A stretch of DNA of 64,000 nucleotides, taken from the NCBI GenBank assembly GCA_943789485.1, contig CALSUH010000007.1, positions 1 through 64,000 on the forward strand, in the 5' to 3' direction. Of this stretch, positions 1-64,000 are shown one piece after another. Under the pieces are notes generated by a model that had not been told where the DNA came from, did not search any database, and saw only the letters and a list, made by a program, of their open reading frames with translations. Source of the DNA: an uncultured Pseudomonadales bacterium. Its GTDB lineage: Bacteria > Pseudomonadota > Gammaproteobacteria > Pseudomonadales > Pseudohongiellaceae. The position numbers and the translations under genes were made by a program. How positions within the stretch are numbered: the stretch's first letter is position 1; every line of letters starts with the position of its first letter.

Positions 1-280
1 GATAAAAGCTATCTCCATCCTAGTCTATGCCTCCTTTGCATGAAATAGTATTTTGCCTCCCCCGAAAACCTCGTAAATCTCCCTGCATTTCCACACTATT
101 GACTACCCTAGCCGATGTTCGATCTGAAAATTCGGGCAAGTTTGTATTGTTTGGAATATCAGGCCGCCGCGTGCCCTGCCGCCCTACTTGGCAGCAAGCA
201 GTAAATGGAAAAGTTAAGAGCGTTCAATCAACTCAATCTGTTACGTTGTTATCTTGTTAGTGTCCCCTTGTCTTTTTTAC
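1..280. other. left edge, no gene recognised
   Basis: Short open frames exist here on both strands, but none has a ribosome binding site, a recognisable motif or a family-like composition. The stretch borders the repeats and insertion-sequence debris at 281-535. It may be decayed mobile DNA, but nothing in it can be named. Confidence 0.4.
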
Positions 281-352
281 TAAGTTGTTAAATTGTTAGT
301 GTCCCTAATTAACGGCTAAGTTGTTAAATTGTTAGTGTCCCTAATTAACGGC
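281..352. repeat. perfect 36-bp tandem duplication
   Basis: Two identical 36-bp units lie head to tail (281-316 and 317-352). Each contains the core TTGTTAGTGTCCCTAATTAA. A third partial copy of the unit end is at 358-370, and related cores occur near 254-266 and 573-590. The repeat abuts the broken end of the IS3-type orfA fragment, so it probably belongs to the decayed mobile segment or marks its junction. Confidence 0.8.
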
Positions 353-358
353 TATTAC

Positions 359-535
359 CTAATTAACGGCCGCCAGTCTAACCGAGTAATTCTGGTCGAC
401 GATCAGTTGGGCTGATTCCAACTTAAACTCTGGGCTGAAATTGGGTCTTTTCGTACGCGTCATATTGTCACCTAATAGGTTGAGATGCATAATAACACCT
501 CGATTTAGGTGGCCAAATTCACTATGCCACTACAG
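359..535 (-). mobile_element. remnant of an IS3-family element, 5' end of orfA
   Basis: Reading the minus strand from an ATG at 463, with TAGGTGAC upstream, gives a 34-codon frame starting MTRTKRPNFSPEF and containing QLIVDQNYSVR. This is the usual beginning of the helix-turn-helix OrfA protein of IS3-family transposons. The frame then runs into the flanking repeat and stops at 359-361, so the remaining roughly 60 residues of OrfA and all of OrfB are missing. The left terminus of the element probably lies near 535, where the minus strand reads TGTAGTGGCATAGTGAA. This is a truncated, immobile stump. Family assignment is by recognition of the N-terminal sequence only. Confidence 0.75.
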
Positions 536-624
536 GCTGTTAAGTGTCTAAGGAAATGATAGCTATTCAATTAATTGTTAGTATCCCTAATTAATTCTTC
601 ATCCCTTATCAAAGGAATCCTATT

Positions 625-2682
625 ATGAAGATGCTACCTATATCAATCTTACTGTCACTCACATTATTGTCTTGTAATACAGAACAGTCAGAAGAGTTAC
701 CCTTACTACCATTTGGAACCTATTTTACCCCCGATCTCTATAAAGCTGTCAGAGTTAGTCCTAATGGTAAATGGTTGGCTTATGTAGCACCCCTTGATGG
801 TATTGATAATTATTTTGTCGCGCCTGTTGCCAATCCTCAGAGTGGTAAAGCAGTGACCCACGTTACAGATGGTAGCCTACGCGCGAGTGATGTTAGTGGA
901 AATACCATGTATCGCTGGAGCAGGGATAGTAAGTACATAATATATCCAAGAGACTACAATGGTAATGAGGCTTTTGATCTCTGGACTGTTGATATCAAAA
1001 CTGGAGTAAATAGAAACCTAACACCAAATCCAGAGTTAAAAACGTCGATCCTTTCTATGAGTGATAAAAATGTTTCTGAAATTGCCATTTCAGAAAACAA
1101 GATGAGCGTACCATTTCCTAATGCCTATAAGTTGAACCTAGATACAGGTGATAAACAACTCATTATTGAATCAAAACCTGGTGTCTTTGCATATTTTGTT
1201 GATTATGACTATGAGCCTAGATTGAACCTTGCTTTGAATCAAGCAGGCTCATTTGAACTGCAATCGAAAACAGCCGATGCATGGGAAAAATATCATAGTG
1301 TGACGAATGAGGACAGAGGTAATTTTCTAGCAAATTTCTCTAATGAAATTATTCATATGGGAGTAGAAAATAAATATTTATATGCTGTGTCCAGTAAAAA
1401 CAGGGATACTAACGGTTTATTTAAATGGGATTTAGCGACTGGACAAAAAGAGCTATTAGCGGAGGATACAAGTACAGATCTCAATAGAGTGATTTATGAT
1501 CAGAAGACTCATCAGCCCATTGCCTATGCAAGTATGTGGAAACGAACAATTTGGCATGCACTGGATAAAACCTTGCAGGCGGAACTTGACTTTATGATGC
1601 AATATCATCCGGCCAGTGATGTACATGTTGAGAGTCAAAGTGCAGACAATAATCTTTGGACGCTTCGATTAATGGGTCCTAATAACCCAACTACTTATTA
1701 TTTGTTTGATCTTAAACAAAAAAAGATGACCAAACTTTTTACTGCCGCGCCACACTATGAATCAATAGCCCTTGCACCGATGTACCCCTATGAAATGACA
1801 TCCCCCGATGGTCTGAAATATATTTCTTATTACACTCTTCCAGTGGGGAGTGATTTAGACTCAGATGGTATTCCTGACAAACCAATGCCATCACTTATGC
1901 TGGTTCATGGTGGTCCATCCGATGAAAGGGCGCAGTATGCCTTTGGTGGATTATTGCAGTGGCTATCGAACCGTGGCTACGCAACATTTTTTGTCAATTT
2001 TAGAGGTTCAGCTGGATTTGGTAAAGAATTCATGTCAGCGCAAAATGGAGAATGGGGAGGAAAAATGCATCAGGATCTACTGGATCAAGTAGATTGGGCA
2101 GTTAACAAAGGCATAGCAGATAAAGGTCATTTCGGTATTTTAGGCGGTAGTTATGGTGGTTACGCGACTTTAGTCGGTGCAACTATGACGCCTGATGTTT
2201 TTGCCTGTGCTATCTCGATTGTTGGCCCTTCAACCCTGGAAAAATTTATGCCCCACTGGAATGTGGATATGATGTCCATAACTTTGGGTGGCGACCCAAG
2301 AACAGAAGAAGGGCTAAAATTTTTGGCATCACGCTCACCTGTTAACTTCGCTCATCAGACAAAGATTCCAGTACTGGTCGTGCAGGGTGCTGAAGATGCT
2401 CGTGTTCCACAGGCTCAGTCAGATTTAATAGTCGAAAAGATGCAAAAGGCTGGCGTTGATGTTACCTATCTTTTATACCCTGATGAGGGACACGGAATCG
2501 TAAAACCTCGTAATACAAAATCACTCTGGGGAATTTCCGAGCAATTCCTTGCTAATTGTCTTGGTGGTAGAGCAGAGCCAATTGGTTATAAGTTAGAGGG
2601 TTCCACATTGCAGGTTCCCGTAGGAGCCGACCAGGTTAAAGGTTTAGCTGAAATTCTGGCTAAAAATACAGCACCCGAATAG
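625..2682 (+). CDS. S9 family prolyl oligopeptidase-like serine peptidase, lipoprotein
   Basis: 685 residues. An N-terminal lipoprotein signal ends in the lipobox LLSC (Cys17), placing it in the periplasm or on the outer membrane. Residues from about 30 to 400 read as a beta-propeller (repeated 'S.DGK.LAY..'-type blades). The C-terminal alpha/beta-hydrolase domain carries the nucleophile motif GGSYGGYA (Ser509), with Asp591 in AEDARVP and His623 in DEGHG completing a plausible triad. This is the architecture of S9 acylaminoacyl/prolyl peptidases, which cleave short peptides. The start is supported by AAGGA upstream. It is transcribed alone, after decayed mobile DNA. Substrate specificity cannot be read from the sequence. 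Confidence 0.9.
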   Translation: MKMLPISILLSLTLLSCNTEQSEELPLLPFGTYFTPDLYKAVRVSPNGKWLAYVAPLDGIDNYFVAPVANPQSGKAVTHVTDGSLRASDVSGNTMYRWSRDSKYIIYPRDYNGNEAFDLWTVDIKTGVNRNLTPNPELKTSILSMSDKNVSEIAISENKMSVPFPNAYKLNLDTGDKQLIIESKPGVFAYFVDYDYEPRLNLALNQAGSFELQSKTADAWEKYHSVTNEDRGNFLANFSNEIIHMGVENKYLYAVSSKNRDTNGLFKWDLATGQKELLAEDTSTDLNRVIYDQKTHQPIAYASMWKRTIWHALDKTLQAELDFMMQYHPASDVHVESQSADNNLWTLRLMGPNNPTTYYLFDLKQKKMTKLFTAAPHYESIALAPMYPYEMTSPDGLKYISYYTLPVGSDLDSDGIPDKPMPSLMLVHGGPSDERAQYAFGGLLQWLSNRGYATFFVNFRGSAGFGKEFMSAQNGEWGGKMHQDLLDQVDWAVNKGIADKGHFGILGGSYGGYATLVGATMTPDVFACAISIVGPSTLEKFMPHWNVDMMSITLGGDPRTEEGLKFLASRSPVNFAHQTKIPVLVVQGAEDARVPQAQSDLIVEKMQKAGVDVTYLLYPDEGHGIVKPRNTKSLWGISEQFLANCLGGRAEPIGYKLEGSTLQVPVGADQVKGLAEILAKNTAPE

Positions 2683-2696
2683 GTTAAGATAAAGCG

Positions 2697-2752
2697 GGAC
2701 AGATTTATTATTGTAATCTCGGCTGCATAAAACCTCAAAAATAAATCCGTCC
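2697..2752. repeat. degenerate copy of the GGGACGGAGGGATT palindrome family
   Basis: Arms GGACAGATTTATT (2697-2709) and AATAAATCCGTCC (2740-2752) are complementary with one mismatch. They resemble a shortened version of the arms of the large palindrome at 45017-45100. The copy sits in the convergent gap between the S9 peptidase and the amidohydrolase, as expected of REP-like elements. Confidence 0.5.
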
Positions 2753-2790
2753 ACTTTAATTTTCCAAAAGAATAAGCCCTCCTTCATTTA

Positions 2791-2879
2791 TCATTTCTCC
2801 TGTAGCGGCTCAGTAATTTTGGCCACTACAAAATCGATAAAACGTGCCCTGCTCCCCATTCCTTTTAACGTTCCTTCTA
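2791..2879 (-). pseudogene. possible C-terminal remnant of a lost gene
   Basis: Beginning two bases beyond the amidohydrolase stop, a minus-strand frame of 28 codons (LEGTLKGMGSRARFIDF, ending TEPLQEK, then stop) reads like a genuine protein tail. It has no start codon or upstream domain of its own. It could be the end of a deleted gene or of a longer ancestral reading frame. No family was recognised. The call rests only on protein-like composition. Confidence 0.2.
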
Positions 2880-2882
2880 GCT

Positions 2883-4622
2883 TTACTGAAGTGGAAAAAC
2901 TCTTCCTTCATGGATCGTTCCCCATATCTTAATGTCTCCAATTGTTTCTGGTGAAACCTTCAGTGGGTTTTCTGCAAGAACTGTTATGTTTGCGAGCTTG
3001 CCTGGAGTAATGGAACCAACTTCCTCTTCCAATCTAAGAGAGTGAGCTGCCCCTAATGTCACAGCTCGTAGAGCCGCTTCTGCGCTAATGCGCTGCGTCG
3101 GCCCAGCTAGATTACCGCCGACTGTAATTCGATTTACTGCATTTGACATAAGTCTTAAAGGTTGGCCAGAAGCCATTGGAGTATCGGAATGCAAAGACAA
3201 TGGAACCCCAGCTCGTGCCACATCTCCAAGTCTTACCATTTCCTGCGCACGTTCGGCTCCTATTCCCACTTTACTGTATTGGTCAGCAAGAATTATTGGA
3301 TAGAAAGGGTTTGCACTCACTTGCGCGCCGAGCCTTGCCATACGATCCACTTGGTCTGGGCGAGAAAAACCGAAATGAACGATTACCGTACGATGATCTT
3401 CACGGAAATTGCGCTGCATATTCGCGTCAAGATTATCGAGAACCATGTCGAGTCCGGCATCACCGTTCTGGTGAACATGAATCTGGAAACCAGCATCCCA
3501 ATAAATGCGAAAAGCTTTTGCGAATACTTCTGGATCCATCATCCACTCACCATGGTGACCATCAAGATATCCTTCACTCATTTGCATCAACTGACTGAAC
3601 ATTGCGCCATCGGCAAAGAGTTTTACCTGTTGAGGAAGATATTCAGTCGTGCCTTTGGCGGCAGAGTAGAGTTTTTCAGTCTCAGTAATAACTTGATCTT
3701 CAGAAAAATTGGCAACTGCTGGTCTGCCATCTGCAATGTAGTACATGCGAAAAGGAGTCTGCGCATCACCGAGTACCTGATTCTGCATCTCTAACCGTGC
3801 CGGTGACGAACTTCCTCCTGGTTCGGCGACCAAAGTACTGCCTGCTGCATGCCAATAATTTTCTGCTTCTTGCAGAGCAGGTAGATAGCGATCTGGGCGA
3901 AAGAGATCCGCAAAGACAGTGCCAACAATCAAACCTTGTCCTTGCTCCCAGAAGTGTCCTTCTTCGAGATTAGTTTGTGCGCGTATCGATTCTGGCGCAC
4001 TGTCTACAAGGGCTTGGTCAATACCAAAATATTCCAGCGCTCGGGAATTGTGAATCTGTTCGTGAATAGACCGCTGCAACACTACGATTGGGATCGTGTC
4101 GCTAATCTCGTCTAAATCTGCTCGTGTTAACTCGCCGTGGAAATATTGATGAAATCCCCAGGTGTACAGCACCTCTGATGGATCGGAATGCTCTGCGACT
4201 ATTTGGGCAAGACGTTCGCGGTAATCCGCTGCATTCGTAGAACGCTCAATCGTTTTATCTGGCAAAACCCAATCTTCGATTGACAGTATCTCGGCAATAA
4301 ACAAAAGAGTGGTAAGCCAAGCATGCTCATGTTGGTTTATCAATCCAGGAATGAGAACCTGATCTTTGAATCGAGTGTCGACTGTTAGAATTTGATCAGC
4401 AAAAATTTGCCTTATCTCATCTAGTGATCCTATAGCGACAATACGATCTCCTTCTATGGCAACAGCTTCAACCATGGATTGATCTGAATCCAATGTGACA
4501 ATTTCAGCAGCTGTGTAAACTATGATCGACGAAGCTTGTTGTGCGAATGATACTGTTATAAAAGAAAATCCGATGACAGTCAGCCCTATCAATAAAGTTC
4601 GCGTAAAGTGCTTGTACGTCAT
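2883..4622 (-). CDS. exported amidohydrolase, YtcJ-like (Amidohydro_3)
   Basis: 579 residues from the ATG at 4622, chosen because GGAGGG lies just upstream and the protein then begins with a clean signal peptide (MTYKHFTRTLLIGLTVIGFS... ending SFAQQ). The longer frame lacks both. Landmarks are the N-terminal beta-sandwich stretch, GLINQHEHAW, which takes the place of the usual metal-binding HxH strand, a TIM-barrel core with the later HVHQNGD, and the C-terminal SLRLEEEVGSITPGKLANITVL typical of this family. YtcJ-like enzymes are metal-dependent hydrolases of amide or related bonds; the substrate here is unknown. Export to the periplasm is a notable trait. It is convergent with the S9 peptidase. 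Confidence 0.85.
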   Translation of the reverse strand: MTYKHFTRTLLIGLTVIGFSFITVSFAQQASSIIVYTAAEIVTLDSDQSMVEAVAIEGDRIVAIGSLDEIRQIFADQILTVDTRFKDQVLIPGLINQHEHAWLTTLLFIAEILSIEDWVLPDKTIERSTNAADYRERLAQIVAEHSDPSEVLYTWGFHQYFHGELTRADLDEISDTIPIVVLQRSIHEQIHNSRALEYFGIDQALVDSAPESIRAQTNLEEGHFWEQGQGLIVGTVFADLFRPDRYLPALQEAENYWHAAGSTLVAEPGGSSSPARLEMQNQVLGDAQTPFRMYYIADGRPAVANFSEDQVITETEKLYSAAKGTTEYLPQQVKLFADGAMFSQLMQMSEGYLDGHHGEWMMDPEVFAKAFRIYWDAGFQIHVHQNGDAGLDMVLDNLDANMQRNFREDHRTVIVHFGFSRPDQVDRMARLGAQVSANPFYPIILADQYSKVGIGAERAQEMVRLGDVARAGVPLSLHSDTPMASGQPLRLMSNAVNRITVGGNLAGPTQRISAEAALRAVTLGAAHSLRLEEEVGSITPGKLANITVLAENPLKVSPETIGDIKIWGTIHEGRVFPLQ

Positions 4623-4681
4623 AATGAGTATCCCTCCATACAAATAACTATCATGTTTACACAATTAAATAAAAACTGGGG

Positions 4682-5098
4682 TCAGTCTGAGCGCTTTTCT
4701 ATTTCTTTTGATCTAAAACCCATTAAATAAACTAGTAGCAATACTAGCGGATAAAGAACAACAAGCAATACCAAGGCGAAGAACATTAATGCAATCTGTG
4801 AATTTTTGACATCATCAATTTCAAACAAATCAAGATCAACAGTGATAGTTAGCACTTCTGTCATCAAAGCTAATGAAGCGATAAAGTCAACTAAGAGCGA
4901 TTGTCCATATCGATCGCCTTCGGCCATAACATCATATCTTCCACTCAAATCGAGCGCTCTGCCGGCAGCCCAATTATCGAAGTTTTCAGTGAGAACTCTT
5001 AGACCTTTGTTCCAGCGTCCTAAAAATTTGGCGAGATTGGCATTCCTAAGCCATAGGATTACCAATGCATTGAGAGGCCGTTCTGATTCAGTGCTCAT
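4682..5098 (-). CDS. small membrane protein of unknown function
   Basis: 138 residues, with an AGAGGGAG ribosome binding site directly before the ATG. A charged N-terminal half (ALDLSGRYDVMAEGDRYG) is followed by a mildly hydrophobic segment around residues 67-90. A strong transmembrane helix near the C-terminus (IALMFFALVLLVVLYPLVLL) is followed by a short basic/acidic tail. It lies 78 bp downstream of the PcaH-like dioxygenase gene on the same strand, so it may share that transcript. I do not recognise the family. An accessory membrane role for the dioxygenase unit is conceivable but is only a guess from position. Confidence 0.6.
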   Translation of the reverse strand: MSTESERPLNALVILWLRNANLAKFLGRWNKGLRVLTENFDNWAAGRALDLSGRYDVMAEGDRYGQSLLVDFIASLALMTEVLTITVDLDLFEIDDVKNSQIALMFFALVLLVVLYPLVLLLVYLMGFRSKEIEKRSD

Positions 5099-5176
5099 TA
5101 CTCCCTCTGTAAATGGTACTAGATTGATTAGCGGTATCGGACAATTTGTCGATGGTACTTGCGCTTAAATTCTCGG

Positions 5177-5845
5177 TCACTCGAAATACACCGCATTGCG
5201 TCCACCTACTACAATGTCGAAGTTAAGGCCGCTGTCTACATCGATATGTGGTGTTTCATAGGGCTTGCCGATGTTTCGCTCAAAGTCGTCTCCCATTAGT
5301 ATTGCCATAGGGTCGGAGGCGTTATTTGGTTCGTCAGGGAAATACAATTGAGTAATCAAGCGAGAGCCGCCGCCACTAACAGAAATGTGAATGTGTTTGG
5401 GGCGCCATCTGCCGATGTCAGGTCTAGCGAGATAGGCACCCGGACTTATAGTCCAAAACGTATAGTTGCCTTCACTATCAGTGAATACCCGGCCGGTCCC
5501 GAGGAAGTGCTCATCGAGGGGTATGTTTGAGTGGTCTTCAATATGGCGATAGCGCCCAAAGTGGTTAGCGTTCCAAATTTCCAGCATAGCATTGCTTATA
5601 GGAGTGCCGCGTTCATTTTGCAATTTTCCACTGACTTCAATTGCTACGCCTTCAGCGCGCGGCAGGTCTGGTGCAATGCGCGTTAAATCCCAGTCATTTT
5701 GTCGGGACAGGCCACGCTGCGGAACGTAGGGTGCGAAGCTTTCGCGGGCAATTTCGGGAATCAATCTCAGTCTGTTACGAGGTGTTCTCTGATCTGAGGT
5801 GTTGTCTGTTGGGCCAATTTCTAACCGTCTGCCTGAGTTGGGCAT
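5177..5845 (-). CDS. intradiol ring-cleavage dioxygenase, PcaH-like (beta-type) subunit
   Basis: 222 residues, homologous to the iron-binding beta subunit of protocatechuate 3,4-dioxygenase, which opens a catechol ring between its two hydroxyls using Fe(III). All four iron ligands of the family are visible: Tyr99 in GRYRH, Tyr138 in PGAY, and His151 and His153 in KHIHIS. ITQLYFPDEP follows as in PcaH. GGAGAA lies inside the end of the preceding alpha-type gene and only 4 bp separate the two, so they are translated together. The N-terminus is shorter and different from PcaH, so the true substrate may not be protocatechuate. No cycloisomerase (PcaB) gene is nearby. Confidence 0.85.
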   Translation of the reverse strand: MPNSGRRLEIGPTDNTSDQRTPRNRLRLIPEIARESFAPYVPQRGLSRQNDWDLTRIAPDLPRAEGVAIEVSGKLQNERGTPISNAMLEIWNANHFGRYRHIEDHSNIPLDEHFLGTGRVFTDSEGNYTFWTISPGAYLARPDIGRWRPKHIHISVSGGGSRLITQLYFPDEPNNASDPMAILMGDDFERNIGKPYETPHIDVDSGLNFDIVVGGRNAVYFE

Positions 5846-5849
5846 AATT

Positions 5850-6464
5850 CTATTCTCCTTCTCTTATAAGATCGTCGAAAAAGGGAATCTCGTTTTCCCC
5901 AGCCATAACGATGTCGATAGTGTAAATCTTGGAGCCGCAATCAGACTGACCCTCATGACGTGCGCTTAACTTTGCTTGATCTTCACGGCTTAAGGATTGC
6001 AATAAAGGGTCGCTTGCATTGCCTGTCTGGTCCGCAAAGAAAATTTGAGTCACGATTCGGCTGATACCATCCGAGAAGAGTGTAATGGTGATATTCGGGG
6101 CGCGATCTGCACAGGGGCCGGGCATGATTGTTTTGAATTCAAAATCGCCTGATTCAGTCCGAAGCCTGCCGTAACCCCAAAACCAGGGATCAATGTCCGG
6201 ATTCCCTTCGTGCTTGGGTGATCTATATACGCCTTTGGCATTTGCCTGCCAAAATTCAACCACGGTGCCATTCGCCAACTCTCCATAACGATCTATTAAT
6301 CGCCCTTTCAAAATAATAGGCACACCTTCAGGCTGCGCCGTGATGCCGCTTTCGAATTGGCTTAAGTCTTCCAGTAGAGGATCTGAAAAATTGATAGGAA
6401 AATAAGGGCCAACCGTATCTTCATTAGTTGGAAGCAATAAATTAGCTTGTGTGTTCGCTTTCAT
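5850..6464 (-). CDS. intradiol ring-cleavage dioxygenase, PcaG-like (alpha-type) subunit
   Basis: 204 residues from the second ATG (6464). That start puts GAGAAG at normal spacing, while the ATG at 6470 sits almost on top of it. The sequence matches the alpha subunit of protocatechuate 3,4-dioxygenase: TVGPYFP near the N-terminus, the beta-sandwich signature VEFWQANAKGVY, and TIMPGPCADRAPNITITLF, where the iron-ligand positions of the beta subunit are replaced, as normal for alpha subunits. It forms the promoter-proximal gene of the pair with the PcaH-like subunit. A 16-bp palindrome lies 21 bp upstream of this start, between it and the divergent iclR gene, so IclR control is likely. Confidence 0.85.
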   Translation of the reverse strand: MKANTQANLLLPTNEDTVGPYFPINFSDPLLEDLSQFESGITAQPEGVPIILKGRLIDRYGELANGTVVEFWQANAKGVYRSPKHEGNPDIDPWFWGYGRLRTESGDFEFKTIMPGPCADRAPNITITLFSDGISRIVTQIFFADQTGNASDPLLQSLSREDQAKLSARHEGQSDCGSKIYTIDIVMAGENEIPFFDDLIREGE

Positions 6465-6485
6465 TGTCATCTTCTCTGTATTATG

Positions 6486-6501
6486 GTTTTATATATAAAA
6501 C
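6486..6501. promoter_or_regulatory. 16-bp perfect palindrome, candidate IclR operator
   Basis: GTTTTATATATAAAAC reads identically on both strands and sits in the short divergent gap between the PcaG-like gene and iclR. The 11-mer ATATATAAAAC recurs at 8796-8806 in front of the aminotransferase. IclR regulators commonly bind palindromes in the divergent promoter of their own gene. The AT-rich core could alternatively be a promoter -10 region. Confidence 0.55.
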
Positions 6502-6528
6502 ATTCTGTAATGGTCTCACGCTCAGCCA

Positions 6529-7311
6529 GTGACTCAATCACCCAATCACTCTGCTTATTTTATGACTGGCTTGCAACGCGGATTGCAGGTGCTGGAAATT
6601 CTGGGTGCGGCCGATGAACCTATGTCGCTCAGTATAATTGCCCAGCAACTGGGATTGAGTCGATCGTCTGCCTTTCGCGTAGTGTACACCCTGCGTCAAA
6701 TGGATTTTTTGAAGGAAGCGGATCAAAAATCCACCTATACCTTGGGTTCTCGTGTTTTGAATCTTGGGTTTGCTTATCTGCACCAACAACCTATCACCGA
6801 ACTGGCCCGAACACATCTCGCCAAGTTGAGAGACGCGACCGAGATCAGCGCGCACCTGAGTGTGTTGGACGACAAAGTTGTACTGTACTTGGATAGTCAT
6901 CAAGCCCGCTCTGGATTTGTTTCCAATATGACTACTGGAACCCGTGTTGAGGCCTATGCATCCGCTATTGGTTGGTGCCTGCTCTCCGGTTTTAGCGATG
7001 CTGAATTGAAGAAGTTTTGTAAGCGCCTGAACATGAAAGCCATTACGAAACAAACGCCAGTTAATTTTAAGCAACTGCAAGCGAGAGTGGCAGACATTAG
7101 ACAAAAAGGCTATGTAGTCTCCAGAGGTGTCCGTGAACCGGGTGGCTCTAGCATCGCCGTACCCATCATTCGCAATGACGGTCGAGTAGCTGCCTGCGTC
7201 AATATTTCCGGCCCCGATAGTGGCTTCGACTTTACCCGAATTGAAGAACTCTATCTTCGGGAAACCCAAAAGACTGCGCTGAATATATCTCGCGAGCTGG
7301 GTTATTGTTAA
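6529..7311 (+). CDS. IclR-family transcriptional regulator
   Basis: 260 residues from a GTG start. An N-terminal winged helix-turn-helix (GLQRGLQVLEILGAADEPMS through LGLSRSSAFRVVYTLRQMDFL, about residues 14-65) is followed by the IclR effector-binding domain, with VREPGGSSIAVPI and ACVNISGP near the C-terminus. This is the usual length for the family. It is divergent from the dioxygenase pair and convergent with the aminotransferase, which fits a local regulator of the catabolic island that responds to a pathway intermediate. No strong ribosome binding site precedes the GTG. An internal ATG at 6562 is an alternative start that would shorten the protein by 11 residues. Confidence 0.9.
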   Translation: MTQSPNHSAYFMTGLQRGLQVLEILGAADEPMSLSIIAQQLGLSRSSAFRVVYTLRQMDFLKEADQKSTYTLGSRVLNLGFAYLHQQPITELARTHLAKLRDATEISAHLSVLDDKVVLYLDSHQARSGFVSNMTTGTRVEAYASAIGWCLLSGFSDAELKKFCKRLNMKAITKQTPVNFKQLQARVADIRQKGYVVSRGVREPGGSSIAVPIIRNDGRVAACVNISGPDSGFDFTRIEELYLRETQKTALNISRELGYC

Positions 7312-7421
7312 CTGTTGGGCCATTTTCCGATCTTAAAATCTCTTGAGTCCTAGGGTATTTATTGCAGTTGCGTATGAGGCTGTTTCCCCTTGCGCGATTG
7401 GCACAAAGACTATTCACTAAT

Positions 7422-8753
7422 TTAGTCTCCAAGCACAGCAGACACTGCTCGCTCCAATACTGCAACTATCGTGGTAATTTCGTCTTCGGTGGATGTATAA
7501 GATGGCGCAAGTAATACATGGTCTCCGTCAATACCGTCTGCGCAACCCTGAGTTGGGTAGCACATCATTCCAATCTCTAATGCAGCGGCACCGATTCTCA
7601 TGGCAATTTCTTGAGTAGCCGCATAGGGTTTTTTAGAGGCTTTATCTTCGACCAGTTCAATAGACCAAAATAATCCCCTGCCTCGAATATCACCTACATG
7701 CGGATGTTCTGAAAATGCGCTGTGCAGGCACTCCTCTATCTGCTGCCCACGCACTCGTATATTGTCAGGTAGGCTCTCACTCTTGATGTACTCCTGCACG
7801 GCTAGAGCTGCGGCAGCGACTACAGCATGAGACATGTAGGTATGCCCATTCCACAACTTGCCGCTACCCTGAGAAATCACTGACATGATCTTTTGTGTAG
7901 CAACAACGGCAGCGATTGGTTGATAGCCCGCACCAAGGCCTTTCGCAAGGGTAGTGATATCAGCAGCAATGCCTTCTTGTTCTAAGGCATAGGTGGTGCC
8001 AGTTCGCCCCATGCCACACATAACTTCATCTGCAACCATGAGCACGCCGTGCTTATCACAAATTTTTCGAATTGTTTTGAAGTAGGCTTTCGGTGAAGTA
8101 ACGCACCCCAGGGTCGCACCAACGACTGGCTCAAGCACAAATGCCATAACGTTTTTGGCTCCCAATTCCTCAATTTTATGTTCCAGCTGCTTGGCAAGAC
8201 GATCTGAAAATTCGGCTTCTGTTTCGCCTTCGCGCATCATTCTGTAACGGTAAGGCACTTCGATGTAGTGTGTTTCTCTTAATAGCGGATCGTAAGGTGC
8301 TCTTCGAGTCTCGTGGTAGCCAGTGGCTAGAGCGCCTAGAGTATTACCGTGATAGGAAGGTTTGCGTGCAATAACTTTGCATCGTTCTGGTTCACCATTT
8401 TCCAAGTGATATTGCCGCACAAGTTTCAGCGCTGCTTCCATCGCCTCAGAGCCACTGCCCAGGAACATAACCCTCCCAGCGCCAGTGCCACGTGGTGCGT
8501 GATCCACTAGCCAGGAAGCAAGTTTCTCAGACGGTTCATTCGAAAAAAAACCGGTATGTGCAAAACACAGTTTATCGACTTGCTCTTTTATTGCCGCTAT
8601 TACAGGAGCGCAGTCGTGGCCCAAACACGACACAGCGGCACCGCCACAGGCATCTAGATATTTTTTCCCCGTCTCATCTATAAGGTAATTTCCTTCACCT
8701 TTAACAACGTTCGGTAAGCTGGACTGTAGGTTTCTCTGAAATAGCGCGGACAT
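7422..8753 (-). CDS. class III PLP-dependent aminotransferase
   Basis: 443 residues from the ATG at 8753; a longer frame would need a TTG at 8768. Class III landmarks are present: GSGSEAMEAALKL (cofactor phosphate binding), VADEVMCGMGRTG with the pyridine-nitrogen Asp242, and LAKGLGAGYQP with the Schiff-base Lys271. This class moves amino groups from omega-amines, beta-amino acids or similar compounds to keto acids. It is transcribed toward iclR and away from the seven-gene operon. The intergenic region carries an 11-base match to the palindrome in front of iclR. The substrate is presumably an amine intermediate of the island; the sequence does not say which. Confidence 0.88.
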   Translation of the reverse strand: MSALFQRNLQSSLPNVVKGEGNYLIDETGKKYLDACGGAAVSCLGHDCAPVIAAIKEQVDKLCFAHTGFFSNEPSEKLASWLVDHAPRGTGAGRVMFLGSGSEAMEAALKLVRQYHLENGEPERCKVIARKPSYHGNTLGALATGYHETRRAPYDPLLRETHYIEVPYRYRMMREGETEAEFSDRLAKQLEHKIEELGAKNVMAFVLEPVVGATLGCVTSPKAYFKTIRKICDKHGVLMVADEVMCGMGRTGTTYALEQEGIAADITTLAKGLGAGYQPIAAVVATQKIMSVISQGSGKLWNGHTYMSHAVVAAAALAVQEYIKSESLPDNIRVRGQQIEECLHSAFSEHPHVGDIRGRGLFWSIELVEDKASKKPYAATQEIAMRIGAAALEIGMMCYPTQGCADGIDGDHVLLAPSYTSTEDEITTIVAVLERAVSAVLGD

Positions 8754-8790
8754 AATTGACACCGCCAATTTGTTTCATATAATAAACACA

Positions 8791-8806
8791 TTTTGATATA
8801 TAAAAC
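8791..8806 (-). promoter_or_regulatory. second candidate IclR site upstream of the aminotransferase
   Basis: TTTTGATATATAAAAC shares the 11-mer ATATATAAAAC with the perfect palindrome at 6486-6501 and is itself a near-palindrome (TTTTGATATATAAAA). It lies 38 bp upstream of the aminotransferase ATG, within the divergent region shared with the CoA-transferase operon. Being AT-rich, it may instead be a -10 element. Confidence 0.4.
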
Positions 8807-8928
8807 ACCAAAACACAACCAAACTGTGCTAAGTATATACTGTGAAATACGGTGAATGTTTGAATTAGGATGCTCGCCAATTTTTCGAGTCATCGGGTGG
8901 ATACAGAAATGAACGACAGGATTTTTTG

Positions 8929-8948
8929 ATTGTTATTGCACCAACAAT
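8929..8948. promoter_or_regulatory. inverted repeat ATTGTT-N8-AACAAT before the operon
   Basis: A 6-bp inverted repeat with an 8-bp spacer lies 19 bp upstream of the first gene of the plus-strand operon. Such a position suits an operator. The repeat is short, so chance occurrence is possible. Confidence 0.3.
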
Positions 8949-8966
8949 TAATAGAGAGCAATTACT

Positions 8967-10163
8967 TTGAATAGAACGCATCAAAACACTGAGCAACCCG
9001 AAGTAGGCGCTCTAAGTGGCCTCAAAGTCATCGAATTATCTCAGGTGTTGGCCGGCCCTTATTGTGGTTACCAATTGGCGCTATTAGGTGCAGATGTCAT
9101 TAAGGTTGAGCTCCCGGACAGTCCCGATTGCTCCCGTGGCCGTGGGCCACTGCCTGAACTTAACTCCCAAGGGCTCGGACTGACTTACCAGGTGCAAGGA
9201 GGGAACAAGCGTTCGCTGGCATTGGATGTTAGCTCGCCTCAGGGCAAAGCGATTCTGCTTCAGCTTATTTCAGACTGCGATATTTTGGTGGAAAACTACA
9301 GAAATGGGTTTATGAAGCTGAATGGCTTAGGGTTTGATGAGCTAAGTAAGATTAATCCACGGCTTGTTTACTGTTCACTGTCTGGATACGGGGATTCCGG
9401 TTCTCGCTCCAATAAGGGTGCCTATGACAACACTATTCAAGCGACCTCTGGCATTATCGATCAGTGCCGAGGTCAAAAACCGGCCGTCTCCTTTGTCGAC
9501 TATGCTGCAGGGTCCTCGGCTGCCTTTGCGATTCTGGCGGCAATTATCCAGCGCGGCCGCACTGGCAAGGGGTGTCATATCTCGGCCTCTATGCTTGAGG
9601 TCGCGCTGACCATGATGGCACCAGAAGCGGCAACGGCACTGCACGCCCCCGAAGCGGTGAAAGCCGCAGAAGCAGGTATACTTTCTTATGACACGAGAGA
9701 TGGCCGTATTATGTTAGGCGTGTTTAAACCATCACAGTATCGAAAATTAGGAAGATGCCTTAAAGATCAGGGTTACGCTATTGCCCTGCTGGAGACGATT
9801 AACAATTGGGAAGACGTAAAACAGAGCACAGAAACACTTAAGGGTTTATTGGAACAAGTTTTTCCTGACAAGAATAATTCGCAGTGGCAGTCTCTCTTGG
9901 ACGAAGCAGGAATACCAGCAGAGCCTGTTATTACTTTGGCCGAGTCCGTAAGAATGAGCATCTGTGATGAGCGCCAATATTTTAGTCGATCAGCGGAAGA
10001 TGAGCTCATGCTTCCCACGGCTGCATTCCAAATGAGTCACGGCGGGCCTAAACTGCGCACGCCCGCACCCAGCTTGGGTGAAGATACGGTATCAATATTG
10101 TCTGAGCTTGGTTTCGAAGATCAAACCATAAGAGCATATATGAAAAAAGGTGTGGTTCAGTGA
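8967..10163 (+). CDS. class III CoA-transferase (CaiB/BaiF family)
   Basis: 398 residues from a TTG start, with AGAGAG upstream and no in-frame ATG before the conserved domain. Family features are VIELSQVLAGPYCGYQLALLGADVIKVE at the N-terminus, VENYRNG, and CSLSGYG...AYDNTIQATSG, where Asp154 aligns with the catalytic aspartate that forms the acyl-anhydride intermediate. These enzymes move CoA between carboxylic acids. It is the first gene of a tight operon to 15570 and overlaps the lactonase gene by 4 bp. In context it would activate an organic acid produced by the pathway, comparable in role, though unrelated in fold, to 3-oxoadipate CoA-transferase. Confidence 0.88.
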   Translation: MNRTHQNTEQPEVGALSGLKVIELSQVLAGPYCGYQLALLGADVIKVELPDSPDCSRGRGPLPELNSQGLGLTYQVQGGNKRSLALDVSSPQGKAILLQLISDCDILVENYRNGFMKLNGLGFDELSKINPRLVYCSLSGYGDSGSRSNKGAYDNTIQATSGIIDQCRGQKPAVSFVDYAAGSSAAFAILAAIIQRGRTGKGCHISASMLEVALTMMAPEAATALHAPEAVKAAEAGILSYDTRDGRIMLGVFKPSQYRKLGRCLKDQGYAIALLETINNWEDVKQSTETLKGLLEQVFPDKNNSQWQSLLDEAGIPAEPVITLAESVRMSICDERQYFSRSAEDELMLPTAAFQMSHGGPKLRTPAPSLGEDTVSILSELGFEDQTIRAYMKKGVVQ

Positions 10164-11068
10164 CAACTCAATTAACAGCAACTGAGATCTACAGCCTTCC
10201 TGATGAATTGCGTAATAAGGGTGAGCTCTCAGCATGGGCCAAAATGACAAGGCCGGGCGAGCATATTGATTCGTTTCTCGAAGGAGCTTTTTTTGCTGCG
10301 CAACCTAGCGCGAATAATACTACTGAAACTTGTCTGTTCGTTACCGACGTCGCCAATGGACGGGTGCTGAGTATTACAAAAAATGGAGTCTGGCATGCCG
10401 TTCATGAAGCGAACAGTGTCATTCATTCCATGCGAATCATGCCGGATGGGACGCACGTCGCCGTTGACTATGATCTTGGTGTACTGCAGCTGTCTGAAGA
10501 CTCGAAAATAAGTGTCATTAGTCGAGGCTTAGAGAATCAACCTTTCCTTGGCTTGTCAGACATGTGCGTAGCCTCCGACGGAACCCTCTGGTTTACCGAC
10601 AGTGGAAGAACCTCGCTTAGTGATCCCTCAGGTCGAGTGTATTGCCTGCGACCGAACTCTGAATTGCAATTAGTACTGGACTGCGTTCCCTACTCGAACG
10701 GTATCTGCCTTTCTCCTGACGAGAAATGGGTCTATGTGGCGGCGACCCGTGCGAATCAAGTCTGGCGTTTTGCTGCGTCACATGCTGACAGTGGCACTCC
10801 AATGGTAGGCACCTACCTGCAGCTGTCCGGCGGGCTAGGTCCCGATGGCTTGGCTACTAATAAACTAGGTTGGTTGGCTGTAGCACAAGCACAGGCGGGT
10901 GTGGCCTACGTGTTTGATGCCTTGGGCGATCTAATTTTTACTGTTCGTCTGCCCAAGGGAATGTGGACGACCTCAGTGGCGTTCGACAGCGAAACCCCAG
11001 AAGATCTTTACATCACAGAGGCCCAAACTGGCACCATTTTCCTCGCCAATCTTTCAACTACTGGATAA
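10160..11068 (+). CDS. SMP-30/gluconolactonase-like lactone hydrolase
   Basis: 302 residues starting at a GTG that overlaps the upstream stop (GTGA). It is a six-bladed beta-propeller of the SMP-30 type: LFVTDVANGRVLSI, LSDMCVASDGTLWFTDSG, YSNGICLSPDEKWVYVA and GPDGLATNKLGWLAVA. Asn in YSNG and Asp in GPDG occupy the metal-binding positions of the family. No signal peptide, so cytoplasmic. SMP-30 enzymes hydrolyse sugar or other lactones with a divalent metal. Here it could open a muconolactone-like product of the dioxygenase. That is an inference from operon context, since no sugar genes are nearby. Confidence 0.8.
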   Translation: MTTQLTATEIYSLPDELRNKGELSAWAKMTRPGEHIDSFLEGAFFAAQPSANNTTETCLFVTDVANGRVLSITKNGVWHAVHEANSVIHSMRIMPDGTHVAVDYDLGVLQLSEDSKISVISRGLENQPFLGLSDMCVASDGTLWFTDSGRTSLSDPSGRVYCLRPNSELQLVLDCVPYSNGICLSPDEKWVYVAATRANQVWRFAASHADSGTPMVGTYLQLSGGLGPDGLATNKLGWLAVAQAQAGVAYVFDALGDLIFTVRLPKGMWTTSVAFDSETPEDLYITEAQTGTIFLANLSTTG

Positions 11069-11074
11069 ATAGTC

Positions 11075-11974
11075 GTGAATAAATCTGACCTCCATGGCTT
11101 TGTGCCCGCAATCGTTACTCCGTTCAGCAGCACTGGCGAAATCATGTTCGATGCTTTTGAAGAAGTATTTGAATTTTTGATTGCGCGCGGCGCAACGACC
11201 ATTTGCATTGCGGGTGACAATGGTGAGAGTTGGGCATTATCTGCGTGTGAGCGAGGTCAACTCGCTAAACTGGCAAGGGACAAAGCTGATGGGCGAGTCA
11301 AGATAATGATGGGGATATCTGCACCAACAATCGACTCTTCTCTGGCTTACGTCAAAGCCGCCGAAGACAGCGGTGTAGATGTTTTGCTCAGTATGCCGCA
11401 AACCTATGTATTGAAGGCAAGTGACCGAGAAATCATGCATCGCTTTGATCAGATATCCGCCGCAACAAAATTGCCTCTGGTGCTTTACAACTCACCACGT
11501 CGAGCTGGATTTTCATTGAGTGTTGATCAAATCGAATCTCTGACTAATCACCACAACGTGATAGGCATTAAAGAGAGTGAGAGAGACTTTTTCCATCACA
11601 CTAAGCTTTTGGCACGCTTAGGAGATAAGCTTTCGGTGATGACGGGCCCCTGTCATTTTATCTTACCAAACTTTGCTCTTGGTGCTGCGGGCTTCATCGC
11701 AACAGGGCCAGAGTTTACCGACATGCTGCCCAGTGACTTAGCGAATGCTGGTAGAAAAGAACCGGGGCAAGCGTATCGTCATGCGCATAATCAGCTCACC
11801 GCCCTGTATGAATTGCTCATGAGCACAGCAACGTGGCCCGCTGGGTTTAAAGCTGCACTGAATCTCATAGGCTTACCAGCCGGAGTGCCGCGCGACCCTG
11901 TGATGGCTGCAACGCAGCAAGACATTGATCGCATCAAAAAGACCTTTGACCAACTGGGGATTCGATACAAATAA
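11075..11974 (+). CDS. dihydrodipicolinate synthase (DapA) family lyase
   Basis: 299 residues from a GTG 6 bp after the lactonase. It is a TIM-barrel class I aldolase with the Schiff-base Lys166 in GIKES and Tyr138 in LYNSPRR. The usual GTTGE loop is GDNGES here, arguing against true DapA. Family members include N-acetylneuraminate lyase, KDG aldolase and the deaminase for pyrroline-4-hydroxy-2-carboxylate in hydroxyproline breakdown. Placement directly before a three-subunit HcnABC-type dehydrogenase recalls the D-hydroxyproline pathway, but the epimerase and semialdehyde dehydrogenase of that route are absent. Most likely it cleaves or deaminates a keto-acid intermediate of this operon. Confidence 0.82.
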   Translation: MNKSDLHGFVPAIVTPFSSTGEIMFDAFEEVFEFLIARGATTICIAGDNGESWALSACERGQLAKLARDKADGRVKIMMGISAPTIDSSLAYVKAAEDSGVDVLLSMPQTYVLKASDREIMHRFDQISAATKLPLVLYNSPRRAGFSLSVDQIESLTNHHNVIGIKESERDFFHHTKLLARLGDKLSVMTGPCHFILPNFALGAAGFIATGPEFTDMLPSDLANAGRKEPGQAYRHAHNQLTALYELLMSTATWPAGFKAALNLIGLPAGVPRDPVMAATQQDIDRIKKTFDQLGIRYK

Positions 11975-12264
11975 TGTTCCAGTTATCACCTAATCATCAG
12001 GACGAGATAGTTCGCACCGCTGAGGTAAGTTTCACCTTTAACGGCAAATCCTTGCTTGCACACAAAGGAGAGTCTCTTGCTGCGGCGTTAATGCGAGCCA
12101 AGCTATTACATCTATCGGATTCGCCCGCAGATGGAGCCCCTCGCGGTGTATTTTGTTGCATGGGTTTGTGTCAGGAGTGCGTGGTTCAGGTGGATGGTAA
12201 GACGATCGAAAGCTGCCGATTGCCAGTGTCGAAAGATTTGCAAGTAATCTCTGGAAGAAGGTAA
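11974..12264 (+). CDS. (2Fe-2S) small subunit of HcnA/opine-oxidase type
   Basis: 96 residues; its ATG shares one base with the preceding stop (TAATG). It is a plant-type ferredoxin fold with cluster cysteines in the spacing C-x4-C-x2-C-x11-C (Cys61, Cys66, Cys69, Cys81, plus Cys62), in FCCMGLCQECVVQVDG. It matches the small iron-sulfur subunit of HcnABC cyanide synthase, opine oxidases and D-hydroxyproline dehydrogenase, which passes electrons between two flavoproteins. The next two genes encode the matching partners, so it is the gamma-type subunit of a heterotrimer that oxidises an amine or imino acid. Confidence 0.85.
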   Translation: MFQLSPNHQDEIVRTAEVSFTFNGKSLLAHKGESLAAALMRAKLLHLSDSPADGAPRGVFCCMGLCQECVVQVDGKTIESCRLPVSKDLQVISGRR

Positions 12265-12272
12265 TTGGGTGC

Positions 12273-13694
12273 ATGATCACTAAGTCAGATATTGCTGTCA
12301 TTGGCGCAGGTCCTGCTGGGTGTAACGCGGCGCTGATCGCTGCTGAGTACGATTTCAGCGTGGTTATGTTAGATGAGCAAGCTAGTCCGGGTGGGCAGGT
12401 ATGGCGAGCGAAAAGCCCAGCGATCTTGAGCGCGCCCCAAACGCCGGAATCTGTCGCTGGCGAGTCTATTCGAAATGCCATCTCGCAGAGCAATGTCTCT
12501 CATCTAGGAAGTGTGCGCGTATGGCACATCGAGCGCAGCATCGATGGGTTTGTCATCCACTATGAGAACGCGGGTGTATCTGCTTCTCTTAATTGCCGCT
12601 GCTTGGTGATTGCGACCGGCGCGCGTGAAACTATCCAGCCTATCCCTGGCTGGACACTGCCGGGCGTGGTGGGAATGGCTGGTGCAACGTCGATATTCAA
12701 GCAAGACCTCATACCTATAGGGTCGAAAATGGTTGTTTCCGGTACTGGACCGCTAGCGTTCTTTGTGGCCGCCGAACAGCAGCGACTGGGAGGAAAGGTC
12801 GCGGCAGTTGTAACTTCGAATACCTTACTTGATTGGATAAAAATCCTGCCGGCCATGTTGCGGCGCCCCGGGTTACTCTTTCGCGGTCTGCGCTGGATCA
12901 CTGCTCTGACTGTTAAGCGTATACCAATTTACTGGGGCCACACGGTGACTCGGGTAGAAGGTGAATCCAGTGTATCGCGGGTAGAGTTTACGAAAATCGG
13001 CAAAGACTGGTCACCGCAAGGCGAACCCAGATTTATCGACTGTGATTGCGTAAGTCTCGGTAATGGACTGATCCCTGCCTTTGAATCATTTCAACTTGCC
13101 GGTATTTCCCTAGAACACCGCCGTGATTTAGGAGGATGGATTCCTGAAGCGGAGCAAGACGGTCGAACAGATGTGAGCGGTTGTTTTATTTGTGGTGATG
13201 GAGCAGGAATACGAGGATCGCTGGCGGCAGAAAGTCATGGAAAGCTAGCCGGATTGTCTGCTGTCGCCTTTCTGGGAGCGCAGATCAATCACCCGATAGA
13301 TGAGCTACGGCGAGAAAACACGCGCGCCGCGACCTTTGGTGAGGCAATGAGTAAACTGAGTATTCCCCGCCCCGGCCTAGGCAAACTGACCACAGCACAG
13401 ACTGTAGTTTGTCGCTGCGAAGGCATCACTCGTGCGGAAATAGAAGATCAGATAGATCTTGGCGCGCAGAGCACAATCTCGGTTAAGTCTGGAGTCCGAG
13501 TTGGCATGGGGCCTTGTGGAGGAAAGTTTTGTCAGACAGCAATATCAGATTTGATTGCTAAAGCGAAAAGCTGCCCGGTGAGCGAGATTACGCCACCAAC
13601 CGCCCGCCCACCATTAAGGCCTGTCTCTGTGAATACCCTGGCTGGGGATTTCGACTACTCTGATCTTCCTATTTCAAAGCCCTCACCGCTGTGA
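12273..13694 (+). CDS. FAD/NAD(P)-type oxidoreductase, HcnB/OoxA-like large subunit
   Basis: 473 residues. The N-terminal dinucleotide-binding motif VIGAGPAGCNAALIAAE is followed by DEQASPGGQVWR, a second nucleotide-binding segment near residue 150, and ICGDGAGIRGSLAAESHG. The C-terminal domain carries a BFD-like [2Fe-2S] site with Cys380, Cys382, Cys415 and Cys420 in VVCRCEG and GPCGGKFC. This domain order is characteristic of HcnB and of the A subunit of octopine/nopaline oxidases. It starts 8 bp after the ferredoxin-like subunit and overlaps the next gene by 4 bp. It mediates electron transfer in the dehydrogenase complex. Confidence 0.87.
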   Translation: MITKSDIAVIGAGPAGCNAALIAAEYDFSVVMLDEQASPGGQVWRAKSPAILSAPQTPESVAGESIRNAISQSNVSHLGSVRVWHIERSIDGFVIHYENAGVSASLNCRCLVIATGARETIQPIPGWTLPGVVGMAGATSIFKQDLIPIGSKMVVSGTGPLAFFVAAEQQRLGGKVAAVVTSNTLLDWIKILPAMLRRPGLLFRGLRWITALTVKRIPIYWGHTVTRVEGESSVSRVEFTKIGKDWSPQGEPRFIDCDCVSLGNGLIPAFESFQLAGISLEHRRDLGGWIPEAEQDGRTDVSGCFICGDGAGIRGSLAAESHGKLAGLSAVAFLGAQINHPIDELRRENTRAATFGEAMSKLSIPRPGLGKLTTAQTVVCRCEGITRAEIEDQIDLGAQSTISVKSGVRVGMGPCGGKFCQTAISDLIAKAKSCPVSEITPPTARPPLRPVSVNTLAGDFDYSDLPISKPSPL

Positions 13695-14791
13695 ATGAAA
13701 TCTACGACATAGCTTGTATTGGTGGCGGCATCATGGGATGCGCCTCTGCTCTGCAAATGGCTGAAGGGGGTATAAAACCCATAGTGCTCGATCAAGGCGA
13801 TTTAGGACAAGGAGCATCTGGTGTAAATGCCGGCACTCTGAGCCTGCAGATCAAACGGGTAAAGCTAATGCCCTATGCGCTTCGCGGTCATCAAGAGTGG
13901 GAGTCTATGGGTGATGCAGTTGGCTTTAGGAAGACCGGAGGATACACGCTTGCCTTCACCGACCACGAAGCCGAGCTATTGCAAGAGAGAATGAGGCTCA
14001 AGGTTGACGCCGGTGCGCCAATTGAATTTGTATCGAACAGAGTACTCAATCAGGCCGAACCAAATTTAGCTGATCGAGTTGTGGCTGCTAGTTATTGTGC
14101 TGAAGATGGCTACGCGAACTCGTCTCTCACAGGTCAGTTCTATCGCGCCAAGTTAAAACAACAGGGCGTCCAATATCGCGAAGGTTTCAAGGTGCTTGGT
14201 GTTGAGGCATGTAATGATGGTTATGTGATTCGCTCCACCAACTCTTCTGTCAAAGCAAAGAAGTTGCTGTTATCGGCTGGTGCTTGGTTAAAACCTCTCG
14301 CCGCCTTAATGGATGTTGAACTTCCGGTGCAAGCACGCATTAATACGGTATCCGTCACTGAAAGATTACCGATGTTAATGCGCTCAGTGATTGGTCACGC
14401 CACTGGACTGCTAACGATGAAACAAAAAGCCAACGGCACTCTGTTGATCGGTGGCGGCTGGCAGGGTCGCGGCACGCCCGAGCAAGGCCGTGGACAGATT
14501 GACACGGATTCGCTGCGATCAAATTTAGCATTAGCCCGACACGTCCTACCAGCTCTTGAATATGCCCGGATAGCACGTTCATGGACTGGATTTGAAGCGC
14601 ATGTTCCTGATTTTTATCCACTCGCGGGCAAGCTTCCGGGCTATGAAGATGTGTTTGTACTAGGCTGTGTACGCGGGGGCTATACCATTGGCCCGTACAT
14701 CGGCAAGCTAATGGGGGATTACATTCTTGAACGAACAACTGAACTGCCCTTGTTTGATCCGGGGCGAAATTTTGTCGAGGTGGTGGCATGA
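13691..14791 (+). CDS. FAD-dependent amine/imino acid oxidoreductase, HcnC/SoxB-like catalytic subunit
   Basis: 366 residues from a GTG overlapping the previous stop. A DAO-superfamily flavoprotein: IGGGIMGCASALQMAEGG binds FAD, and GQGASGVNAGTLSLQIKR is the second conserved stretch. The C-terminal VFVLGCVRGGYTIGPYIGK matches the family end. In HcnABC, opine oxidases and D-hydroxyproline dehydrogenase this subunit oxidises the C-N bond of the substrate. Together with the two genes before it, it forms a complete alpha-beta-gamma set. It is cytoplasmic, with no signal. The substrate is unknown but should be a secondary amine or amino acid. Confidence 0.87.
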   Translation: MNEIYDIACIGGGIMGCASALQMAEGGIKPIVLDQGDLGQGASGVNAGTLSLQIKRVKLMPYALRGHQEWESMGDAVGFRKTGGYTLAFTDHEAELLQERMRLKVDAGAPIEFVSNRVLNQAEPNLADRVVAASYCAEDGYANSSLTGQFYRAKLKQQGVQYREGFKVLGVEACNDGYVIRSTNSSVKAKKLLLSAGAWLKPLAALMDVELPVQARINTVSVTERLPMLMRSVIGHATGLLTMKQKANGTLLIGGGWQGRGTPEQGRGQIDTDSLRSNLALARHVLPALEYARIARSWTGFEAHVPDFYPLAGKLPGYEDVFVLGCVRGGYTIGPYIGKLMGDYILERTTELPLFDPGRNFVEVVA

Positions 14792-15570
14792 GCGATCTAA
14801 GCATTGCAGGTCAATTAGATGGCAAGTTAGCCATAGTAACCGGGGGTGGCAGCGGTATTGGGGAAGCGACCGCACGCTTATTTGCTGAACAGGGCGCAAC
14901 TGTGGTGGTCACTGGCCGCCGTAGAGAACAAGTTGAAAGCGTGGCTGCAGACATAGGTGGTCGCGCCATTGTTTGCGACGTGTCCGATTCAGGACAAGTA
15001 CAGAATCTGTTTCAGAAAGTCATTGAAATTACGGGGAGGGTCGACATACTTCTCAATAACGCCGGCGGCCCTGGACCCATCGCGCCAGTTGCTGAAGTAG
15101 ATATGCAGGCCTGGGTTGAATGCATGAACATAAATCTGGTTGGCGCTATGTACTGCTTACAAGAGGCGGCCAAAGTTATGATCAAGCAGCAATCCGGCTC
15201 TATCATCAATATGTCGTCCTTGATGGGCATACAAGGCTACCCGATGCGATCCGCCTACGTAGCCTCCAAATTCGCTTTAATCGGAATCACTGAAACCATG
15301 GCGCGTGAACTCGGCCCTGACAATGTCAGGGTGAATGCATTGATGCCTGGTGCTGTGTCGGGTGCCAACATGGATAGAATTTTACAAAGTCGCGCTGCAT
15401 CTGAGAATCGCACAGTAGAAGAGATAGAAAGAGAAAACTACACCGACGTGGCAGCTCTTAAGCGTTGGGTTGCTCCGGAAGAAGTTGCTAGAGCGGCATT
15501 GTTCTACGCCTCTGATCATAGCTCTGCGGTGACGGGTGACAAAATGAAGGTTTGCTGTGGACGTTTCTAA
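14788..15570 (+). CDS. short-chain dehydrogenase/reductase
   Basis: 260 residues, overlapping the previous gene by 4 bp (ATGA), last gene of the operon. Classical SDR features are TGGGSGIG (18-25) for NAD(P), NNAG (90-93), the catalytic Asn114 in NINLVGA, Ser144, and the pair Tyr157-Lys161 in SAYVASK. CDVSDS after strand 3 fits the family. It interconverts an alcohol and a ketone or aldehyde. Its place at the end of the amine-dehydrogenase operon suggests it handles a carbonyl intermediate. The C-terminus (VTGDKMKVCCGRF) departs from the usual 'G..DGG' ending. Confidence 0.88.
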   Translation: MSDLSIAGQLDGKLAIVTGGGSGIGEATARLFAEQGATVVVTGRRREQVESVAADIGGRAIVCDVSDSGQVQNLFQKVIEITGRVDILLNNAGGPGPIAPVAEVDMQAWVECMNINLVGAMYCLQEAAKVMIKQQSGSIINMSSLMGIQGYPMRSAYVASKFALIGITETMARELGPDNVRVNALMPGAVSGANMDRILQSRAASENRTVEEIERENYTDVAALKRWVAPEEVARAALFYASDHSSAVTGDKMKVCCGRF

Positions 15571-15639
15571 TTGACGATTGCAATGAGGGCTACCTGAATC
15601 CCCCTCGAAATTACTGAGCCTTTAATTCAGTTGGCTCTG

Positions 15640-16818
15640 CTAATTCTTTAAAATGACAGGCAGATTTAACGGCCCCCTAAAAACAAAGCCGGACCACCGC
15701 ACATCTTGCGCTGACGTCAGCTGCATATTGGGAAAGCGCTGAAACAACAAGGGTAGGATTGTCTTAAGCATCGTGCGTGCGACGTGCATACCTTGACAAA
15801 AATGAGGCCCGTTACCAAAAGCCTGATGCGGTTTTTTATCACGAAATATATTGAATTTGTCCGCGTCTTCAAACACATCTTCATCACGATTCGCTGAAGC
15901 CTGAATGGTATTGATAGTAGTTCCCTTTTTAATTTCAAAACCACGTATCTGTGTATCGATTGCGGCAATGCGCGGACTAACTTGTATGGGCGCAATCCAA
16001 CGAACAGACTCTTCAACCGCCTTTGCCCAGTAACTGCTATCGTTCTTTGCCGCATCTAGTTGTTCCGGATTGGTCAGCAATCCATACAACACTGTCAGCA
16101 AAGCATCTCTGGGCTCATTAATGCCACCACCAATTGCCACCTTAATATTGGCCACGATCTGGCTGTTTGGAATTGGGTTTTCAGCGTTGACCATCAATGA
16201 CAAGGCATTCATCTGGGGATTGCGAAGCAGCTGCTCAGTGTTTTTTTCTATGCAGCTATTCATCTCTTTATGCGCAAGGTCGCAACGCTCAAAAATGGAA
16301 TCTAAGCGACCATAGTTTCCCGCACCATCCATCAATGTCTGTGACCAATATTCCATTTGGCTGTCTGAGACGTTGGAGATTCCCAATAATTTTGCCAGGC
16401 AGCGGGCAGCATACGGGCCCGCGAGAACTGGAAAAAGATCAATAACTTCGTTTTGTGGCAAACGATCAACGAACTCCTCTGCAATTTCGGCGTGCACGGA
16501 CTGCCAGACATCTACGATGCTTTTGGGGGTATAAGCCATTGCCATCGCATTCCGCTCACTTTGATGTTCGTCTCCATCTTTTTTCATCAAAGTCTGAGCT
16601 TGAAACGCGCGCTCCATCGGCGCACTTGAGTCTTTGGAACTAAATATGTCAGGGTTATTTTTTACATACCGACAATCGTCATACTTTGTGATGAACGTTC
16701 GATCTATTGAGGCAACATGAACCACGGGGCTTTCTGCCCGGTATCTTTTGTAAATAGGATAAGGGTCTTCAGTTAAATGCTTCATCTGGGTCGATGAATC
16801 TATGGGGATGGCGCTCAT
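15640..16818 (-). CDS. cytochrome P450
   Basis: 392 residues with GGGAGGTAAG before the ATG. A soluble bacterial P450: the heme-binding loop FGNGPHFCQGMHVA supplies the thiolate Cys341, and the ExxR motif is Glu270-Arg273 in EESVRW. The I-helix reads IGGGINEPRDAL (229-240): the usual acid-threonine pair AG.(D/E)T(T) is replaced by Glu-Pro, an uncommon variant. It is the last gene of a minus-strand unit with an amino acid transporter (47 bp upstream) and a sulfatase, and it converges on the amine-dehydrogenase operon. No dedicated ferredoxin or reductase gene is adjacent. A hydroxylation or O-demethylation step is plausible. Confidence 0.92.
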   Translation of the reverse strand: MSAIPIDSSTQMKHLTEDPYPIYKRYRAESPVVHVASIDRTFITKYDDCRYVKNNPDIFSSKDSSAPMERAFQAQTLMKKDGDEHQSERNAMAMAYTPKSIVDVWQSVHAEIAEEFVDRLPQNEVIDLFPVLAGPYAARCLAKLLGISNVSDSQMEYWSQTLMDGAGNYGRLDSIFERCDLAHKEMNSCIEKNTEQLLRNPQMNALSLMVNAENPIPNSQIVANIKVAIGGGINEPRDALLTVLYGLLTNPEQLDAAKNDSSYWAKAVEESVRWIAPIQVSPRIAAIDTQIRGFEIKKGTTINTIQASANRDEDVFEDADKFNIFRDKKPHQAFGNGPHFCQGMHVARTMLKTILPLLFQRFPNMQLTSAQDVRWSGFVFRGPLNLPVILKN

Positions 16819-16865
16819 CTTACCTCCCTTGTATTTACTAATTTATAATCAATGTCGTTGACGAG

Positions 16866-18110
16866 CTAGTTGAATATCGGCAACAAATTCAGCATCGCTA
16901 AAATATGACAGGTAGCGTAAAAAACACCAAGAGCTATGACTGTATGAATAGCAAAATCACTTCCTACGAAGACACCATGATCAGCCTCTTTAAATTTCTG
17001 CTTACTTTTCTTAATCATAAGCGGTGGAATTATCAGACCAATAATAGCTAGAACCAAACCAGCAAAGCCGATGGCGTACAGAAACCCATTCGGGAAAAAG
17101 ACTCCTCCTACAATGGGCGGAAAAAAAGAAAGCAACGCGGCTTTAAATCGCCCCGTTTTAGAATTATCGAAATCAAATTTATCCTTGATGAAATCAAACA
17201 ATCCCAGGCTGACGCCCAGAAAAGAGGAAATAATCGCTGCATTTGCAAATATACTTAACAATCTAGATGCACCGCCGCCCATCAACGCATCAAGTAGATC
17301 ACCAATATTACCGCCTGCTGCAGACACTGCCCGAAACTCTGTTCGTGGAATATTGCCGAATGGCACCAGCAGAAACACTAGATAGATAAGCAAGCAGCCT
17401 AGTGATGCTAAAAGAATGCTTCTGGAAATGGTTGTGTACCGTTTCCCGTAGTACGCAACCAAACTAGGCACCACGCTGGTGAAGCTAAAGGATGTTAGGT
17501 AAAAAGGCAGCGCCGCAAAAACATAATAAAAACGAGGAACGCCATTCTCAATGGCATTAGCCGTAGTAAAATTCGACCACTTTATGGTGAAACTTAGATC
17601 AAACATGACCATTAGAAAACTCACGATCATGGCAAATATCAAGACTGCGATAACTTTAGAAACAGCAGAGGTGCTTAGCCAAACCACGAAAGCGAGCGAA
17701 ATAGCAAATACAAAACTAGCAAGCACATGGGAAAGCTCCACACCAAAAACACTCACAGCAGTTTGGCTAACTATTGAACCGCCGCCGCTTATATAGGCGT
17801 AATCCAATATATAAAGCAAAAAGACAAACAGTAGGCCATTAAAGATATTCCACCCTCTTCCGAGAGTGCCTCTAACTATAGTGTCGAAGCTATCGCCAAG
17901 CTCAAAGTTAAGATTTACACGCAGAGTCATCAAGGCTGCAACGGCGGTTGCAGACGCTGTAAGAAGTAAGCAGGCTATTGACCAGTATAGCCACATCCCC
18001 GAGGAAACCGTTGGTAAAGAAAATATCCCCGCACCAATGGCAGACCCAATACAAATAACTGTTCCTGAAAACGCAGTTTTTGGAGATTTTGAAACTTGTG
18101 TATTTAACAT
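16866..18110 (-). CDS. aromatic amino acid permease, HAAAP family (TyrP/Mtr-like)
   Basis: 414 residues, with AGGTAGAG before the ATG. About eleven hydrophobic helices. The first contains the HAAAP signature CIGSAIGAGIFSLP, and helix 3 has LLYILDYAYISGGGS. E. coli relatives TyrP, Mtr and TnaB import tyrosine or tryptophan with protons. It sits between the sulfatase gene (28 bp) and the P450 gene (47 bp) on the same strand, so all three are probably one transcript. This is the best clue that the island's substrate is an aromatic amino acid or a close analogue. Confidence 0.88.
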   Translation of the reverse strand: MLNTQVSKSPKTAFSGTVICIGSAIGAGIFSLPTVSSGMWLYWSIACLLLTASATAVAALMTLRVNLNFELGDSFDTIVRGTLGRGWNIFNGLLFVFLLYILDYAYISGGGSIVSQTAVSVFGVELSHVLASFVFAISLAFVVWLSTSAVSKVIAVLIFAMIVSFLMVMFDLSFTIKWSNFTTANAIENGVPRFYYVFAALPFYLTSFSFTSVVPSLVAYYGKRYTTISRSILLASLGCLLIYLVFLLVPFGNIPRTEFRAVSAAGGNIGDLLDALMGGGASRLLSIFANAAIISSFLGVSLGLFDFIKDKFDFDNSKTGRFKAALLSFFPPIVGGVFFPNGFLYAIGFAGLVLAIIGLIIPPLMIKKSKQKFKEADHGVFVGSDFAIHTVIALGVFYATCHILAMLNLLPIFN

Positions 18111-18138
18111 GCTCTACCTGTGCCGATAGTTAAAAAAT

Positions 18139-19839
18139 CTAGTTACTAAGGCTTCGATACCTTGGAAGCTGTGGATAGGCTGTAACATCACTTGGCTCGT
18201 CAACAACGCCGTTGTCGCTTTCGTAAGCTGCATATTTACCGAGCAATACTTGTAATATTTCTGGCTCACTAGAACTGAGATCGATCGATTCGCTTGGGTC
18301 ATTAGCTAAGTTATAAAGCTTCCACCTAGCAGGCTCCCAAGGCTCACGTAGACGCAGGCCCTTCCATTCACCCATGTAGATGCTGGCGTTGCCGAACAGT
18401 TCAAATGCGACCGCCTCATCCGCAGCGTAAGCGCTGCCAGATCGACCAGTCATATAGTCAACAAGCGAACGCCCGCGTAGAGGGAATACCGGCTTGCCCT
18501 GATATTCGGTGCCTGGGTGTTGTGCTCCAGCTAAAGCCAAGAACGTCGGTGTAATATCGGCTACTGAGGCAAACTGATCTCGCACATTCTCGTCAGTCAC
18601 CAGTGATTCATTGTAAACTAACAAAGGTACTCGTGTGCCGCCTTCACTCAGCATGAACTTATAGTGTTTTAGATGAACAGAACTAACCTGTGCCCATCCT
18701 AAGCCCTGAAACAAATACGAGTCTGCGGCCCCCATATTATTCTTCTCGTTGTTGACGTCAGTGGCTTCAAAATACTCTTGGTAAGCGTTTCTGGCCGATC
18801 TATCGTAAGGGTCTGCACCATTGTCAGACATAAAGACGATGACGGTATTGTCTAGTTCACCTTGGTTTTCTAGGTATTGCATTACGCGACCAATATTAGC
18901 GTCAAGGTTGTCGACCATGGCAGCGTAAACTGCCATCTTTCGGGCTTCGTTCTCCTGTTCGCGTCCGGATAGTGTGTCCCACGCAGGAACGTCAATTGAT
19001 CGCGCCGGTAAATCCAATTCCTGCGGTACTAAACCGGTACTCTTCATGCGCTCAAAACGTTTGCTGCGTACAGCATCCCAACCCTCTGCGTAGGCCTCCT
19101 CATATTTACTGATGGCATCTTGTGGGGCTTGTACGGGCCAATGCGGCGCAGTAAATGAAAGATAGGCAAAGAACGGGCTTTGTTTATCGCCCCCACCAAT
19201 CATGCCCAACAATTTATCTGTAAACAGATTGCTAGAGTACCCTTCAGGCCGCTCAACAGGCATTCCATTTTCAGTATAGCTAGCCACTGGCACATTGGCA
19301 TTGGTTCCTAAATCATTAAAATGATTAGCCCCTCCATTGAGCAAGGCAAAGGTATTTGAGAAGCCTTTTGCAGAGGGGTAGTTTCCTTCTTCTTCCATAC
19401 CGAGATGCCATTTCCCAGACATATATGTCTGATAACCAACATCACGCAGTAGCTGAGCAACCGTCACCGCGCTGTCGTTCAAATACCCTTGATACCCGGG
19501 CAAACCTTCATGGTGGGGCAACTTATCTTCTTTCATTGTGCCCAATCCGTTCAAATGGTTATCTACTCCAGTGAGCAACATTGAGCGGGTTGGCGAGCAG
19601 GTTGGGAGGGTATGAAACTGATCGAAGCGTAATCCTGAGCTCGCCAGAAGATCCAAGTTTGGGGTATCTATTTCACTACCATTAACCCCAATATCGCCAT
19701 ACCCTAAATCGTCCGCAACAATCAATAATATATTTGGACGTGGCTTCAAAGCCAACTCCATACTCTCTCTCTTTTCTGGCTCCTGATTACATCCAACAAC
19801 AAGCAGAGTAATGGCAATAAATACTATCGTAACTCTCAT
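18139..19839 (-). CDS. type I sulfatase (arylsulfatase family), lipoprotein
   Basis: 566 residues from the second ATG (19839), which has GGA at sensible spacing; 19851 is the alternative start. Counting from 19851, the lipobox is VVGC (Cys21), the metal-binding stretch is ADDLGYGD (Asp47, Asp48), and the active-site sequence is CSPTR (Cys85), in which the cysteine must be converted to formylglycine. GKWHLG and FMSDNGAD follow as in alkaline-phosphatase-like sulfatases. It removes sulfate esters outside the cytoplasm. It leads the unit with the aromatic amino acid permease and P450. It is a close relative of the plus-strand sulfatase at 23236. No formylglycine-generating enzyme lies in the window. 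Confidence 0.92.
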   Translation of the reverse strand: MRVTIVFIAITLLVVGCNQEPEKRESMELALKPRPNILLIVADDLGYGDIGVNGSEIDTPNLDLLASSGLRFDQFHTLPTCSPTRSMLLTGVDNHLNGLGTMKEDKLPHHEGLPGYQGYLNDSAVTVAQLLRDVGYQTYMSGKWHLGMEEEGNYPSAKGFSNTFALLNGGANHFNDLGTNANVPVASYTENGMPVERPEGYSSNLFTDKLLGMIGGGDKQSPFFAYLSFTAPHWPVQAPQDAISKYEEAYAEGWDAVRSKRFERMKSTGLVPQELDLPARSIDVPAWDTLSGREQENEARKMAVYAAMVDNLDANIGRVMQYLENQGELDNTVIVFMSDNGADPYDRSARNAYQEYFEATDVNNEKNNMGAADSYLFQGLGWAQVSSVHLKHYKFMLSEGGTRVPLLVYNESLVTDENVRDQFASVADITPTFLALAGAQHPGTEYQGKPVFPLRGRSLVDYMTGRSGSAYAADEAVAFELFGNASIYMGEWKGLRLREPWEPARWKLYNLANDPSESIDLSSSEPEILQVLLGKYAAYESDNGVVDEPSDVTAYPQLPRYRSLSN

Positions 19840-20087
19840 TATTTTTTCCATTTAGTCAATCGTACACACCGAACGAGGATACTGAGAAAATAGTAAGTTA
19901 ACACATCGGTTTTTGGAATTCTAAATCGTTTGAATGGCAGTGTCGTCGGCCTACCCACAAACGGTAAGGAACGCTAACCTGGGGGCAAACGAAAACGCGT
20001 TATGAACTATAGTTACCCATTCCTATCGGCATCCAATTTGCTGAAGTACTAGTTTTTAGATTTTTCCGAAAAGTGTAGGCTTACCAT

Positions 20088-21662
20088 TTAATAGCCACTT
20101 GTTATAATTTGCTTCAGTCGAGCATCCATCTTTGCCACTTTGTCTGGGTTTTGCTCTGCCAGATTATAATTTTCATTTGGATCAGTTAATAAATCAAAAA
20201 GTTGTGGTTTGTTCATGTAACCACTTTCAATTTCTTTACTATCTGTGATAAAGCTGTGCTCTTGCTCGCTAGCAGGAATGTATTTCCAATTCCCTGTTCT
20301 CAGTGAGCCATTGGCCAAGGATTCTTCTACTAATTCTGAGCGTCCTTGAGTAGATTGACCAAGCCATACAGCCAGTTGCTCTTGACTATCTTGCGCTTCA
20401 CTAACGTTAAGTTCAACGCCCACCAATTTAGCTAATGATGCGTATATATCAATTTGTGATACCAGGGCATCATTCGTTTGCGCAAGAATTTTGCCAGGCC
20501 AATAGACTATAGTAGGAACCCGGGTCCCAGCCTCATAACGGCTATATTTACCGCCTTTGAATGGGCCGCTTGGTTTATGATCACCAAGTTTAGTAACAGA
20601 TTCATCAGCATATCCGTCATCAAGTACTGGGCCATTATCACTGGTAAAAATAATTAGGGTGTTATTGGCAATTCCAAGTTGCTCAATTTCTTTAACAACT
20701 TGGCCAGTGATCCAATCCATTTGTGCAATGGCATCTCCTCTTGGGCCCATATCTGTGGTGCCGATAAATCTAGGATGTGGTAATCGCGGGACATGAATAT
20801 CGTGATAAGAGTGAAATAAGAAAAATGGCTTATCTTTATTATTGCGAATAAAATCAATCGCTTTATCTGAAAATATTTCTGAAAAATCTTCATCTGTCCA
20901 TAATGCAGATTCTCCACCGGCCATATGACCAATACGACTTACCCCGTTTATAATTGTTTCATTATGTTGTTCATCAGCAACATAGCGAAGCAGTTCTGGA
21001 TTTTCATAACCAGTTGCGCGGTTGCCAACCTTACCTTGATAACTTACCGTAATGGGGTCTTGTGGATCCAAATTCACGACCCGATGGTTTTCAAGATAGA
21101 CCGATGGAACTCGGTCACCTGTAGCAGGTAATAAAAAGCTATAATCAAAGCCTATCTCCAATGGCCCTGGCTTAACATTTGCATTCCAATCTACGTTGCC
21201 ATCACCTAAGCCCAGGTGCCATTTACCCACAACACCGGTTGCATAGCCGGCCTTTTTGAACATAGCAGCTAATGTTGATTTACCGGGCTGAATTAGGGCC
21301 GGTGCATCACCCTCTAGTATTTTAGCGTTATTCCTAAAACCATGTTCACCCGTTAATAGGGAATATCGAGAAGGTGTACAAGTTGCTGCTGAGCTATGGG
21401 CATCTGTAAAACGAACACCTTTTGCGGCTAGACGGTCTATTTCAGGCGTCGCTACTTTTGTTGCGCCATAACTACTTAAATCGCCATATCCTAAGTCATC
21501 AATATAAAAAATCACAACATTAGGCTTAGCATTCTGAGTCAAATCATGTAATGGCGACTCTGTTTTTACACCAGCTGTCATACAAGCTGATATGGCAAGA
21601 AGCACTACACTTATCACTGCCAATTTGAATCTCAGTGTCGCATAGATCGCCGTATCAATCAT
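20088..21662 (-). CDS. type I sulfatase, lipoprotein
   Basis: 524 residues from the ATG at 21662. The upstream extension to 21815 encodes no signal, whereas this start gives a lipoprotein signal with lipobox ISAC (Cys27) and has AAGG upstream. The active-site motif is CTPSR (Cys95), metal residues lie in IDDLGYGD, and GKWHLGLGD and FTSDNGPV complete the sulfatase pattern. It is divergent in sequence from the other two sulfatases in the window and resembles the arylsulfatase A group. It stands alone, with about 230-250 bp on each side. AT content is visibly higher than in the neighbouring catabolic operon, hinting at separate acquisition. Confidence 0.9.
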   Translation of the reverse strand: MIDTAIYATLRFKLAVISVVLLAISACMTAGVKTESPLHDLTQNAKPNVVIFYIDDLGYGDLSSYGATKVATPEIDRLAAKGVRFTDAHSSAATCTPSRYSLLTGEHGFRNNAKILEGDAPALIQPGKSTLAAMFKKAGYATGVVGKWHLGLGDGNVDWNANVKPGPLEIGFDYSFLLPATGDRVPSVYLENHRVVNLDPQDPITVSYQGKVGNRATGYENPELLRYVADEQHNETIINGVSRIGHMAGGESALWTDEDFSEIFSDKAIDFIRNNKDKPFFLFHSYHDIHVPRLPHPRFIGTTDMGPRGDAIAQMDWITGQVVKEIEQLGIANNTLIIFTSDNGPVLDDGYADESVTKLGDHKPSGPFKGGKYSRYEAGTRVPTIVYWPGKILAQTNDALVSQIDIYASLAKLVGVELNVSEAQDSQEQLAVWLGQSTQGRSELVEESLANGSLRTGNWKYIPASEQEHSFITDSKEIESGYMNKPQLFDLLTDPNENYNLAEQNPDKVAKMDARLKQIITSGY

Positions 21663-21890
21663 TATTTTGTACCTTACTTTTAGACTCTGACTTTTTACTT
21701 GAACAACATCTAAATTTTGAATTTTAATATCCCAATATCCTAAACGACGAAACGCGGGATAGTGTAATGCGCCATTGCATTTCCGCATTCGACGCGCAGG
21801 CCTTTGTATGTCCAAATCGAACAGCTTGCCTTTACTTGATTTGAAAGAATTGACTTTGGTAGTAAATAATTGAAATTTGATAGGTACAAA

Positions 21891-22838
21891 TTAATCTGAC
21901 AATCGATCAATCACCACACTAACGCTCGCAGTGCCGTTTGGGTCAAGCCCTATATAGCTTACTGTGGCAACGTTACCTCGAAATACGGGACGTATTGTCG
22001 CATCAAAATAAAGATTTGGTTTTAGCGGCCTAATTGCCCCCATATTTCCCAGCGATAGCAAATCACCCTCTTGTAGTGGCCTTCCACGTTTCAGTAGTTG
22101 GTCGCGTAAATGCCTTACGCGGTAAATCGGCTCATAGGCATCTTTAATCGAACCTTCAGCAAGAAGCTCCTCTTTTTCATTGGTCATCTGGAAACTAAAA
22201 TTATTTAGTCTATTAATCCATTCAGGAGTCGCGCGACTCTTGATAAGGTCACCAATAATTGCATTTCTAACATCATAATTTGTAGCTATTCCACCTACAT
22301 TTGAGTCACTTCCAAACGGCTGTAATATATCGGGCATTTCAATAAAGGGACGGAAACCAGAAAGAGCGGCAAGAATTTCTAAGTCAGTTTCTGCATTGTT
22401 AATAGCATCACTTTTTACCTCCGCTGCAAAATCAGCTTCAATAAAACTCATATTACAACAATTAACGGAAATATGAGCGCCACTGTCATGTATGCTTTTA
22501 GAGAACATTACTGCGGTAACCGGCCCGGCCAGGCCATTAACAGGTCCATTATCATATTCGCCTTTGGCAAACGTGCCAACTTTATACCCTGCCACTTTCC
22601 CTTCTTGCTTAATTAATTCTGCGACATATAAATCCGCAATTTGGTAGGCAACCTTCTCGGTAATGTCACCGGCTCTGATAGGGGAAATTGGTATAGCTTC
22701 ATTGAAATTAACGATGAAACTTTCTGCCAATATTTGCTGATTGATTCCAATATTTAGATCTAGTTTTTGAGCACGAGAAACCACTGAAAAATGGGTCAAT
22801 ACTAATGTTAAAAATAAACTGATCGTTCTTTTAATCAT
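21891..22838 (-). CDS. secreted 2-keto-4-pentenoate hydratase-like protein (FAH superfamily)
   Basis: 315 residues, with AGGAATATT before the ATG. It begins with a signal peptide (MIKRTISLFLTLVLTHFSVVSRAQ). The body follows the MhpD/XylJ hydratase pattern: AGYKVG near residue 84, EADFAAEV with the metal-binding acidic pair, PFIEMPDIL, GGIATNYDVRNAIIG, and a C-terminal LLSLGNMGAIRPLKP. Hydratases of this family act in the cytoplasm in meta-cleavage pathways, so an exported member is unusual. It lies upstream of the second sulfatase on the same strand with a 228-bp gap. The true activity is uncertain: it could be a hydratase, a decarboxylase, or a binding protein derived from one. Confidence 0.7.
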   Translation of the reverse strand: MIKRTISLFLTLVLTHFSVVSRAQKLDLNIGINQQILAESFIVNFNEAIPISPIRAGDITEKVAYQIADLYVAELIKQEGKVAGYKVGTFAKGEYDNGPVNGLAGPVTAVMFSKSIHDSGAHISVNCCNMSFIEADFAAEVKSDAINNAETDLEILAALSGFRPFIEMPDILQPFGSDSNVGGIATNYDVRNAIIGDLIKSRATPEWINRLNNFSFQMTNEKEELLAEGSIKDAYEPIYRVRHLRDQLLKRGRPLQEGDLLSLGNMGAIRPLKPNLYFDATIRPVFRGNVATVSYIGLDPNGTASVSVVIDRLSD

Positions 22839-23205
22839 TCTAATATTCCTAAATTATTTACTAATTCATGGGCCCACGATCTCTCGCGCTTCATCCTAGG
22901 TAGCGTGCAATGAATGTCGTCTCTTTGCAATTTTAAGTATCAGCGCCTGATGATTCTTCACAAAAATATTATCATCAATTTCGTAAAGAGTCATACTAGC
23001 ATCACAATTACTGTGAAACGACAAGCCAGCTCGTAAGTGACATCGAAATACCAGACTGTCAAAATTTCGTGAGTGGCATATGGCCTGCAATGCAGCTTAA
23101 TCTACATCTCTATCAAGCGAAGAATTCTGCCTCACATCGCGTCAACAGTCGTCAGGCCACCCGACTAACGAACGTATCCTGAAACTCATTCCTCCGTTAA
23201 ACTCA
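22839..23205. other. intergenic region between hydratase-like gene and third sulfatase
   Basis: Divergent intergenic stretch. A 64-codon minus-strand frame (22896-23090) was considered but lacks a ribosome binding site and any recognised motif. No RNA gene or repeat was found. A likely promoter for the plus-strand sulfatase begins just after this stretch. Confidence 0.4.
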
Positions 23206-23214
23206 TGTTAGAAT
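23206..23214 (+). promoter_or_regulatory. extended -10 promoter for the third sulfatase
   Basis: TGTTAGAAT fits an extended -10 (TGn plus TAGAAT) and lies 21 bp before the sulfatase ATG, leaving just room for the AGGAG ribosome binding site at 23225. The -35 position is weak, as is common with extended -10 promoters. Confidence 0.4.
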
Positions 23215-23235
23215 TGGCAGCCTCAGGAGACAACC

Positions 23236-24894
23236 ATGAAAAAAGTTCTGGCACTATATCTAACATCGTTACTGCTGGTTGCTTGCAGTGAAGCTCAGAT
23301 AGAGGTCAACGTCGCGGTGCCTACAGAAACCAGACCCAATATCTTGTTAATCGTCGCTGACGATCTTGGTTATTCGGACATTGGTGCTTTCGGTGGTGAA
23401 ATATTAACCCCTAACCTCGACGCGCTCGCCGCTGGGGGGCTAAAAATGAGTAATTTTTATGCTGCTGCGGCCTGCTCACCAAGCCGAACCATGTTGCTAG
23501 GTGGCGCTGATAGCCATGTCGCTGGTATGGGCACCATGTTTAATGATCAGGCAGCGAATCAGCTTGGCCAACCCGGCTATGAAGGTTATCTGAATCACAA
23601 TGTAGTTACTGTTTCGTCACTACTTCTCGATGCTGGTTACCATACTTATATGACTGGCAAATGGCACCTGGGATATGACGATGACCAGTCACCGGCAGCA
23701 CGTGGCTTTGAACGCTCGTTCGCGTTACTTCAGGGAGGCGCTGGTCATTTTGACGACTCCGCCATGACCGTTGACCATGACACATCCTGGTACCGTGAAG
23801 ATGGCGTCCGCACTGAGCTTCCAGATGACTTTTTCTCAAGCCGGTTTTATACCGATAAAATCCTTGAATACATTCGGTCCGGCGAAGACGATGATAAACC
23901 GTTTTTTGCCTACCTTGCTTACACCGCACCGCACTGGCCGCTTCAGGCGCCTGCAGAAACTATTGATAAATATAGAGGACAGTACGACGACGGCTACGAT
24001 GCGCTTGCCGAAAAACGTTTGATGTCACTAGAACAAATCGGCCTTATAGAACGCGGCCACATCGCACCCGAGCAGGCCTATCCTGAAACGGAATCCTGGA
24101 ACAATTTAAGCGATGAACAGAAAAAAATTGATGCCCGCGAAATGGAAACCTACGCGGCCATGGTCGACAACATGGATTACCATATTGGTCGAGTGCTCAA
24201 CTATCTCGACGCATCCGGTCAGCGCGACAATACCATCGTCATCTTTATCTCTGATAATGGCGCCCAAGGTTTTGGCCCTGGCATGGCCCGCGCTTTCCCG
24301 CAGGACTGGATCGATGAAAATTTCGATAATAGTTTTGAGAATATTGGCAAAATAAACTCCTACGCTTACCTAGGGCCGCACTGGGCCCGCGCCAGCACGG
24401 CTCCAATGCGTATGTTTAAGGGTTTTTCGTCCGATGGCGGGCTCAAGGTACCGGCCATTATAAGTTACCCCGGCAAGCTCGAAGCTAGGTCGGGAACCTT
24501 TATTAACCAGTTCACCACGGTCCTTGATTTGCCCGCCACATTCCTTGATATAGCAAAGACAAAGCATCCGGGCACAAGCTACAAGGGACGACAGGTTCAT
24601 CCTTATACTGGCATATCTATACTGCCCTTTTTAAACGGTGAGAGTGAAATCATCCATGAGCCAGACGATGTCGTTGCCTGGGAGCTTAATAACAGTAGAG
24701 CAGTGCGAAAAGGCGATTGGAAAATCATTCTACTACCCGGCCGCTTCGGCACCGGGGACTGGGAACTTTTCAATATCAAAAATGATCCCGCAGAGCGTAT
24801 CGATCTTAGCAAAGCAGAACCCGAAAAGCGCAGCGAAATGATTGCAGAGTGGGAGAAATACGCCAGGAATAACGGAGTTATTATTGCCGAATAA
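23236..24894 (+). CDS. type I sulfatase, lipoprotein
   Basis: 552 residues, with AGGAGACAACC before the ATG. Lipobox LVAC (Cys17). Metal-binding ADDLGYSD; active-site CSPSR (Cys80), the cysteine that matures to formylglycine; [23 protein letters not shown]. It is co-linear with the sulfatase at 18139-19839, sharing the PGYEGYLN-type region and a similar C-terminus ([17 protein letters not shown]), so the two are probably paralogues. It faces rimO at its 3' end. The natural ester could be a sulfated polysaccharide or aromatic sulfate; no glycoside hydrolase is nearby to decide. Confidence 0.92.
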
Positions 24895-24937
24895 CCGAAG
24901 TTAGGCGTTCGGTTCTACTATTCACTCCCGAATTGGC

Positions 24938-24943
24938 TATAAT
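24938..24943 (+). promoter_or_regulatory. candidate -10 box (TATAAT) for rimO
   Basis: A perfect TATAAT lies 34 bp before the chosen rimO start. The upstream hexamer TTCTAC at 19-bp spacing is weak. The box overlaps the TTG of the longer frame at 24933, which argues that translation does not begin there. Confidence 0.4.
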
Positions 24944-24977
24944 CCCGCCCTCCAGCATTCACCCAGGTCTGATTCCA

Positions 24978-26300
24978 ATGTCATCGAGCAATAAAGTCGG
25001 CTTTGTCTCTCTCGGCTGTCCAAAAGCCCTAGTAGATTCCGAGCGTATCCTCACCCAACTAAAATCCGATGGCTACGATATTGTGCCCAGCTACGACGAT
25101 GCAGATTTGGTCGTTGTGAATACCTGCGGATTTATAGACAGTGCGAAGCAAGAATCCCTGGACGCTATCGGCGAGGCCATCGCTGAGAATGGCAAGGTGC
25201 TCGTAACAGGTTGCCTAGGCGCTCAGAAGGAAATCATTACCAACGCGCACCCAAAGGTGCTAGGCGTGACCGGTCCCGCCGCTTATGAACAGGTGGTTAA
25301 TCAGGTACACAATTTCCTTCCACAAAATGAGTCTCATGACCCCTTTATCGATCTGGTACCTGCCCATGGAATCAAGCTAACGCCAAGGCATTATGCCTAC
25401 TTAAAAATATCTGAAGGCTGTAACCATCGCTGCAGTTTCTGCATTATTCCCTCGATGCGCGGCGACCTCATTAGCCGGCCCGTTGGAGACGTCCTTGACG
25501 AAGCTGAAAGACTAGCCAATGCAGGTGTGCGGGAGTTGCTGGTAATCTCGCAAGATACTAGTGCTTACGGCGTGGACACTAAATATCAAACTGGTTTTTG
25601 GCAGGGTCAGCCGGTTAAGGCAAGCATGCAAGGCCTCTGTGAGGCACTTGCACAGCTCGGCATCTGGGTTAGATTGCACTATGTCTATCCCTACCCGCAC
25701 GTAGATAAGATCATCCCCTTGATGGCCCAGGGAAAAATATTGCCCTACCTAGACATACCGTTTCAGCACGCAAGCCTAAATGTACTGAAGGCAATGAAAC
25801 GTCCCGCAGCAACAGAAAAGACGCTAGATAGGATTCTGAATTGGCGCGAACAATGTCCTGACATCACGCTACGCAGCACTTTCATCGTCGGTTTTCCCGG
25901 CGAGACCAATGCCGATTTCGAAGAGCTCCTCAGGTTTCTAGAGGTGGCTCAATTGGACCGAGTCGGCTGCTTTCAGTATTCAGCGGTGGATGGCGCTGCA
26001 GCCAACGAACTTGCAAACCCCGTGGCTGAAGAGCTGAAACAAGAACGCTGGGAACGCTTCATGGCAACCCAGCAAGAGATAAGCACGAAAAAGCTACAGG
26101 CTAAGATCGGCCAAATAGTTGAAGTGTTAGTGGATGAGACTAACGCAGAGCAAATTGTCGCGCGCTCTGCAGCCGATGCGCCAGAGATAGACGGCAATGT
26201 ATTCATTCAGCCAAATTCGGATGTACAGGCGGGTGATTTTATTCAGGTAAAGATTGATGACGCCGACGAGTATGACCTTTATGGTGCGCTCGCAAGTTAA
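24978..26300 (+). CDS. rimO: ribosomal protein S12 methylthiotransferase RimO
   Basis: 440 residues from the ATG at 24978 ([20 protein letters not shown]); the frame extends back to a TTG, but that lies in a probable promoter. RimO adds a methylthio group to the conserved aspartate of ribosomal protein S12, using radical SAM chemistry. The N-terminal cluster cysteines are Cys14, Cys50 and Cys79. The radical-SAM motif CNHRCSFC gives Cys148, Cys152 and Cys155. The C-terminal TRAM domain ends with DADEYDLYG. Identity to the E. coli protein is high throughout ([28 protein letters not shown]). It is a housekeeping gene in an otherwise accessory neighbourhood. Confidence 0.97.
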
Positions 26301-26516
26301 TCGCTCGAGCAACAGTCAATTCCTCAACATCGGAAACCGTAAGACTGTTACCACCAATATGATTTGTCCCGATAGCCCAGCGATTATCATCGGTCAGGAC
26401 TAATTCATGTGGCCCACGTCCGGTAGGGAGAGTTTCTAGAATCTCCCTGAACCTAGATCGATGAAGTTCGCGTCGTGCCCGCTGTTGTTAAGCGCGATGA
26501 GAGTGCCGCGCAAATC
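26299..26516 (-). pseudogene. fragment of a YVTN/YncE-like beta-propeller protein
   Basis: On the minus strand, codons from 26516 read LRGTLIALNNSGHDANFIDL and GSGRF, then a stop. After a frameshift near 26440 the reading resumes as ETLPTGRGPHELVL, then RWAIGTNHIGGNSLTV and [12 protein letters not shown], up to the end of rimO. Two propeller-blade repeats (NNSGHDANFIDL and GGNSLTVSDVE) identify a YncE-type 40-residue beta-propeller. The rest of the gene is missing and rimO's end lies at the breakpoint, so this is a decayed fragment. Confidence 0.6.
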
Positions 26517-26870
26517 CTACAAATACTGCGCAAATAATCCGCAGTAAGACCAACAGACATGTTAATTTTACAGTGATTCTACTCAATGACCCACTTCCAT
26601 TTGGCAAAGCGACGCTTAGAAAAATTCATAGCTAAGCAGCAATAAATATGCAGAATTTGTATTAGTATCTGTAGGCTTTACAGTACTTTAAAAAAAAATT
26701 ATGCACTTTTTCCACCTCGCCTAAACTTCTCTGCCAAGAAGAAGGAATTATTCATTACACACGTATAACTCAACAAGCTGTTCAACCAACAGTGTAGCCT
26801 CATAGCAATAAAGGCATCTGGCCAATCAACACAATACCCATTTAAGGGTGCACTAAAAAAGGAGCCTCTG
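26517..26870. other. intergenic, no feature recognised
   Basis: AT-rich stretch before the YHYH-protein gene. An 85-codon minus-strand frame (26699-26956) overlaps the start of that gene and has no ribosome binding site or motif. AAAAAAGGAGCC immediately before 26871 is the ribosome binding site of the next gene. Nothing else was seen. Confidence 0.4.
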
Positions 26871-28040
26871 ATGCAATTACTAAAACGAATCAACGTCTGC
26901 CTTACGCTAGCTTGCTCGTCACTGTCCGTTGCCGCGATTGCTGACACTTTGGACAATGCGCAAGCGGTTTTCGATTTCGCCGAAGCTGCTTATCCGGAAC
27001 TACTGAGTCCGGCAGCGCCTGAAATTCAGGAGCTGCAGGGCTTCTACGTGAGACTCTACACTGATACGGGTATCTATCTTGGTGTCCAAGGGGACAACGT
27101 GTACGCGATCGGCGGACCTGTTGGAACTGAACTAGTTTTCGTAGGAAAAATTAGCTCACTAATTACTGTAAGCGACACAGACATCACCGACTTATTACTC
27201 ACGAACCAACGAGAAGAATGTAGTTACTACGCAGAGACTCGTTTTTCGAATGTTTCCGACATCAAGCGCGACGTGCAGTTCACGGGAACTCTCAGCTTTA
27301 CCGTTGATGACAGCGAATGCGTAGTGGTAAGCAATAGCATACCCAACCACAACTTTAATGATTCGACAGCGGCCTTCGCTACTAACGTTCGCGAAGTCAG
27401 CGCCGAGTTTAGAATTCCTACAGAACCGACATTCGCCTCCTCTGCCACAGCGCTATCGCTTGCGACCGACAATGCCGTTTTCCTAAACGGCGTCAAGTTA
27501 GATCTCATGGCGGCGGGATGCTTCGGTGTAGGCGATGGCAACATCGGCTGTTTCGACATCGATCAACCTTGGCGCTTTGACCCAATGAGTCCTTTAACCG
27601 GGTTCGGCACAGACGCAAATAATGCGCATACCCAGCCTGATGGTACCTACCACTATCACGGCAATCCAAAGGCTTTATTCGATCAAAACGCGATATCCGA
27701 ATCACCGGTTATTGGTTTTGCCGCCGATGGGTTTCCTATCTTCGGCAGTTACATCGATGATAACGGAGAGATTCGCGCCGTTACTAGCAGCTTTCAATTA
27801 CTCAGAGGGTCTCGCCCAAATGGCACAGAAAATCCCGGCGGAAGCTATGATGGTACCTACGTGGATGACTATGAATATGTTGCTGCCAGCGGCGACCTCG
27901 ATGAGTGCAACGGTATGATGCGCGGCGGCTCTTACGGCTATTACATCACCGATGCCTATCCCTGGGTATTAGCCTGCTTTAAAGGGACTCCAGACTCCTC
28001 GTTCAACAAGGGTGGCGGAGGCAGCGGACCACCTAATTAG
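26871..28040 (+). CDS. secreted YHYH-domain protein
   Basis: 389 residues with a strong AAGGAG site. Signal peptide ends near AIADT. Residues about 25-95 form a small domain with FYVRLYTDTGIYLGVQGDNVYAIGG, often seen in secreted proteins of gammaproteobacteria. The C-terminal two-thirds is a YHYH domain, with the eponymous histidine motif DGTYHYHGN (Tyr260-His263), followed by VIGFAADGFPIFG and YVDDYEYV. YHYH proteins are extracellular and of unclear activity; the histidine motif suggests metal binding. Transcribed alone. Confidence 0.8.
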   Translation: MQLLKRINVCLTLACSSLSVAAIADTLDNAQAVFDFAEAAYPELLSPAAPEIQELQGFYVRLYTDTGIYLGVQGDNVYAIGGPVGTELVFVGKISSLITVSDTDITDLLLTNQREECSYYAETRFSNVSDIKRDVQFTGTLSFTVDDSECVVVSNSIPNHNFNDSTAAFATNVREVSAEFRIPTEPTFASSATALSLATDNAVFLNGVKLDLMAAGCFGVGDGNIGCFDIDQPWRFDPMSPLTGFGTDANNAHTQPDGTYHYHGNPKALFDQNAISESPVIGFAADGFPIFGSYIDDNGEIRAVTSSFQLLRGSRPNGTENPGGSYDGTYVDDYEYVAASGDLDECNGMMRGGSYGYYITDAYPWVLACFKGTPDSSFNKGGGGSGPPN

Positions 28041-28245
28041 AACCTGTCTGACGAGCTACGGTGCTGGAATTTCTCCTATATCTTAGCCCTGCACAAAATT
28101 TCTAGCTTGCTAATTAAAGAACCTACCGTCCATAGCACGGGTCAACAAGCTTCTGAGAGGAATTTGATTCCAAACCTAGCGAGGGCGTAAAAAAGAAAGT
28201 AGTCTAACGGCCTACCCGTGAGCCTATTCGCCTGAGGATATTTAA

Positions 28246-29850
28246 ATGCTGCCATCTCGCCTATTTATCGCACTGCTGCTCTCCCTGCTTGCCTCTACAA
28301 GTCTCGCGCAGACAGCCCCCGGCGCACCGTTTACCGGCCTGAAAGCTGAACTGGCGAGTAGCATCGAGGCCAAGGCAAAAATGACGCAGGAAATCATCGA
28401 CACCCTCTTCTCATTCGCCGAGTTGGGGTTTCAGGAGTTTGAAACCCAGCGCTATCTCACCGAACTACTCGCCGTTAACAACTTCGATATCGAACTCGGC
28501 GTCTCCAATATTCCCTCTTCCTGGTGGGCGAGTTGGGGCAGCGGCGAACCGGTCATCGCTCTAGGCTCGGATGTCGATGGCATTCCGCGCGCCTCACAGA
28601 TGCCTGGAGTCGCCTACCGACAGCCGATGATCGATGGGGCACCCGGTCATGGCGAAGGGCACAACTCTGGACAGGCAGTTAACATCGTAGCGGCACTTGC
28701 AGTAAAAGAAATTATGGAGCGAGAGAACCTGCCCGGCACCATAGTGTTATGGCCAGGCATCGCCGAAGAATTATTGGCCACCAAGGCCTGGTACGCGCGC
28801 GACGGACTATTCGATGGCGTAGACGCCGTCCTCTTTACCCATGTATCAAACAATATGAATGTGAGTTGGGGCAATGCGAGGGGCACCGGTTTGGTTTCAG
28901 TAGAATATCTCTTTGATGGTATCGCTGCCCACGGCGCTGGCGACCCTTGGAAAGGCCGAAGCGCGCTCGATGCAGTAGAAATAATGAATGTAGGATGGAA
29001 CTTCCGCCGCGAGCACTTACATCCGCTGCAACGCTCTCACTATGTTATTAGCAACGGCGGTGATCAACCAAACGTGGTGCCCTCTTTTGCGAGCGTCTGG
29101 TACTTCATACGTGAAATCACCGCAGAAAACATCATGGAGAATTTTGCTACCCTGCAGCGCGTCGCCGAAGGCGCGGCGATGATGACTGACACAACCGTTA
29201 GCAGGAAAATTGTCGGCGCCGCATGGCCTCGACATTTCAATCGACCCATCGCACTTGCCATGAATGAAAATATCAAGGCCGTAGGTTTGCCCACTTGGTC
29301 AGAAGACGACCAGCGCTTTGCCAAGGCGTTGCAAACACTAATGGGCTCGGACAATCCGCAGGGTCTGGCCACAGACCTTTCCGGTATAGCCGAGCCTCTA
29401 GAAACTCCCGTATCTGGAGGCTCGGATGATATCGGCGACATCTCCTGGAATGTTCCAACTGTCACCTTGCGCTACCCAGCGAATGTGAGCGGCTTGCAGG
29501 GCCATCATTGGTCGAGCGCTATGGCGATGGCTACGCCGATTGCTCACAAGGGTGCCACCGCAGGCGCGAAGGTTGTAGCAGCTACTATGCTGGACCTGAT
29601 TCAAGATCCCTCGCTAGTGAGTGATGCTCAAACCTACTTCGATGAAGTGCAGACCGCTGAGGTGCAGTACGAACCCTTCATCGGGCCGGACGATGAGCCT
29701 GCCATCGAGAAGAATGCCGAGATCATGGCCCAGTTTAAGCCACGATTAGAGGAGCTGTATTACGATGCTTCCAGATTCGACACCTATCTGGATCAGCTCG
29801 GCATCGAGTATCCACAATTAGAACCAAACTTAATCCAACGAAACCAATAG
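28246..29850 (+). CDS. secreted M20-family amidohydrolase, AbgB-like
   Basis: 534 residues with a signal peptide ending SLAQ. Resembles the p-aminobenzoyl-glutamate hydrolase B branch of M20 peptidases: LFSFAELGFQEFETQRYL, ALGSDVDGIP, VLWPGIAEE, a dimerisation domain around HGAGDPWKGRSALDAVE, and a C-terminal GSDDIGDISWNVPT. In AbgB-like enzymes the metal site is normally GHGCGHN; here it is GHGEGHN, so the cysteine position is glutamate. Export and this substitution suggest a different substrate from the cytoplasmic folate-catabolite enzyme. It precedes a small secreted protein and a crotonase. Confidence 0.82.
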   Translation: MLPSRLFIALLLSLLASTSLAQTAPGAPFTGLKAELASSIEAKAKMTQEIIDTLFSFAELGFQEFETQRYLTELLAVNNFDIELGVSNIPSSWWASWGSGEPVIALGSDVDGIPRASQMPGVAYRQPMIDGAPGHGEGHNSGQAVNIVAALAVKEIMERENLPGTIVLWPGIAEELLATKAWYARDGLFDGVDAVLFTHVSNNMNVSWGNARGTGLVSVEYLFDGIAAHGAGDPWKGRSALDAVEIMNVGWNFRREHLHPLQRSHYVISNGGDQPNVVPSFASVWYFIREITAENIMENFATLQRVAEGAAMMTDTTVSRKIVGAAWPRHFNRPIALAMNENIKAVGLPTWSEDDQRFAKALQTLMGSDNPQGLATDLSGIAEPLETPVSGGSDDIGDISWNVPTVTLRYPANVSGLQGHHWSSAMAMATPIAHKGATAGAKVVAATMLDLIQDPSLVSDAQTYFDEVQTAEVQYEPFIGPDDEPAIEKNAEIMAQFKPRLEELYYDASRFDTYLDQLGIEYPQLEPNLIQRNQ

Positions 29851-29907
29851 GCTATTCGTGTTTTCATCATTGGCAGTAGATTATTCCGTCGTAGTAGTGC
29901 TTGAATC

Positions 29908-30585
29908 ATGCGCAGAGCCTCTACATTGATGCTATACAGCGGCAAGTTATTTTCCTATTCCCGACTCTCCGCCCTGCCTGCGCTGCTGTTGGCTGGAATC
30001 TGCCTAGCGCAGTCCGATCCACAATCAGTAGTCCACGAAGTAGACTTGAATAGAGCGAAGCAGGAATTCCGAACCTCCAAACCAAGAGAGCTCACTGTAC
30101 TCACCCAGACACTCTCCGCAGAACAGATCGACAGGGCCGTTCTAAATAGATTAATGCAAGAAATAAATTCTGAACCTGCGAACGCCAAAACCCGCATCGG
30201 GATCAACGACAGTCAGCTGCAGGAATTATTCATCACCATTTCCAATGCCCGCGGCTTCATTAACGGCAGCGAGATGGCCAACGTACGTGCGATGTGCGCT
30301 GTATGGGATGAGTCGACTGCGCAGGGTGAATCACGAATAGCTGAAGCGATAGCCGCCTACAAAACGCGCGAGCAGCTTACCCAGACATTCATAGCGAAGT
30401 ACTATTCAGTCGTGTTGTTTGATATCGAAGCTATTTTGGATGACGAGTCCCTACCCCTATTCCGCGCCTACATGAATGACAGGCGGCGACGGCTAGCCAA
30501 TGCCGGAATGACATCCTGGGGATCTCCGGTACAGAATATTAGCGCTGGCACTGATACTATTAATTTCCATTGCCGCACAAACTAG
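29908..30585 (+). CDS. secreted protein of unknown function
   Basis: 225 residues. Begins with a signal-like stretch (LSALPALLLAGICLAQS). The mature part is rich in charged helices, has no cysteine pairs besides one Cys in MCAVWDE and one at the C-terminus, and carries no motif I recognise. It lies 57 bp after the M20 hydrolase and 21 bp before the crotonase on the same strand, so it is probably co-transcribed with both. No strong ribosome binding site precedes the ATG; Met8 is an alternative start. Function cannot be inferred. Confidence 0.6.
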   Translation: MRRASTLMLYSGKLFSYSRLSALPALLLAGICLAQSDPQSVVHEVDLNRAKQEFRTSKPRELTVLTQTLSAEQIDRAVLNRLMQEINSEPANAKTRIGINDSQLQELFITISNARGFINGSEMANVRAMCAVWDESTAQGESRIAEAIAAYKTREQLTQTFIAKYYSVVLFDIEAILDDESLPLFRAYMNDRRRRLANAGMTSWGSPVQNISAGTDTINFHCRTN

Positions 30586-30606
30586 AAATATTCCTGGAGT
30601 TAAGCT

Positions 30607-31476
30607 GTGAGTTATAAATGTTTTGAAGTTTCCATTGAAAACAAGATCGCCCATATAGTTCTGAATCGCCCCGAAAAAAGAAACAGCATGATTCCCGAAT
30701 TCTGGGATGAGTTGCCCGCGATCGTTAAAGAACTTGACACGAATGCGCAGGCCCGCGTTATTGTTATATCTTCTACAGGCCCTCACTTTACAGCCGGCAT
30801 CGATACGGCCGTTTTCAGCAACAACGCAGTGCAAAGCGATGACCCAAAAGTCGCCGAGCAACAAAGGCGCACTCATGGCGCGAAGCTTTACGACACTGTC
30901 GATTACTTACAGCAGAGCTTCACCTGTCTTGAAGAATGCCGAATACCAGTGCTCGCAGCCATTCAGGGCGGGGTCATTGGTGGCGGCGTAGACCTGATCA
31001 CCGCCTGCGATATGCGCTATATGACAGAGAAGAGTTTTCTCACCATATTCGAAATCAATATTGGTATGACCGCCGACGTTGGCACCTTCCCGCGCATAAC
31101 AAAGCTACTGCCCGAGGGAGTGGTCAAGGAACTCGCTTACACAGGGCGACGAATGTCTGCCTCTGAGGCAAAATCATTGGGTTTTGTAAACGCGATATTT
31201 CCAGACCAACAGTCCCTGCTTGATGGGGTCATGAAGATAGCTCAGCAGATAGCAAGCAAAGCGCCTCTAGCGATCTATGGCAGCAAACGCATCATCAACT
31301 ACTCCCGCGATCACAGCACAGCGGACAGCCTCGACTACATCGGCATCTGGAACGCCAGCATGCTGCAGAATGCTGAAATCATGGAAGCGATGACAGCGGC
31401 GGCGGAAAAACGTCCCGCAGAATTTGTGGATATTCCCAAGAAGAGAAGGAAGATGGGATCTGGCATAGTCGACTAA
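30607..31476 (+). CDS. crotonase-family delta3,5-delta2,4-dienoyl-CoA isomerase-like enzyme
   Basis: 289 residues from a GTG with TGGAG upstream. It has the crotonase fold, with oxyanion-hole segments FTAGID and GGVIGGGVDL. The three acidic residues of mammalian ECH1 isomerase (rat Asp176, Glu196, Asp204) have exact counterparts with the same spacing: Asp129, Glu149 and Asp157 in GGGVDLITACD, IFEIN and TADVGTFPR. This favours a dienoyl-CoA isomerase, which shifts conjugated double bonds during beta-oxidation of unsaturated fatty acids, over a plain hydratase. Cytoplasmic. Confidence 0.87.
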   Translation: MSYKCFEVSIENKIAHIVLNRPEKRNSMIPEFWDELPAIVKELDTNAQARVIVISSTGPHFTAGIDTAVFSNNAVQSDDPKVAEQQRRTHGAKLYDTVDYLQQSFTCLEECRIPVLAAIQGGVIGGGVDLITACDMRYMTEKSFLTIFEINIGMTADVGTFPRITKLLPEGVVKELAYTGRRMSASEAKSLGFVNAIFPDQQSLLDGVMKIAQQIASKAPLAIYGSKRIINYSRDHSTADSLDYIGIWNASMLQNAEIMEAMTAAAEKRPAEFVDIPKKRRKMGSGIVD

Positions 31477-31500
31477 TGTCAGCTTAAAAAACCAAAAAAA

Positions 31501-32080
31501 TTATGCTGCTAGAAAGGATTCTAGCAGCACTTTCATTAGCCAAGTTCGCGTTTGCAGCAGCTGATCCCGCCGCATAATTAATCCAATCAGACTCAGCTTT
31601 GGTTGATTGTCTAATTCTGTCGAAGCAAATTCAATCTCGGCGTTGATTGAGCCCAGGGCCTGCGCTCCTACTAGCATAAGAAACTGACTAAGAACGGCCT
31701 TGTCGCATCCATTTAGCCTGGCGCGCATTATAGATGTTTACTCTGATAGATTTCCCATACTGGTAGAATAGCCAGTCGTCGTGTAATAAAAAACAACGTT
31801 ACAGTAATTGTCGCTCACATGAATATTTGACCAAAAGCCGAGACTCTACTCACAGCATAAGGTTCCGGTGCGAACCCTAAGCTAAGTAAGCTAGAATTAA
31901 TACTTACCAAAATCGTAAACGCGATGCCCAAGAGCGGTGCAATCGACCAATATTAACCGAACTGATATCACGCATTTCCAACTCGGCAGCCGCCTCTATC
32001 TTATTGCGAGTAACTGTAATTAGCAGTTCACTGGAACGTATCCAAGCTAGATACCACATCAGAGAACTAGCCAGGTTCTC
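31501..32080 (-). pseudogene. decayed membrane-protein gene
   Basis: The minus strand from 32080 reads ENLASSLMWYLAWIRSSELL, then EAAAELEMRDISSVNI. After a frameshift near 31945 it continues as SIAPLLGIAFTILVSINSSL and LSLGFAPEPYAVSRV to a stop at 31815. Further on, a 75-codon frame from 31728 (VLSQFLMLVGAQALGSINAE and LSLIGLIMRRDQLLQTRTW) ends at 31501 inside a terminator-like hairpin. The segments read like one membrane protein broken by at least two disruptions. The APLLG stretch after a charged helix is reminiscent of MotA/TolQ/ExbB channels, but I would not assign it. The 75-codon frame alone could still be a small gene. Confidence 0.4.
31504..31529 (-). terminator. Rho-independent terminator-like hairpin (minus strand)
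   Basis: Perfect 11-bp stem TGCTGCTAGAA / TTCTAGCAGCA with a 4-base loop. On the minus strand it is followed by TAATTTTTTT. It would end transcription of the decayed minus-strand gene. The plus strand shows no T-tract after the stem, so it does not obviously serve the crotonase. Confidence 0.6.
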
Positions 32081-32433
32081 CTACCGTTTAATCTACAGGT
32101 CATACCCTAGTTCGGCCTAAACCCACCCGCATGCCCAAATACAGCTCTTAAGAGAATGCCGATAATTGCTCCTATTGTAGGAATTGTATGGCTTAATAAT
32201 GGCGTATCCTGTCAGCCGAGCGAGTGCAACTATGGACATAGGGAGCTAATGTTATTATTTTAGAGGAACTACCGCAGCTTAATCATAGTTAAAATTAGCT
32301 ACAAAGCGCTGACTCTGGCGCTCAGACTGAATTTTGGAGTGATCCAGCATCACTAATTTAAGCGTACAAGGTGAACACCCTTATAACCACCAAAAGATCC
32401 CCCACACAAACTGAGAGGTCAGGAATTTCGTCC
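32081..32433. other. intergenic, no intact feature
   Basis: Between the decayed membrane-protein gene and the DUF1295-type gene. Frames are short and interrupted on both strands. No RNA gene or repeat was recognised. Some of it may be further debris of the same decayed gene. Confidence 0.35.
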
Positions 32434-33309
32434 ATGATTAAACCACTTATTGGCATACTGGCAACATTAGCGATCAGCTGCGGAATTGCCCTCGCAGGTA
32501 GCCAGGGCAGCATAGAGGCAAATGGCTTGCCTCTATTTCTTATCTGCGCAAGCGTGGGGTTCATCCTGCACTGGATTATTTTCGTTCCTTCTTTTATCGC
32601 GCAAACTGAGCACTATTTCGATCTGACCGGATCCATCTCCTACATCTCCACAATCATCGTAGCCTATTTGTTTCACCCCGATCTGGATTCGCGCAGCCTA
32701 GTCGTCTGCGCTCTCATTGCAATCTGGGCGATACGACTGGGTAGTTTTCTATTCCAGCGGGTTAAGCGAGATGGAAAAGACCGACGCTTCGATGAAATTA
32801 AGACCAAATTTTTCCGTTATATGTTCACCTGGACTCTCGGTGGTGCCTGGGTGTTTATCACCATGGCCGCCGGCCTCGCCGTAATTACTTCAGCCAATCA
32901 AGTTGCCTTAGATGGATTCTTCTATGTAGGTCTTGCCTTGTGGATTCTGGGATTCGGTATAGAGGTAGCAGCCGATCGACAGAAAACCAAATTTCGCAGA
33001 AAGGCCGAGAACAAGGAGAAATTCATATCAGAAGGGTTATGGTCTCTTTCCCGCCACCCTAATTACTTCGGTGAAATTGTACTTTGGCTTGGGATCGCTG
33101 TTATCGCTGTGCCAACATTAGTGGGCTGGCAGTACGTCACCCTTATATCTCCAATTTTCGTAACATTCTTGCTGATTAAGGTGAGCGGCGTGAAACTTCT
33201 GGAGAAAAGTGGCATGCAACGCTGGGGAGACGATCCGGCTTACAGAAACTATGTTGCCAGCACTCCTTCTCTCGTGCCATTCTCTAGAGGAAACAAGATC
33301 ACACAATAA
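32434..33309 (+). CDS. DUF1295 / steroid 5-alpha-reductase-like membrane protein
   Basis: 291 residues from the ATG at 32434, which begins directly with a hydrophobic helix and has AGGA upstream; the longer frame adds a polar stretch with no function. Six or more transmembrane helices. The C-terminal signature GLWSLSRHPNYFGEIVLW is the hallmark of the DUF1295/ICMT/steroid-reductase superfamily, where the RHPNYFGE region binds NADPH or a methyl donor. It is probably a membrane oxidoreductase or methyltransferase acting on a lipid. It ends 22 bp before the tannase-like gene. Confidence 0.85.
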   Translation: MIKPLIGILATLAISCGIALAGSQGSIEANGLPLFLICASVGFILHWIIFVPSFIAQTEHYFDLTGSISYISTIIVAYLFHPDLDSRSLVVCALIAIWAIRLGSFLFQRVKRDGKDRRFDEIKTKFFRYMFTWTLGGAWVFITMAAGLAVITSANQVALDGFFYVGLALWILGFGIEVAADRQKTKFRRKAENKEKFISEGLWSLSRHPNYFGEIVLWLGIAVIAVPTLVGWQYVTLISPIFVTFLLIKVSGVKLLEKSGMQRWGDDPAYRNYVASTPSLVPFSRGNKITQ

Positions 33310-33331
33310 AACAATAGTGGGGGAGAAATGC

Positions 33332-34930
33332 ATGACTACCCAAATCCGGCGATTTCTGACAAGTAGCCTACTTCTGTTCAGCGCCACTTCCCTATCGATC
33401 CACAGCAGCGCCCAAAGCCTAGCACAGGCACACTTCAATGCGGCTGAATCCTGCTCCGCGCTTCGCAACCTGCTTATTGAAGACACGCGTATAAGCCTAG
33501 CCGAAATTGTTAATCAGGATTCATTCACAGCACCCGGGTCGGACAACGTGATGCAAGCTCCTGCATTCTGCAGGCTTGTCGGTGTGACAACTCCGGCAGT
33601 GAATTTCGAAGTCTGGCTGCCACTCTCTGGATGGAACGGCAACTACCAAAGCGTAGGAAATGGCGGAATGGCTGGTACCATTAGCTATGCCTCGATGGCC
33701 AATGCACTCAGACGAGGTTATGCAACCGCAAGCACCGATACAGGCCATAAAGCAGGACCAATTTCCTTCGACGCATCCTGGGCATCGGGTAGACCGGATC
33801 TGATTGAAGATTTTGGTCACAGAGCGCTGCATCTAACGACAGTGAACGCGAAGCAAGTTACCGAAGCTTTCTACCGAGCGCCGCCTGATTACTCTTACTA
33901 CGTAGGCTGCTCCAAAGGAGGTCAACAAGGCCTGATGGAGGCTCAGCGTTATCCGAACGATTTCGATGGCATCATCGCCGGCGACCCGGCAAACAATTGG
34001 ACGCGATTCTACGCTGGCGCTCATCTGTGGTATTCACAAGCGCTGCTCGCAGACGAAGAAAGTTATGTTCCACCAAGCAAACTACCTGCACTTGGCAATG
34101 CTGTGAACGAAGCCTGCGATGCACTTGATGGTGTCAGCGATGGCATCTTGCAGAACCCACTTGCCTGCGAATATGAACCCACTAGCTTGGCCTGCCCAAT
34201 CGGCGAGGACAATGACAGCTGCCTGACTCCGAAACAGGTTACTGCCGTCGAAAAAATTTGGTCCGGTGTGGAGGATTCTTCCGGAGAGCTGATCTATCCG
34301 GGCTTAGTTCCCGGCGGAGAAGCGTCGCGCGGCTCTTGGTCTACCTGGGTGACGGGGCGAGAGCCCTTTCAGTCCCTGCACTGGCGTGGCGGCGAGGGAT
34401 TCTTCCGCTGGTTCGTGTTCGACGATCCTGATTGGGACTTCCGGGATTTCGATTTCGATTCCGATCTGGAGTATGCATTAGAAAAAGTGGGCTCTGCGGT
34501 GGACTCAAATGATCCAGACCTGCGGCCATTCCGAGACAATGGCGGCAAGCTTATTGTCTATCATGGTTGGAGCGATCCAGACATCTCGCCAATAGCGTCA
34601 ATTGACTATTTTGACCGCGTTGTGGATGTTATTGCCCAGGAATCAGGAGCACAATCCGCACTCAGTGATACACAGGAGTTCTATCGACTGTTCATGGTGC
34701 CCGGCATGGCCCATTGTGCAGGCGGCCCCGGACCGGACCGATTCGACGCACTTACTGCACTTGAGAACTGGGTAGAGAGGGGTGTGGCGCCAGAGACTAT
34801 GTTGGCCTCAAAAATTATCGATGATGAGGTTGTTCGCACGCGACCACTGTGTGTACATCCTGAAATGGCGATCTACAACGGCAGCGGCGATTCTGACGAT
34901 GCCGCCAGCTTTAGTTGCACAGCACCTTAG
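33332..34930 (+). CDS. secreted tannase/feruloyl-esterase family protein
   Basis: 532 residues from the ATG at 33332, preceded by GGGGGAG and followed by a signal peptide (ending SIHSSAQS); the frame extends further upstream without coding purpose. The family's nucleophile motif is GCSKGGQQG (Cys193-Ser194), and the histidine near the C-terminus is in MAHCAGGPGPD. Tannases carry a conserved Cys next to both Ser and His, forming the CS-D-HC arrangement, and both halves are visible here. Likely hydrolyses esters of aromatic acids such as ferulate or gallate in the periplasm. Confidence 0.9.
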   Translation: MTTQIRRFLTSSLLLFSATSLSIHSSAQSLAQAHFNAAESCSALRNLLIEDTRISLAEIVNQDSFTAPGSDNVMQAPAFCRLVGVTTPAVNFEVWLPLSGWNGNYQSVGNGGMAGTISYASMANALRRGYATASTDTGHKAGPISFDASWASGRPDLIEDFGHRALHLTTVNAKQVTEAFYRAPPDYSYYVGCSKGGQQGLMEAQRYPNDFDGIIAGDPANNWTRFYAGAHLWYSQALLADEESYVPPSKLPALGNAVNEACDALDGVSDGILQNPLACEYEPTSLACPIGEDNDSCLTPKQVTAVEKIWSGVEDSSGELIYPGLVPGGEASRGSWSTWVTGREPFQSLHWRGGEGFFRWFVFDDPDWDFRDFDFDSDLEYALEKVGSAVDSNDPDLRPFRDNGGKLIVYHGWSDPDISPIASIDYFDRVVDVIAQESGAQSALSDTQEFYRLFMVPGMAHCAGGPGPDRFDALTALENWVERGVAPETMLASKIIDDEVVRTRPLCVHPEMAIYNGSGDSDDAASFSCTAP

Positions 34931-34960
34931 AAGAAACGTCGATATCAGGGTTTGAAGAGG

Positions 34961-35119
34961 CTACTCTGCCGCATCCTCGTTTTTTTCTGCGTCCTTATTT
35001 GCTTTCCTATGCAAAAGACGACTTATTGTGTCATTTAAATCTGGCACCTTCTTAGGTTCTTCTGAACTCGTATCCACGCTTCCATCATTTTCTATCTCGT
35101 TGTCTGAAATTTCACTCAT
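34961..35119 (-). CDS. small acidic protein of unknown function
   Basis: 52 residues from the ATG at 35119, selected because AGGAG stands at normal spacing; the frame upstream has no such site. Sequence is strongly hydrophilic and acidic (MSEISDNEIENDGSVDTSSE), then a short basic helix (DTISRLLHRKANKD), then an acidic tail. No motif recognised. It follows the truncated XRE-type gene on the same strand. Confidence 0.45.
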   Translation of the reverse strand: MSEISDNEIENDGSVDTSSEEPKKVPDLNDTISRLLHRKANKDAEKNEDAAE

Positions 35120-35179
35120 AGCAACTACTCCTAGTGTTTCAAACATTCTACTATTTAACGTGCGAACTGTCTTTTTCAA

Positions 35180-35335
35180 TTACTCAGGGTAACTAAAGAC
35201 CTTCTTCAACGGTTCATCGAAAACCGTTGCGATTTGAAATGCCACTTCTAATGAGGGAGAGTACTTGCCAAGCTCTATCGCATTAACGGTCTGTCTAGTT
35301 ACCCCTATCTGTTTAGCAAGATCCAGTTGTGTCAT
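35180..35335 (-). pseudogene. N-terminally truncated XRE-family helix-turn-helix regulator
   Basis: The frame MTQLDLAKQIGVTRQTVNAI followed by ELGKYSPSLEVAFQIATVF matches the small YozG-like XRE regulators from helix 2 onward. The normal first helix (consensus near 'NRIRELRAEH') is missing: reading upstream in frame gives only ACRAAHSD before unrelated sequence. The only ATG able to start it, at 35335, overlaps the stop codon of a 23-codon frame that begins MSFREKRAWFTLLALLVV. The product would lack helix 1 and is probably unable to bind DNA normally. Confidence 0.65.
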
Positions 35336-35403
35336 GTCAGAATGCGCAGCACGACAAGCAACGCCAGTAGTGTGAACCAAGCTCTCTTTTCACGAAAAGA
35401 CAT
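35332..35403 (-). pseudogene. 5' stump of a small membrane-protein gene fused to the XRE gene
   Basis: A good ribosome binding site (AGAGGTG) precedes an ATG at 35403 that encodes MSFREKRAWFTLLALLVVL and four more residues, then TGA. This is the typical start of a multi-spanning inner-membrane protein that in many bacteria is encoded directly before a small XRE regulator. Here only the first helix remains, joined to the interior of the XRE gene in another frame, with stop and start overlapping as ATGA. A deletion inside a two-gene operon explains both stumps. Confidence 0.55.
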
Positions 35404-35517
35404 GCTGACACCTCTGCTTCTGAATTAGGGCATTGGGAATGAAGTAGTTGGATTTCATGGAGGTCCTGCGAGGGCGACGCTAAAATTTGCACAACTGGTG
35501 AGTACCTCAAGCTCTTC

Positions 35518-35841
35518 TCAGATGCTCTGAACTTGTTGACCAGAAATATTCCTAATGTGATCCACGAAAGTATCTGTATTGCCTGAAAATTCTGCTGACC
35601 AGCGCACTAGCGCGAATACTTGTTCGACATCTTCTTCAGCACTGACATGGGATGCGCCATCTGCGAAGACTTTAACCGTGCGCACGTATAAGTTGTCATA
35701 GAACGGCTGTCCACACAGCGCAAAATCATTCTGTCGCCTACTAACTGTGGCGGATGCCTCTTCTTGCACACTACCCTGCTGCGCAGTTGCGCTTGTCGCA
35801 ATGATAAACACTAAAAAAATAACACTGAATACTCTCTTCAT
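35518..35841 (-). CDS. small secreted protein of unknown function
   Basis: 107 residues with GAGGTG before the ATG and a clear signal peptide (MKRVFSVIFLVFIIATSATAQ). The mature domain has a single cysteine (ALCGQPFYDNLY), a VKVFADGASHVSAEE stretch and no recognised family. It is divergent from the acyl-CoA carboxylase gene. Periplasmic location is likely; the role is unknown. Confidence 0.55.
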   Translation of the reverse strand: MKRVFSVIFLVFIIATSATAQQGSVQEEASATVSRRQNDFALCGQPFYDNLYVRTVKVFADGASHVSAEEDVEQVFALVRWSAEFSGNTDTFVDHIRNISGQQVQSI

Positions 35842-36006
35842 GATCCAGACACCTCACTTCCGGCAGGTATCGCGGCATCAAGCTGTATGCCGCTGTTGTG
35901 TCTAATCTTTTTTACACCTCTTGAAATACCATTCCTCCCAAACCTGCAAGGCGGCTTGCACCCAATGTTCGATTGCACTAACTTAGCGCTGCGAAAAGGA
36001 GAGAAC

Positions 36007-37566
36007 ATGAGCTGGCAAGATGAGGTGGATGAGTTAAGACGGCGCGAAAAATTGGCTGCCCAGATGGGCGGAGAAGAACGCATTCAGCGCCAACACGACA
36101 ATGGACGACTTACTGTGAGAGAACGTATCGATGCACTTGCGGATACCAACTCCTTTCACGAGATAGGAGCACTAGCGGGAAAGGCCAGTTATAGAGAAGA
36201 CGGCCAGTTAGAAGACTTCACTCCTTCAAACTTCGTGCTCGGTACAGCAAAAATAAACAGTAGGCGAGTCGTGATAGGCGGCGATGACTTCACCGTGCGC
36301 GGCGGTGCTGCCGATGCGAAGATTGGCGACAAATCAGGCTACGGCGAACGCTATGCACTCGAGATGCGCCTGCCCTTGGTAAGACTCATAGACGGCAGCG
36401 GCGGCGGAGGCTCGGTGAAGACTCTAGAGATGGTCGGCCATTCCTACGTCCCTGCCCTGCATGGATTCGAGACTACGATGCAGCTGATGGGTCACGTTCC
36501 GGTTGTCTGCGCCTGCATGGGCTCGGTAGCAGGACTCGGCGCCGTTCGCACCACTATCTCTCACTTCTCCCTGATGATTAAAGACACTAGTCAGCTATTT
36601 GTCGCCGGCCCGCCGGTTGTCGAGCGCGGTTTCGGCAAACCCATAGAGAAGAATGAGCTGGGTGGATCAGATATCCATGCAAATGGCAGCGGTGCCGTAG
36701 ACAACGAGGTGGAAACGGAGCAAGAGGCTTTTGAGACTATTTCTCGTTTCCTATCCTACCTGCCACAGAACGTCTGGCAGGCTCCACCTCGAATAGAGAA
36801 TACAGATCCAGTCGAGCGCAGAGATGAATCCTTACTGTCTGTCATTCCCAGAGATAGGCGCCAGATGTACCAAGTAAGGGAGATAATTAACTGTGTAGTC
36901 GACCTGAAATCGTTCTTCGAGATAAACCCTAATTATGGCGAATCACTAGTAGTTGGACTCGCGCGCCTAAACGGCTATTCAGTCGGCGTCATGGCTAATG
37001 ACACGCATCACCACGGCGGCGCGGTCAATGCTACGGCGTCAGAGAAGATGATGAGGTTCGTGGATCTTTGCGATACCTTTCATATCCCCATCCTCAACTT
37101 AGTCGACAATCCAGGATTCCTGATTGGCCGGACTGCCGAGGAAGAAGGCACTGTGCGAATCGGCAGTCGTGCCCTGATGGCCTGCTATCAAGCCTCCGTT
37201 CCCTGGGTATCAGTCATTACTCGGCGCTGCTATGGAGTCGCCGGTGCCGGCCATGGCAATGCCGATCGACTTAACCTGCGCTATGCATGGCCGTCTGCTG
37301 ACTGGGGTTCATTACCTATAGAGGGTGGTGTTCAGGCCGCCTACCGGCGAGACATCGAAGCTGCAGATGATCCCGACGCAAGGCGGCGCGAACTTGAGGG
37401 GATGTTAGAGAAGTATCGCTCGCCATTTCGGACGGCTGAGGCATTCGGCATAGAAGAAATTATAGACCCAAGAGACACCCGAGCGTTGCTCTGCGACTGG
37501 GCAGAGCTAGCCTACGAATTATTGCCAAGTCAACTCGGGCCAAAGGCACGCACACCGCGCCCGTAA
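36007..37566 (+). CDS. acyl-CoA carboxylase beta (carboxyltransferase) subunit
   Basis: 519 residues from the ATG at 36007, with AAAGGAGAG directly upstream; the longer frame to 35887 has no such site. It is a two-domain crotonase-like carboxyltransferase: GRLTVRERIDALAD at the N-terminus, VIGGDDFTVRGGAAD, GSGGGGSVKTLE, then the C-terminal half with INPNYGESLVVGLARLNGY, NLVDNPGFLIG and ADRLNLRYAWPSADWGSLPI. Such subunits transfer CO2 from biotin to propionyl-, methylcrotonyl- or related acyl-CoA. The partner biotin carboxylase/carrier subunit is not in the window, so the enzyme is encoded elsewhere in part or uses a shared alpha subunit. Confidence 0.88.
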   Translation: MSWQDEVDELRRREKLAAQMGGEERIQRQHDNGRLTVRERIDALADTNSFHEIGALAGKASYREDGQLEDFTPSNFVLGTAKINSRRVVIGGDDFTVRGGAADAKIGDKSGYGERYALEMRLPLVRLIDGSGGGGSVKTLEMVGHSYVPALHGFETTMQLMGHVPVVCACMGSVAGLGAVRTTISHFSLMIKDTSQLFVAGPPVVERGFGKPIEKNELGGSDIHANGSGAVDNEVETEQEAFETISRFLSYLPQNVWQAPPRIENTDPVERRDESLLSVIPRDRRQMYQVREIINCVVDLKSFFEINPNYGESLVVGLARLNGYSVGVMANDTHHHGGAVNATASEKMMRFVDLCDTFHIPILNLVDNPGFLIGRTAEEEGTVRIGSRALMACYQASVPWVSVITRRCYGVAGAGHGNADRLNLRYAWPSADWGSLPIEGGVQAAYRRDIEAADDPDARRRELEGMLEKYRSPFRTAEAFGIEEIIDPRDTRALLCDWAELAYELLPSQLGPKARTPRP

Positions 37567-37580
37567 TCCTGAATGGAGTG

Positions 37581-38783
37581 CTAGTCGGTAGGCTCAATTC
37601 TAAGCAGGGCGCCGTCTTCCTCATCGGTGAGTACGTACAGGTAGCCATCGGGCCCCTGCCTAACATCTCTTACACGGTGCTTAAGTTCCGTTAGCATACT
37701 CTCGCGGCGAATCTCTTGCCCCCTGCTATTAAAGACAATCCGCTGTAGATGACCGGTGCCGGGAATGCGTCCTTCCATCATAGCGCCAACAAAAAGATTG
37801 CCCTGCCATTTCGGGAAATGTTCACCTGTGTAGAACGTCAAAGCAGAGGGTGCTATGGAAGGCCACCACACGACTGTCGGACTCTCGAATTCTTCACGCC
37901 AAGGTGTCTGTGACACCCAATCGCCGCGATAATTTCGGCTATAGGAAGCCAGCGGCCAGCCATAGTTCTTTCCAGGCAGTATGATATTCGCCTCGTCGCC
38001 GCCCTGTGGACCATTCTCGCTTGCCCAAAGTTGGCCAGTTTCCGGGTGCACAGCCATGCCCAACTGATTGCGGTGACCTACAGAATAAACCTCGGGAAGG
38101 TATTCGCCGGACTCGACGAAGGGATTGTCATCCGGCGCCGTTCCATCGGCATTAAGGCGCAGCACCTTGCCGTAGTGCACATCTGGGTCTTGCGCGTATT
38201 CGCCGGTACCTAAAAACACGTAAGAACCACCCAGCGTCATCATCAGCTTGCCGTCTGGTGCAAATATAAGTGCAGAGGCAGCGATACCACTATCGACTCC
38301 CTTAGCGACGAAAATCTCTTCCACGTTTTCCAGGTTGCCTTCAACCAATCTTCCACGCACCAAGCTCACCGCTTGATTTGGCTCACCCTCGTGCATGATG
38401 GCTTTGGTATGTGTCATATAAACAATTTGATCGTCGTCAGGATGCACAGCGACTGCCATTAGCCCTGCGCGAAACACAGCAGAATAGACTTCGGGTACAC
38501 CAGAGATATCGCGTTCTAGCAATTTTCCATCACGAATTACACGTAGCTTACCGGTGTAGCGCTCAGTAATCAGAATGTCGCCGTTATCACGAAATGCCAT
38601 GCCCCAGGGGTTCGCGAGACCAGTAGCAATAGGCACCACTTTAATCTGCCCCACTTCAAAGTTTGGCAGCAACAGAGGTTCAGTAATCGAAGGTGGCGCA
38701 ACGAATGCATCTTGGGCGTTTGCTGAAACGCTGCAAGATAGAAGAATAACGAACAAAGTTATCGAAATTTTTTTTGTGTACAT
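37581..38783 (-). CDS. PQQ-dependent sugar dehydrogenase-like protein (Asd/sorbosone dehydrogenase fold)
   Basis: 400 residues, AGGAAAAG before the ATG, signal peptide ending SANAQ. A six-bladed beta-propeller of the soluble glucose/sorbosone dehydrogenase type: GLANPWGMAFRDNGDILITER, VYSVGHRNQLGMAVHPETGQLWASENGPQGGDEANII, and the C-terminal VRDVRQGPDGYLYVLTDE. Members are periplasmic and oxidise aldose-type sugars with PQQ. Convergent with the carboxylase gene (14 bp apart) and 34 bp downstream of the DUF3500 gene, with which it may be co-transcribed. Confidence 0.87.
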   Translation of the reverse strand: MYTKKISITLFVILLSCSVSANAQDAFVAPPSITEPLLLPNFEVGQIKVVPIATGLANPWGMAFRDNGDILITERYTGKLRVIRDGKLLERDISGVPEVYSAVFRAGLMAVAVHPDDDQIVYMTHTKAIMHEGEPNQAVSLVRGRLVEGNLENVEEIFVAKGVDSGIAASALIFAPDGKLMMTLGGSYVFLGTGEYAQDPDVHYGKVLRLNADGTAPDDNPFVESGEYLPEVYSVGHRNQLGMAVHPETGQLWASENGPQGGDEANIILPGKNYGWPLASYSRNYRGDWVSQTPWREEFESPTVVWWPSIAPSALTFYTGEHFPKWQGNLFVGAMMEGRIPGTGHLQRIVFNSRGQEIRRESMLTELKHRVRDVRQGPDGYLYVLTDEEDGALLRIEPTD

Positions 38784-38817
38784 AACTTTTCCTGTTGGTT
38801 TAAATTTAGTATTTACT

Positions 38818-39888
38818 CTAGTGCTGATGTCCTAGGCCATGTTCTGTAGCGACCGCATCGTAATGCAGGCGAATTAGATCTCTACCAAAGTCTCCATTAA
38901 AATCACGCCAGACTAGATGAACGTGATTAGCATCGTTTTGCGTATTGTCATACTCGATCAAGAAACTTCCTCCCTGAATTCGATAGTAGTGCGCATCTCC
39001 GGGTTCAAATCCACCGATCCAGGCAAATTTAACAGCATCAATGCCGTCGGCCATGATAGTCCGAAGGCGTTCACTGGCAACAACTTCGGTTTGAGCTGAA
39101 GCCACCTCCAAAATAATGGCGAGCAGCATCTCCTGTTGTTGCGAATTAAGCTGCCCGTAACTGATACCCTCATCTTCCAACGACGTTACCTGCTTCTGCG
39201 CGGCAGTAAAAATGTCTCGCGGCGCGTCACCGGAAAGAACGGCCTCGCTCTTCTGCATTTCGTTAAGCGACTTAAGCAGCTGCCTGCCTAAATCCTCTTC
39301 GGTTGCTAACACTCGAGTGCCCTGCTTCTCGCCATCACGAACTTGTGCGGGGTTACTGCCAAAGAACTGCGGCGTACTGGCGATACCGGCTCCCTGAACA
39401 AAGGTCCAGTTGAATGCCAGATGATGACCTTCATAGCGAATTGCCCAAGCATCGACCATAGAGGGTGTACCGAATACAGTAAGATAATACAAATCAGGAT
39501 CGCGCACGAAAGGCCCATTGGGCTCTAACAAGGCGAGCACGTTCTCCAAGTCGCGCACGTTTTCAGTTTTCTGGAACCCCTTTGCGCTAAATAGAGTTTG
39601 TAGAAGTTCGCGAGCAGTTCGTAACTGTTCGGGGGTCAATTCCTTAAGCGTAACTCCCTCGCGGGCACGCGGAATAAAATGCCAATTCAAACGCTCCTCA
39701 TCATTGAAATCAAAGCTCGCCCTTTCGCGCTGCTGCGCGTCCAGCCCACTCAGGAAAAGGTTACTTGCCGCTACTATTGCCTCACTCAATTCTATTTGGG
39801 CTTGCTGTGCCAAAAGTACCTGAGCGAACAAAATACCCGCCAGGGCAAGGAGGCTTTGCAGCAGGCGTCGGCAAAAAGGAAATAACAT
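38818..39888 (-). CDS. DUF3500-type secreted protein
   Basis: 356 residues with GGAG before the ATG and a signal peptide ending LLAQQ. DUF3500-type features are an N-terminal helical part with DDEERLNWHFIPR and EGVTLKELTPEQ, then DLYYLTVFGTPS, YEGHHLAFNWTFVQG, GSNPA...TRVLATEEDLGRQLL, and a C-terminal HYYRIQGGSFLIEYDNTQND. The domain has no established activity. The histidine-rich end (HVHLVWRDFNGDFG, GLGHQH) may bind metal. It lies directly upstream of the PQQ sugar dehydrogenase-like gene. Confidence 0.8.
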   Translation of the reverse strand: MLFPFCRRLLQSLLALAGILFAQVLLAQQAQIELSEAIVAASNLFLSGLDAQQRERASFDFNDEERLNWHFIPRAREGVTLKELTPEQLRTARELLQTLFSAKGFQKTENVRDLENVLALLEPNGPFVRDPDLYYLTVFGTPSMVDAWAIRYEGHHLAFNWTFVQGAGIASTPQFFGSNPAQVRDGEKQGTRVLATEEDLGRQLLKSLNEMQKSEAVLSGDAPRDIFTAAQKQVTSLEDEGISYGQLNSQQQEMLLAIILEVASAQTEVVASERLRTIMADGIDAVKFAWIGGFEPGDAHYYRIQGGSFLIEYDNTQNDANHVHLVWRDFNGDFGRDLIRLHYDAVATEHGLGHQH

Positions 39889-40053
39889 GGTAAGACTCCG
39901 GCTCGTTATTAGTATTCAAGCGCTGTGTGTCTCACAGAATAAACCCGCAGCCCACACCCGTCCAGTGGGTAATATTAGTGGAAAATTGCACAGCAATTGT
40001 CAGCTTGCACGATATCTGCGATAAAGACTCTTTTTTAGCAAACGAGTCGGCCC

Positions 40054-41022
40054 ATGAAAGCTGTAAGAATTAAGCAACAAGGTGGCCCAGAAGTCATGAG
40101 CATTGATGACGTCGACCAGCCACAACCAGCTGCCACCGAAGTATTGATCAAGATTGAGGCGGCGGGCATAAACTATATAGACACCTATCAGCGCTCTGGT
40201 CTCTACCAAATCCCACTGCCGACAACATTGGGGCTCGAAGCCAGCGGCACTGTCGAAGGGATCGGCAGCGATGTTAGCCGTTTCAAGATAGGAGACCGGG
40301 TCGCCTACACTAATGTACTCGGCGCCTATGCAGAATACTCAACGGTCGATCAGAATAAAGTGGTCGCCTTACCGGACGGTGTTTCATTCAACGAAGGCGC
40401 GGCGGCCATGCTGCAGGGTTGTACCGCGCATTACTTATCACAATCCACCTACCCCATTAAAAAGGGTGATAGCTGCCTGATTCATGCCGCGGCAGGCGGA
40501 GTGGGCCTAATTCTGACCCAGATGGCGAAGAATGCCGGCGCTTATGTCATAGGCACGGTATCGACCCCGGAGAAAGCAGAACTCGCTCGTTCAGCAGGTG
40601 CAGATGAGGTCATTCTCTACTCCCAGACCGATTTTGAGACTGAAGTGAAGCGTATTACCGAGGGTGCCGGGGTTAACGTAGTCTATGACTCTGTAGGAAA
40701 GACCACGTTCGATAAGAGCATCGAGTGTTTGCAGCGCTTTGGCTACATGGTACTTTACGGCAACGCGAGCGGACCGGTGACGGAGTTTAATCCAGCAACT
40801 CTGGGCCCAAAGGGTTCACTGTTTCTAACTCGACCGACACTATTCGACTACACAGCCGACCGAGAGAGTCTTAAATGGCGTAGTGGCGATGTCTTTAAAT
40901 GGATTGACGAAGGAAAACTGAACTTGCGACTTGAACACTTTTTCTCGCTAGCCGATGCGCGTGAAGCGCATCAAGCCTTGGAGGGTCGCAAGACTACAGG
41001 CAAGATCATTCTTACTCCCTAA
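40054..41022 (+). CDS. NADPH:quinone oxidoreductase, zeta-crystallin type
   Basis: 322 residues, the usual length for Qor. Medium-chain reductase fold without zinc ligands: MKAVRIKQQGGPEVM, GINYIDTYQRSGLY, GLEASGTVEGIG, then the nucleotide-binding GDSCLIHAAAGGVGLILTQMAK, and a C-terminal EGRKTTGKIILTP. It reduces quinones or alkenals with NADPH in the cytoplasm. No clear Shine-Dalgarno sequence, but the start coincides with the conserved N-terminus. Followed by the esterase gene on the same strand 61 bp later. Confidence 0.9.
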   Translation: MKAVRIKQQGGPEVMSIDDVDQPQPAATEVLIKIEAAGINYIDTYQRSGLYQIPLPTTLGLEASGTVEGIGSDVSRFKIGDRVAYTNVLGAYAEYSTVDQNKVVALPDGVSFNEGAAAMLQGCTAHYLSQSTYPIKKGDSCLIHAAAGGVGLILTQMAKNAGAYVIGTVSTPEKAELARSAGADEVILYSQTDFETEVKRITEGAGVNVVYDSVGKTTFDKSIECLQRFGYMVLYGNASGPVTEFNPATLGPKGSLFLTRPTLFDYTADRESLKWRSGDVFKWIDEGKLNLRLEHFFSLADAREAHQALEGRKTTGKIILTP

Positions 41023-41083
41023 GCCTCACAATTAACTCAGACTCTATATTTCAAAACTAAATTCAAAACAAAAGGTAACCACA

Positions 41084-41968
41084 ATGCAAAAATTACGAAC
41101 TCTCCTAGCGGCCACTGTCCTTGTTTTATTGTCAACAAGTGTGGGCGCACAATCCATCGATCTAGGCCGCGGCGAACTCCCTGTAACAGTTCCTGCCAAC
41201 TATGATGCTGGCTCACCAGCACCGCTAATAGTTCTATTGCACGGTTACACTTCAAGCGGTGCGAGCCAGGACAGTTACATGGGCTTCAGCGCAATCGCCG
41301 ACACCTACGGCTTCCTGCTGGTCTCGCCCGATGGAGACAAGGAGTCAGGAGGCGATAACAATCGCTTCTGGAATGCATCCTCTGCCTGCTGCAACTTCTT
41401 CCAATCCGATGTTGATGATTCTGCCTACATACTTGACATCATCAATGAAGTGAAAGCCGGCTTCAATGTAGACTCAAATCGCATTTACTTGATAGGCCAT
41501 TCAAACGGCGGCTTCATGTCTTACCGCGCAGCCTACGATCACTCCGAGACTATCGCCGCGCTGGTCAGTCTTGCCGGCGCTAGCCATGCAGACATTCGTC
41601 CTGCTCCAGAAAACCCAGTCCACATACTACAGATTCATGGCACTAATGACGGCACAATCGCCTACGACGGCGCAGATATTGCCGGCAACGCCTACCCTAG
41701 CGCAAAAGACACGGTTGCCCAGTGGGCTGAATATAACGGTTGTAATGCTCAAGCAGCCGATCGCGAACTGCGTGATCTAGTGGTAAACCTAGAGGGACAC
41801 GAATCGTCAGTAATGGTATTTAATCAGGGATGCAAGGCTGGTGGTTCTAGTGAGCTATGGACTATTGCTGATGGCTCACACGTGCCTGCTTTCTCAGACA
41901 CGTTCGCTGAGCAGGTCGTAGAATGGCTGCTAGCTCACCCGAAGAGTTATGGCAGCTTCTCTGACTAG
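41084..41968 (+). CDS. secreted PHB-depolymerase/LpqC-like esterase
   Basis: 294 residues with a signal peptide ending VGAQS. Alpha/beta hydrolase of the polyhydroxybutyrate depolymerase/feruloyl esterase group: oxyanion region LLHGYTSSG, nucleophile Ser140 in GHSNGGF, acid Asp189 in HGTNDGTI and His266 in DGSHVPAF. Two cysteine pairs (SSACCNFF and NGC...NQGC) suggest disulfides, in keeping with export. It hydrolyses polyester or aromatic ester bonds outside the cell. A terminator hairpin follows. Confidence 0.87.
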   Translation: MQKLRTLLAATVLVLLSTSVGAQSIDLGRGELPVTVPANYDAGSPAPLIVLLHGYTSSGASQDSYMGFSAIADTYGFLLVSPDGDKESGGDNNRFWNASSACCNFFQSDVDDSAYILDIINEVKAGFNVDSNRIYLIGHSNGGFMSYRAAYDHSETIAALVSLAGASHADIRPAPENPVHILQIHGTNDGTIAYDGADIAGNAYPSAKDTVAQWAEYNGCNAQAADRELRDLVVNLEGHESSVMVFNQGCKAGGSSELWTIADGSHVPAFSDTFAEQVVEWLLAHPKSYGSFSD

Positions 41969-42006
41969 CTCCGATTTTTTTGCGGGCAACCTCACTGTAA
42001 ATTAGT

Positions 42007-42050
42007 GAAAGCACCAGATCAAGATTCTGGGTCTAGTGCTTTCTCCTTTT
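42007..42050 (+). terminator. Rho-independent terminator after the esterase
   Basis: Outer stem GAAAGCAC (42007-42014) / GTGCTTTC (42036-42043), with further pairing inside, is followed by TCCTTTT. It lies 38 bp after the esterase stop, on the same strand. Confidence 0.7.
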
Positions 42051-42143
42051 AGGCTTCCGTTACACGTGGAAATTTAACTTATTCACTGTGCTGCGCTATG
42101 CTCAAGCGCAACCAATCTAGCCAGCTAGCTAACGGAACAGAAT

Positions 42144-43268
42144 ATGACCAGCAGACGCTCACTCATTCAGGGCATGGCACTAGCGCCTTTAATTTCAGCC
42201 TGCAGCACAGTTCCCAGTAGCTCAGCTCGCAATTTTACGCCTTCTGGGCTCCCACTACGCAGAGTCATCGTATCGCCAGACCGGGTGATTAGAACTATTG
42301 CAGGTTCACGTCCATTTCGCCCCTCGGGTTTCCGCCTGGAGGCTGAATCATTTGGCGACAAGACTGTGATTCACAATTACGGCCATGGCGGCGGCGGAAT
42401 AACTCTCTCCGGGGGAACATCTTACCTCGCCATGGAATTGGCGGAGCAGAGTTCACATCGCCGCTGTGCGGTTCTCGGTGCGGGTGCTGTCGGTCTTTCA
42501 GCTGCGCGTTTGTTACAGGATCGCGGCTGGGAGGTGACTATTTATACGCGTGATTTGCCACCCAACACAACTTCCAATATCGCAGGCGGCCAGTGGTCAC
42601 CTACTTCAGTCTACGACGATGACAAAGTCACCCCACAATTCAAAGCGCAGTTCGAAGCGGCTATGCGCCACGCTTACCGTTATTTCCAAAATCTTGCTGG
42701 CCCCAGATACGGTGTGCGTTGGATTAGTAATTATTCGATAGCAAGCGAACCGCCCGAAGCGAATAGCTTTACCGATCGCTACTCACAGATGTACCCCGAA
42801 CTTAGAGTTTTATCGGCCACGGAGCATCCCTTTGCCGCCGACCACGTTCTCCACTACAACACCATGTTGATCGAACCGGCGATCTACCTTCCCGCCATGA
42901 TGCAAGACTTCTATGCGGCAGGTGGCGAGATCGTGATCAGAGAATTTAAGGGCCAAGATGATGCCTTGAGCCTTTCCGAGCCAGTGCTCATCAATTGCAC
43001 AGGGCTTGGCTCGCGCAAACTATTTCCAGACGATGAGCTTATGCCGATCAAGGGACAACTTAGCTTCTTATTGCCGCAGGAAGAGATCGACTACATGACA
43101 GTGGGCAACGGCGGTCTGTACATGTTCCCAAGAAGGGATGGCATTCTATTGGGGGGCACGTTCAAACGAAATGATTGGACTACGACTCCAGACCCAGAAG
43201 ACACCGCACGCATCATAGCCGGTCATACTAAATTCTTTGCCGCTATGGACGACCCTTGGTCGCACTAA
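42144..43268 (+). CDS. circularly permuted D-amino acid oxidase-like flavoprotein, Tat lipoprotein
   Basis: 374 residues with GGA before the ATG. The N-terminus is SRRSLIQG (twin-arginine) with a lipobox ISAC (Cys20). Residues 53-100 (GSRPFRPSGFRLE, VIHNYGHGGGGITLSGG) match what in D-amino acid oxidases is the C-terminal end, including the RP.RP substrate-arginine strand and the HNYGHGG FAD loop. Residues 107-153 (CAVLGAGAVGLSAARLL, NTTSNIAGGQWSP) match the normal N-terminus. The protein ends at LGGTFKRNDW plus about 28 residues, just where the RP.RP strand would normally follow. The order is therefore permuted, and all segments are present once. An exported FAD enzyme oxidising D-amino or imino acids is likely. 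Confidence 0.8.
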   Translation: MTSRRSLIQGMALAPLISACSTVPSSSARNFTPSGLPLRRVIVSPDRVIRTIAGSRPFRPSGFRLEAESFGDKTVIHNYGHGGGGITLSGGTSYLAMELAEQSSHRRCAVLGAGAVGLSAARLLQDRGWEVTIYTRDLPPNTTSNIAGGQWSPTSVYDDDKVTPQFKAQFEAAMRHAYRYFQNLAGPRYGVRWISNYSIASEPPEANSFTDRYSQMYPELRVLSATEHPFAADHVLHYNTMLIEPAIYLPAMMQDFYAAGGEIVIREFKGQDDALSLSEPVLINCTGLGSRKLFPDDELMPIKGQLSFLLPQEEIDYMTVGNGGLYMFPRRDGILLGGTFKRNDWTTTPDPEDTARIIAGHTKFFAAMDDPWSH

Positions 43269-43552
43269 GAGCACTACAACTGGGCCGCTTCAGCTCGAGT
43301 TCCACAAATCCGAGCAAAAAAAAACGGCAGTGCTCCCTGCCAGTCACCCTAGTTGAAGGGAACCGTGTGCGTCACAATGAATTTAACTTAGCCAATCTCT
43401 CCCTACAGTGAAAACGAGTAATATCGATCGTTCCAACCGGTATTATCGATAACATGTTTGCCTCCTAAACTTGGACGTAAGCCCGTATTTGTTAGACATT
43501 GTTGATTTTTGGGATTAATCTTGGGAAATCAATTCAATAAAATGAGCACGTC

Positions 43553-44942
43553 ATGAAACTAACTACTCGCGCCCTATTCCTGAAAGCTTTGCCTGCGTCT
43601 GTCCTACTGACTGGATTCAGCTCCCTACTTCTGTCCGGAGCTGTCTCCGCACAGGATTCGGCTCCTACGTTCTATGCCGATGCACTTCCTTTGTTCCAGA
43701 AGAACTGCGTCGCTTGCCACCAGCCCGATGGCCCCAAGGTCGGCGGTATAACCGCACCGATGTCTCTCATGGATTACGATCAGGCCAAACTCTGGGCGCC
43801 GATGATCAAGAACGCGCTGATCACTGGATACATGCCTCCCTGGGGTGCTCACGAGCGCCATCGTGGCGAATTCAAAGATGAACGCTATATCGAAGACAAT
43901 GAGCTAGCCACCCTTGTAGCATGGGTAGACGGCGGCGCACTGGAGGGTAATCCTGCTGATGCTGCCGACCAATCAGGCCAAATTGCCGAGGCCGGCGGAA
44001 CTGTCTTACCCGACTCTGGATGGTGGATAGGCGATCCAGATTTAGTGGTGCAATTTGATCGCCCAGTCTATGTAAAAGATGACATTATGGATTGGCAACC
44101 TACGGTACAGATGCCGGTTCCCGAAGGTGCACACACAAAGCCTAAGTGGGTCTCCAAAGCCGAACTCGCTCCCGGCGGACCTTGGGTACATCACATAGTA
44201 TCCAGCCATATGGGTGTTGGCGTTCCTGGTCGTGGCCCGTTTACCTATCCCGAAGGCTGGGGGGTACTCATGCCGGAAGACCCATTCATAACTGTGAACA
44301 TGCACTACCACAAAGATCCAGGCGAAGGCACAGCTATTACTGACATGACCGCGCGCCGGCTTCGTATTTTATGAAGATGGTACCGTCATCGATCACGTCG
44401 TGGAAACGAATCTACTCCCTCATAGCGGCTGGACCATCCCACCAGGAGACCCCAACTTCGAGGTAACCAACACACACGAGATAGAAGAAGATATTTATCT
44501 ATTATCCATGGGGCCGCACATGCACTACCGCGGCAAGGCCATGCGCTACGAGGTGGAGTATCCTGACGGCGAGAGAGAAACGCTGCTGTGGGTTCCCGAC
44601 TACGACTTCAACTGGCAGTTCTTGTACGAATATCAGGAACCCAAGTTCTTGCCGGCCGGCTCGGTCATGCACATGAGCTGGTGGTTCGATAATTCTACAC
44701 AGAATCGCTGGAACCCTGACTCTACTGCGGCCGTTGAATATGGCCCCGAGACTACCGATGAGATGGCTAACGCGCGCATCTACTATGCGCCAACGACCAA
44801 GCGCGGCATCGTAGTAGGCAACGATATACCGGCTGATATACTCGAGACAGCGCAGAAAGAAGAGCAGACTCGTCGCGAGCGCGCCACCCTGCTAGACCAA
44901 AGCCAGGATGACTTGAGCTGGCTGACTGAAGACAGTGATTAG
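43553..44942 (+). pseudogene. cytochrome c-PHM-type copper monooxygenase, interrupted by a frameshift
   Basis: Two frames, 43553-44374 and the one ending at 44942, form one protein. After DMTAR the first frame goes out of register; removing one base from the CC at 44356-44357 restores GFVFYEDGTVIDHVV and joins to the second. Signal peptide ends SAQDS; heme c site CVACH (Cys52, Cys55). The Cu ligands of peptidylglycine monooxygenase have counterparts on both sides of the break: HH in WVHHIVSS, H in VNMHYHKD, HxH in GPHMHYRG and M in TTDEMANARIYY. A periplasmic, electron-fed copper monooxygenase is likely if the frameshift is a sequence error; otherwise it is a recent pseudogene. Confidence 0.75.
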
Positions 44943-44973
44943 TCGATAGAGAATACGGGAATGGTTTAGGCGA

Positions 44974-45006
44974 AGACTCACCGCACCACGGTGGGTCTTT
45001 TTTTTG
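44974..45006 (+). terminator. Rho-independent terminator after the copper monooxygenase
   Basis: Stem AGACTCACCG / CGGTGGGTCT (10 bp, one G-T pair) with a 5-base loop is followed by a run of nine T. It stands 32 bp past the stop of the frameshifted gene, on the same strand. Confidence 0.85.
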
Positions 45007-45016
45007 CATGGATTAA

Positions 45017-45100
45017 CTAACAAAGGGGACGGAGGGATTTATTTTTGATCAGTTTAAGCATCAAACTGATCAAAATAAATCCCTCCGTCCCCTTCGTTAG
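45017..45100. repeat. large GGGGACGGAGGGATT palindrome (REP-like)
   Basis: Arms of about 38 bases, CTAAC-A-AAGGGGACGGAG onward (45017-45055) and its complement (45063-45100), pair almost perfectly around a 7-base loop AAGCATC. The core GGGGACGGAGGGATT recurs in the palindrome at 56805-56849 and in degenerate form at 2697-2752. It fills the convergent gap between the copper monooxygenase and the NosR-like gene. Such palindromes are typical of REP/BIME elements spread by TnpA-REP (RAYT) transposases; no such gene is in the window. Confidence 0.75.
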
Positions 45101-47128
45101 CTACGTGACGGTAACAGGCGTCCAGGTCTTGTGGCGTGCCATAACATCTTCAACCGTATGCTTGCAGACTCCTGCCTTGGTTATCAACTTACTTTCGCAA
45201 ATATCACAACGCACGCATTCCTTAAAATCGACCTTATGAGCGCGAATCGCGCCAGTAGGACAACTTTTTTCACACACCTTGCACACTTCGCACTGCGGAA
45301 CGCGCTTGATACGAAATGGCGAGAGAAAGGAAGTGACGCCCAGTGCAGCTCCTAGGGGGCAGGCGTAGCGGCAATAAAATCGACTGACGAACATCGAGGC
45401 AACTATGAATACGGCCAGTATGGCCCATAACAACATAGACCGACTGAAGTAGAAGATAGTGCCGAAAGGCTCAAAATATTGAAACAGACTCAGGTCGCTA
45501 AATGTCAGCGATGTCACGACCAGCAGCGCGAGTATCCCGTATTTGATAGTCAGCGCCTTATCATGAATCGCCTGAGGCACTTCAAACTGCCATTTCTTCG
45601 GCATGATACGAGTAATAAAGTCCTGTAATGCCCCGAAAGGACATAGTGACGAACAAAACACCCTACCCCAGAACAGTGTGGTAACAATTGTAAAGACGAC
45701 AATTAACAATAACGGTAAGTCGTTCAAGAACAGAGACGGCCCTTGTTTTAATCCATTGGTGATATGCGACACCGAGAGAAAAGTGCCGTTATAGAACCCT
45801 AGATAGAACAGAGTATACGCGAGCGTTACCCAGCGAATTGTCGAACTCTTACGCAAGAATGCCGTCATCACCATCGCGAAAAGAAGCAACAGAGCAAGTA
45901 CCTCCGCCACCGGCGCACTATTAATGAGGGTAGCTAATACACCCTCGTCTACTTCTTCGAAATCATCAAATTCGGGAAACGGATTCGCAGGCTTAGGTAA
46001 AAACTCTGCCGGCAAAGGAGCGCCTGTCGCCAATGAAAATGGAACGGGTGGAACTTGATAATCGACCTGCGCGAGCTCCTCAACGGACCCAACCTGAAGA
46101 CCGGTGTCATACAGAACGGTAAAGGGTTGGCTCAGATCAATGTCGCTAGACATGACAATCGCACCGGCAAACCTTACCTGACCCGCAATTTTTCCATGAT
46201 CGGCACTGCCAACATAAACAAAGCGGCGACGCTCGATGTTATACACAGCGTCGCCCTGTGTTATAGCTAGGCGTTCCTGCCGAAAGGGCGTAGAAGCATT
46301 ACCATCTATACCTACCAGTAACATGTTGCCATCTTCCACCCTGTTACTCGCTTCCCTCTCTGCCCGTGAATAGTCATCGGGGCCGACGAGTAGCTCACCT
46401 AACGCCTCAGTTCCTATAAACGCGAGCGTAAGATTCAACTGAGTTAGATCTTCGAGCAGGATTGGAAATTCTTTGACGAGGCCAGACTCCTTCATCTCCC
46501 CCCAAGACTGCGCCTGCAAGATTTGCAACGCCACTTCACCACTGTTCGCGTTAGCAACAAATTCGGAGTCCGTCAGATAGTTCCGGGCAACACTACGCGC
46601 TGCATTACGAATGCCCCGCGATGTAGCCCAACTGGTAATAGTAGCGCGAGATACACCATCGAGATCACGACCAACGCGAAAGCCATCTGACACTGACATT
46701 CCTTCGAATTGATTGGGGAAGCGCTCAGAATTGATGAAATCACCACGGATACTTTTATACGATTCCCGGTAGTACAGAACCTCTATTCCCGACAGTATTC
46801 CCTCAAGATCCATTCCAACCAACACTTCTATGGGTGCGCTGTAGCCGATCTCTTCCGGCGGATAGTCTGGCGTCTCGAATAAATAACCGATCAGTTCACC
46901 CTCACTGCCCTGCTCTGCCGCGCCAAACGCTTTATAGACAGGCGGATCACCAGCTTTCTCTGAAAAGCTAGCAGCATCAGGCATAACCATCTTCAGCAGC
47001 GCAATATCTGCATCAAGCAAGCCCGCCTGTGCCAAACCAATAGCCGGCAGCAATGCAAAAGGTACAAAAATGGCGAATAAACGAAACAGGGTAGCGCGCA
47101 ATGATTTCGTGGAGCGACAGCACTGCAT
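45101..47128 (-). CDS. NosR/NirI-like FMN-binding iron-sulfur membrane protein
   Basis: 675 residues, AGGAAAAT before the ATG. Signal/anchor helix, then a periplasmic FMN-binding domain with the covalent flavinylation motif DGVSRATIT (FMN expected on Thr163). Then come transmembrane helices from about residue 400, two membrane-linked cysteine motifs (CSSLCPFG and CRYACPLG), and a C-terminal ferredoxin domain (CEVCKVCEKSCP, CVRCDICE). This is the NosR architecture, which passes electrons across the inner membrane. No nos genes are present. The convergent neighbour encodes a periplasmic copper monooxygenase, so electron supply to a periplasmic copper enzyme is a possible role. Confidence 0.87.
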   Translation of the reverse strand: MQCCRSTKSLRATLFRLFAIFVPFALLPAIGLAQAGLLDADIALLKMVMPDAASFSEKAGDPPVYKAFGAAEQGSEGELIGYLFETPDYPPEEIGYSAPIEVLVGMDLEGILSGIEVLYYRESYKSIRGDFINSERFPNQFEGMSVSDGFRVGRDLDGVSRATITSWATSRGIRNAARSVARNYLTDSEFVANANSGEVALQILQAQSWGEMKESGLVKEFPILLEDLTQLNLTLAFIGTEALGELLVGPDDYSRAEREASNRVEDGNMLLVGIDGNASTPFRQERLAITQGDAVYNIERRRFVYVGSADHGKIAGQVRFAGAIVMSSDIDLSQPFTVLYDTGLQVGSVEELAQVDYQVPPVPFSLATGAPLPAEFLPKPANPFPEFDDFEEVDEGVLATLINSAPVAEVLALLLLFAMVMTAFLRKSSTIRWVTLAYTLFYLGFYNGTFLSVSHITNGLKQGPSLFLNDLPLLLIVVFTIVTTLFWGRVFCSSLCPFGALQDFITRIMPKKWQFEVPQAIHDKALTIKYGILALLVVTSLTFSDLSLFQYFEPFGTIFYFSRSMLLWAILAVFIVASMFVSRFYCRYACPLGAALGVTSFLSPFRIKRVPQCEVCKVCEKSCPTGAIRAHKVDFKECVRCDICESKLITKAGVCKHTVEDVMARHKTWTPVTVT

Positions 47129-47151
47129 TATTATTTTCCTATTTTGCGTTC

Positions 47152-47187
47152 TTCTACTAGAGTACTTCTACTAGAGTACTTCTGCTA
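47152..47187. repeat. 14-bp direct repeats before the NosR-like gene
   Basis: TTCTACTAGAGTAC occurs twice in tandem (47152-47165, 47166-47179), followed by a partial third unit TTCTGCTA. It lies 24 bp upstream of the NosR-like start codon, where a regulator or transcription start could be. It may also be simple slippage. Confidence 0.55.
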
Positions 47188-47337
47188 ACCTAGTAAATAC
47201 TGCATCTAAAACTGGAACCTCTGGAAAGCATAGAGTGCCTCAGGAAACTGCTCGGTATTTAATCAAATATTCGACGACAGGTACATAACTTAGTGCAGGC
47301 CATGGCTACTGAACGCCGGCTATAGATAGCGATAGGA

Positions 47338-48126
47338 TCAATAAACGTTTAATCGTAGCCGCAGAAAGCCGAGGCAAAGTTTGATCAATTCGATTGAGCG
47401 CTGCGAATCATCGAGAATATCGAAGGCATGCACTCCCTTGGGATAACGAATAACACTCACCGGGCTATTGCGAGCCACTGCCTCCGCCTCAAAGTTATCA
47501 ATGGATTCATTCAAACCTGGAAACTTATCCTTGCCTGCGCCGATTATCAATATAGGGGTATTTTCAGGGAAATTTTCCATGCCCTCGTGGGGATGCGCAA
47601 AGCCCAATGTCTGCGCTGTTTCTTGCAGCATTACTGAGCCCGCCGTGTCCAACATAAACCCGTATAGCAAAGCTGCACAGCGTACAGCACTGTCTTTGTG
47701 CAGAATATTGATTGCATTTGGCACGTTGCCCGAACAAGACCAAACGGCGATTCGCGCAGGATCAATCTGCAACTCACCCGCCTTAGAGCGCAGGAAATCC
47801 AACAGTATAAAAGCGTCTTCTACAGGCTCGACATTGCTGTAAATTACCGCCGCCATGCCACTAGCCGCCAACAATTTTGCCCAGTCCCTATAGGCCTGCA
47901 CCTGCATCTGCTTCATGCCTACCCGCTCTTCAAACTCTGGGTCTGGATAACCCGTCACGAGCACTACCACCGGTACCGGGCTTTCAACCTGCTCTGGGAA
48001 ATAAATATCGAAAACTCTAGCATCGTCAACATAGCTGATACCCTCTTGCACATTCCCCGTATGGGGCAATTGGTAGACTACAGAATTACTGAATAATGAA
48101 TTTTCTGTGCTGGAGTCGCCCCTCAT
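47338..48126 (-). CDS. alpha/beta hydrolase (dienelactone hydrolase-like)
   Basis: 262 residues from the ATG at 48126, which has GAGGA at good spacing; the frame can be extended to a TTG at 48159, but that lies in a terminator's T-tract. VFDIYFPEQVESPVPVVVLV begins the core. Nucleophile Ser is in AVWSCSGNVPNA, and the acid and histidine are near GAGKDKFPG and YPKGVHAFDILDD. No signal peptide; likely cytoplasmic. It hydrolyses an ester or lactone. The upstream hairpin-terminator suggests control by premature termination. A 209-bp gap separates it from the NosR-like gene. Confidence 0.78.
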   Translation of the reverse strand: MRGDSSTENSLFSNSVVYQLPHTGNVQEGISYVDDARVFDIYFPEQVESPVPVVVLVTGYPDPEFEERVGMKQMQVQAYRDWAKLLAASGMAAVIYSNVEPVEDAFILLDFLRSKAGELQIDPARIAVWSCSGNVPNAINILHKDSAVRCAALLYGFMLDTAGSVMLQETAQTLGFAHPHEGMENFPENTPILIIGAGKDKFPGLNESIDNFEAEAVARNSPVSVIRYPKGVHAFDILDDSQRSIELIKLCLGFLRLRLNVY

Positions 48127-48157
48127 GTCGTGTTCCTCGAATAACGTCTTCCCAAAC

Positions 48158-48190
48158 AAAAAACCCCCACTCCAGATGGAGCGAGGGTTT
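48158..48190 (-). terminator. Rho-independent terminator upstream of the hydrolase
   Basis: Stem AAACCCCCACTCC / GGAGCGAGGGTTT (13 positions, two mismatches) with loop AGAT. On the minus strand it is followed by TTTTTTGTTT. No minus-strand protein gene ends before it, so it either terminates a small RNA or acts as an attenuator in the hydrolase leader. Confidence 0.7.
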
Positions 48191-48642
48191 GCTTATGTCT
48201 GCCGGAGCGGTGACCTCATGCTATGCGGAAGCTGCTATCCAGGTCAATACCAAATACCCGCTTACAGCTCCCTCTCGTACGACAACAAAACAGGGCAAAT
48301 ATTGACCCACACACCTGCATTTGCCCACTAAACTGGGTGGCTCTACAAAAATCGGCAAAATGTTAGATAATGACCAAACGATACTTGTTTTGGAGCTATT
48401 CCCGCTCAATACAAGGGGTATTTTCGTTTAACAGCCCTATGTTTTGCGCCTGGAGCTAGTTAGATGGATTAAGGTGATACTTTTATTGGACTTTTCACTC
48501 TCAGGATCATATTCTTCGCCCCAGCAGAGTTTATACAGAGCCACCTAGGCAATTCTAGGCGAATTTGTATGAGCGCCGTTTCTATTATAAAGCCTGATCG
48601 ACAGGCACAATCGTTCTACTTCTATATTAAGGGGAAAAGTAA
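48191..48642. other. intergenic region with a possible structured RNA on the minus strand
   Basis: Between the terminator and the TonB receptor gene there is no convincing protein gene. A 6-bp stem TGACCT (48211-48216) / AGGTCA (48241-48246) encloses a 24-base segment and lies 21 bp upstream, in the minus-strand sense, of the terminator. Together they could be the 3' half of a riboswitch-like leader or small RNA. No known riboswitch consensus was recognised. The plus-strand promoter of the TonB receptor must also lie in this stretch. Confidence 0.35.
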
Positions 48643-51261
48643 ATGACAAGACGACCCACAATGGCCAAACGGGTTCTCCCGACAGCCATCGCGCTTGCAC
48701 TGCTAGCGCCTGCGGCCTACACGCCGATGGTGTTTGCACAAGATGACAGTGATGCACAACTCGAAGAAATCGTCGTAACGGGAGCACGAGGTAGGCCAAG
48801 AACGGTCTCCGACTCTCCAGTACCTATTGACGTATTTACCTCAGAAGATCTCCGAGCTGTTTCTTATACTGATACCAACGACATTCTTAAGACATTGGTG
48901 CCGTCCTTCAACCTTGGAAGACAGCCCATCTCTGACGGATCATCGTTTATCCGGCCCGCCGAACTTCGCGGCCTGCCCACAGATAAAACTCTCGTGCTGG
49001 TTAACTCCAAGCGCCGCCACCGTTCCGCGCTAGTATCCATCGGCGGCTCTGGTACTCAGGGACCCGATATATCTACCATTCCATCCATCGCTTTGAAAAA
49101 CATCGAAGTGCTACGTGATGGTGCTTCGGCACAGTATGGCTCTGACGCCATTGCCGGTGTAATTAACTTCATTCTGAATGATGCTGACGAAGGATTCAGC
49201 GTTTCAATCGATAGCGGTGGATTCAGTGAAGGCGACGGTGGGCAAACTACGGTGCAGGCCAATCTCGGATTGCCTCTAGGGGAAAGTGGATTTATTAATA
49301 TTTCCGGTGAAATTTCTGAGGCGGATGCTACTTCCCGTTCAGAGCAATACTGTGAAAGTTGGTTTTGTGCCGATCCGAACGGTGCCCACCCTTACAATAT
49401 TAGATCTGGACAAAACGGTGGAGATGCCGCCTTCGTGGCAGGTTTACCCAGCGCCAATATAGGCCAAGATGATGTGGTCCAACCATGGGGTCAACCGAAC
49501 GCAGAGGCCGCGCGCTTTTTCTTCAATGCCGGCTATCAGATTGATGCTGACACTGAGGCCTATGCCTTCGGCAACATGTCGGAGAGCGAATCCGATGGCG
49601 GTTTCTTCTATCGCTACCCTGGTAATGGAACCATAGAGGACTTGAGAGAGTCAGATGGCGGTATCTACAACCCACTAGAGAAATATCCCGGTGGTTTCAC
49701 GCCAAGATTCTTTGGTGAAGTATCCGACTTCTCCTTATTGGGCGGTATTCGAGGTTCCTTCGACAACGGTCTCAATTACGACTTCAGTGGAAGAACCGGT
49801 GAAAGTGAAATCAGATATACTCTGTCTAACACCATTAACCCTTCACAGGGACGAGCTTCCCAGCAGTCCTTTAAGCCTGGGGATTTAATTAACTCGGAAA
49901 CTCAATTCCAAGCCGATTTCAACTACGAGATTGATTCAAACTTCGCCAGTCCCGTGCTGTTCGCCTTCGGCGCCAGCTACATGGACGAGTCTTATGAAGT
50001 AGTGCAAGGGGAACTAAATTCCTATGTAGCAGGCCCACACGCGACGCCGGATCCGTTCGGCTTTTGTAACGCTGATATGACTGCTACCACAGCTGGAATG
50101 AATGTAATCGCTGGTGGTTCGACTCTGGATTGCGCCAACTCTGATGACCCCGTGTATCAGGTAGTGGGAGTGGGCTCGAATGGGTTTCCAGGATTCTCGC
50201 CTCAGTTCTCTGAAAAGTATGAGCGTCAGTCAACAGCGCTTTACGCTGACCTCAGTGCGGACATAACCGATGACTTCTTCCTGCAAGGTGCGATTCGTTA
50301 TGAGGACTACAGCGACTTCGACGCTGAGACTGTTGTTAAGGTCGCAGGTCTCTATCGACTCACGGATGATTTTGCCATTCGCGGCTCCATGGGTACCGGT
50401 TTCCGTGCACCGACACCGGGACAGCAGGGAACGATCAATGTATCGACTCGACTGCCCAATGGTTTTCCGGTTGCGACAGGTCTATTCCCTGCCGGTGGTC
50501 CAGTGGCTCAAGCACTAGGCGCAAGCCCGCTTACGCCTGAGACATCCACTAACTACACTATTGGCTTTACGGCTAATATCGCTGAGCTGGATCTGACTGT
50601 GGACTTCTACCGAATCAATCTCGATGACGCTACTTATGCGATATCGACGCGAGACGTGTCCACTGATCCTACTTCTGGTGAGGCCTACCAAAACTTCCTG
50701 CTGTTGGATAGTGCCGGCGTTGCCGGCGCCAATTCCATCGGTGGTGTTTTGTATTTCACCAACGGCTTTGACGTTTCAACCGAGGGAGTCGACATTGTTG
50801 CCTCCTATCCTCTTAACTGGTCCGCTGGCTCCACCAACTTGTCTATGGCACTAAGCTATAACAAGAAGGCTTTTGAATCTGATCCGAGCGCTTTCCGAAA
50901 TGAAGAGGCTCAGTTTGATTATGTAAACTACAATCCAAACTGGCGTGGTGTCTTCACAGCTGCTCACGATATCAACGATCTGAGATTGACAGCGAGAGCG
51001 AGCTACTGGGGTGAGCATGAGAATGCAAACTCAGGTACTTCTCGTCGACAAGTTCAGGATCCTACCTGGTTCGTCGATCTCGAAGCTCAGTATCAGATCA
51101 ACGATACCTTCAGGATAGCCGCTGGTGGTCGTAATGTATTCGATGAGTACCCTGCAAAGGGCAATATCGGCGATACTTGCTGTGGACGTATTTATGAGTC
51201 TGGCACTGTTGTAGACTGGAACGGTTCGTATTGGTTTGCTCGTCTAACTGCTGATTTCTAA
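48643..51261 (+). CDS. TonB-dependent outer-membrane receptor
   Basis: 872 residues, AAGGGGAAAAG before the ATG. Signal peptide ends PMVFAQ. EEIVVTGARG is the usual link before the plug domain (about residues 55-170), whose end has NIEVLRDGASAQYGSDAIAGVINFILND. The rest is a 22-strand barrel ending in FARLTADF with the terminal Phe required for assembly. It imports a scarce ligand (siderophore, vitamin, glycan or other large molecule) with TonB energy. No ferric-regulator site was noticed. Followed by two hairpins, the second a strong terminator. Confidence 0.95.
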   Translation: MTRRPTMAKRVLPTAIALALLAPAAYTPMVFAQDDSDAQLEEIVVTGARGRPRTVSDSPVPIDVFTSEDLRAVSYTDTNDILKTLVPSFNLGRQPISDGSSFIRPAELRGLPTDKTLVLVNSKRRHRSALVSIGGSGTQGPDISTIPSIALKNIEVLRDGASAQYGSDAIAGVINFILNDADEGFSVSIDSGGFSEGDGGQTTVQANLGLPLGESGFINISGEISEADATSRSEQYCESWFCADPNGAHPYNIRSGQNGGDAAFVAGLPSANIGQDDVVQPWGQPNAEAARFFFNAGYQIDADTEAYAFGNMSESESDGGFFYRYPGNGTIEDLRESDGGIYNPLEKYPGGFTPRFFGEVSDFSLLGGIRGSFDNGLNYDFSGRTGESEIRYTLSNTINPSQGRASQQSFKPGDLINSETQFQADFNYEIDSNFASPVLFAFGASYMDESYEVVQGELNSYVAGPHATPDPFGFCNADMTATTAGMNVIAGGSTLDCANSDDPVYQVVGVGSNGFPGFSPQFSEKYERQSTALYADLSADITDDFFLQGAIRYEDYSDFDAETVVKVAGLYRLTDDFAIRGSMGTGFRAPTPGQQGTINVSTRLPNGFPVATGLFPAGGPVAQALGASPLTPETSTNYTIGFTANIAELDLTVDFYRINLDDATYAISTRDVSTDPTSGEAYQNFLLLDSAGVAGANSIGGVLYFTNGFDVSTEGVDIVASYPLNWSAGSTNLSMALSYNKKAFESDPSAFRNEEAQFDYVNYNPNWRGVFTAAHDINDLRLTARASYWGEHENANSGTSRRQVQDPTWFVDLEAQYQINDTFRIAAGGRNVFDEYPAKGNIGDTCCGRIYESGTVVDWNGSYWFARLTADF

Positions 51262-51276
51262 ATCGGCAATTAGTAC

Positions 51277-51302
51277 TACCCTCTCTTGAATTAGAGAGGG
51301 TA
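51277..51302. terminator. perfect 10-bp hairpin after the TonB receptor
   Basis: TACCCTCTCT / AGAGAGGGTA with a 6-base loop, 15 bp past the stop codon. No T-tract follows, so it may stabilise the messenger 3' end and act with the terminator just downstream. Confidence 0.55.
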
Positions 51303-51313
51303 AAATAATGAAG

Positions 51314-51342
51314 GGGCGGTAAGCGATTACCGCCCTTTTTTT
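51314..51342 (+). terminator. Rho-independent terminator of the TonB receptor gene
   Basis: Perfect 9-bp stem GGGCGGTAA / TTACCGCCC with loop GCGA, immediately followed by seven T. A textbook terminator. Confidence 0.92.
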
Positions 51343-51477
51343 ATGCGGCATTAAAGCAAGACATAGATTTAAATGATTTAGGACTAGCCCTTTTAGATAC
51401 TTGCGGCCTTAAGTGGATCAGCATGGCCTACCGTCCTTTTCTATTCCCTCTTCCCTTTTTAGATGTACGGTTTAACT

Positions 51478-51732
51478 ATGACTACAATTACAATTTACAC
51501 CTCAACATACTGCGCCTACTGCACTGCCGCGAAAAACCTCCTAGCCAGCAGAGACTACGAGTTCGAGGAAATTAATATGCAAGGTAATCAGGAACTCATG
51601 CTCCAGGTCATGCAAAAATCCGGGCAACGCACCGTTCCACAAATTTTCGTCGGCGAGAAGTCGATCGGTGGCTATCAGGAGTTATTGGCGAGCACAGCCA
51701 GTGGTGAATTCGACGCTTTACTCGCCCCCTAA
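51478..51732 (+). CDS. grxC: glutaredoxin 3 (GrxC)
   Basis: 84 residues from the ATG at 51478 (MTTITIYTST); an in-frame ATG at 51463 adds five residues not seen in homologues. The active site is CAYC (Cys12, Cys15) in place of the common CPYC. TVPQIFVGEKSIGGYQEL contains the cis-Pro and the glutathione-binding GG. It reduces disulfides or glutathionylated proteins with glutathione in the cytoplasm. A distinct ribosome binding site is not evident for either start. Neighbours are unrelated. Confidence 0.92.
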   Translation: MTTITIYTSTYCAYCTAAKNLLASRDYEFEEINMQGNQELMLQVMQKSGQRTVPQIFVGEKSIGGYQELLASTASGEFDALLAP

Positions 51733-51738
51733 AAAACA

Positions 51739-52077
51739 CTAGATACAGCTGGGCACACACTCAAAGTCGTAGCCGTGATGGGGCTTGTAGCCGGCAACCC
51801 AAAGCAAGGGAACTGTCCCTAATATTCCGCCAACGATAGCGCCCACTTCTGCCTCCTGGCTACGACTAAAGCTGGTTTTTCCCGCCACGCAACCGTCTTT
51901 TTGTATCTCTACATCGTTCTTTGAGAGCGCGACTTTCTGATCTGTATAGTGAGAGTGTCCCGTGCCCATGTATTCGCCATTCACATAAATTCGCGAGTCA
52001 GGATCTGAAGACCTGATTACCGCAGTGCTACTGCATGCCGTCACCCGCATTGCACTTAAAAGTAATAAATTTCTCAT
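51739..52077 (-). CDS. small lipoprotein of unknown function with a PEGA-like stretch
   Basis: 112 residues from the ATG at 52077, which has GAGGG before it. Signal with lipobox VTAC, Cys at residue 15 of this start. SRIYVNGEYMGTGHSHYTD resembles PEGA-type beta-repeats that present a surface loop, and a glycine-rich hydrophobic segment (VGAIVGGILGTVPLLWVAGY) follows. Probably anchored in the outer membrane. It converges on grxC with only 6 bp between them. Confidence 0.6.
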   Translation of the reverse strand: MRNLLLLSAMRVTACSSTAVIRSSDPDSRIYVNGEYMGTGHSHYTDQKVALSKNDVEIQKDGCVAGKTSFSRSQEAEVGAIVGGILGTVPLLWVAGYKPHHGYDFECVPSCI

Positions 52078-52378
52078 TGCTACCCTCATTACGTTCTGCT
52101 GTTAATTGTTGTCGAAGCGCAGCATCTCAAAATACGGCTTAATTCCAGCTATATAGACAGTATTCTCCTTCCTCTGTAACGCTAAAAAATCGCATTTAAC
52201 GCACGTAAATACTGGATAAGGGAAATCAATCCGATAGATACCCAAACACAGATTTGTATACACCAGAATCAAGAAGATGCATTGAACAATGACTAGTATC
52301 AAAACACGGAGAAGTAATGAGAAAATTAGCACAGAAATCGATAGTAGGAATGCTTGCAGCAGCGGCAATAAAAACCTG

Positions 52379-52401
52379 ACAGGGATAACGGTTATCCCTG
52401 T
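52379..52401. repeat. 23-bp palindrome
   Basis: ACAGGGATAAC-G-GTTATCCCTGT is a perfect inverted repeat with one central base. On the minus strand it is followed a few bases later by GGTTTTTATT, so it may be a terminator or a protein-binding site. No gene is clearly served by it. Confidence 0.5.
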
Positions 52402-52647
52402 GTTTGCTTATGCTGCCTGAATGCATTTTTATACCCTGTGGAGGCTGTTGCCAGATAGTTATAAGCTAATTGTGGTCGTGATGATTTCACCCTTCGTGGA
52501 GGCAAGTAGCCTGCTAGTAAAATTAAAAACCAACTAGCGTAAATCTAAAGTAGGGGCTGTTTTAATCTTCTGCCTAGGTCTGTAAAGTATGGTTACAGCT
52601 ATAGATGTAGGATTTGGCTTCACGCCTGCCCGCGCCCGGAGATAATA

Positions 52648-54780
52648 ATGATAAGAACTCGATTCCGAACTTTTACAGGACCCCTCACTAGTACTGCTCT
52701 TTCCCTACTATCGCTCATCTTTACCCCTACTACGCTTCTGGCCGCCGAAGACGAAGCCGTAGCGATCTTCACTCAGGCACAAGCCACCGCCGGACAAGCA
52801 GGCTATCAGGAAAACTGCGCGTCATGCCATGGCAACACCTTGGAAGGATTTGGATTAATACCGAGCCTGACTGGCGCTGTCTTTGCTAGCCGATGGGGTA
52901 ATAAGCCTGCCGACCAATTAGCCAAAAGCGTAAACCGCATGCCGCCAGGGGCCGAAGGCAGTCTCGATCCCTCGGAATACACACAGATTCTCGCCTATGT
53001 CTTAGAGCACAATGGCATGCATGCCGGTGCTGCGGCGTTGCCGACTGGAATCGAGGCCCTCGCCGCGTTAACCATTCCAGCTTCCGAACTAAACAATGCC
53101 GGCGCGGCGTCATCGGCACCGCTTTTGTATAACAGCGATGGGCCACTAGTCAGCTCCAGTCGTTTGGAGTCGCTTACAGCCGTTACCGACGACATGCTAT
53201 TAAATCCTCCAGCGGATGACTGGCTGAACTGGCGCCGCACTCGCGACGCCTTCGGTCATAGTACGCTGAATCAAATAGACAAAGAAAATGTCGAAGACCT
53301 GCAACTCGCCTGGAGTTGGTCTTTGCCCCAAGGCGAAAACATGATGACACCCATCGTGCATGACGGTGTCATGTTCGCGTATAGCTATGGTGATGTGCTG
53401 CAGGCCATGGACGCAGCCACTGGTGAATTGTTATGGAGTTTTCAACGGCCACTTGAAGGCGGAAAGTCTCCCGGCATGAAGAAGGGCGCTGCCATCTATG
53501 ATGACAAGATCGTCATCGCGACTTCCGACATCCACCTAATTGCCATCGAAGCGAAAACAGGCAAGATTGCCTGGGACCACAAGGTAGACGGCGGCGGCGA
53601 AGATAGCTTCCTGTTTCGCAGTGCCCCGCTTATTGCCAATGGCAAAGCGATCATCGGGCTCACTGGTCGCACCGCCGTTGAAGGCGGCGACTTCATCTTT
53701 GCACTAGACATGGACACCGGCGAAGAAGTTTGGCGTTTTTATACAATCGCTAGACCCGACGAGCCCGGTGGGCATACCTGGAACGGACTACCACTAGAGG
53801 AACGTAATGGCGGATCTATCTGGATACCGGGCAGCTTCGATGCTGACCTGAATTTGGTTTACTTCGGGCCCGCCCCCACTTACGACACAAATCCACTCCG
53901 CACACCGCACCCAGACCCAAACATGACGCGCGATGCACTCTATACCAATAGCACGGTGGCTTTGCATGCAGACACCGGCGAGTTAGCCTGGCACTACCAA
54001 CATATTTCAAATGACCAACTCGATCACGACTGGGCTTTCGAGCGACAGATCATGGATTTGCGCATCAAGGGAGTAAATCGCAAGGCCGTGGTAACCGGCG
54101 GCAAGCTAGCGATTTTTGAGGCACTCGATGCCGCCACAGGTGAATACCTGTTCTCGTTCGATCTGGATATGCAAAATGTTGTAACAGAGATTGACACCCG
54201 AACCGGCCGAAAAACAATAAGCCCTGCTGCCATACCGGAATTAGATCAGGTCATCAGTCAGTATTCGATGCCCGGCATCTGCCCCGACTGGTTAGGTGCA
54301 AGAAACATGCAGAGCACAGCCTATAATCCAAACACCAAGATGTTGTATATCCCGATATCGGACACCTGTTTGGATGACAACAGCGGCGAGCGCTGGCAAA
54401 AATATCCAGATGATGCAACGAAGGGTAGCTGGGGCATCATCAAAGCGGTCAACCTTGAGACGCAGGAAGTCGTCTGGGAACAACGCCAAAGTGGCCCGCA
54501 GGCTAGCGCTAACATGACGACCGACTCGGGCCTACTTTTTATTGGCTCAGTGGATAGATGGTTTAAAGCGCTAGATCAGGACAACGGTGAGCTGCTGTGG
54601 GAGCGCAGGTTAGACAATGCCCTAAACTCCTACCCCGTTACCTACCGAGTAGATGGTAAGCAGTATGTAGCTGTAGCGACGAACAGCGGCGGCATTCACA
54701 CGCGAACGATGAAAGGTGCAGCAGGGATTACCCTACCGGTGGCCGGAGCCACAATGTGGGTCTTTGCCCTGCCCGATTAA
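52648..54780 (+). CDS. PQQ-dependent dehydrogenase with N-terminal cytochrome c domain
   Basis: 710 residues with a signal peptide ending LLAAED. Residues about 45-130 form a cytochrome c domain: heme site CASCH (Cys57, Cys60, His61) and axial Met98 in NRMPPG. The rest is an eight-bladed PQQ propeller with the AMDAATGELLWSFQ and ALDMDTGEEVWRFY type tryptophan-docking repeats and DWLNWRRTRDAFGHSTLNQI at its start. Typical quinohaemoprotein alcohol dehydrogenases carry the cytochrome at the C-terminus; here it is N-terminal. Periplasmic oxidation of an alcohol or related substrate with electrons leaving through the heme is likely. The next gene encodes an ACHEGNY-family protein. Confidence 0.88.
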   Translation: MIRTRFRTFTGPLTSTALSLLSLIFTPTTLLAAEDEAVAIFTQAQATAGQAGYQENCASCHGNTLEGFGLIPSLTGAVFASRWGNKPADQLAKSVNRMPPGAEGSLDPSEYTQILAYVLEHNGMHAGAAALPTGIEALAALTIPASELNNAGAASSAPLLYNSDGPLVSSSRLESLTAVTDDMLLNPPADDWLNWRRTRDAFGHSTLNQIDKENVEDLQLAWSWSLPQGENMMTPIVHDGVMFAYSYGDVLQAMDAATGELLWSFQRPLEGGKSPGMKKGAAIYDDKIVIATSDIHLIAIEAKTGKIAWDHKVDGGGEDSFLFRSAPLIANGKAIIGLTGRTAVEGGDFIFALDMDTGEEVWRFYTIARPDEPGGHTWNGLPLEERNGGSIWIPGSFDADLNLVYFGPAPTYDTNPLRTPHPDPNMTRDALYTNSTVALHADTGELAWHYQHISNDQLDHDWAFERQIMDLRIKGVNRKAVVTGGKLAIFEALDAATGEYLFSFDLDMQNVVTEIDTRTGRKTISPAAIPELDQVISQYSMPGICPDWLGARNMQSTAYNPNTKMLYIPISDTCLDDNSGERWQKYPDDATKGSWGIIKAVNLETQEVVWEQRQSGPQASANMTTDSGLLFIGSVDRWFKALDQDNGELLWERRLDNALNSYPVTYRVDGKQYVAVATNSGGIHTRTMKGAAGITLPVAGATMWVFALPD

Positions 54781-54809
54781 TTAGCTTTAATGAAGAATTA
54801 GGATTTGTA

Positions 54810-55838
54810 ATGCGGTTAAGAGAATTTTTGCCAATTGCCGCGCTATCTTGCGCGCTGTTTAGCGATATTGAATTAGCAGCACAGGAATGGGCAGTCCCTA
54901 GAACAGAAGCTGGACAGCCAGACTTTCAGGGTTATTGGATTAACAACAAGAACATCGTGTTCGAAAGGCCGGTAGCCTTAGGCGCGAAGCGTTTCTATAC
55001 AAAGGAAGAAGCACAGGCGCTAATAGATACCGCTGTTGAGCAACAGCGCGTCAGAATCTTGCCTGCCGATCCAGACCGCCCCGCACCGCCTGCAGGGGAA
55101 TTCATTAGTAATGTAGCCGACGCGAACTTTAATCCTGAATTGCACACACAACAAGCAATCGTGAACGGCGAGTATCGTACTTCGATAGTCATCGACCCTC
55201 CGAACGGTCGCATCGCCTATCGCGAAGGCGCGACGGATATACATGGGCAGCGACTGGCCGAAGGCTTCGGGCAGTTCGATGGGCCGGAATCGAGAACTGC
55301 TAACGAACGCTGCTTGAATTTTCCCGGCCAGTTACCACTAGTCGTCCAGATCCCACCAGAGGACAGCAAGACACTACAGATTCTACAAACCGCGGACTAT
55401 GTGCTTCTAAATGCAGAATACAACACCGGCATTAGAGCCATTCCTCTAGGCCAGACGGAGCGCAAGATTACCTGGCCACAATGGATGGGCACATCGACCG
55501 CAAGATGGGAAGGCGACAACCTCGTTGTACACACGAAAAATTTTAGATCAGAACAATCCCACCGAAGAATCCTTACCTCAGATGAGTTAGAGGTCACGGA
55601 AGTTTATACCTTGGTCTCTGAAAATGAATTGCTGTATCGATTTACTTATACAGACCCAGTTACTCTAGCGCAGCCTTTTACTGGAGAGGTACCGCTTGCT
55701 CGAATGGAGCAAGGGCAGATGATTTATGAATCTGCTTGTCATGAAGGGAATTATTCAATTACTGGTGTATTGGCTGGGGCTAGAAGACAGGAAGCTGATG
55801 CCGCTGCACTTCAAAAGCCTTCACTCGATTCGAAATAA
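54810..55838 (+). CDS. secreted ERC/ACHEGNY-family protein, copy 1
   Basis: 342 residues from the ATG at 54810 with AGGA upstream. Signal peptide ends ELAAQ. Shares with the genes at 59059 and 61918: WAVPRTEAGQPDFQGYW near the mature start, SIVIDPPNGRI, ANERCLNFPGQ, YVLLNAEYNTGIRAIPL, STARWEGDNLVVHTKNF and a C-terminal ESACHEGNY...GVLAGARR. The mature chain holds only two cysteines, in ERC and ACHEGNY, as in both paralogues, suggesting a conserved disulfide or metal site. No function is known to me. It lies 29 bp after a PQQ dehydrogenase and is probably co-transcribed with it. Confidence 0.78.
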   Translation: MRLREFLPIAALSCALFSDIELAAQEWAVPRTEAGQPDFQGYWINNKNIVFERPVALGAKRFYTKEEAQALIDTAVEQQRVRILPADPDRPAPPAGEFISNVADANFNPELHTQQAIVNGEYRTSIVIDPPNGRIAYREGATDIHGQRLAEGFGQFDGPESRTANERCLNFPGQLPLVVQIPPEDSKTLQILQTADYVLLNAEYNTGIRAIPLGQTERKITWPQWMGTSTARWEGDNLVVHTKNFRSEQSHRRILTSDELEVTEVYTLVSENELLYRFTYTDPVTLAQPFTGEVPLARMEQGQMIYESACHEGNYSITGVLAGARRQEADAAALQKPSLDSK

Positions 55839-56353
55839 CTACCGTTGCCGGGGTCGGTATCTTGTTCTCCATTGGCATTTAGATGTCACGATGCAGATAC
55901 CACCATCCTCTCCCAATGCAATTTGTTGTTTTGCGCAATTTCTTGCAGGAGTCTCCCCGCAGCTCCCACTCTAGGCATTGCCCAAGGATATTAGACCAGA
56001 TGCGATCAGTACCACTGTCTTGCATAACCGAAGAAGAATTGATCAAACCGCCTAGGGCTTCAAAAGTTAGCGCCGAGTCTTCGTAATACCCGCTTAGAGC
56101 TCCTGAAATGAATGCTGTCTCGAAATACTAGTAGAATTTTCGCAGCCTACCGCAAACGACTTGCCAGTGTCCGATGGAAGCCAGCAGACTCAAAACAAAA
56201 GGACTCAGAGTACCTGGGTCCAGATTTTTGTATAAGTCCAAGTACTATGAAGTCTTTGATTAATGTCGTGAACTCACATAAAAGATAGTATCTTGAGCAG
56301 ACGATCTCATCATAAAAAAATCAAAACATTTTGAAAAGTCAGGAATAAACAAC
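55839..56353. other. intergenic, possible minus-strand gene remnant
   Basis: No intact gene. On the minus strand, 82 codons are open between stops at 56128 and 55879 without a useful start codon. The reading (ETAFISGALSGYYEDSALTF, then EALGGLINSSSVMQDSGTD) looks protein-like but matches nothing I recognise. It may be a decayed gene. The plus strand shows only short frames. Confidence 0.3.
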
Positions 56354-56797
56354 ATGAAGAAGAAACTTACTCTTGGAAGCATACTGTTTTTCATCTACAC
56401 GTTAGCGATTGCCCAAACCGCAGTACCTCCGGCACTATATATTAAGGCAGATGATATAAATGATGCGTTACAAAAATCAGCCACTGAGCGGGAAAACATG
56501 GCGGTAGGAACCATAAGCAATGGTGACGATTATCGAATCAACCTAATCCGGCGCACGAGTGCTGCAGGTGCAATTGTGCATGAAGAAGGCATGGAGCTTC
56601 ACTTCATTATCGAAGGGGCTGGAACTCTGGTTACCGGCGGCATCGTTGTCAGGCCAGCAGACGGGGGCAGAGCAAATATTGCACAGGGATTGGCACGAAG
56701 AGTCACTGTTGGCGATGCGGTACTTATTCCTGAAGGCACGCCTCACCAATATATAGCTGTTGAAGGAACTATCAATTATCTCGAAGTACGATTCTGA
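56354..56797 (+). CDS. secreted cupin-domain protein
   Basis: 147 residues; signal peptide ends LAIAQ. A single cupin: EEGMELHFIIEGAGTLVTGG (first motif; His in ELHF) and VTVGDAVLIPEGTPHQYIAVEG (second motif, with the metal-type His in PHQY). Small exported cupins bind metals, sugars or aromatic ligands, or act as simple isomerases or oxygenases. Nothing in the sequence separates these. It is followed at once by a REP-like palindrome. Confidence 0.78.
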   Translation: MKKKLTLGSILFFIYTLAIAQTAVPPALYIKADDINDALQKSATERENMAVGTISNGDDYRINLIRRTSAAGAIVHEEGMELHFIIEGAGTLVTGGIVVRPADGGRANIAQGLARRVTVGDAVLIPEGTPHQYIAVEGTINYLEVRF

Positions 56798-56804
56798 GTG
56801 AGAA

Positions 56805-56849
56805 AAAAGGGGACGGAGGGATTAATTATTAATCCCTCCGTCCCCTTTT
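56805..56849. repeat. GGGGACGGAGGGATT palindrome (REP-like), second copy
   Basis: Two 22-base arms, AAAAGGGGACGGAGGGATTA (56805 onward) and its complement ending at 56849, meet around a single central T. The core is identical to that of the palindrome at 45017-45100. It lies between the cupin and MtfA-like genes and ends in CCCCTTTTC, so it could also stop transcription. Confidence 0.75.
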
Positions 56850-56878
56850 CTTCCCACTATGACTTGTTATTATGAAGC

Positions 56879-57748
56879 GTGACTACTCAATCCACTATCT
56901 CTTTGCTAGCTCTGCTGCTGATTCTCGTAGCCGTCGTTTTTCTAGTGGTGTTTTGGCCCAGCATGCGCATCACGCGTATTCAGAAGCAAGCCTTCCCTGA
57001 GCTCTGGCAAAAAACACTTATCGCCAGGTTGCCCTTTATTGGAAGAATTCCGCTCGCTGAACAGGAACAGCTAAAATTCCTAATCAAAGTCTTTCTAGCT
57101 AGCAAGAAATTCTATGGCTGCGCTGGGCAGAAAATCAATGACGACATTCGCGTGACTGTCGCAGCACAAGCCTGCTTACTACTTTTGAATCAGAACCGTA
57201 CTCCCTACCCCGACCTAGATTCCATCCTTATTTATCCTTCAACCTTTGTTGCGACACGAGAAGTAGCCAACGAACTCGGACTTGTATCCACGAATCACAT
57301 CGCCATGTTGGGAGAATCCTGGAGCCAGGGCAAGGTCGTGCTCGCTTGGGACAATGTGAAGAAAGGTGTAATGAACTTACAGGACGGTCAGAATGTCGTA
57401 CTGCATGAATTTGCACATCAACTGGATCACGAGTCGGGCTCAACCAATGGAGCGCCAGTGTTGAGCACACGAGGCGCCTACAGAAGTTGGGCACATGTAT
57501 TCAGCGGAGAGTTTGAAGAGTTACAAAAAGACGCGGCGCGAGGAAGACATAGTTTAATGGATCATTACGGCGCCACGAATCCCGCCGAATTTTTTGCCGT
57601 AGCTACTGAGACATTCTTTGAACGACCTAAGGAAATGGCAGCCTATCATCAAGAGCTTTATCAGCAGCTAAGAGATTATTATAAGCTGGACCCTGAGCCG
57701 TGGCAGCATGATCACACCGGTGAAACAAAATACCAGCGACATCAGTGA
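56879..57748 (+). CDS. MtfA-like zinc peptidase (M90 family)
   Basis: 289 residues from a GTG. An N-terminal transmembrane helix (about residues 8-27) precedes the MtfA domain. Zinc motif HEFAH (His176, Glu177, His180) in VVLHEFAHQLDHESG, with the later acidic ligand region NPAEFFAVATETFFERP. E. coli MtfA is a cytosolic aminopeptidase that binds the glucose repressor Mlc. Membrane-anchored forms like this one are common in other bacteria and their targets are unknown. Stands alone. Confidence 0.88.
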   Translation: MTTQSTISLLALLLILVAVVFLVVFWPSMRITRIQKQAFPELWQKTLIARLPFIGRIPLAEQEQLKFLIKVFLASKKFYGCAGQKINDDIRVTVAAQACLLLLNQNRTPYPDLDSILIYPSTFVATREVANELGLVSTNHIAMLGESWSQGKVVLAWDNVKKGVMNLQDGQNVVLHEFAHQLDHESGSTNGAPVLSTRGAYRSWAHVFSGEFEELQKDAARGRHSLMDHYGATNPAEFFAVATETFFERPKEMAAYHQELYQQLRDYYKLDPEPWQHDHTGETKYQRHQ

Positions 57749-58005
57749 CCAGTCCTCGAAAGTTCGAAAACGCCAGAATCCCCACCACAACTGGAATATC
57801 ATGAATAAAGAATAATCGACCAAAACCCGCGCAGCCGATAGGTTTTTATCGGCGCCTTCTGCTGGGAACACGACCCCAACCCAGGATAATTTCGTTTATT
57901 CCTAAGGCCATCATGGCTGATACCAGGACTCACAAATACTCGAATCTTGTCTCGTTTCGGGCCTCTGGTTACTACAACCTCTTAAGTGTAGCTGCTCACC
58001 TGTTA

Positions 58006-58797
58006 TCAAACAGGCTTCCTTGCTAAGAACGCATAACCAAAAACACCGAACTCTCTCGCGTTGGACTCTCCGGATGCGCCTTCAAACGTATCAATGCCTG
58101 GGCCAATCTGTACGTCCACAAATCCCGCGTCAGTCAAGATCTTCTCCCAGCCTGCACACGGCAGGCCACCGGCGATTCAAGCGGTCCAGAGATCGATATT
58201 CTCAATCGCCGCCTGAGGAACGGGTTTATTATTGGCAATATCCGCAAACTGTAAATAGCCTCCAGGCTTAAGAATGCGATAGATTTCTGCCATGGTCTTT
58301 TCCTTATCGGAACACAGATTGATTACGCCATTGCTAATTGCGACATCAGCCCAAGCGTCCTCTACCGGCAGCTTTTCAAGCAAGCCATCGCGAAACTCGA
58401 TATTGCTCAACCCCAACTCATTAGCTAAGGCACGCGACTTACTCAGCATCTCTTCGGTCATATCGACGCCGACTACTTCACCCTCATCGCCAACAAGAGC
58501 TGAAGCTACGAAACAATCGAACCCAGCACCGCAGCCCAGATCTATTACTTTCTCCCCAAGCTGCAAGTTGCGCAGTGAGAATGGGTTCGCCACGCCTGCG
58601 AAAGACGCCACCGCATGATCTGGAATCTGTGAGGTGATGCCTTCATCATATTTTAAGCGCTGTGTTAGCGTGCGCCCTGTATGGAAATGAAATTCCTGCT
58701 CAGGGTTAGTAGCGACATCGCGATATTTTAGTTTGACCTGATCTCGCAGGGCTTGGGCATCGACTACAGGTTTGGCAGAGGAAGGATTTGTGCTCAT
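58006..58797 (-). CDS. SAM-dependent methyltransferase, probable selenoprotein (in-frame UGA = Sec207)
   Basis: 263 residues if UGA at 58177-58179 is read as selenocysteine; otherwise translation stops after 206. The start is the ATG at 58797 (GGAG upstream). Class I methyltransferase: DLGCGAGFD (86-94), DMTEEML, SNGVINLCSDK, RILKPGGYLQFAD. It resembles ArsM-type enzymes, in which DLW-x-x-C-IAG carries a thiol; here the reading is DLWTA-UGA-IAGGLPCAGW. The frame then continues for 56 normal codons (GFVDVQIGPGIDTFEG, FGVFGYAFLARKPV) to a stop. A hairpin GCCUGC-CGUGU-GCAGGC starts 10 bases after the UGA, with GU in the loop, as in bacterial SECIS elements. A nonsense mutation is the alternative. 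Confidence 0.72.
58150..58166 (-). promoter_or_regulatory. SECIS-like hairpin after the in-frame UGA
   Basis: On the minus strand the stem GCCTGC / GCAGGC with a 5-base loop CGTGT lies 11-27 bases after the UGA codon; CCGG-TG and TG-GG can extend it with a bulge. The loop G and U fall 18-19 bases after UGA, close to their place in the E. coli fdhF element. It lies inside coding sequence, as bacterial SECIS elements do. Confidence 0.55.
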
Positions 58798-59058
58798 GCT
58801 TGTCTCCATAAACAGTAGTTAAGGAAGCTAAGTCCTCAGAGTAACTTGATTGAGGCAATTTGATCCAGAAATTTGTTTGAATCAAAGTACTCAGGCCCGT
58901 TTGATTCTTTGTCCATTTTGAGCTCGAATCTCGCCCAAACTTCAACGCCTAGCGGTGCTTGGGTTTTGGGTGTAGGCTAGGCTCACGCTATGCAAGAATT
59001 TTTACCTGACCCGATGTCTGCATAATTAACAGCCAAACCAATAGAGCTGAGGTAAATA

Positions 59059-60021
59059 ATGCTGAAACAACGATCGAACCTTGTTGTTACTACTCTACTG
59101 GCAGTATTTCTTGTGCCTCAGCTGGGGCTATCCCAGCCCTACGACACACGTGTTTACACAGTAGCCACGACTCCGTGGGGGCATCCTGATTTTCAAGGTG
59201 TATGGGATCGTCGCACCATCACTCCTCTAGAAAGGCCTGAACGACTCGCGGGCAAAGCTTTTCTGACAGCCGAAGAAATAATCGCCTACGAACAAGCAAG
59301 CGCTGCTCGGCCCGATGGCAGACCATTGGATGCCCGCCGAGCAGGAATCTCAGTGCATGATCCGCAAGATTTGGACTATGGTTCAACAGTTCTTGCCACC
59401 GGACAAACCTCTTTAATTGTCGACCCGCCAGATGGGCGCATTCCCGCTTACACTCAAGCTGCCGATGAGCGCGCAGCTATCGCGGCAAAACTACGTGAGA
59501 GCAGGGGTTCTGCCGACAGCTGGACTGATAGGAGTTTGAATGAGCGCTGCCTCACCTGGGGAATGCCAAACGGCATGCTTCCACAAGCGTACAACAACAA
59601 TATTCAAATAATTCAGACTCCCAATGAAGTGATGATACTCACTGAAATGGTGCACGACGCTCGCATAATCCCCCTCGATGGCCGCCCCCACCTACCTAAA
59701 AACATTACTCAATGGCATGGCGATGCTCGGGGTCACTGGGAGGGTGAAACATTAGTAATAGAGACGACAAACTTCTCTGCAAAATCTAGCTTTCGTCGCT
59801 CAAGTTCAAACCTACAATTGGAAGAGCGCTATACAAGAACCGACGAAGGTATGTTGCAATACGAATTTACTGTCACTGATGACACTACTTGGGAGCGGCC
59901 CTGGTCGGTGTCATTTCCAATGGTTAAAAGCGGCGAGTCTCTCTACGAATTTGCCTGCCATGAAGGAAATTACGGATTGAAAAATATTTTGCGAGCAGCC
60001 CGACACCTAGAAAAACAATAA
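59059..60021 (+). CDS. secreted ERC/ACHEGNY-family protein, copy 2
   Basis: 320 residues, signal peptide ending LGLSQ. It follows copies 1 and 3 closely: TPWGHPDFQGVWDRRTIT, SLIVDPPDGRIP, NERCLTWGMPNG, NNIQIIQTPNEVMILTEMVH, DARGHWEGETLVIETTNF and EFACHEGNYGLKNILRAAR. Only two cysteines, in ERC and ACHEGNY. The PQQ dehydrogenase gene starts 18 bp later on the same strand, so the two are probably translated from one messenger. Ribosome binding site GAGGTAAATA. Function unknown; periplasmic partner or maturation factor of the PQQ enzyme is a reasonable guess. Confidence 0.78.
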   Translation: MLKQRSNLVVTTLLAVFLVPQLGLSQPYDTRVYTVATTPWGHPDFQGVWDRRTITPLERPERLAGKAFLTAEEIIAYEQASAARPDGRPLDARRAGISVHDPQDLDYGSTVLATGQTSLIVDPPDGRIPAYTQAADERAAIAAKLRESRGSADSWTDRSLNERCLTWGMPNGMLPQAYNNNIQIIQTPNEVMILTEMVHDARIIPLDGRPHLPKNITQWHGDARGHWEGETLVIETTNFSAKSSFRRSSSNLQLEERYTRTDEGMLQYEFTVTDDTTWERPWSVSFPMVKSGESLYEFACHEGNYGLKNILRAARHLEKQ

Positions 60022-60039
60022 CATTCAAATGGCGCCTCT

Positions 60040-61806
60040 ATGAAAAACCAAGTTTTAATAATTCCAAAATGCATTCTTTGCTTCTTTTCATTGATAATGT
60101 TGAGTTCGGCCTCAGCGCAATCCGACACAGGCAACTGGCCTAGCCAAAATTTAAATATCGAAAACAGCCGTTACTCCACACTCGATCAAATCAACACCAG
60201 CAATGTTAATCAGCTAAATATGCTCTGGTCTTTTGAACCCGGACTTAGAGATGACATTGCTCAAGTAACCCCCCTGGTTGTGGATGGAGTGATGTATCTT
60301 CACTCTCGAGCCACGATGTATGCCTTGGATGCTACGACCGGTGAGGAGTTGTGGCGGCGCACTCTCGATTCAGGTCCTGCCAACGGTCCCGTGCGAGGGT
60401 CAACCTATGCCGAAGGCCGAGTCTACGCTTATAGAGGTGCGGATTTGTATGCCTTCGATGCAGAAACCGGCGCGGCAGTAGCAAGTTTTGGTGACTCAGG
60501 GTTTCTCAAAGTAGTGGCGCAGGGCCTGCATCATCAGTATCCAGATACGTATCCGACGGATATCGATCCGATTACAATTGGTTATCGCTTAACTACCCCA
60601 CCTACTTTCCATGACGGCATCATTTATGTCGCGGCAGCTCTTTCTGAGGGGCATATTCCTGGCGGTCTGGTGATTGCAATTGATGCAACTACTGGAGCGA
60701 TTCAGTGGGTATTCAATACCATTCCACAGACCCCTAGAGATTCCGGCTGGGAATTAGCGCAAGAAAGCTGGGGAACTGGTGCCCGCGCAGGTGGCGGGGT
60801 GTGGACTCCACCGGCGATAGATGCGCAGCTGCGCATGGTCTATGTCAATGCTGGCAACCCTTCGCCGGACTATGATGGCTCCGCTCGAGTGGGAGCGAAT
60901 CTGTTTTCAAATAGCACTATTGCCATCGACATGGACACTGGAAAATTGCGTTGGCACTATCAGGCTGTCCATCATGACCTGTGGGATTGGGACCATGTTA
61001 CCGGGCCCCTACTTTTTGATGTCGCCACCGCTAATGGCGAGCTTATAAAAGGTGTCGCTGCAGCTGGTAAGAATTGCCTGTTCTATATGTGGGACCGTGC
61101 TACGGGAAAACCTGTTCACGCCATGGTAGAAACGATAGTGCCCACACAAACTGATGTTCCTGGTGAAGTGGTTTATCCCACTCAACCAATTCCCTACACA
61201 GCCAGAGGTGTTCCAATGGATCCTCTGTGTGCAACTTACATTGAATTCGATGATCCGGAATTAGCCGCACGCAGCAAGCAACTGTATACGCCCTACTCAA
61301 CCACTGAGCCTTTTATTCTTCCGCACGGCGGCTCCAGTTTCGGTTCAGCATCGTTTAGCCCCCGCACTGAATTGATCTACGTTACAGGAAAGAATGGCGC
61401 GATTACCCTCTTAGTTGAACCTGTAGGCAATAGCTTAACCCCGGGGCCAGACAGCCGTGGTCATACAGAAAACTTTTCCGATTTGGACCGCATTTCAGAA
61501 AATTATACGCCCTTACTAACAGTCTCGGCTTATAGCCCCGTCACTGGCGAACAAACTTGGCAGCGTGAATTGCCGGCGGTCTCCTCAATCGGCGCCAGCG
61601 GTAATATGGTGACTGCGGGTGATCTGCTATTTCAAGGCATAGAAGATGGCAGTTTTTACGCTCTACATGCACTTACGGGTGAGACCTTGTATCAGTTTGA
61701 AGCACCACGCACCATTCGAGCAAGCCCACTCACGTATGACGTGAATGGCAAACAATACGTTAGTGTGGTTGCTACCAATACGGTCATTACCCTCGCGCTG
61801 CCCTGA
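60040..61806 (+). CDS. PQQ-dependent dehydrogenase, single-domain
   Basis: 588 residues with a signal peptide ending SASAQS. An eight-bladed PQQ propeller begins GNWPSQNLNIENSRYSTLDQ and contains YALDATTGEELWRR, YAFDAETGAAVASFG, AIDMDTGKLRWHYQAVHHDLWDWD, a stretch that resembles the active-site region of the methanol/ethanol dehydrogenase family, and the closing YQFEAPRTIRASPLTYDVNGKQYVSV. No cytochrome c motif, unlike the PQQ enzyme at 52648. Electrons must pass to a separate acceptor. Flanked by ACHEGNY-family copies 2 (18 bp upstream) and 3 (about 110 bp downstream). Confidence 0.9.
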   Translation: MKNQVLIIPKCILCFFSLIMLSSASAQSDTGNWPSQNLNIENSRYSTLDQINTSNVNQLNMLWSFEPGLRDDIAQVTPLVVDGVMYLHSRATMYALDATTGEELWRRTLDSGPANGPVRGSTYAEGRVYAYRGADLYAFDAETGAAVASFGDSGFLKVVAQGLHHQYPDTYPTDIDPITIGYRLTTPPTFHDGIIYVAAALSEGHIPGGLVIAIDATTGAIQWVFNTIPQTPRDSGWELAQESWGTGARAGGGVWTPPAIDAQLRMVYVNAGNPSPDYDGSARVGANLFSNSTIAIDMDTGKLRWHYQAVHHDLWDWDHVTGPLLFDVATANGELIKGVAAAGKNCLFYMWDRATGKPVHAMVETIVPTQTDVPGEVVYPTQPIPYTARGVPMDPLCATYIEFDDPELAARSKQLYTPYSTTEPFILPHGGSSFGSASFSPRTELIYVTGKNGAITLLVEPVGNSLTPGPDSRGHTENFSDLDRISENYTPLLTVSAYSPVTGEQTWQRELPAVSSIGASGNMVTAGDLLFQGIEDGSFYALHALTGETLYQFEAPRTIRASPLTYDVNGKQYVSVVATNTVITLALP

Positions 61807-61917
61807 GCGGTCGAATAATATCTATAGGTTGTAACAAGAGAGAAATTTTTAAGATAGTAGAAGCTAAAAATTATTGAGAATGGGCTAGAACCTACTTGAA
61901 ATGCAAAGGGGACTAAA

Positions 61918-62922
61918 TTGAAAACTCAACTCAAAAAGTTGTTGCCTACGCTGTTTGCAACACTGGTTATTTCAGCTTCGACAGCGCAAGACAGCTGGCA
62001 AGTTCCGCGGATAGAAACAGGCGCTCCCGATCTGCAAGGTACTTGGACATCGGCCAGCATTACCACGCTTGAACGCGATCCAGAATTAGGAGAAAAATTG
62101 GTCGTAACGGCTGAAGAAGCGTTAAGGATGGAGCAGACGTCAGCTTTCAATTTGCTCTCGGTATTAGACGATGTGCCTAGCGATCCGAATCGTACCGCAC
62201 CTACGGACGGGGATGCAGACGCTGGTTACAACGCATTCTGGATAGACCCCGGTAAGCGAATAGCCCGCATCGGCAAAGAATACCGAACTTCATTTATTAT
62301 AGACCCAGAAAACGGACAAATTCCTTACACTGAATCCTCTGGCCGCGCGTTCTTTGATTATCGGCAAAACAGTGGCTTTGATGGTCCAGAGCAACGCCCC
62401 CTGGGTGAGCGTTGCATGGTGGGCTTTGGGTCAAGTGCAGGGCCACCCATGCTGCCTGTGCTATATAACAACCATTATCAGATTGTTCAGAATGAAAACT
62501 ATGTAATGATCTTAGTTGAAATGAATCATGATGCGCGGATTGTTAGGTTGGATTCCGAACATCAAGGGGGTAATTTCAAACCCTGGCTAGGTGACTCCAT
62601 TGGCTTTTGGGACGAAGATACTTTGGTGGTGGAAACAGTGAATTTTCATCCTCAACAAAGTTTTCGCTTTGCTATAAAACACACGCTATATTTGCCTCAA
62701 ACAGCTAAAGTTATTGAACGGTTTACTCGCACAGCAGAAAATGAAATTCTCTACGAATTTACCATCGAGGACGAACAAGCATACTCGCAACCATGGACAG
62801 CGCAAATCCCGCTGCGGCCTGCAGAAGGACAACTCTATGAATATGCCTGCCATGAGGGAAACTATGCATTACCAGGAATCCTAGCAGGCGCTCGTAGAGT
62901 CGAGTTAGAAGATTCAAATTAA
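61918..62922 (+). CDS. secreted ERC/ACHEGNY-family protein, copy 3
   Basis: 334 residues from a TTG with AAAGGGG at good spacing; no ATG is available before the signal peptide, which ends SASTAQ. Family landmarks: WQVPRIETGAPDLQGTW, SFIIDPENGQIPY, LGERCMVGFG, YNNHYQIVQNENYVMILVEM, NHDARIVRL, DSIGFWDEDTLVVETVNF and YEYACHEGNYALPGILAGARR. Two cysteines in the mature chain, at the same two motifs as copies 1 and 2. It lies between the PQQ dehydrogenase and the Gfo/Idh/MocA oxidoreductase, all on one strand. Confidence 0.78.
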   Translation: MKTQLKKLLPTLFATLVISASTAQDSWQVPRIETGAPDLQGTWTSASITTLERDPELGEKLVVTAEEALRMEQTSAFNLLSVLDDVPSDPNRTAPTDGDADAGYNAFWIDPGKRIARIGKEYRTSFIIDPENGQIPYTESSGRAFFDYRQNSGFDGPEQRPLGERCMVGFGSSAGPPMLPVLYNNHYQIVQNENYVMILVEMNHDARIVRLDSEHQGGNFKPWLGDSIGFWDEDTLVVETVNFHPQQSFRFAIKHTLYLPQTAKVIERFTRTAENEILYEFTIEDEQAYSQPWTAQIPLRPAEGQLYEYACHEGNYALPGILAGARRVELEDSN

Positions 62923-63013
62923 GTGGCACTTTAAAGCCGCTCATTTTATCAGCTGGCCCAAACGCTATTCAGTATTATTCTGCAACGACGAGGAAAAATA
63001 AGAGGAGACTCAA

Positions 63014-64000
63014 ATGAAAAAAGATTTGAAAAAATCAAATCCCATCAAGAGCGAATTGAACCAAGGTGCGTTGACGCGGCGGGATTTTTTAAAGAATGTT
63101 TCAAGCGCTTCAGCCTTTTCAGCAACCTCCTTCATGATAGTGCCTCGCTCTGTATTAGGCGGGCCGGCTTATGTTGCTCCCAGTGACAAGATCAATATAG
63201 CCGCAGTTGGAGCCGCTGGTAAGGGCACGACAGATATTCGCAGTGTCGCTCACGAAAACATCTATGCCCTGTGCGATATCGATGACAACCGTCTGGCCAA
63301 CACCTTAAACGAAGATTTTGCTGCATCCTTCCGAGAAAAAGTTAAACGCTATCGCGACTACCGCGAAATGTTGGACTCCGAGCCAGAGATTGACGCCGTA
63401 CTGATTAGCACACCTGATCACATGCACGCCCCCATCGCCACTCATGCCATGAGCCTAGGAAAGCATCTCTATGTTCAAAAGCCTTTATGTCATACGGTCG
63501 CTGAAGCGCGCTACTTAGCACGGCAAGCAGAAGAAACTGATGTGGTAACTCAGATGGGAAATCAGGGGCACGCTGAAGAAGGCGCTAGACAAATTAACGA
63601 ATGGGTTGCCAGCGGTGCTTTAGGGAACATCAGCGAAATACACTGCTGGACGAATCGTCCGGTTTGGCCTCAGGGCATTGCTAGAGCTGATAGTTCGACG
63701 CCTGTACCTGGAAGCATGGATTGGGACTTGTGGCTGGGCGCCGCCGCTCAGAGAGCTTATATAAATCGTGCCTACCATCCCTTTAACTGGAGGGGATGGG
63801 CGGATTTTGGTACCGGAGTAGTTGGAGATATGGGTGCACACATTATAGATCACCCTTATTGGGCATTAGATTTAGACCTCCCGGCTAGCGTGTCTGCGAG
63901 CTCAACTCGTTGGGGCAGAGATTACGAAACATTTCCTGTGGGCTCAAAGATTCATTTCGAATTTGCCGCGAATGCCGTTAGAGGACCAGTGAAGATGACC
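63014..64000 (+). CDS. Tat-exported Gfo/Idh/MocA-family oxidoreductase (5' part)
   Basis: 329 codons are visible; the gene runs off the right edge. Strong AGAGGAG before the ATG. An unusually long N-terminus leads to the twin-arginine signal TRRDFLKNVSSASAFSA. The NAD(P)-binding domain has INIAAVGAAGKGTTD, ALCDIDD and AVLISTPDHMHAPIA, followed by YVQKPLCHTVAEARYLA, the family EKP-like lysine motif. The second domain shows GDMGAHIIDHPYWAL. Tat export folded with the nucleotide bound is known for this family. Likely substrates are sugars or polyols. Part of the same plus-strand run as the PQQ/ACHEGNY genes. Confidence 0.87.
   Translation, partial: MKKDLKKSNPIKSELNQGALTRRDFLKNVSSASAFSATSFMIVPRSVLGGPAYVAPSDKINIAAVGAAGKGTTDIRSVAHENIYALCDIDDNRLANTLNEDFAASFREKVKRYRDYREMLDSEPEIDAVLISTPDHMHAPIATHAMSLGKHLYVQKPLCHTVAEARYLARQAEETDVVTQMGNQGHAEEGARQINEWVASGALGNISEIHCWTNRPVWPQGIARADSSTPVPGSMDWDLWLGAAAQRAYINRAYHPFNWRGWADFGTGVVGDMGAHIIDHPYWALDLDLPASVSASSTRWGRDYETFPVGSKIHFEFAANAVRGPVKMT

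Follow-up and report, generated by a model that had tools for sequence, protein, structure and literature searches.

An in-frame UGA in a gene for an ArsM-like methyltransferase of an uncultured Pseudomonadales bacterium (58179-58177 of the window, that is, of the whole 64,000-nucleotide stretch of DNA that was analysed) is almost certainly decoded as selenocysteine (Sec) 207 by SelB and tRNA-Sec, acting at the downstream hairpin, as judged by sequence comparison. As the best explanation of the whole, we favor with moderate confidence a Sec-dependent selenoprotein whose arsenite site has been dismantled and which acts on reduced sulfur. The gene and its parts are as follows.

58006..58797, minus strand: coding sequence of the predicted Sec-containing ArsM-like methyltransferase, 263 aa, one UGA read through, stop codon TGA at 58008-58006; Pfam Methyltransf_31, 110 bits
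58804..58807, minus strand: probable ribosome-binding site GGAG, 6 nt upstream of the ATG at 58797, assigned from the sequence
58516..58548, minus strand: VIDLGCGAGFD, which we take to be the SAM-binding motif; contains invariant positions in the alignment
58315..58335, minus strand: SNGVINL, with Gly157 in place of the second arsenic-binding ArsM Cys in the alignment
58177..58179, minus strand: in-frame UGA, predicted Sec207, in the alignment column of the third ArsM cysteine
58149..58167, minus strand: bSECIS-like hairpin with a 7-bp stem and the loop CGUGU, from the comparison of UGA genes
58009..58176, minus strand: 56 codons downstream of the UGA, encoding the C-terminal portion of the methyltransferase fold, with signs of purifying selection

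Two ATG codons, at 58797 and 58809, are candidate starts, and the former was preferred because of the GGAG at 58807-58804.

Decoding of the UGA

The first-pass annotation described the reading frame as running on for 56 codons past the UGA and completing the C-terminus of the methyltransferase. At this base composition, 56 open codons would follow the UGA with a chance of ~0.07, and the open stretch taken alone is weak evidence for readthrough. The tail was compared with that of L048, the closest relative (an uncultured Pseudomonadales bacterium; 79% identity). Identical residues amounted to 47 of 56 after the UGA and 159 of 206 before it, and the tail showed a pN of 0.075 and a pS of 0.711. 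In all seven pairs compared (7/7), pN was lower than pS after the UGA and conservation was no lower than before the UGA. These results indicate purifying selection on the tail, and the described extension is borne out by its conservation.

Genome contigs were scanned for relatives, and the best 80 loci were kept. In the homologue alignment that had been suggested as a check, the column of residue 207 held UGA at 26 loci, Cys at 54, and other residues at 0; two of the UGA loci, L062 and L070, have one additional TAA or TAG within the translated stretch. The window gene thus has an in-frame UGA where homologues hold Cys, which is the pattern of bacterial selenoproteins. The column also held UGA in 11 of the 13 NF041537 matches in 251 Chloroflexota genomes (2 of these 11 already counted) and, among 294 Planctomycetota genomes, in 12 of another 13 methyltransferase matches. 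UGA was found at this column in 49 genes read, the window gene included, over several phyla. Two related Chloroflexota methyltransferases, L151 (TGT) and L153 (TGA), form a natural Sec/Cys pair.

Closer to the window gene, L019 from a different family of the same order is a UGA form with 68% identity to the window protein. A scan of 293 genomes from the order (E ≤ 1e-20) showed a single in-frame TGA only in L019 and the window genome, and a scan of 398 Pseudomonadota genomes (E ≤ 1e-40) only in the latter. The Sec form is rare in Pseudomonadota. Since no match to the window gene was obtained in two genomes of its own genus, the gene appears to be patchy. A tree was built by a quick method from 49 rows out of 85, consisting of the type with Gly at the second ArsM cysteine (Gly type) and eight others, with the short rows L071 and L086 omitted. 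It required five changes between Sec and Cys, compared with 16.5 in shuffles, and the window gene clustered with L048 and L019.

The genome that contains the window (3.67 Mb, 84% complete) was searched for selA, selB, selC, and selD, as had been recommended, and all four genes, the set that marks bacterial selenoprotein synthesis, were found: tRNA-Sec (selC) scored 66.9 bits against a cut-off of 47, and SelA, SelB, and SelD each exceeded the curated cut-off. The SelD match (L016) lies within an open frame of 758 aa, and SelD may therefore be fused to another domain. SelB scored above the cut-off in 24 of 27 UGA genomes versus 3 of 15 Cys genomes (p 1.4e-5), and at E ≤ 1e-60 it was detected in 4 of the 15 Cys genomes. 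The UGA genomes without SelB (L056, L086, L115) are all MAG records.

The stem-loop with GU in the loop that had been placed 11-27 nt after the UGA was confirmed, but its extent was corrected to 10-28 nt. The window hairpin, GGCCUGC-CGUGU-GCAGGCU, has 7 bp, an MFE of -14.6 kcal/mol, a distance of 16 nt from the UGA to the apical loop, and G at loop position 2. All these values lie within the bSECIS criteria in the accessible part of PMC13188914 (16-37 nt from the UGA to the apical loop, G in the first two loop positions, a stem of 4-16 bp, and MFE ≤ -7.5 kcal/mol). The fold of the window sequence alone was unremarkable, being no better than shuffles over three stretches (z -0.16, -0.43, and -0.23), and single-sequence folding was rejected as proof of a SECIS because z was near zero.

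Support for the hairpin came from comparison. In figures that are favored by the derivation of the hairpin model from the same UGA sequences and that exclude 12 Planctomycetota UGA genes fetched later, standard pairs accounted for 97.3% at the hairpin with 26 double changes (26 of 28 UGA rows), compared with at most 45.1% in slid controls; the covariation score was 0.453, compared with at most 0.085 in slid versions; and all seven pairs formed in 30 of 37 UGA genes versus 0 of 56 Cys genes (Fisher p 5e-18), the position of the second ArsM cysteine being Gly in 14 of the latter and Cys in 42. One of five covariation measures, the number of pairs changed on both sides, gave 3 versus 2.1 expected, and 74 of 500 shuffles were as high. 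The comparison indicates that the downstream hairpin is conserved with covariation. Taken together, the sel genes, the UGA/Cys column, the covarying hairpin, and the co-occurrence with SelB argue strongly for the selenocysteine that the first-pass annotation had proposed.

Fold and arsenic site

The AlphaFold2 model of the window protein (pLDDT 94.9) retrieved ArsM structures first in a PDB search, with 4fr0 at a TM of 0.68 by query length, which points to an ArsM fold. NCBIfam matches all stayed below the cut-off: ArsM_AhpD_UU (NF041537) with 222.9 against 510, PRK11873 (NF008823) with 217.4 against 263, ArsM_DUF2284_UU (NF041536) with 204.7 against 575, and MTase_UXPK_star (NF047649) with 198.5 against 460. 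From the sequence and the model, we assign the protein to the class I SAM methyltransferases, with one domain and the ArsM fold, and its NF008823 score places it outside the arsenite methyltransferases as delimited by that cut-off.

In the alignment to CmArsM and CrArsM, Sec207 corresponded to Cys224, Gly157 to Cys174, and Val69 to Cys72 (CmArsM numbering, in which the arsenic cysteines are presumably C72, C174, and C224). The alignment agrees with two earlier observations, namely that the UGA occupies the place of the ArsM cysteine before IAG and that the other ArsM cysteine position is Gly in SNGVINL. Of the three arsenic-binding cysteines of ArsM/AS3MT, only one ligand is thus retained, as the predicted Sec, the others being Val69 and Gly157; the statement that this is not a classic arsenite methyltransferase holds.

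The same changes were found in the relatives. At the second cysteine, all 26 Sec forms among the best 80 loci have Gly, whereas the Cys forms have Gly at 12 loci and Cys at 42. The 21 Sec forms from the Chloroflexota and Planctomycetota scans all have Gly at this position as well. Since Gly is present in all Sec forms, Sec is confined to the Gly-type branch among the sequences examined. The column of Cys72 held Val, Thr, Ile, or Met in 23 of the 26 Sec forms, and the other three (L071, L086, and L115) are too short to reach it. The arsenite site thus appears from the alignment to be dismantled in the window protein, and Sec would be the only conserved chalcogen of the Gly-type branch among the sequences examined.

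Cys162 (INLC) and Cys213 (PCAGW) were considered as additional ligands and rejected because they are not universal. PCAGW is absent in eight Sec forms (L062-L066 and L068-L070), five of which are also without the cysteine of INLC; neither is present in the Cys forms L057, L059, and L061. PCAGW overlaps the hairpin, and its conservation may therefore be explained by the RNA.

Gene neighborhoods and the substrate

Sulfur genes are fused to, or stand beside, a number of Gly-type methyltransferases. The Sec form L096 is fused to MddA, a methanethiol S-methyltransferase (348.8 bits against a cut-off of 270), and in L093 MddA is located immediately upstream of a Cys form on the same strand. TusA sulfur-carrier domains are fused to the Sec form L204 (36.7 bits) and the Cys form L067 (29.5 bits; cut-off 28.6), and a DsrE gene is next in each on the same strand. 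L060 contains TusA, DsrE, and the Sec-methyltransferase in a row on one strand, and DsrE and the methyltransferase form such rows in L019/L131, L072, L202, and L203, DsrE ending 10 bp ahead of the methyltransferase in L072. TusA is downstream of the methyltransferase on the same strand in L069. In L052, the Sec-methyltransferase stands between an ArsR/rhodanese regulator and a metallo-beta-lactamase/rhodanese protein, all on one strand; by our own reading the latter may be of the persulfide-dioxygenase kind (Pfam assigned the domains, and NCBIfam matches were far under the cut-off). OsmC adjoins the methyltransferase in L066, L073, and L100. Eleven plasmid records had a match, and the five that were opened all carry Gly-type Cys forms, with OsmC beside three and an AhpD-type (carboxymuconolactone-decarboxylase) gene beside two, these in haloarchaea. 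The fifth, the Chelatococcus plasmid copy (L148), has an annotated sigma-70/zf-HC2/cupin set alongside.

We counted matches to sulfur queries (TusA, DsrE, rhodanese, OsmC, MddA, and others) in the flanks of, or fused to, the methyltransferases of the best 80 loci. Matches were found at 17 of 38 Gly-type versus 1 of 42 Cys174-type loci (p 4e-6), a comparison that is biased in favor since the neighbor kinds were picked after viewing the Gly-type loci and drawn from that side only, in which related loci are not independent and the Cys174-type loci had more flanking DNA. When the five query-supplying loci were removed, the count was 12 of 33 versus 1 of 42 (p 1e-4). The Cys174-type flanks contain, by reading of the sequence, a recurring ArsR-like cluster in seven loci, as well as other recurring kinds. 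ArsR-type regulators adjoin both types, the rhodanese-fused ones being beside the Gly-type L052 and L061.

The sulfur queries gave no match within the 64-kb window or in the flanks of L048, and mddA gave no match in the window's own genome, which carries two DsrE genes on a different contig. MddA scored above the cut-off in 6 of 43 genomes; it was therefore rejected as a general genomic partner and is regarded as a clue and no rule. Fusion to MddA was likewise rejected as a common arrangement, as only L096 itself was found among 294 Planctomycetota genomes (at most four candidates scored per genome). LuxR-HTH/alpha-beta-hydrolase regulators of one kind adjoin both the Cys-form methyltransferase and an mddA located elsewhere in an Anaerolineae genome (L067 3765-4949 and L132 132-1256), and a regulator with an alpha/beta-hydrolase domain adjoins the methyltransferase in L051 as in L067.

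A search for a conserved gene neighborhood among the closest relatives of the window gene found none. Four neighbors in the window were scanned with Pfam, which identified one M90 peptidase and one PQQ dehydrogenase and left two without a Pfam family. Five frames in this region (52648-54780, 54756-55838, 59059-60021, 60040-61806, and 61918-62922) represent two paralogues alternating with three other paralogues of 320-360 aa; 60040-61806, of the two-member set, is the PQQ-type dehydrogenase, and 59059-60021, of the three-member set, has no Pfam family.

By analogy with the relatives, the most likely substrate is reduced sulfur (sulfide, persulfide, or a small thiol), a proposal to which we give an even chance with its delivery and product steps included. 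Sulfane sulfur would come from a carrier such as TusA, DsrE, or a rhodanese, and the selenolate of Sec207 would hold or activate it beside the methyl group of SAM. The methyl group would then move to the sulfur, and methanethiol or an S-methyl thiol would be released, to which MddA may add a second methyl in some organisms to give dimethylsulfide. The enzyme would serve to detoxify sulfide or persulfide. More tentatively, TusA, DsrE, or rhodanese might load Sec207 as a selenenyl-sulfide anion that is methylated by SAM and leaves as methanethiol (with MddA, as dimethylsulfide), and the catalogued bacterial arsenite methyltransferase selenoproteins might then be largely misnamed sulfur enzymes.

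Alternatively, the selenoprotein could methylate a metalloid or metal-bound substrate (As, Sb, Te, or Hg-thiol), with Sec as a metal ligand together with cellular thiols. This would be consistent with ArsM structures as the top fold and sequence matches, with the name arsenite methyltransferase given by NCBI to Sec fusions of the superfamily, and with the metal genes near some relatives. L110, a Planctomycetota contig, contains MerR, MerC, a thioredoxin-like gene, and the Sec-methyltransferase in a cluster that reaches 1.6 kb upstream, a mer-like cluster containing a selenoprotein gene. L128 is a Gly-type Cys paralogue with a C-terminal MerC domain (Pfam), a similar sequence being present in L129, and merB (organomercurial lyase; L150 8338-8883) is located 2.6 kb from a haloarchaeal Cys form with OsmC, on the opposite strand. 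However, the window protein lacks two of the three ligands for arsenite, whereas arsenite is reported to be bound by three Cys in human AS3MT (PMC3877260, accessible part); the NF008823 score is under the cut-off; and sulfur genes flank the Gly type and scarcely the classical type, given the biased choice of kinds. We therefore consider a metal(loid) substrate unlikely. Mercury itself was rejected as the substrate, since the MerC contexts, though genuine, are few in number, and Hg(II) is chemically an unlikely acceptor for a methyl cation from SAM. By eye, MerC-like tails are also present in the Gly-type Cys paralogues L024-L026, and the MerC-fused copies in L128 and L129 have a sigma-factor-like gene and another Gly-type methyltransferase nearby.

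It is equally improbable, in our judgment, that the selenoprotein methylates selenide or another small nucleophile and that the sulfur genes merely share its redox surroundings: chalcogen chemistry and the OsmC (three copies) and AhpD-type (two copies) genes beside some of the five opened plasmid Cys forms are compatible with this, but the direct fusions to TusA and MddA point to sulfur. A true stop in a truncated gene or an assembly error, with the tail as a relic, is hardly credible, because the unremarkable single-sequence fold and the chance of 56 open codons are outweighed by the same UGA in the 49 genes, the purifying selection on the tail, the covariation of the hairpin, and the co-occurrence of SelB with UGA forms.

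Comparison with known systems

The first-pass annotation regarded the protein as a probable new selenoprotein. Since Sec is already catalogued in this superfamily, this is too strong at the family level. In the accessible parts of the sources, PMC13188914 lists a Sec-containing arsenite methyltransferase with the motif UxxG, referring to Fomenko 2007, PMC2398784 gives eight such sequences from ocean metagenomes with the motif not given, and PMC9312934 includes the protein in its list. NCBIfam has three Sec fusion models in the same superfamily, NF041537 (ArsM/AhpD), NF041536 (ArsM/DUF2284), and NF047649 (MTase/UXPK-star), and the Sec fusion families are attributed to Haft and Tolstoy 2025 in the accessible part of PMC13188914. 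Within the literature searched, the replacement of the second ArsM cysteine by Gly and the loss of the first in the Sec forms, and the sulfur-gene neighborhood of the subfamily, appear to be new. Many prokaryotic selenoproteins are known from sequence alone, and those of known function are mostly oxidoreductases (PMC2398784, accessible part); a conserved Sec in a methyltransferase is therefore unusual.

Action on reduced sulfur would be a concrete and testable function for selenoproteins that are named after arsenic and, if true, would link selenium to the production of methanethiol and dimethylsulfide. The replacement of Cys by Gly in SN-x-V-I-N-L would serve as a sequence rule that separates such proteins from true arsenic methyltransferases. 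Among the matches listed in our literature search (titles and abstract starts, with few subscription journals covered), none joined selenoproteins or arsenite methyltransferases with methanethiol, S-methylation, TusA, or DsrE.

The S-methyltransferases of H2S and methanethiol described in the accessible part of PMC12904073 are MddA, MddH, MddM1, and MddM2, of which MddM1 is termed UbiG-family and MddH and MddM2 UbiE-family; that part makes no mention of selenocysteine, ArsM, or arsenite. What these enzymes would share with the window type is the reaction proposed from gene linkage in relatives, the linkage to MddA being seen in two loci. MddA is a membrane protein unrelated to the window protein, and its model NF045656 was absent from the best 25 of 42 NCBIfam matches of the latter; MddH, MddM1, and MddM2 were compared by their descriptions.

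Among the selenoproteins, the catalogued Sec arsenite methyltransferase (PRK11873/NF008823) is likewise of the ArsM type, and the UIAG of the window protein fits its UxxG motif in the accessible part of the catalogue. The window protein differs from the NF008823 group in its lower score and possibly in having Gly at the position of the second arsenic Cys. The N-terminal methyltransferase parts of NF041537, NF041536, and NF047649 are among the best matches of the window protein. By name these are two-part proteins, with two or three Sec according to the accessible part of PMC13188914, whereas the window protein has one domain, one Sec, and scores far under the cut-offs. Compared with ArsM/AS3MT (PDB 4fr0, 6cx6, 5evj, and 8xt7), the window protein is without two of the three arsenic cysteines and far below the 377-387 residues of the algal chains, but it has the same predicted fold and the third ligand position, which would be occupied by Sec207.
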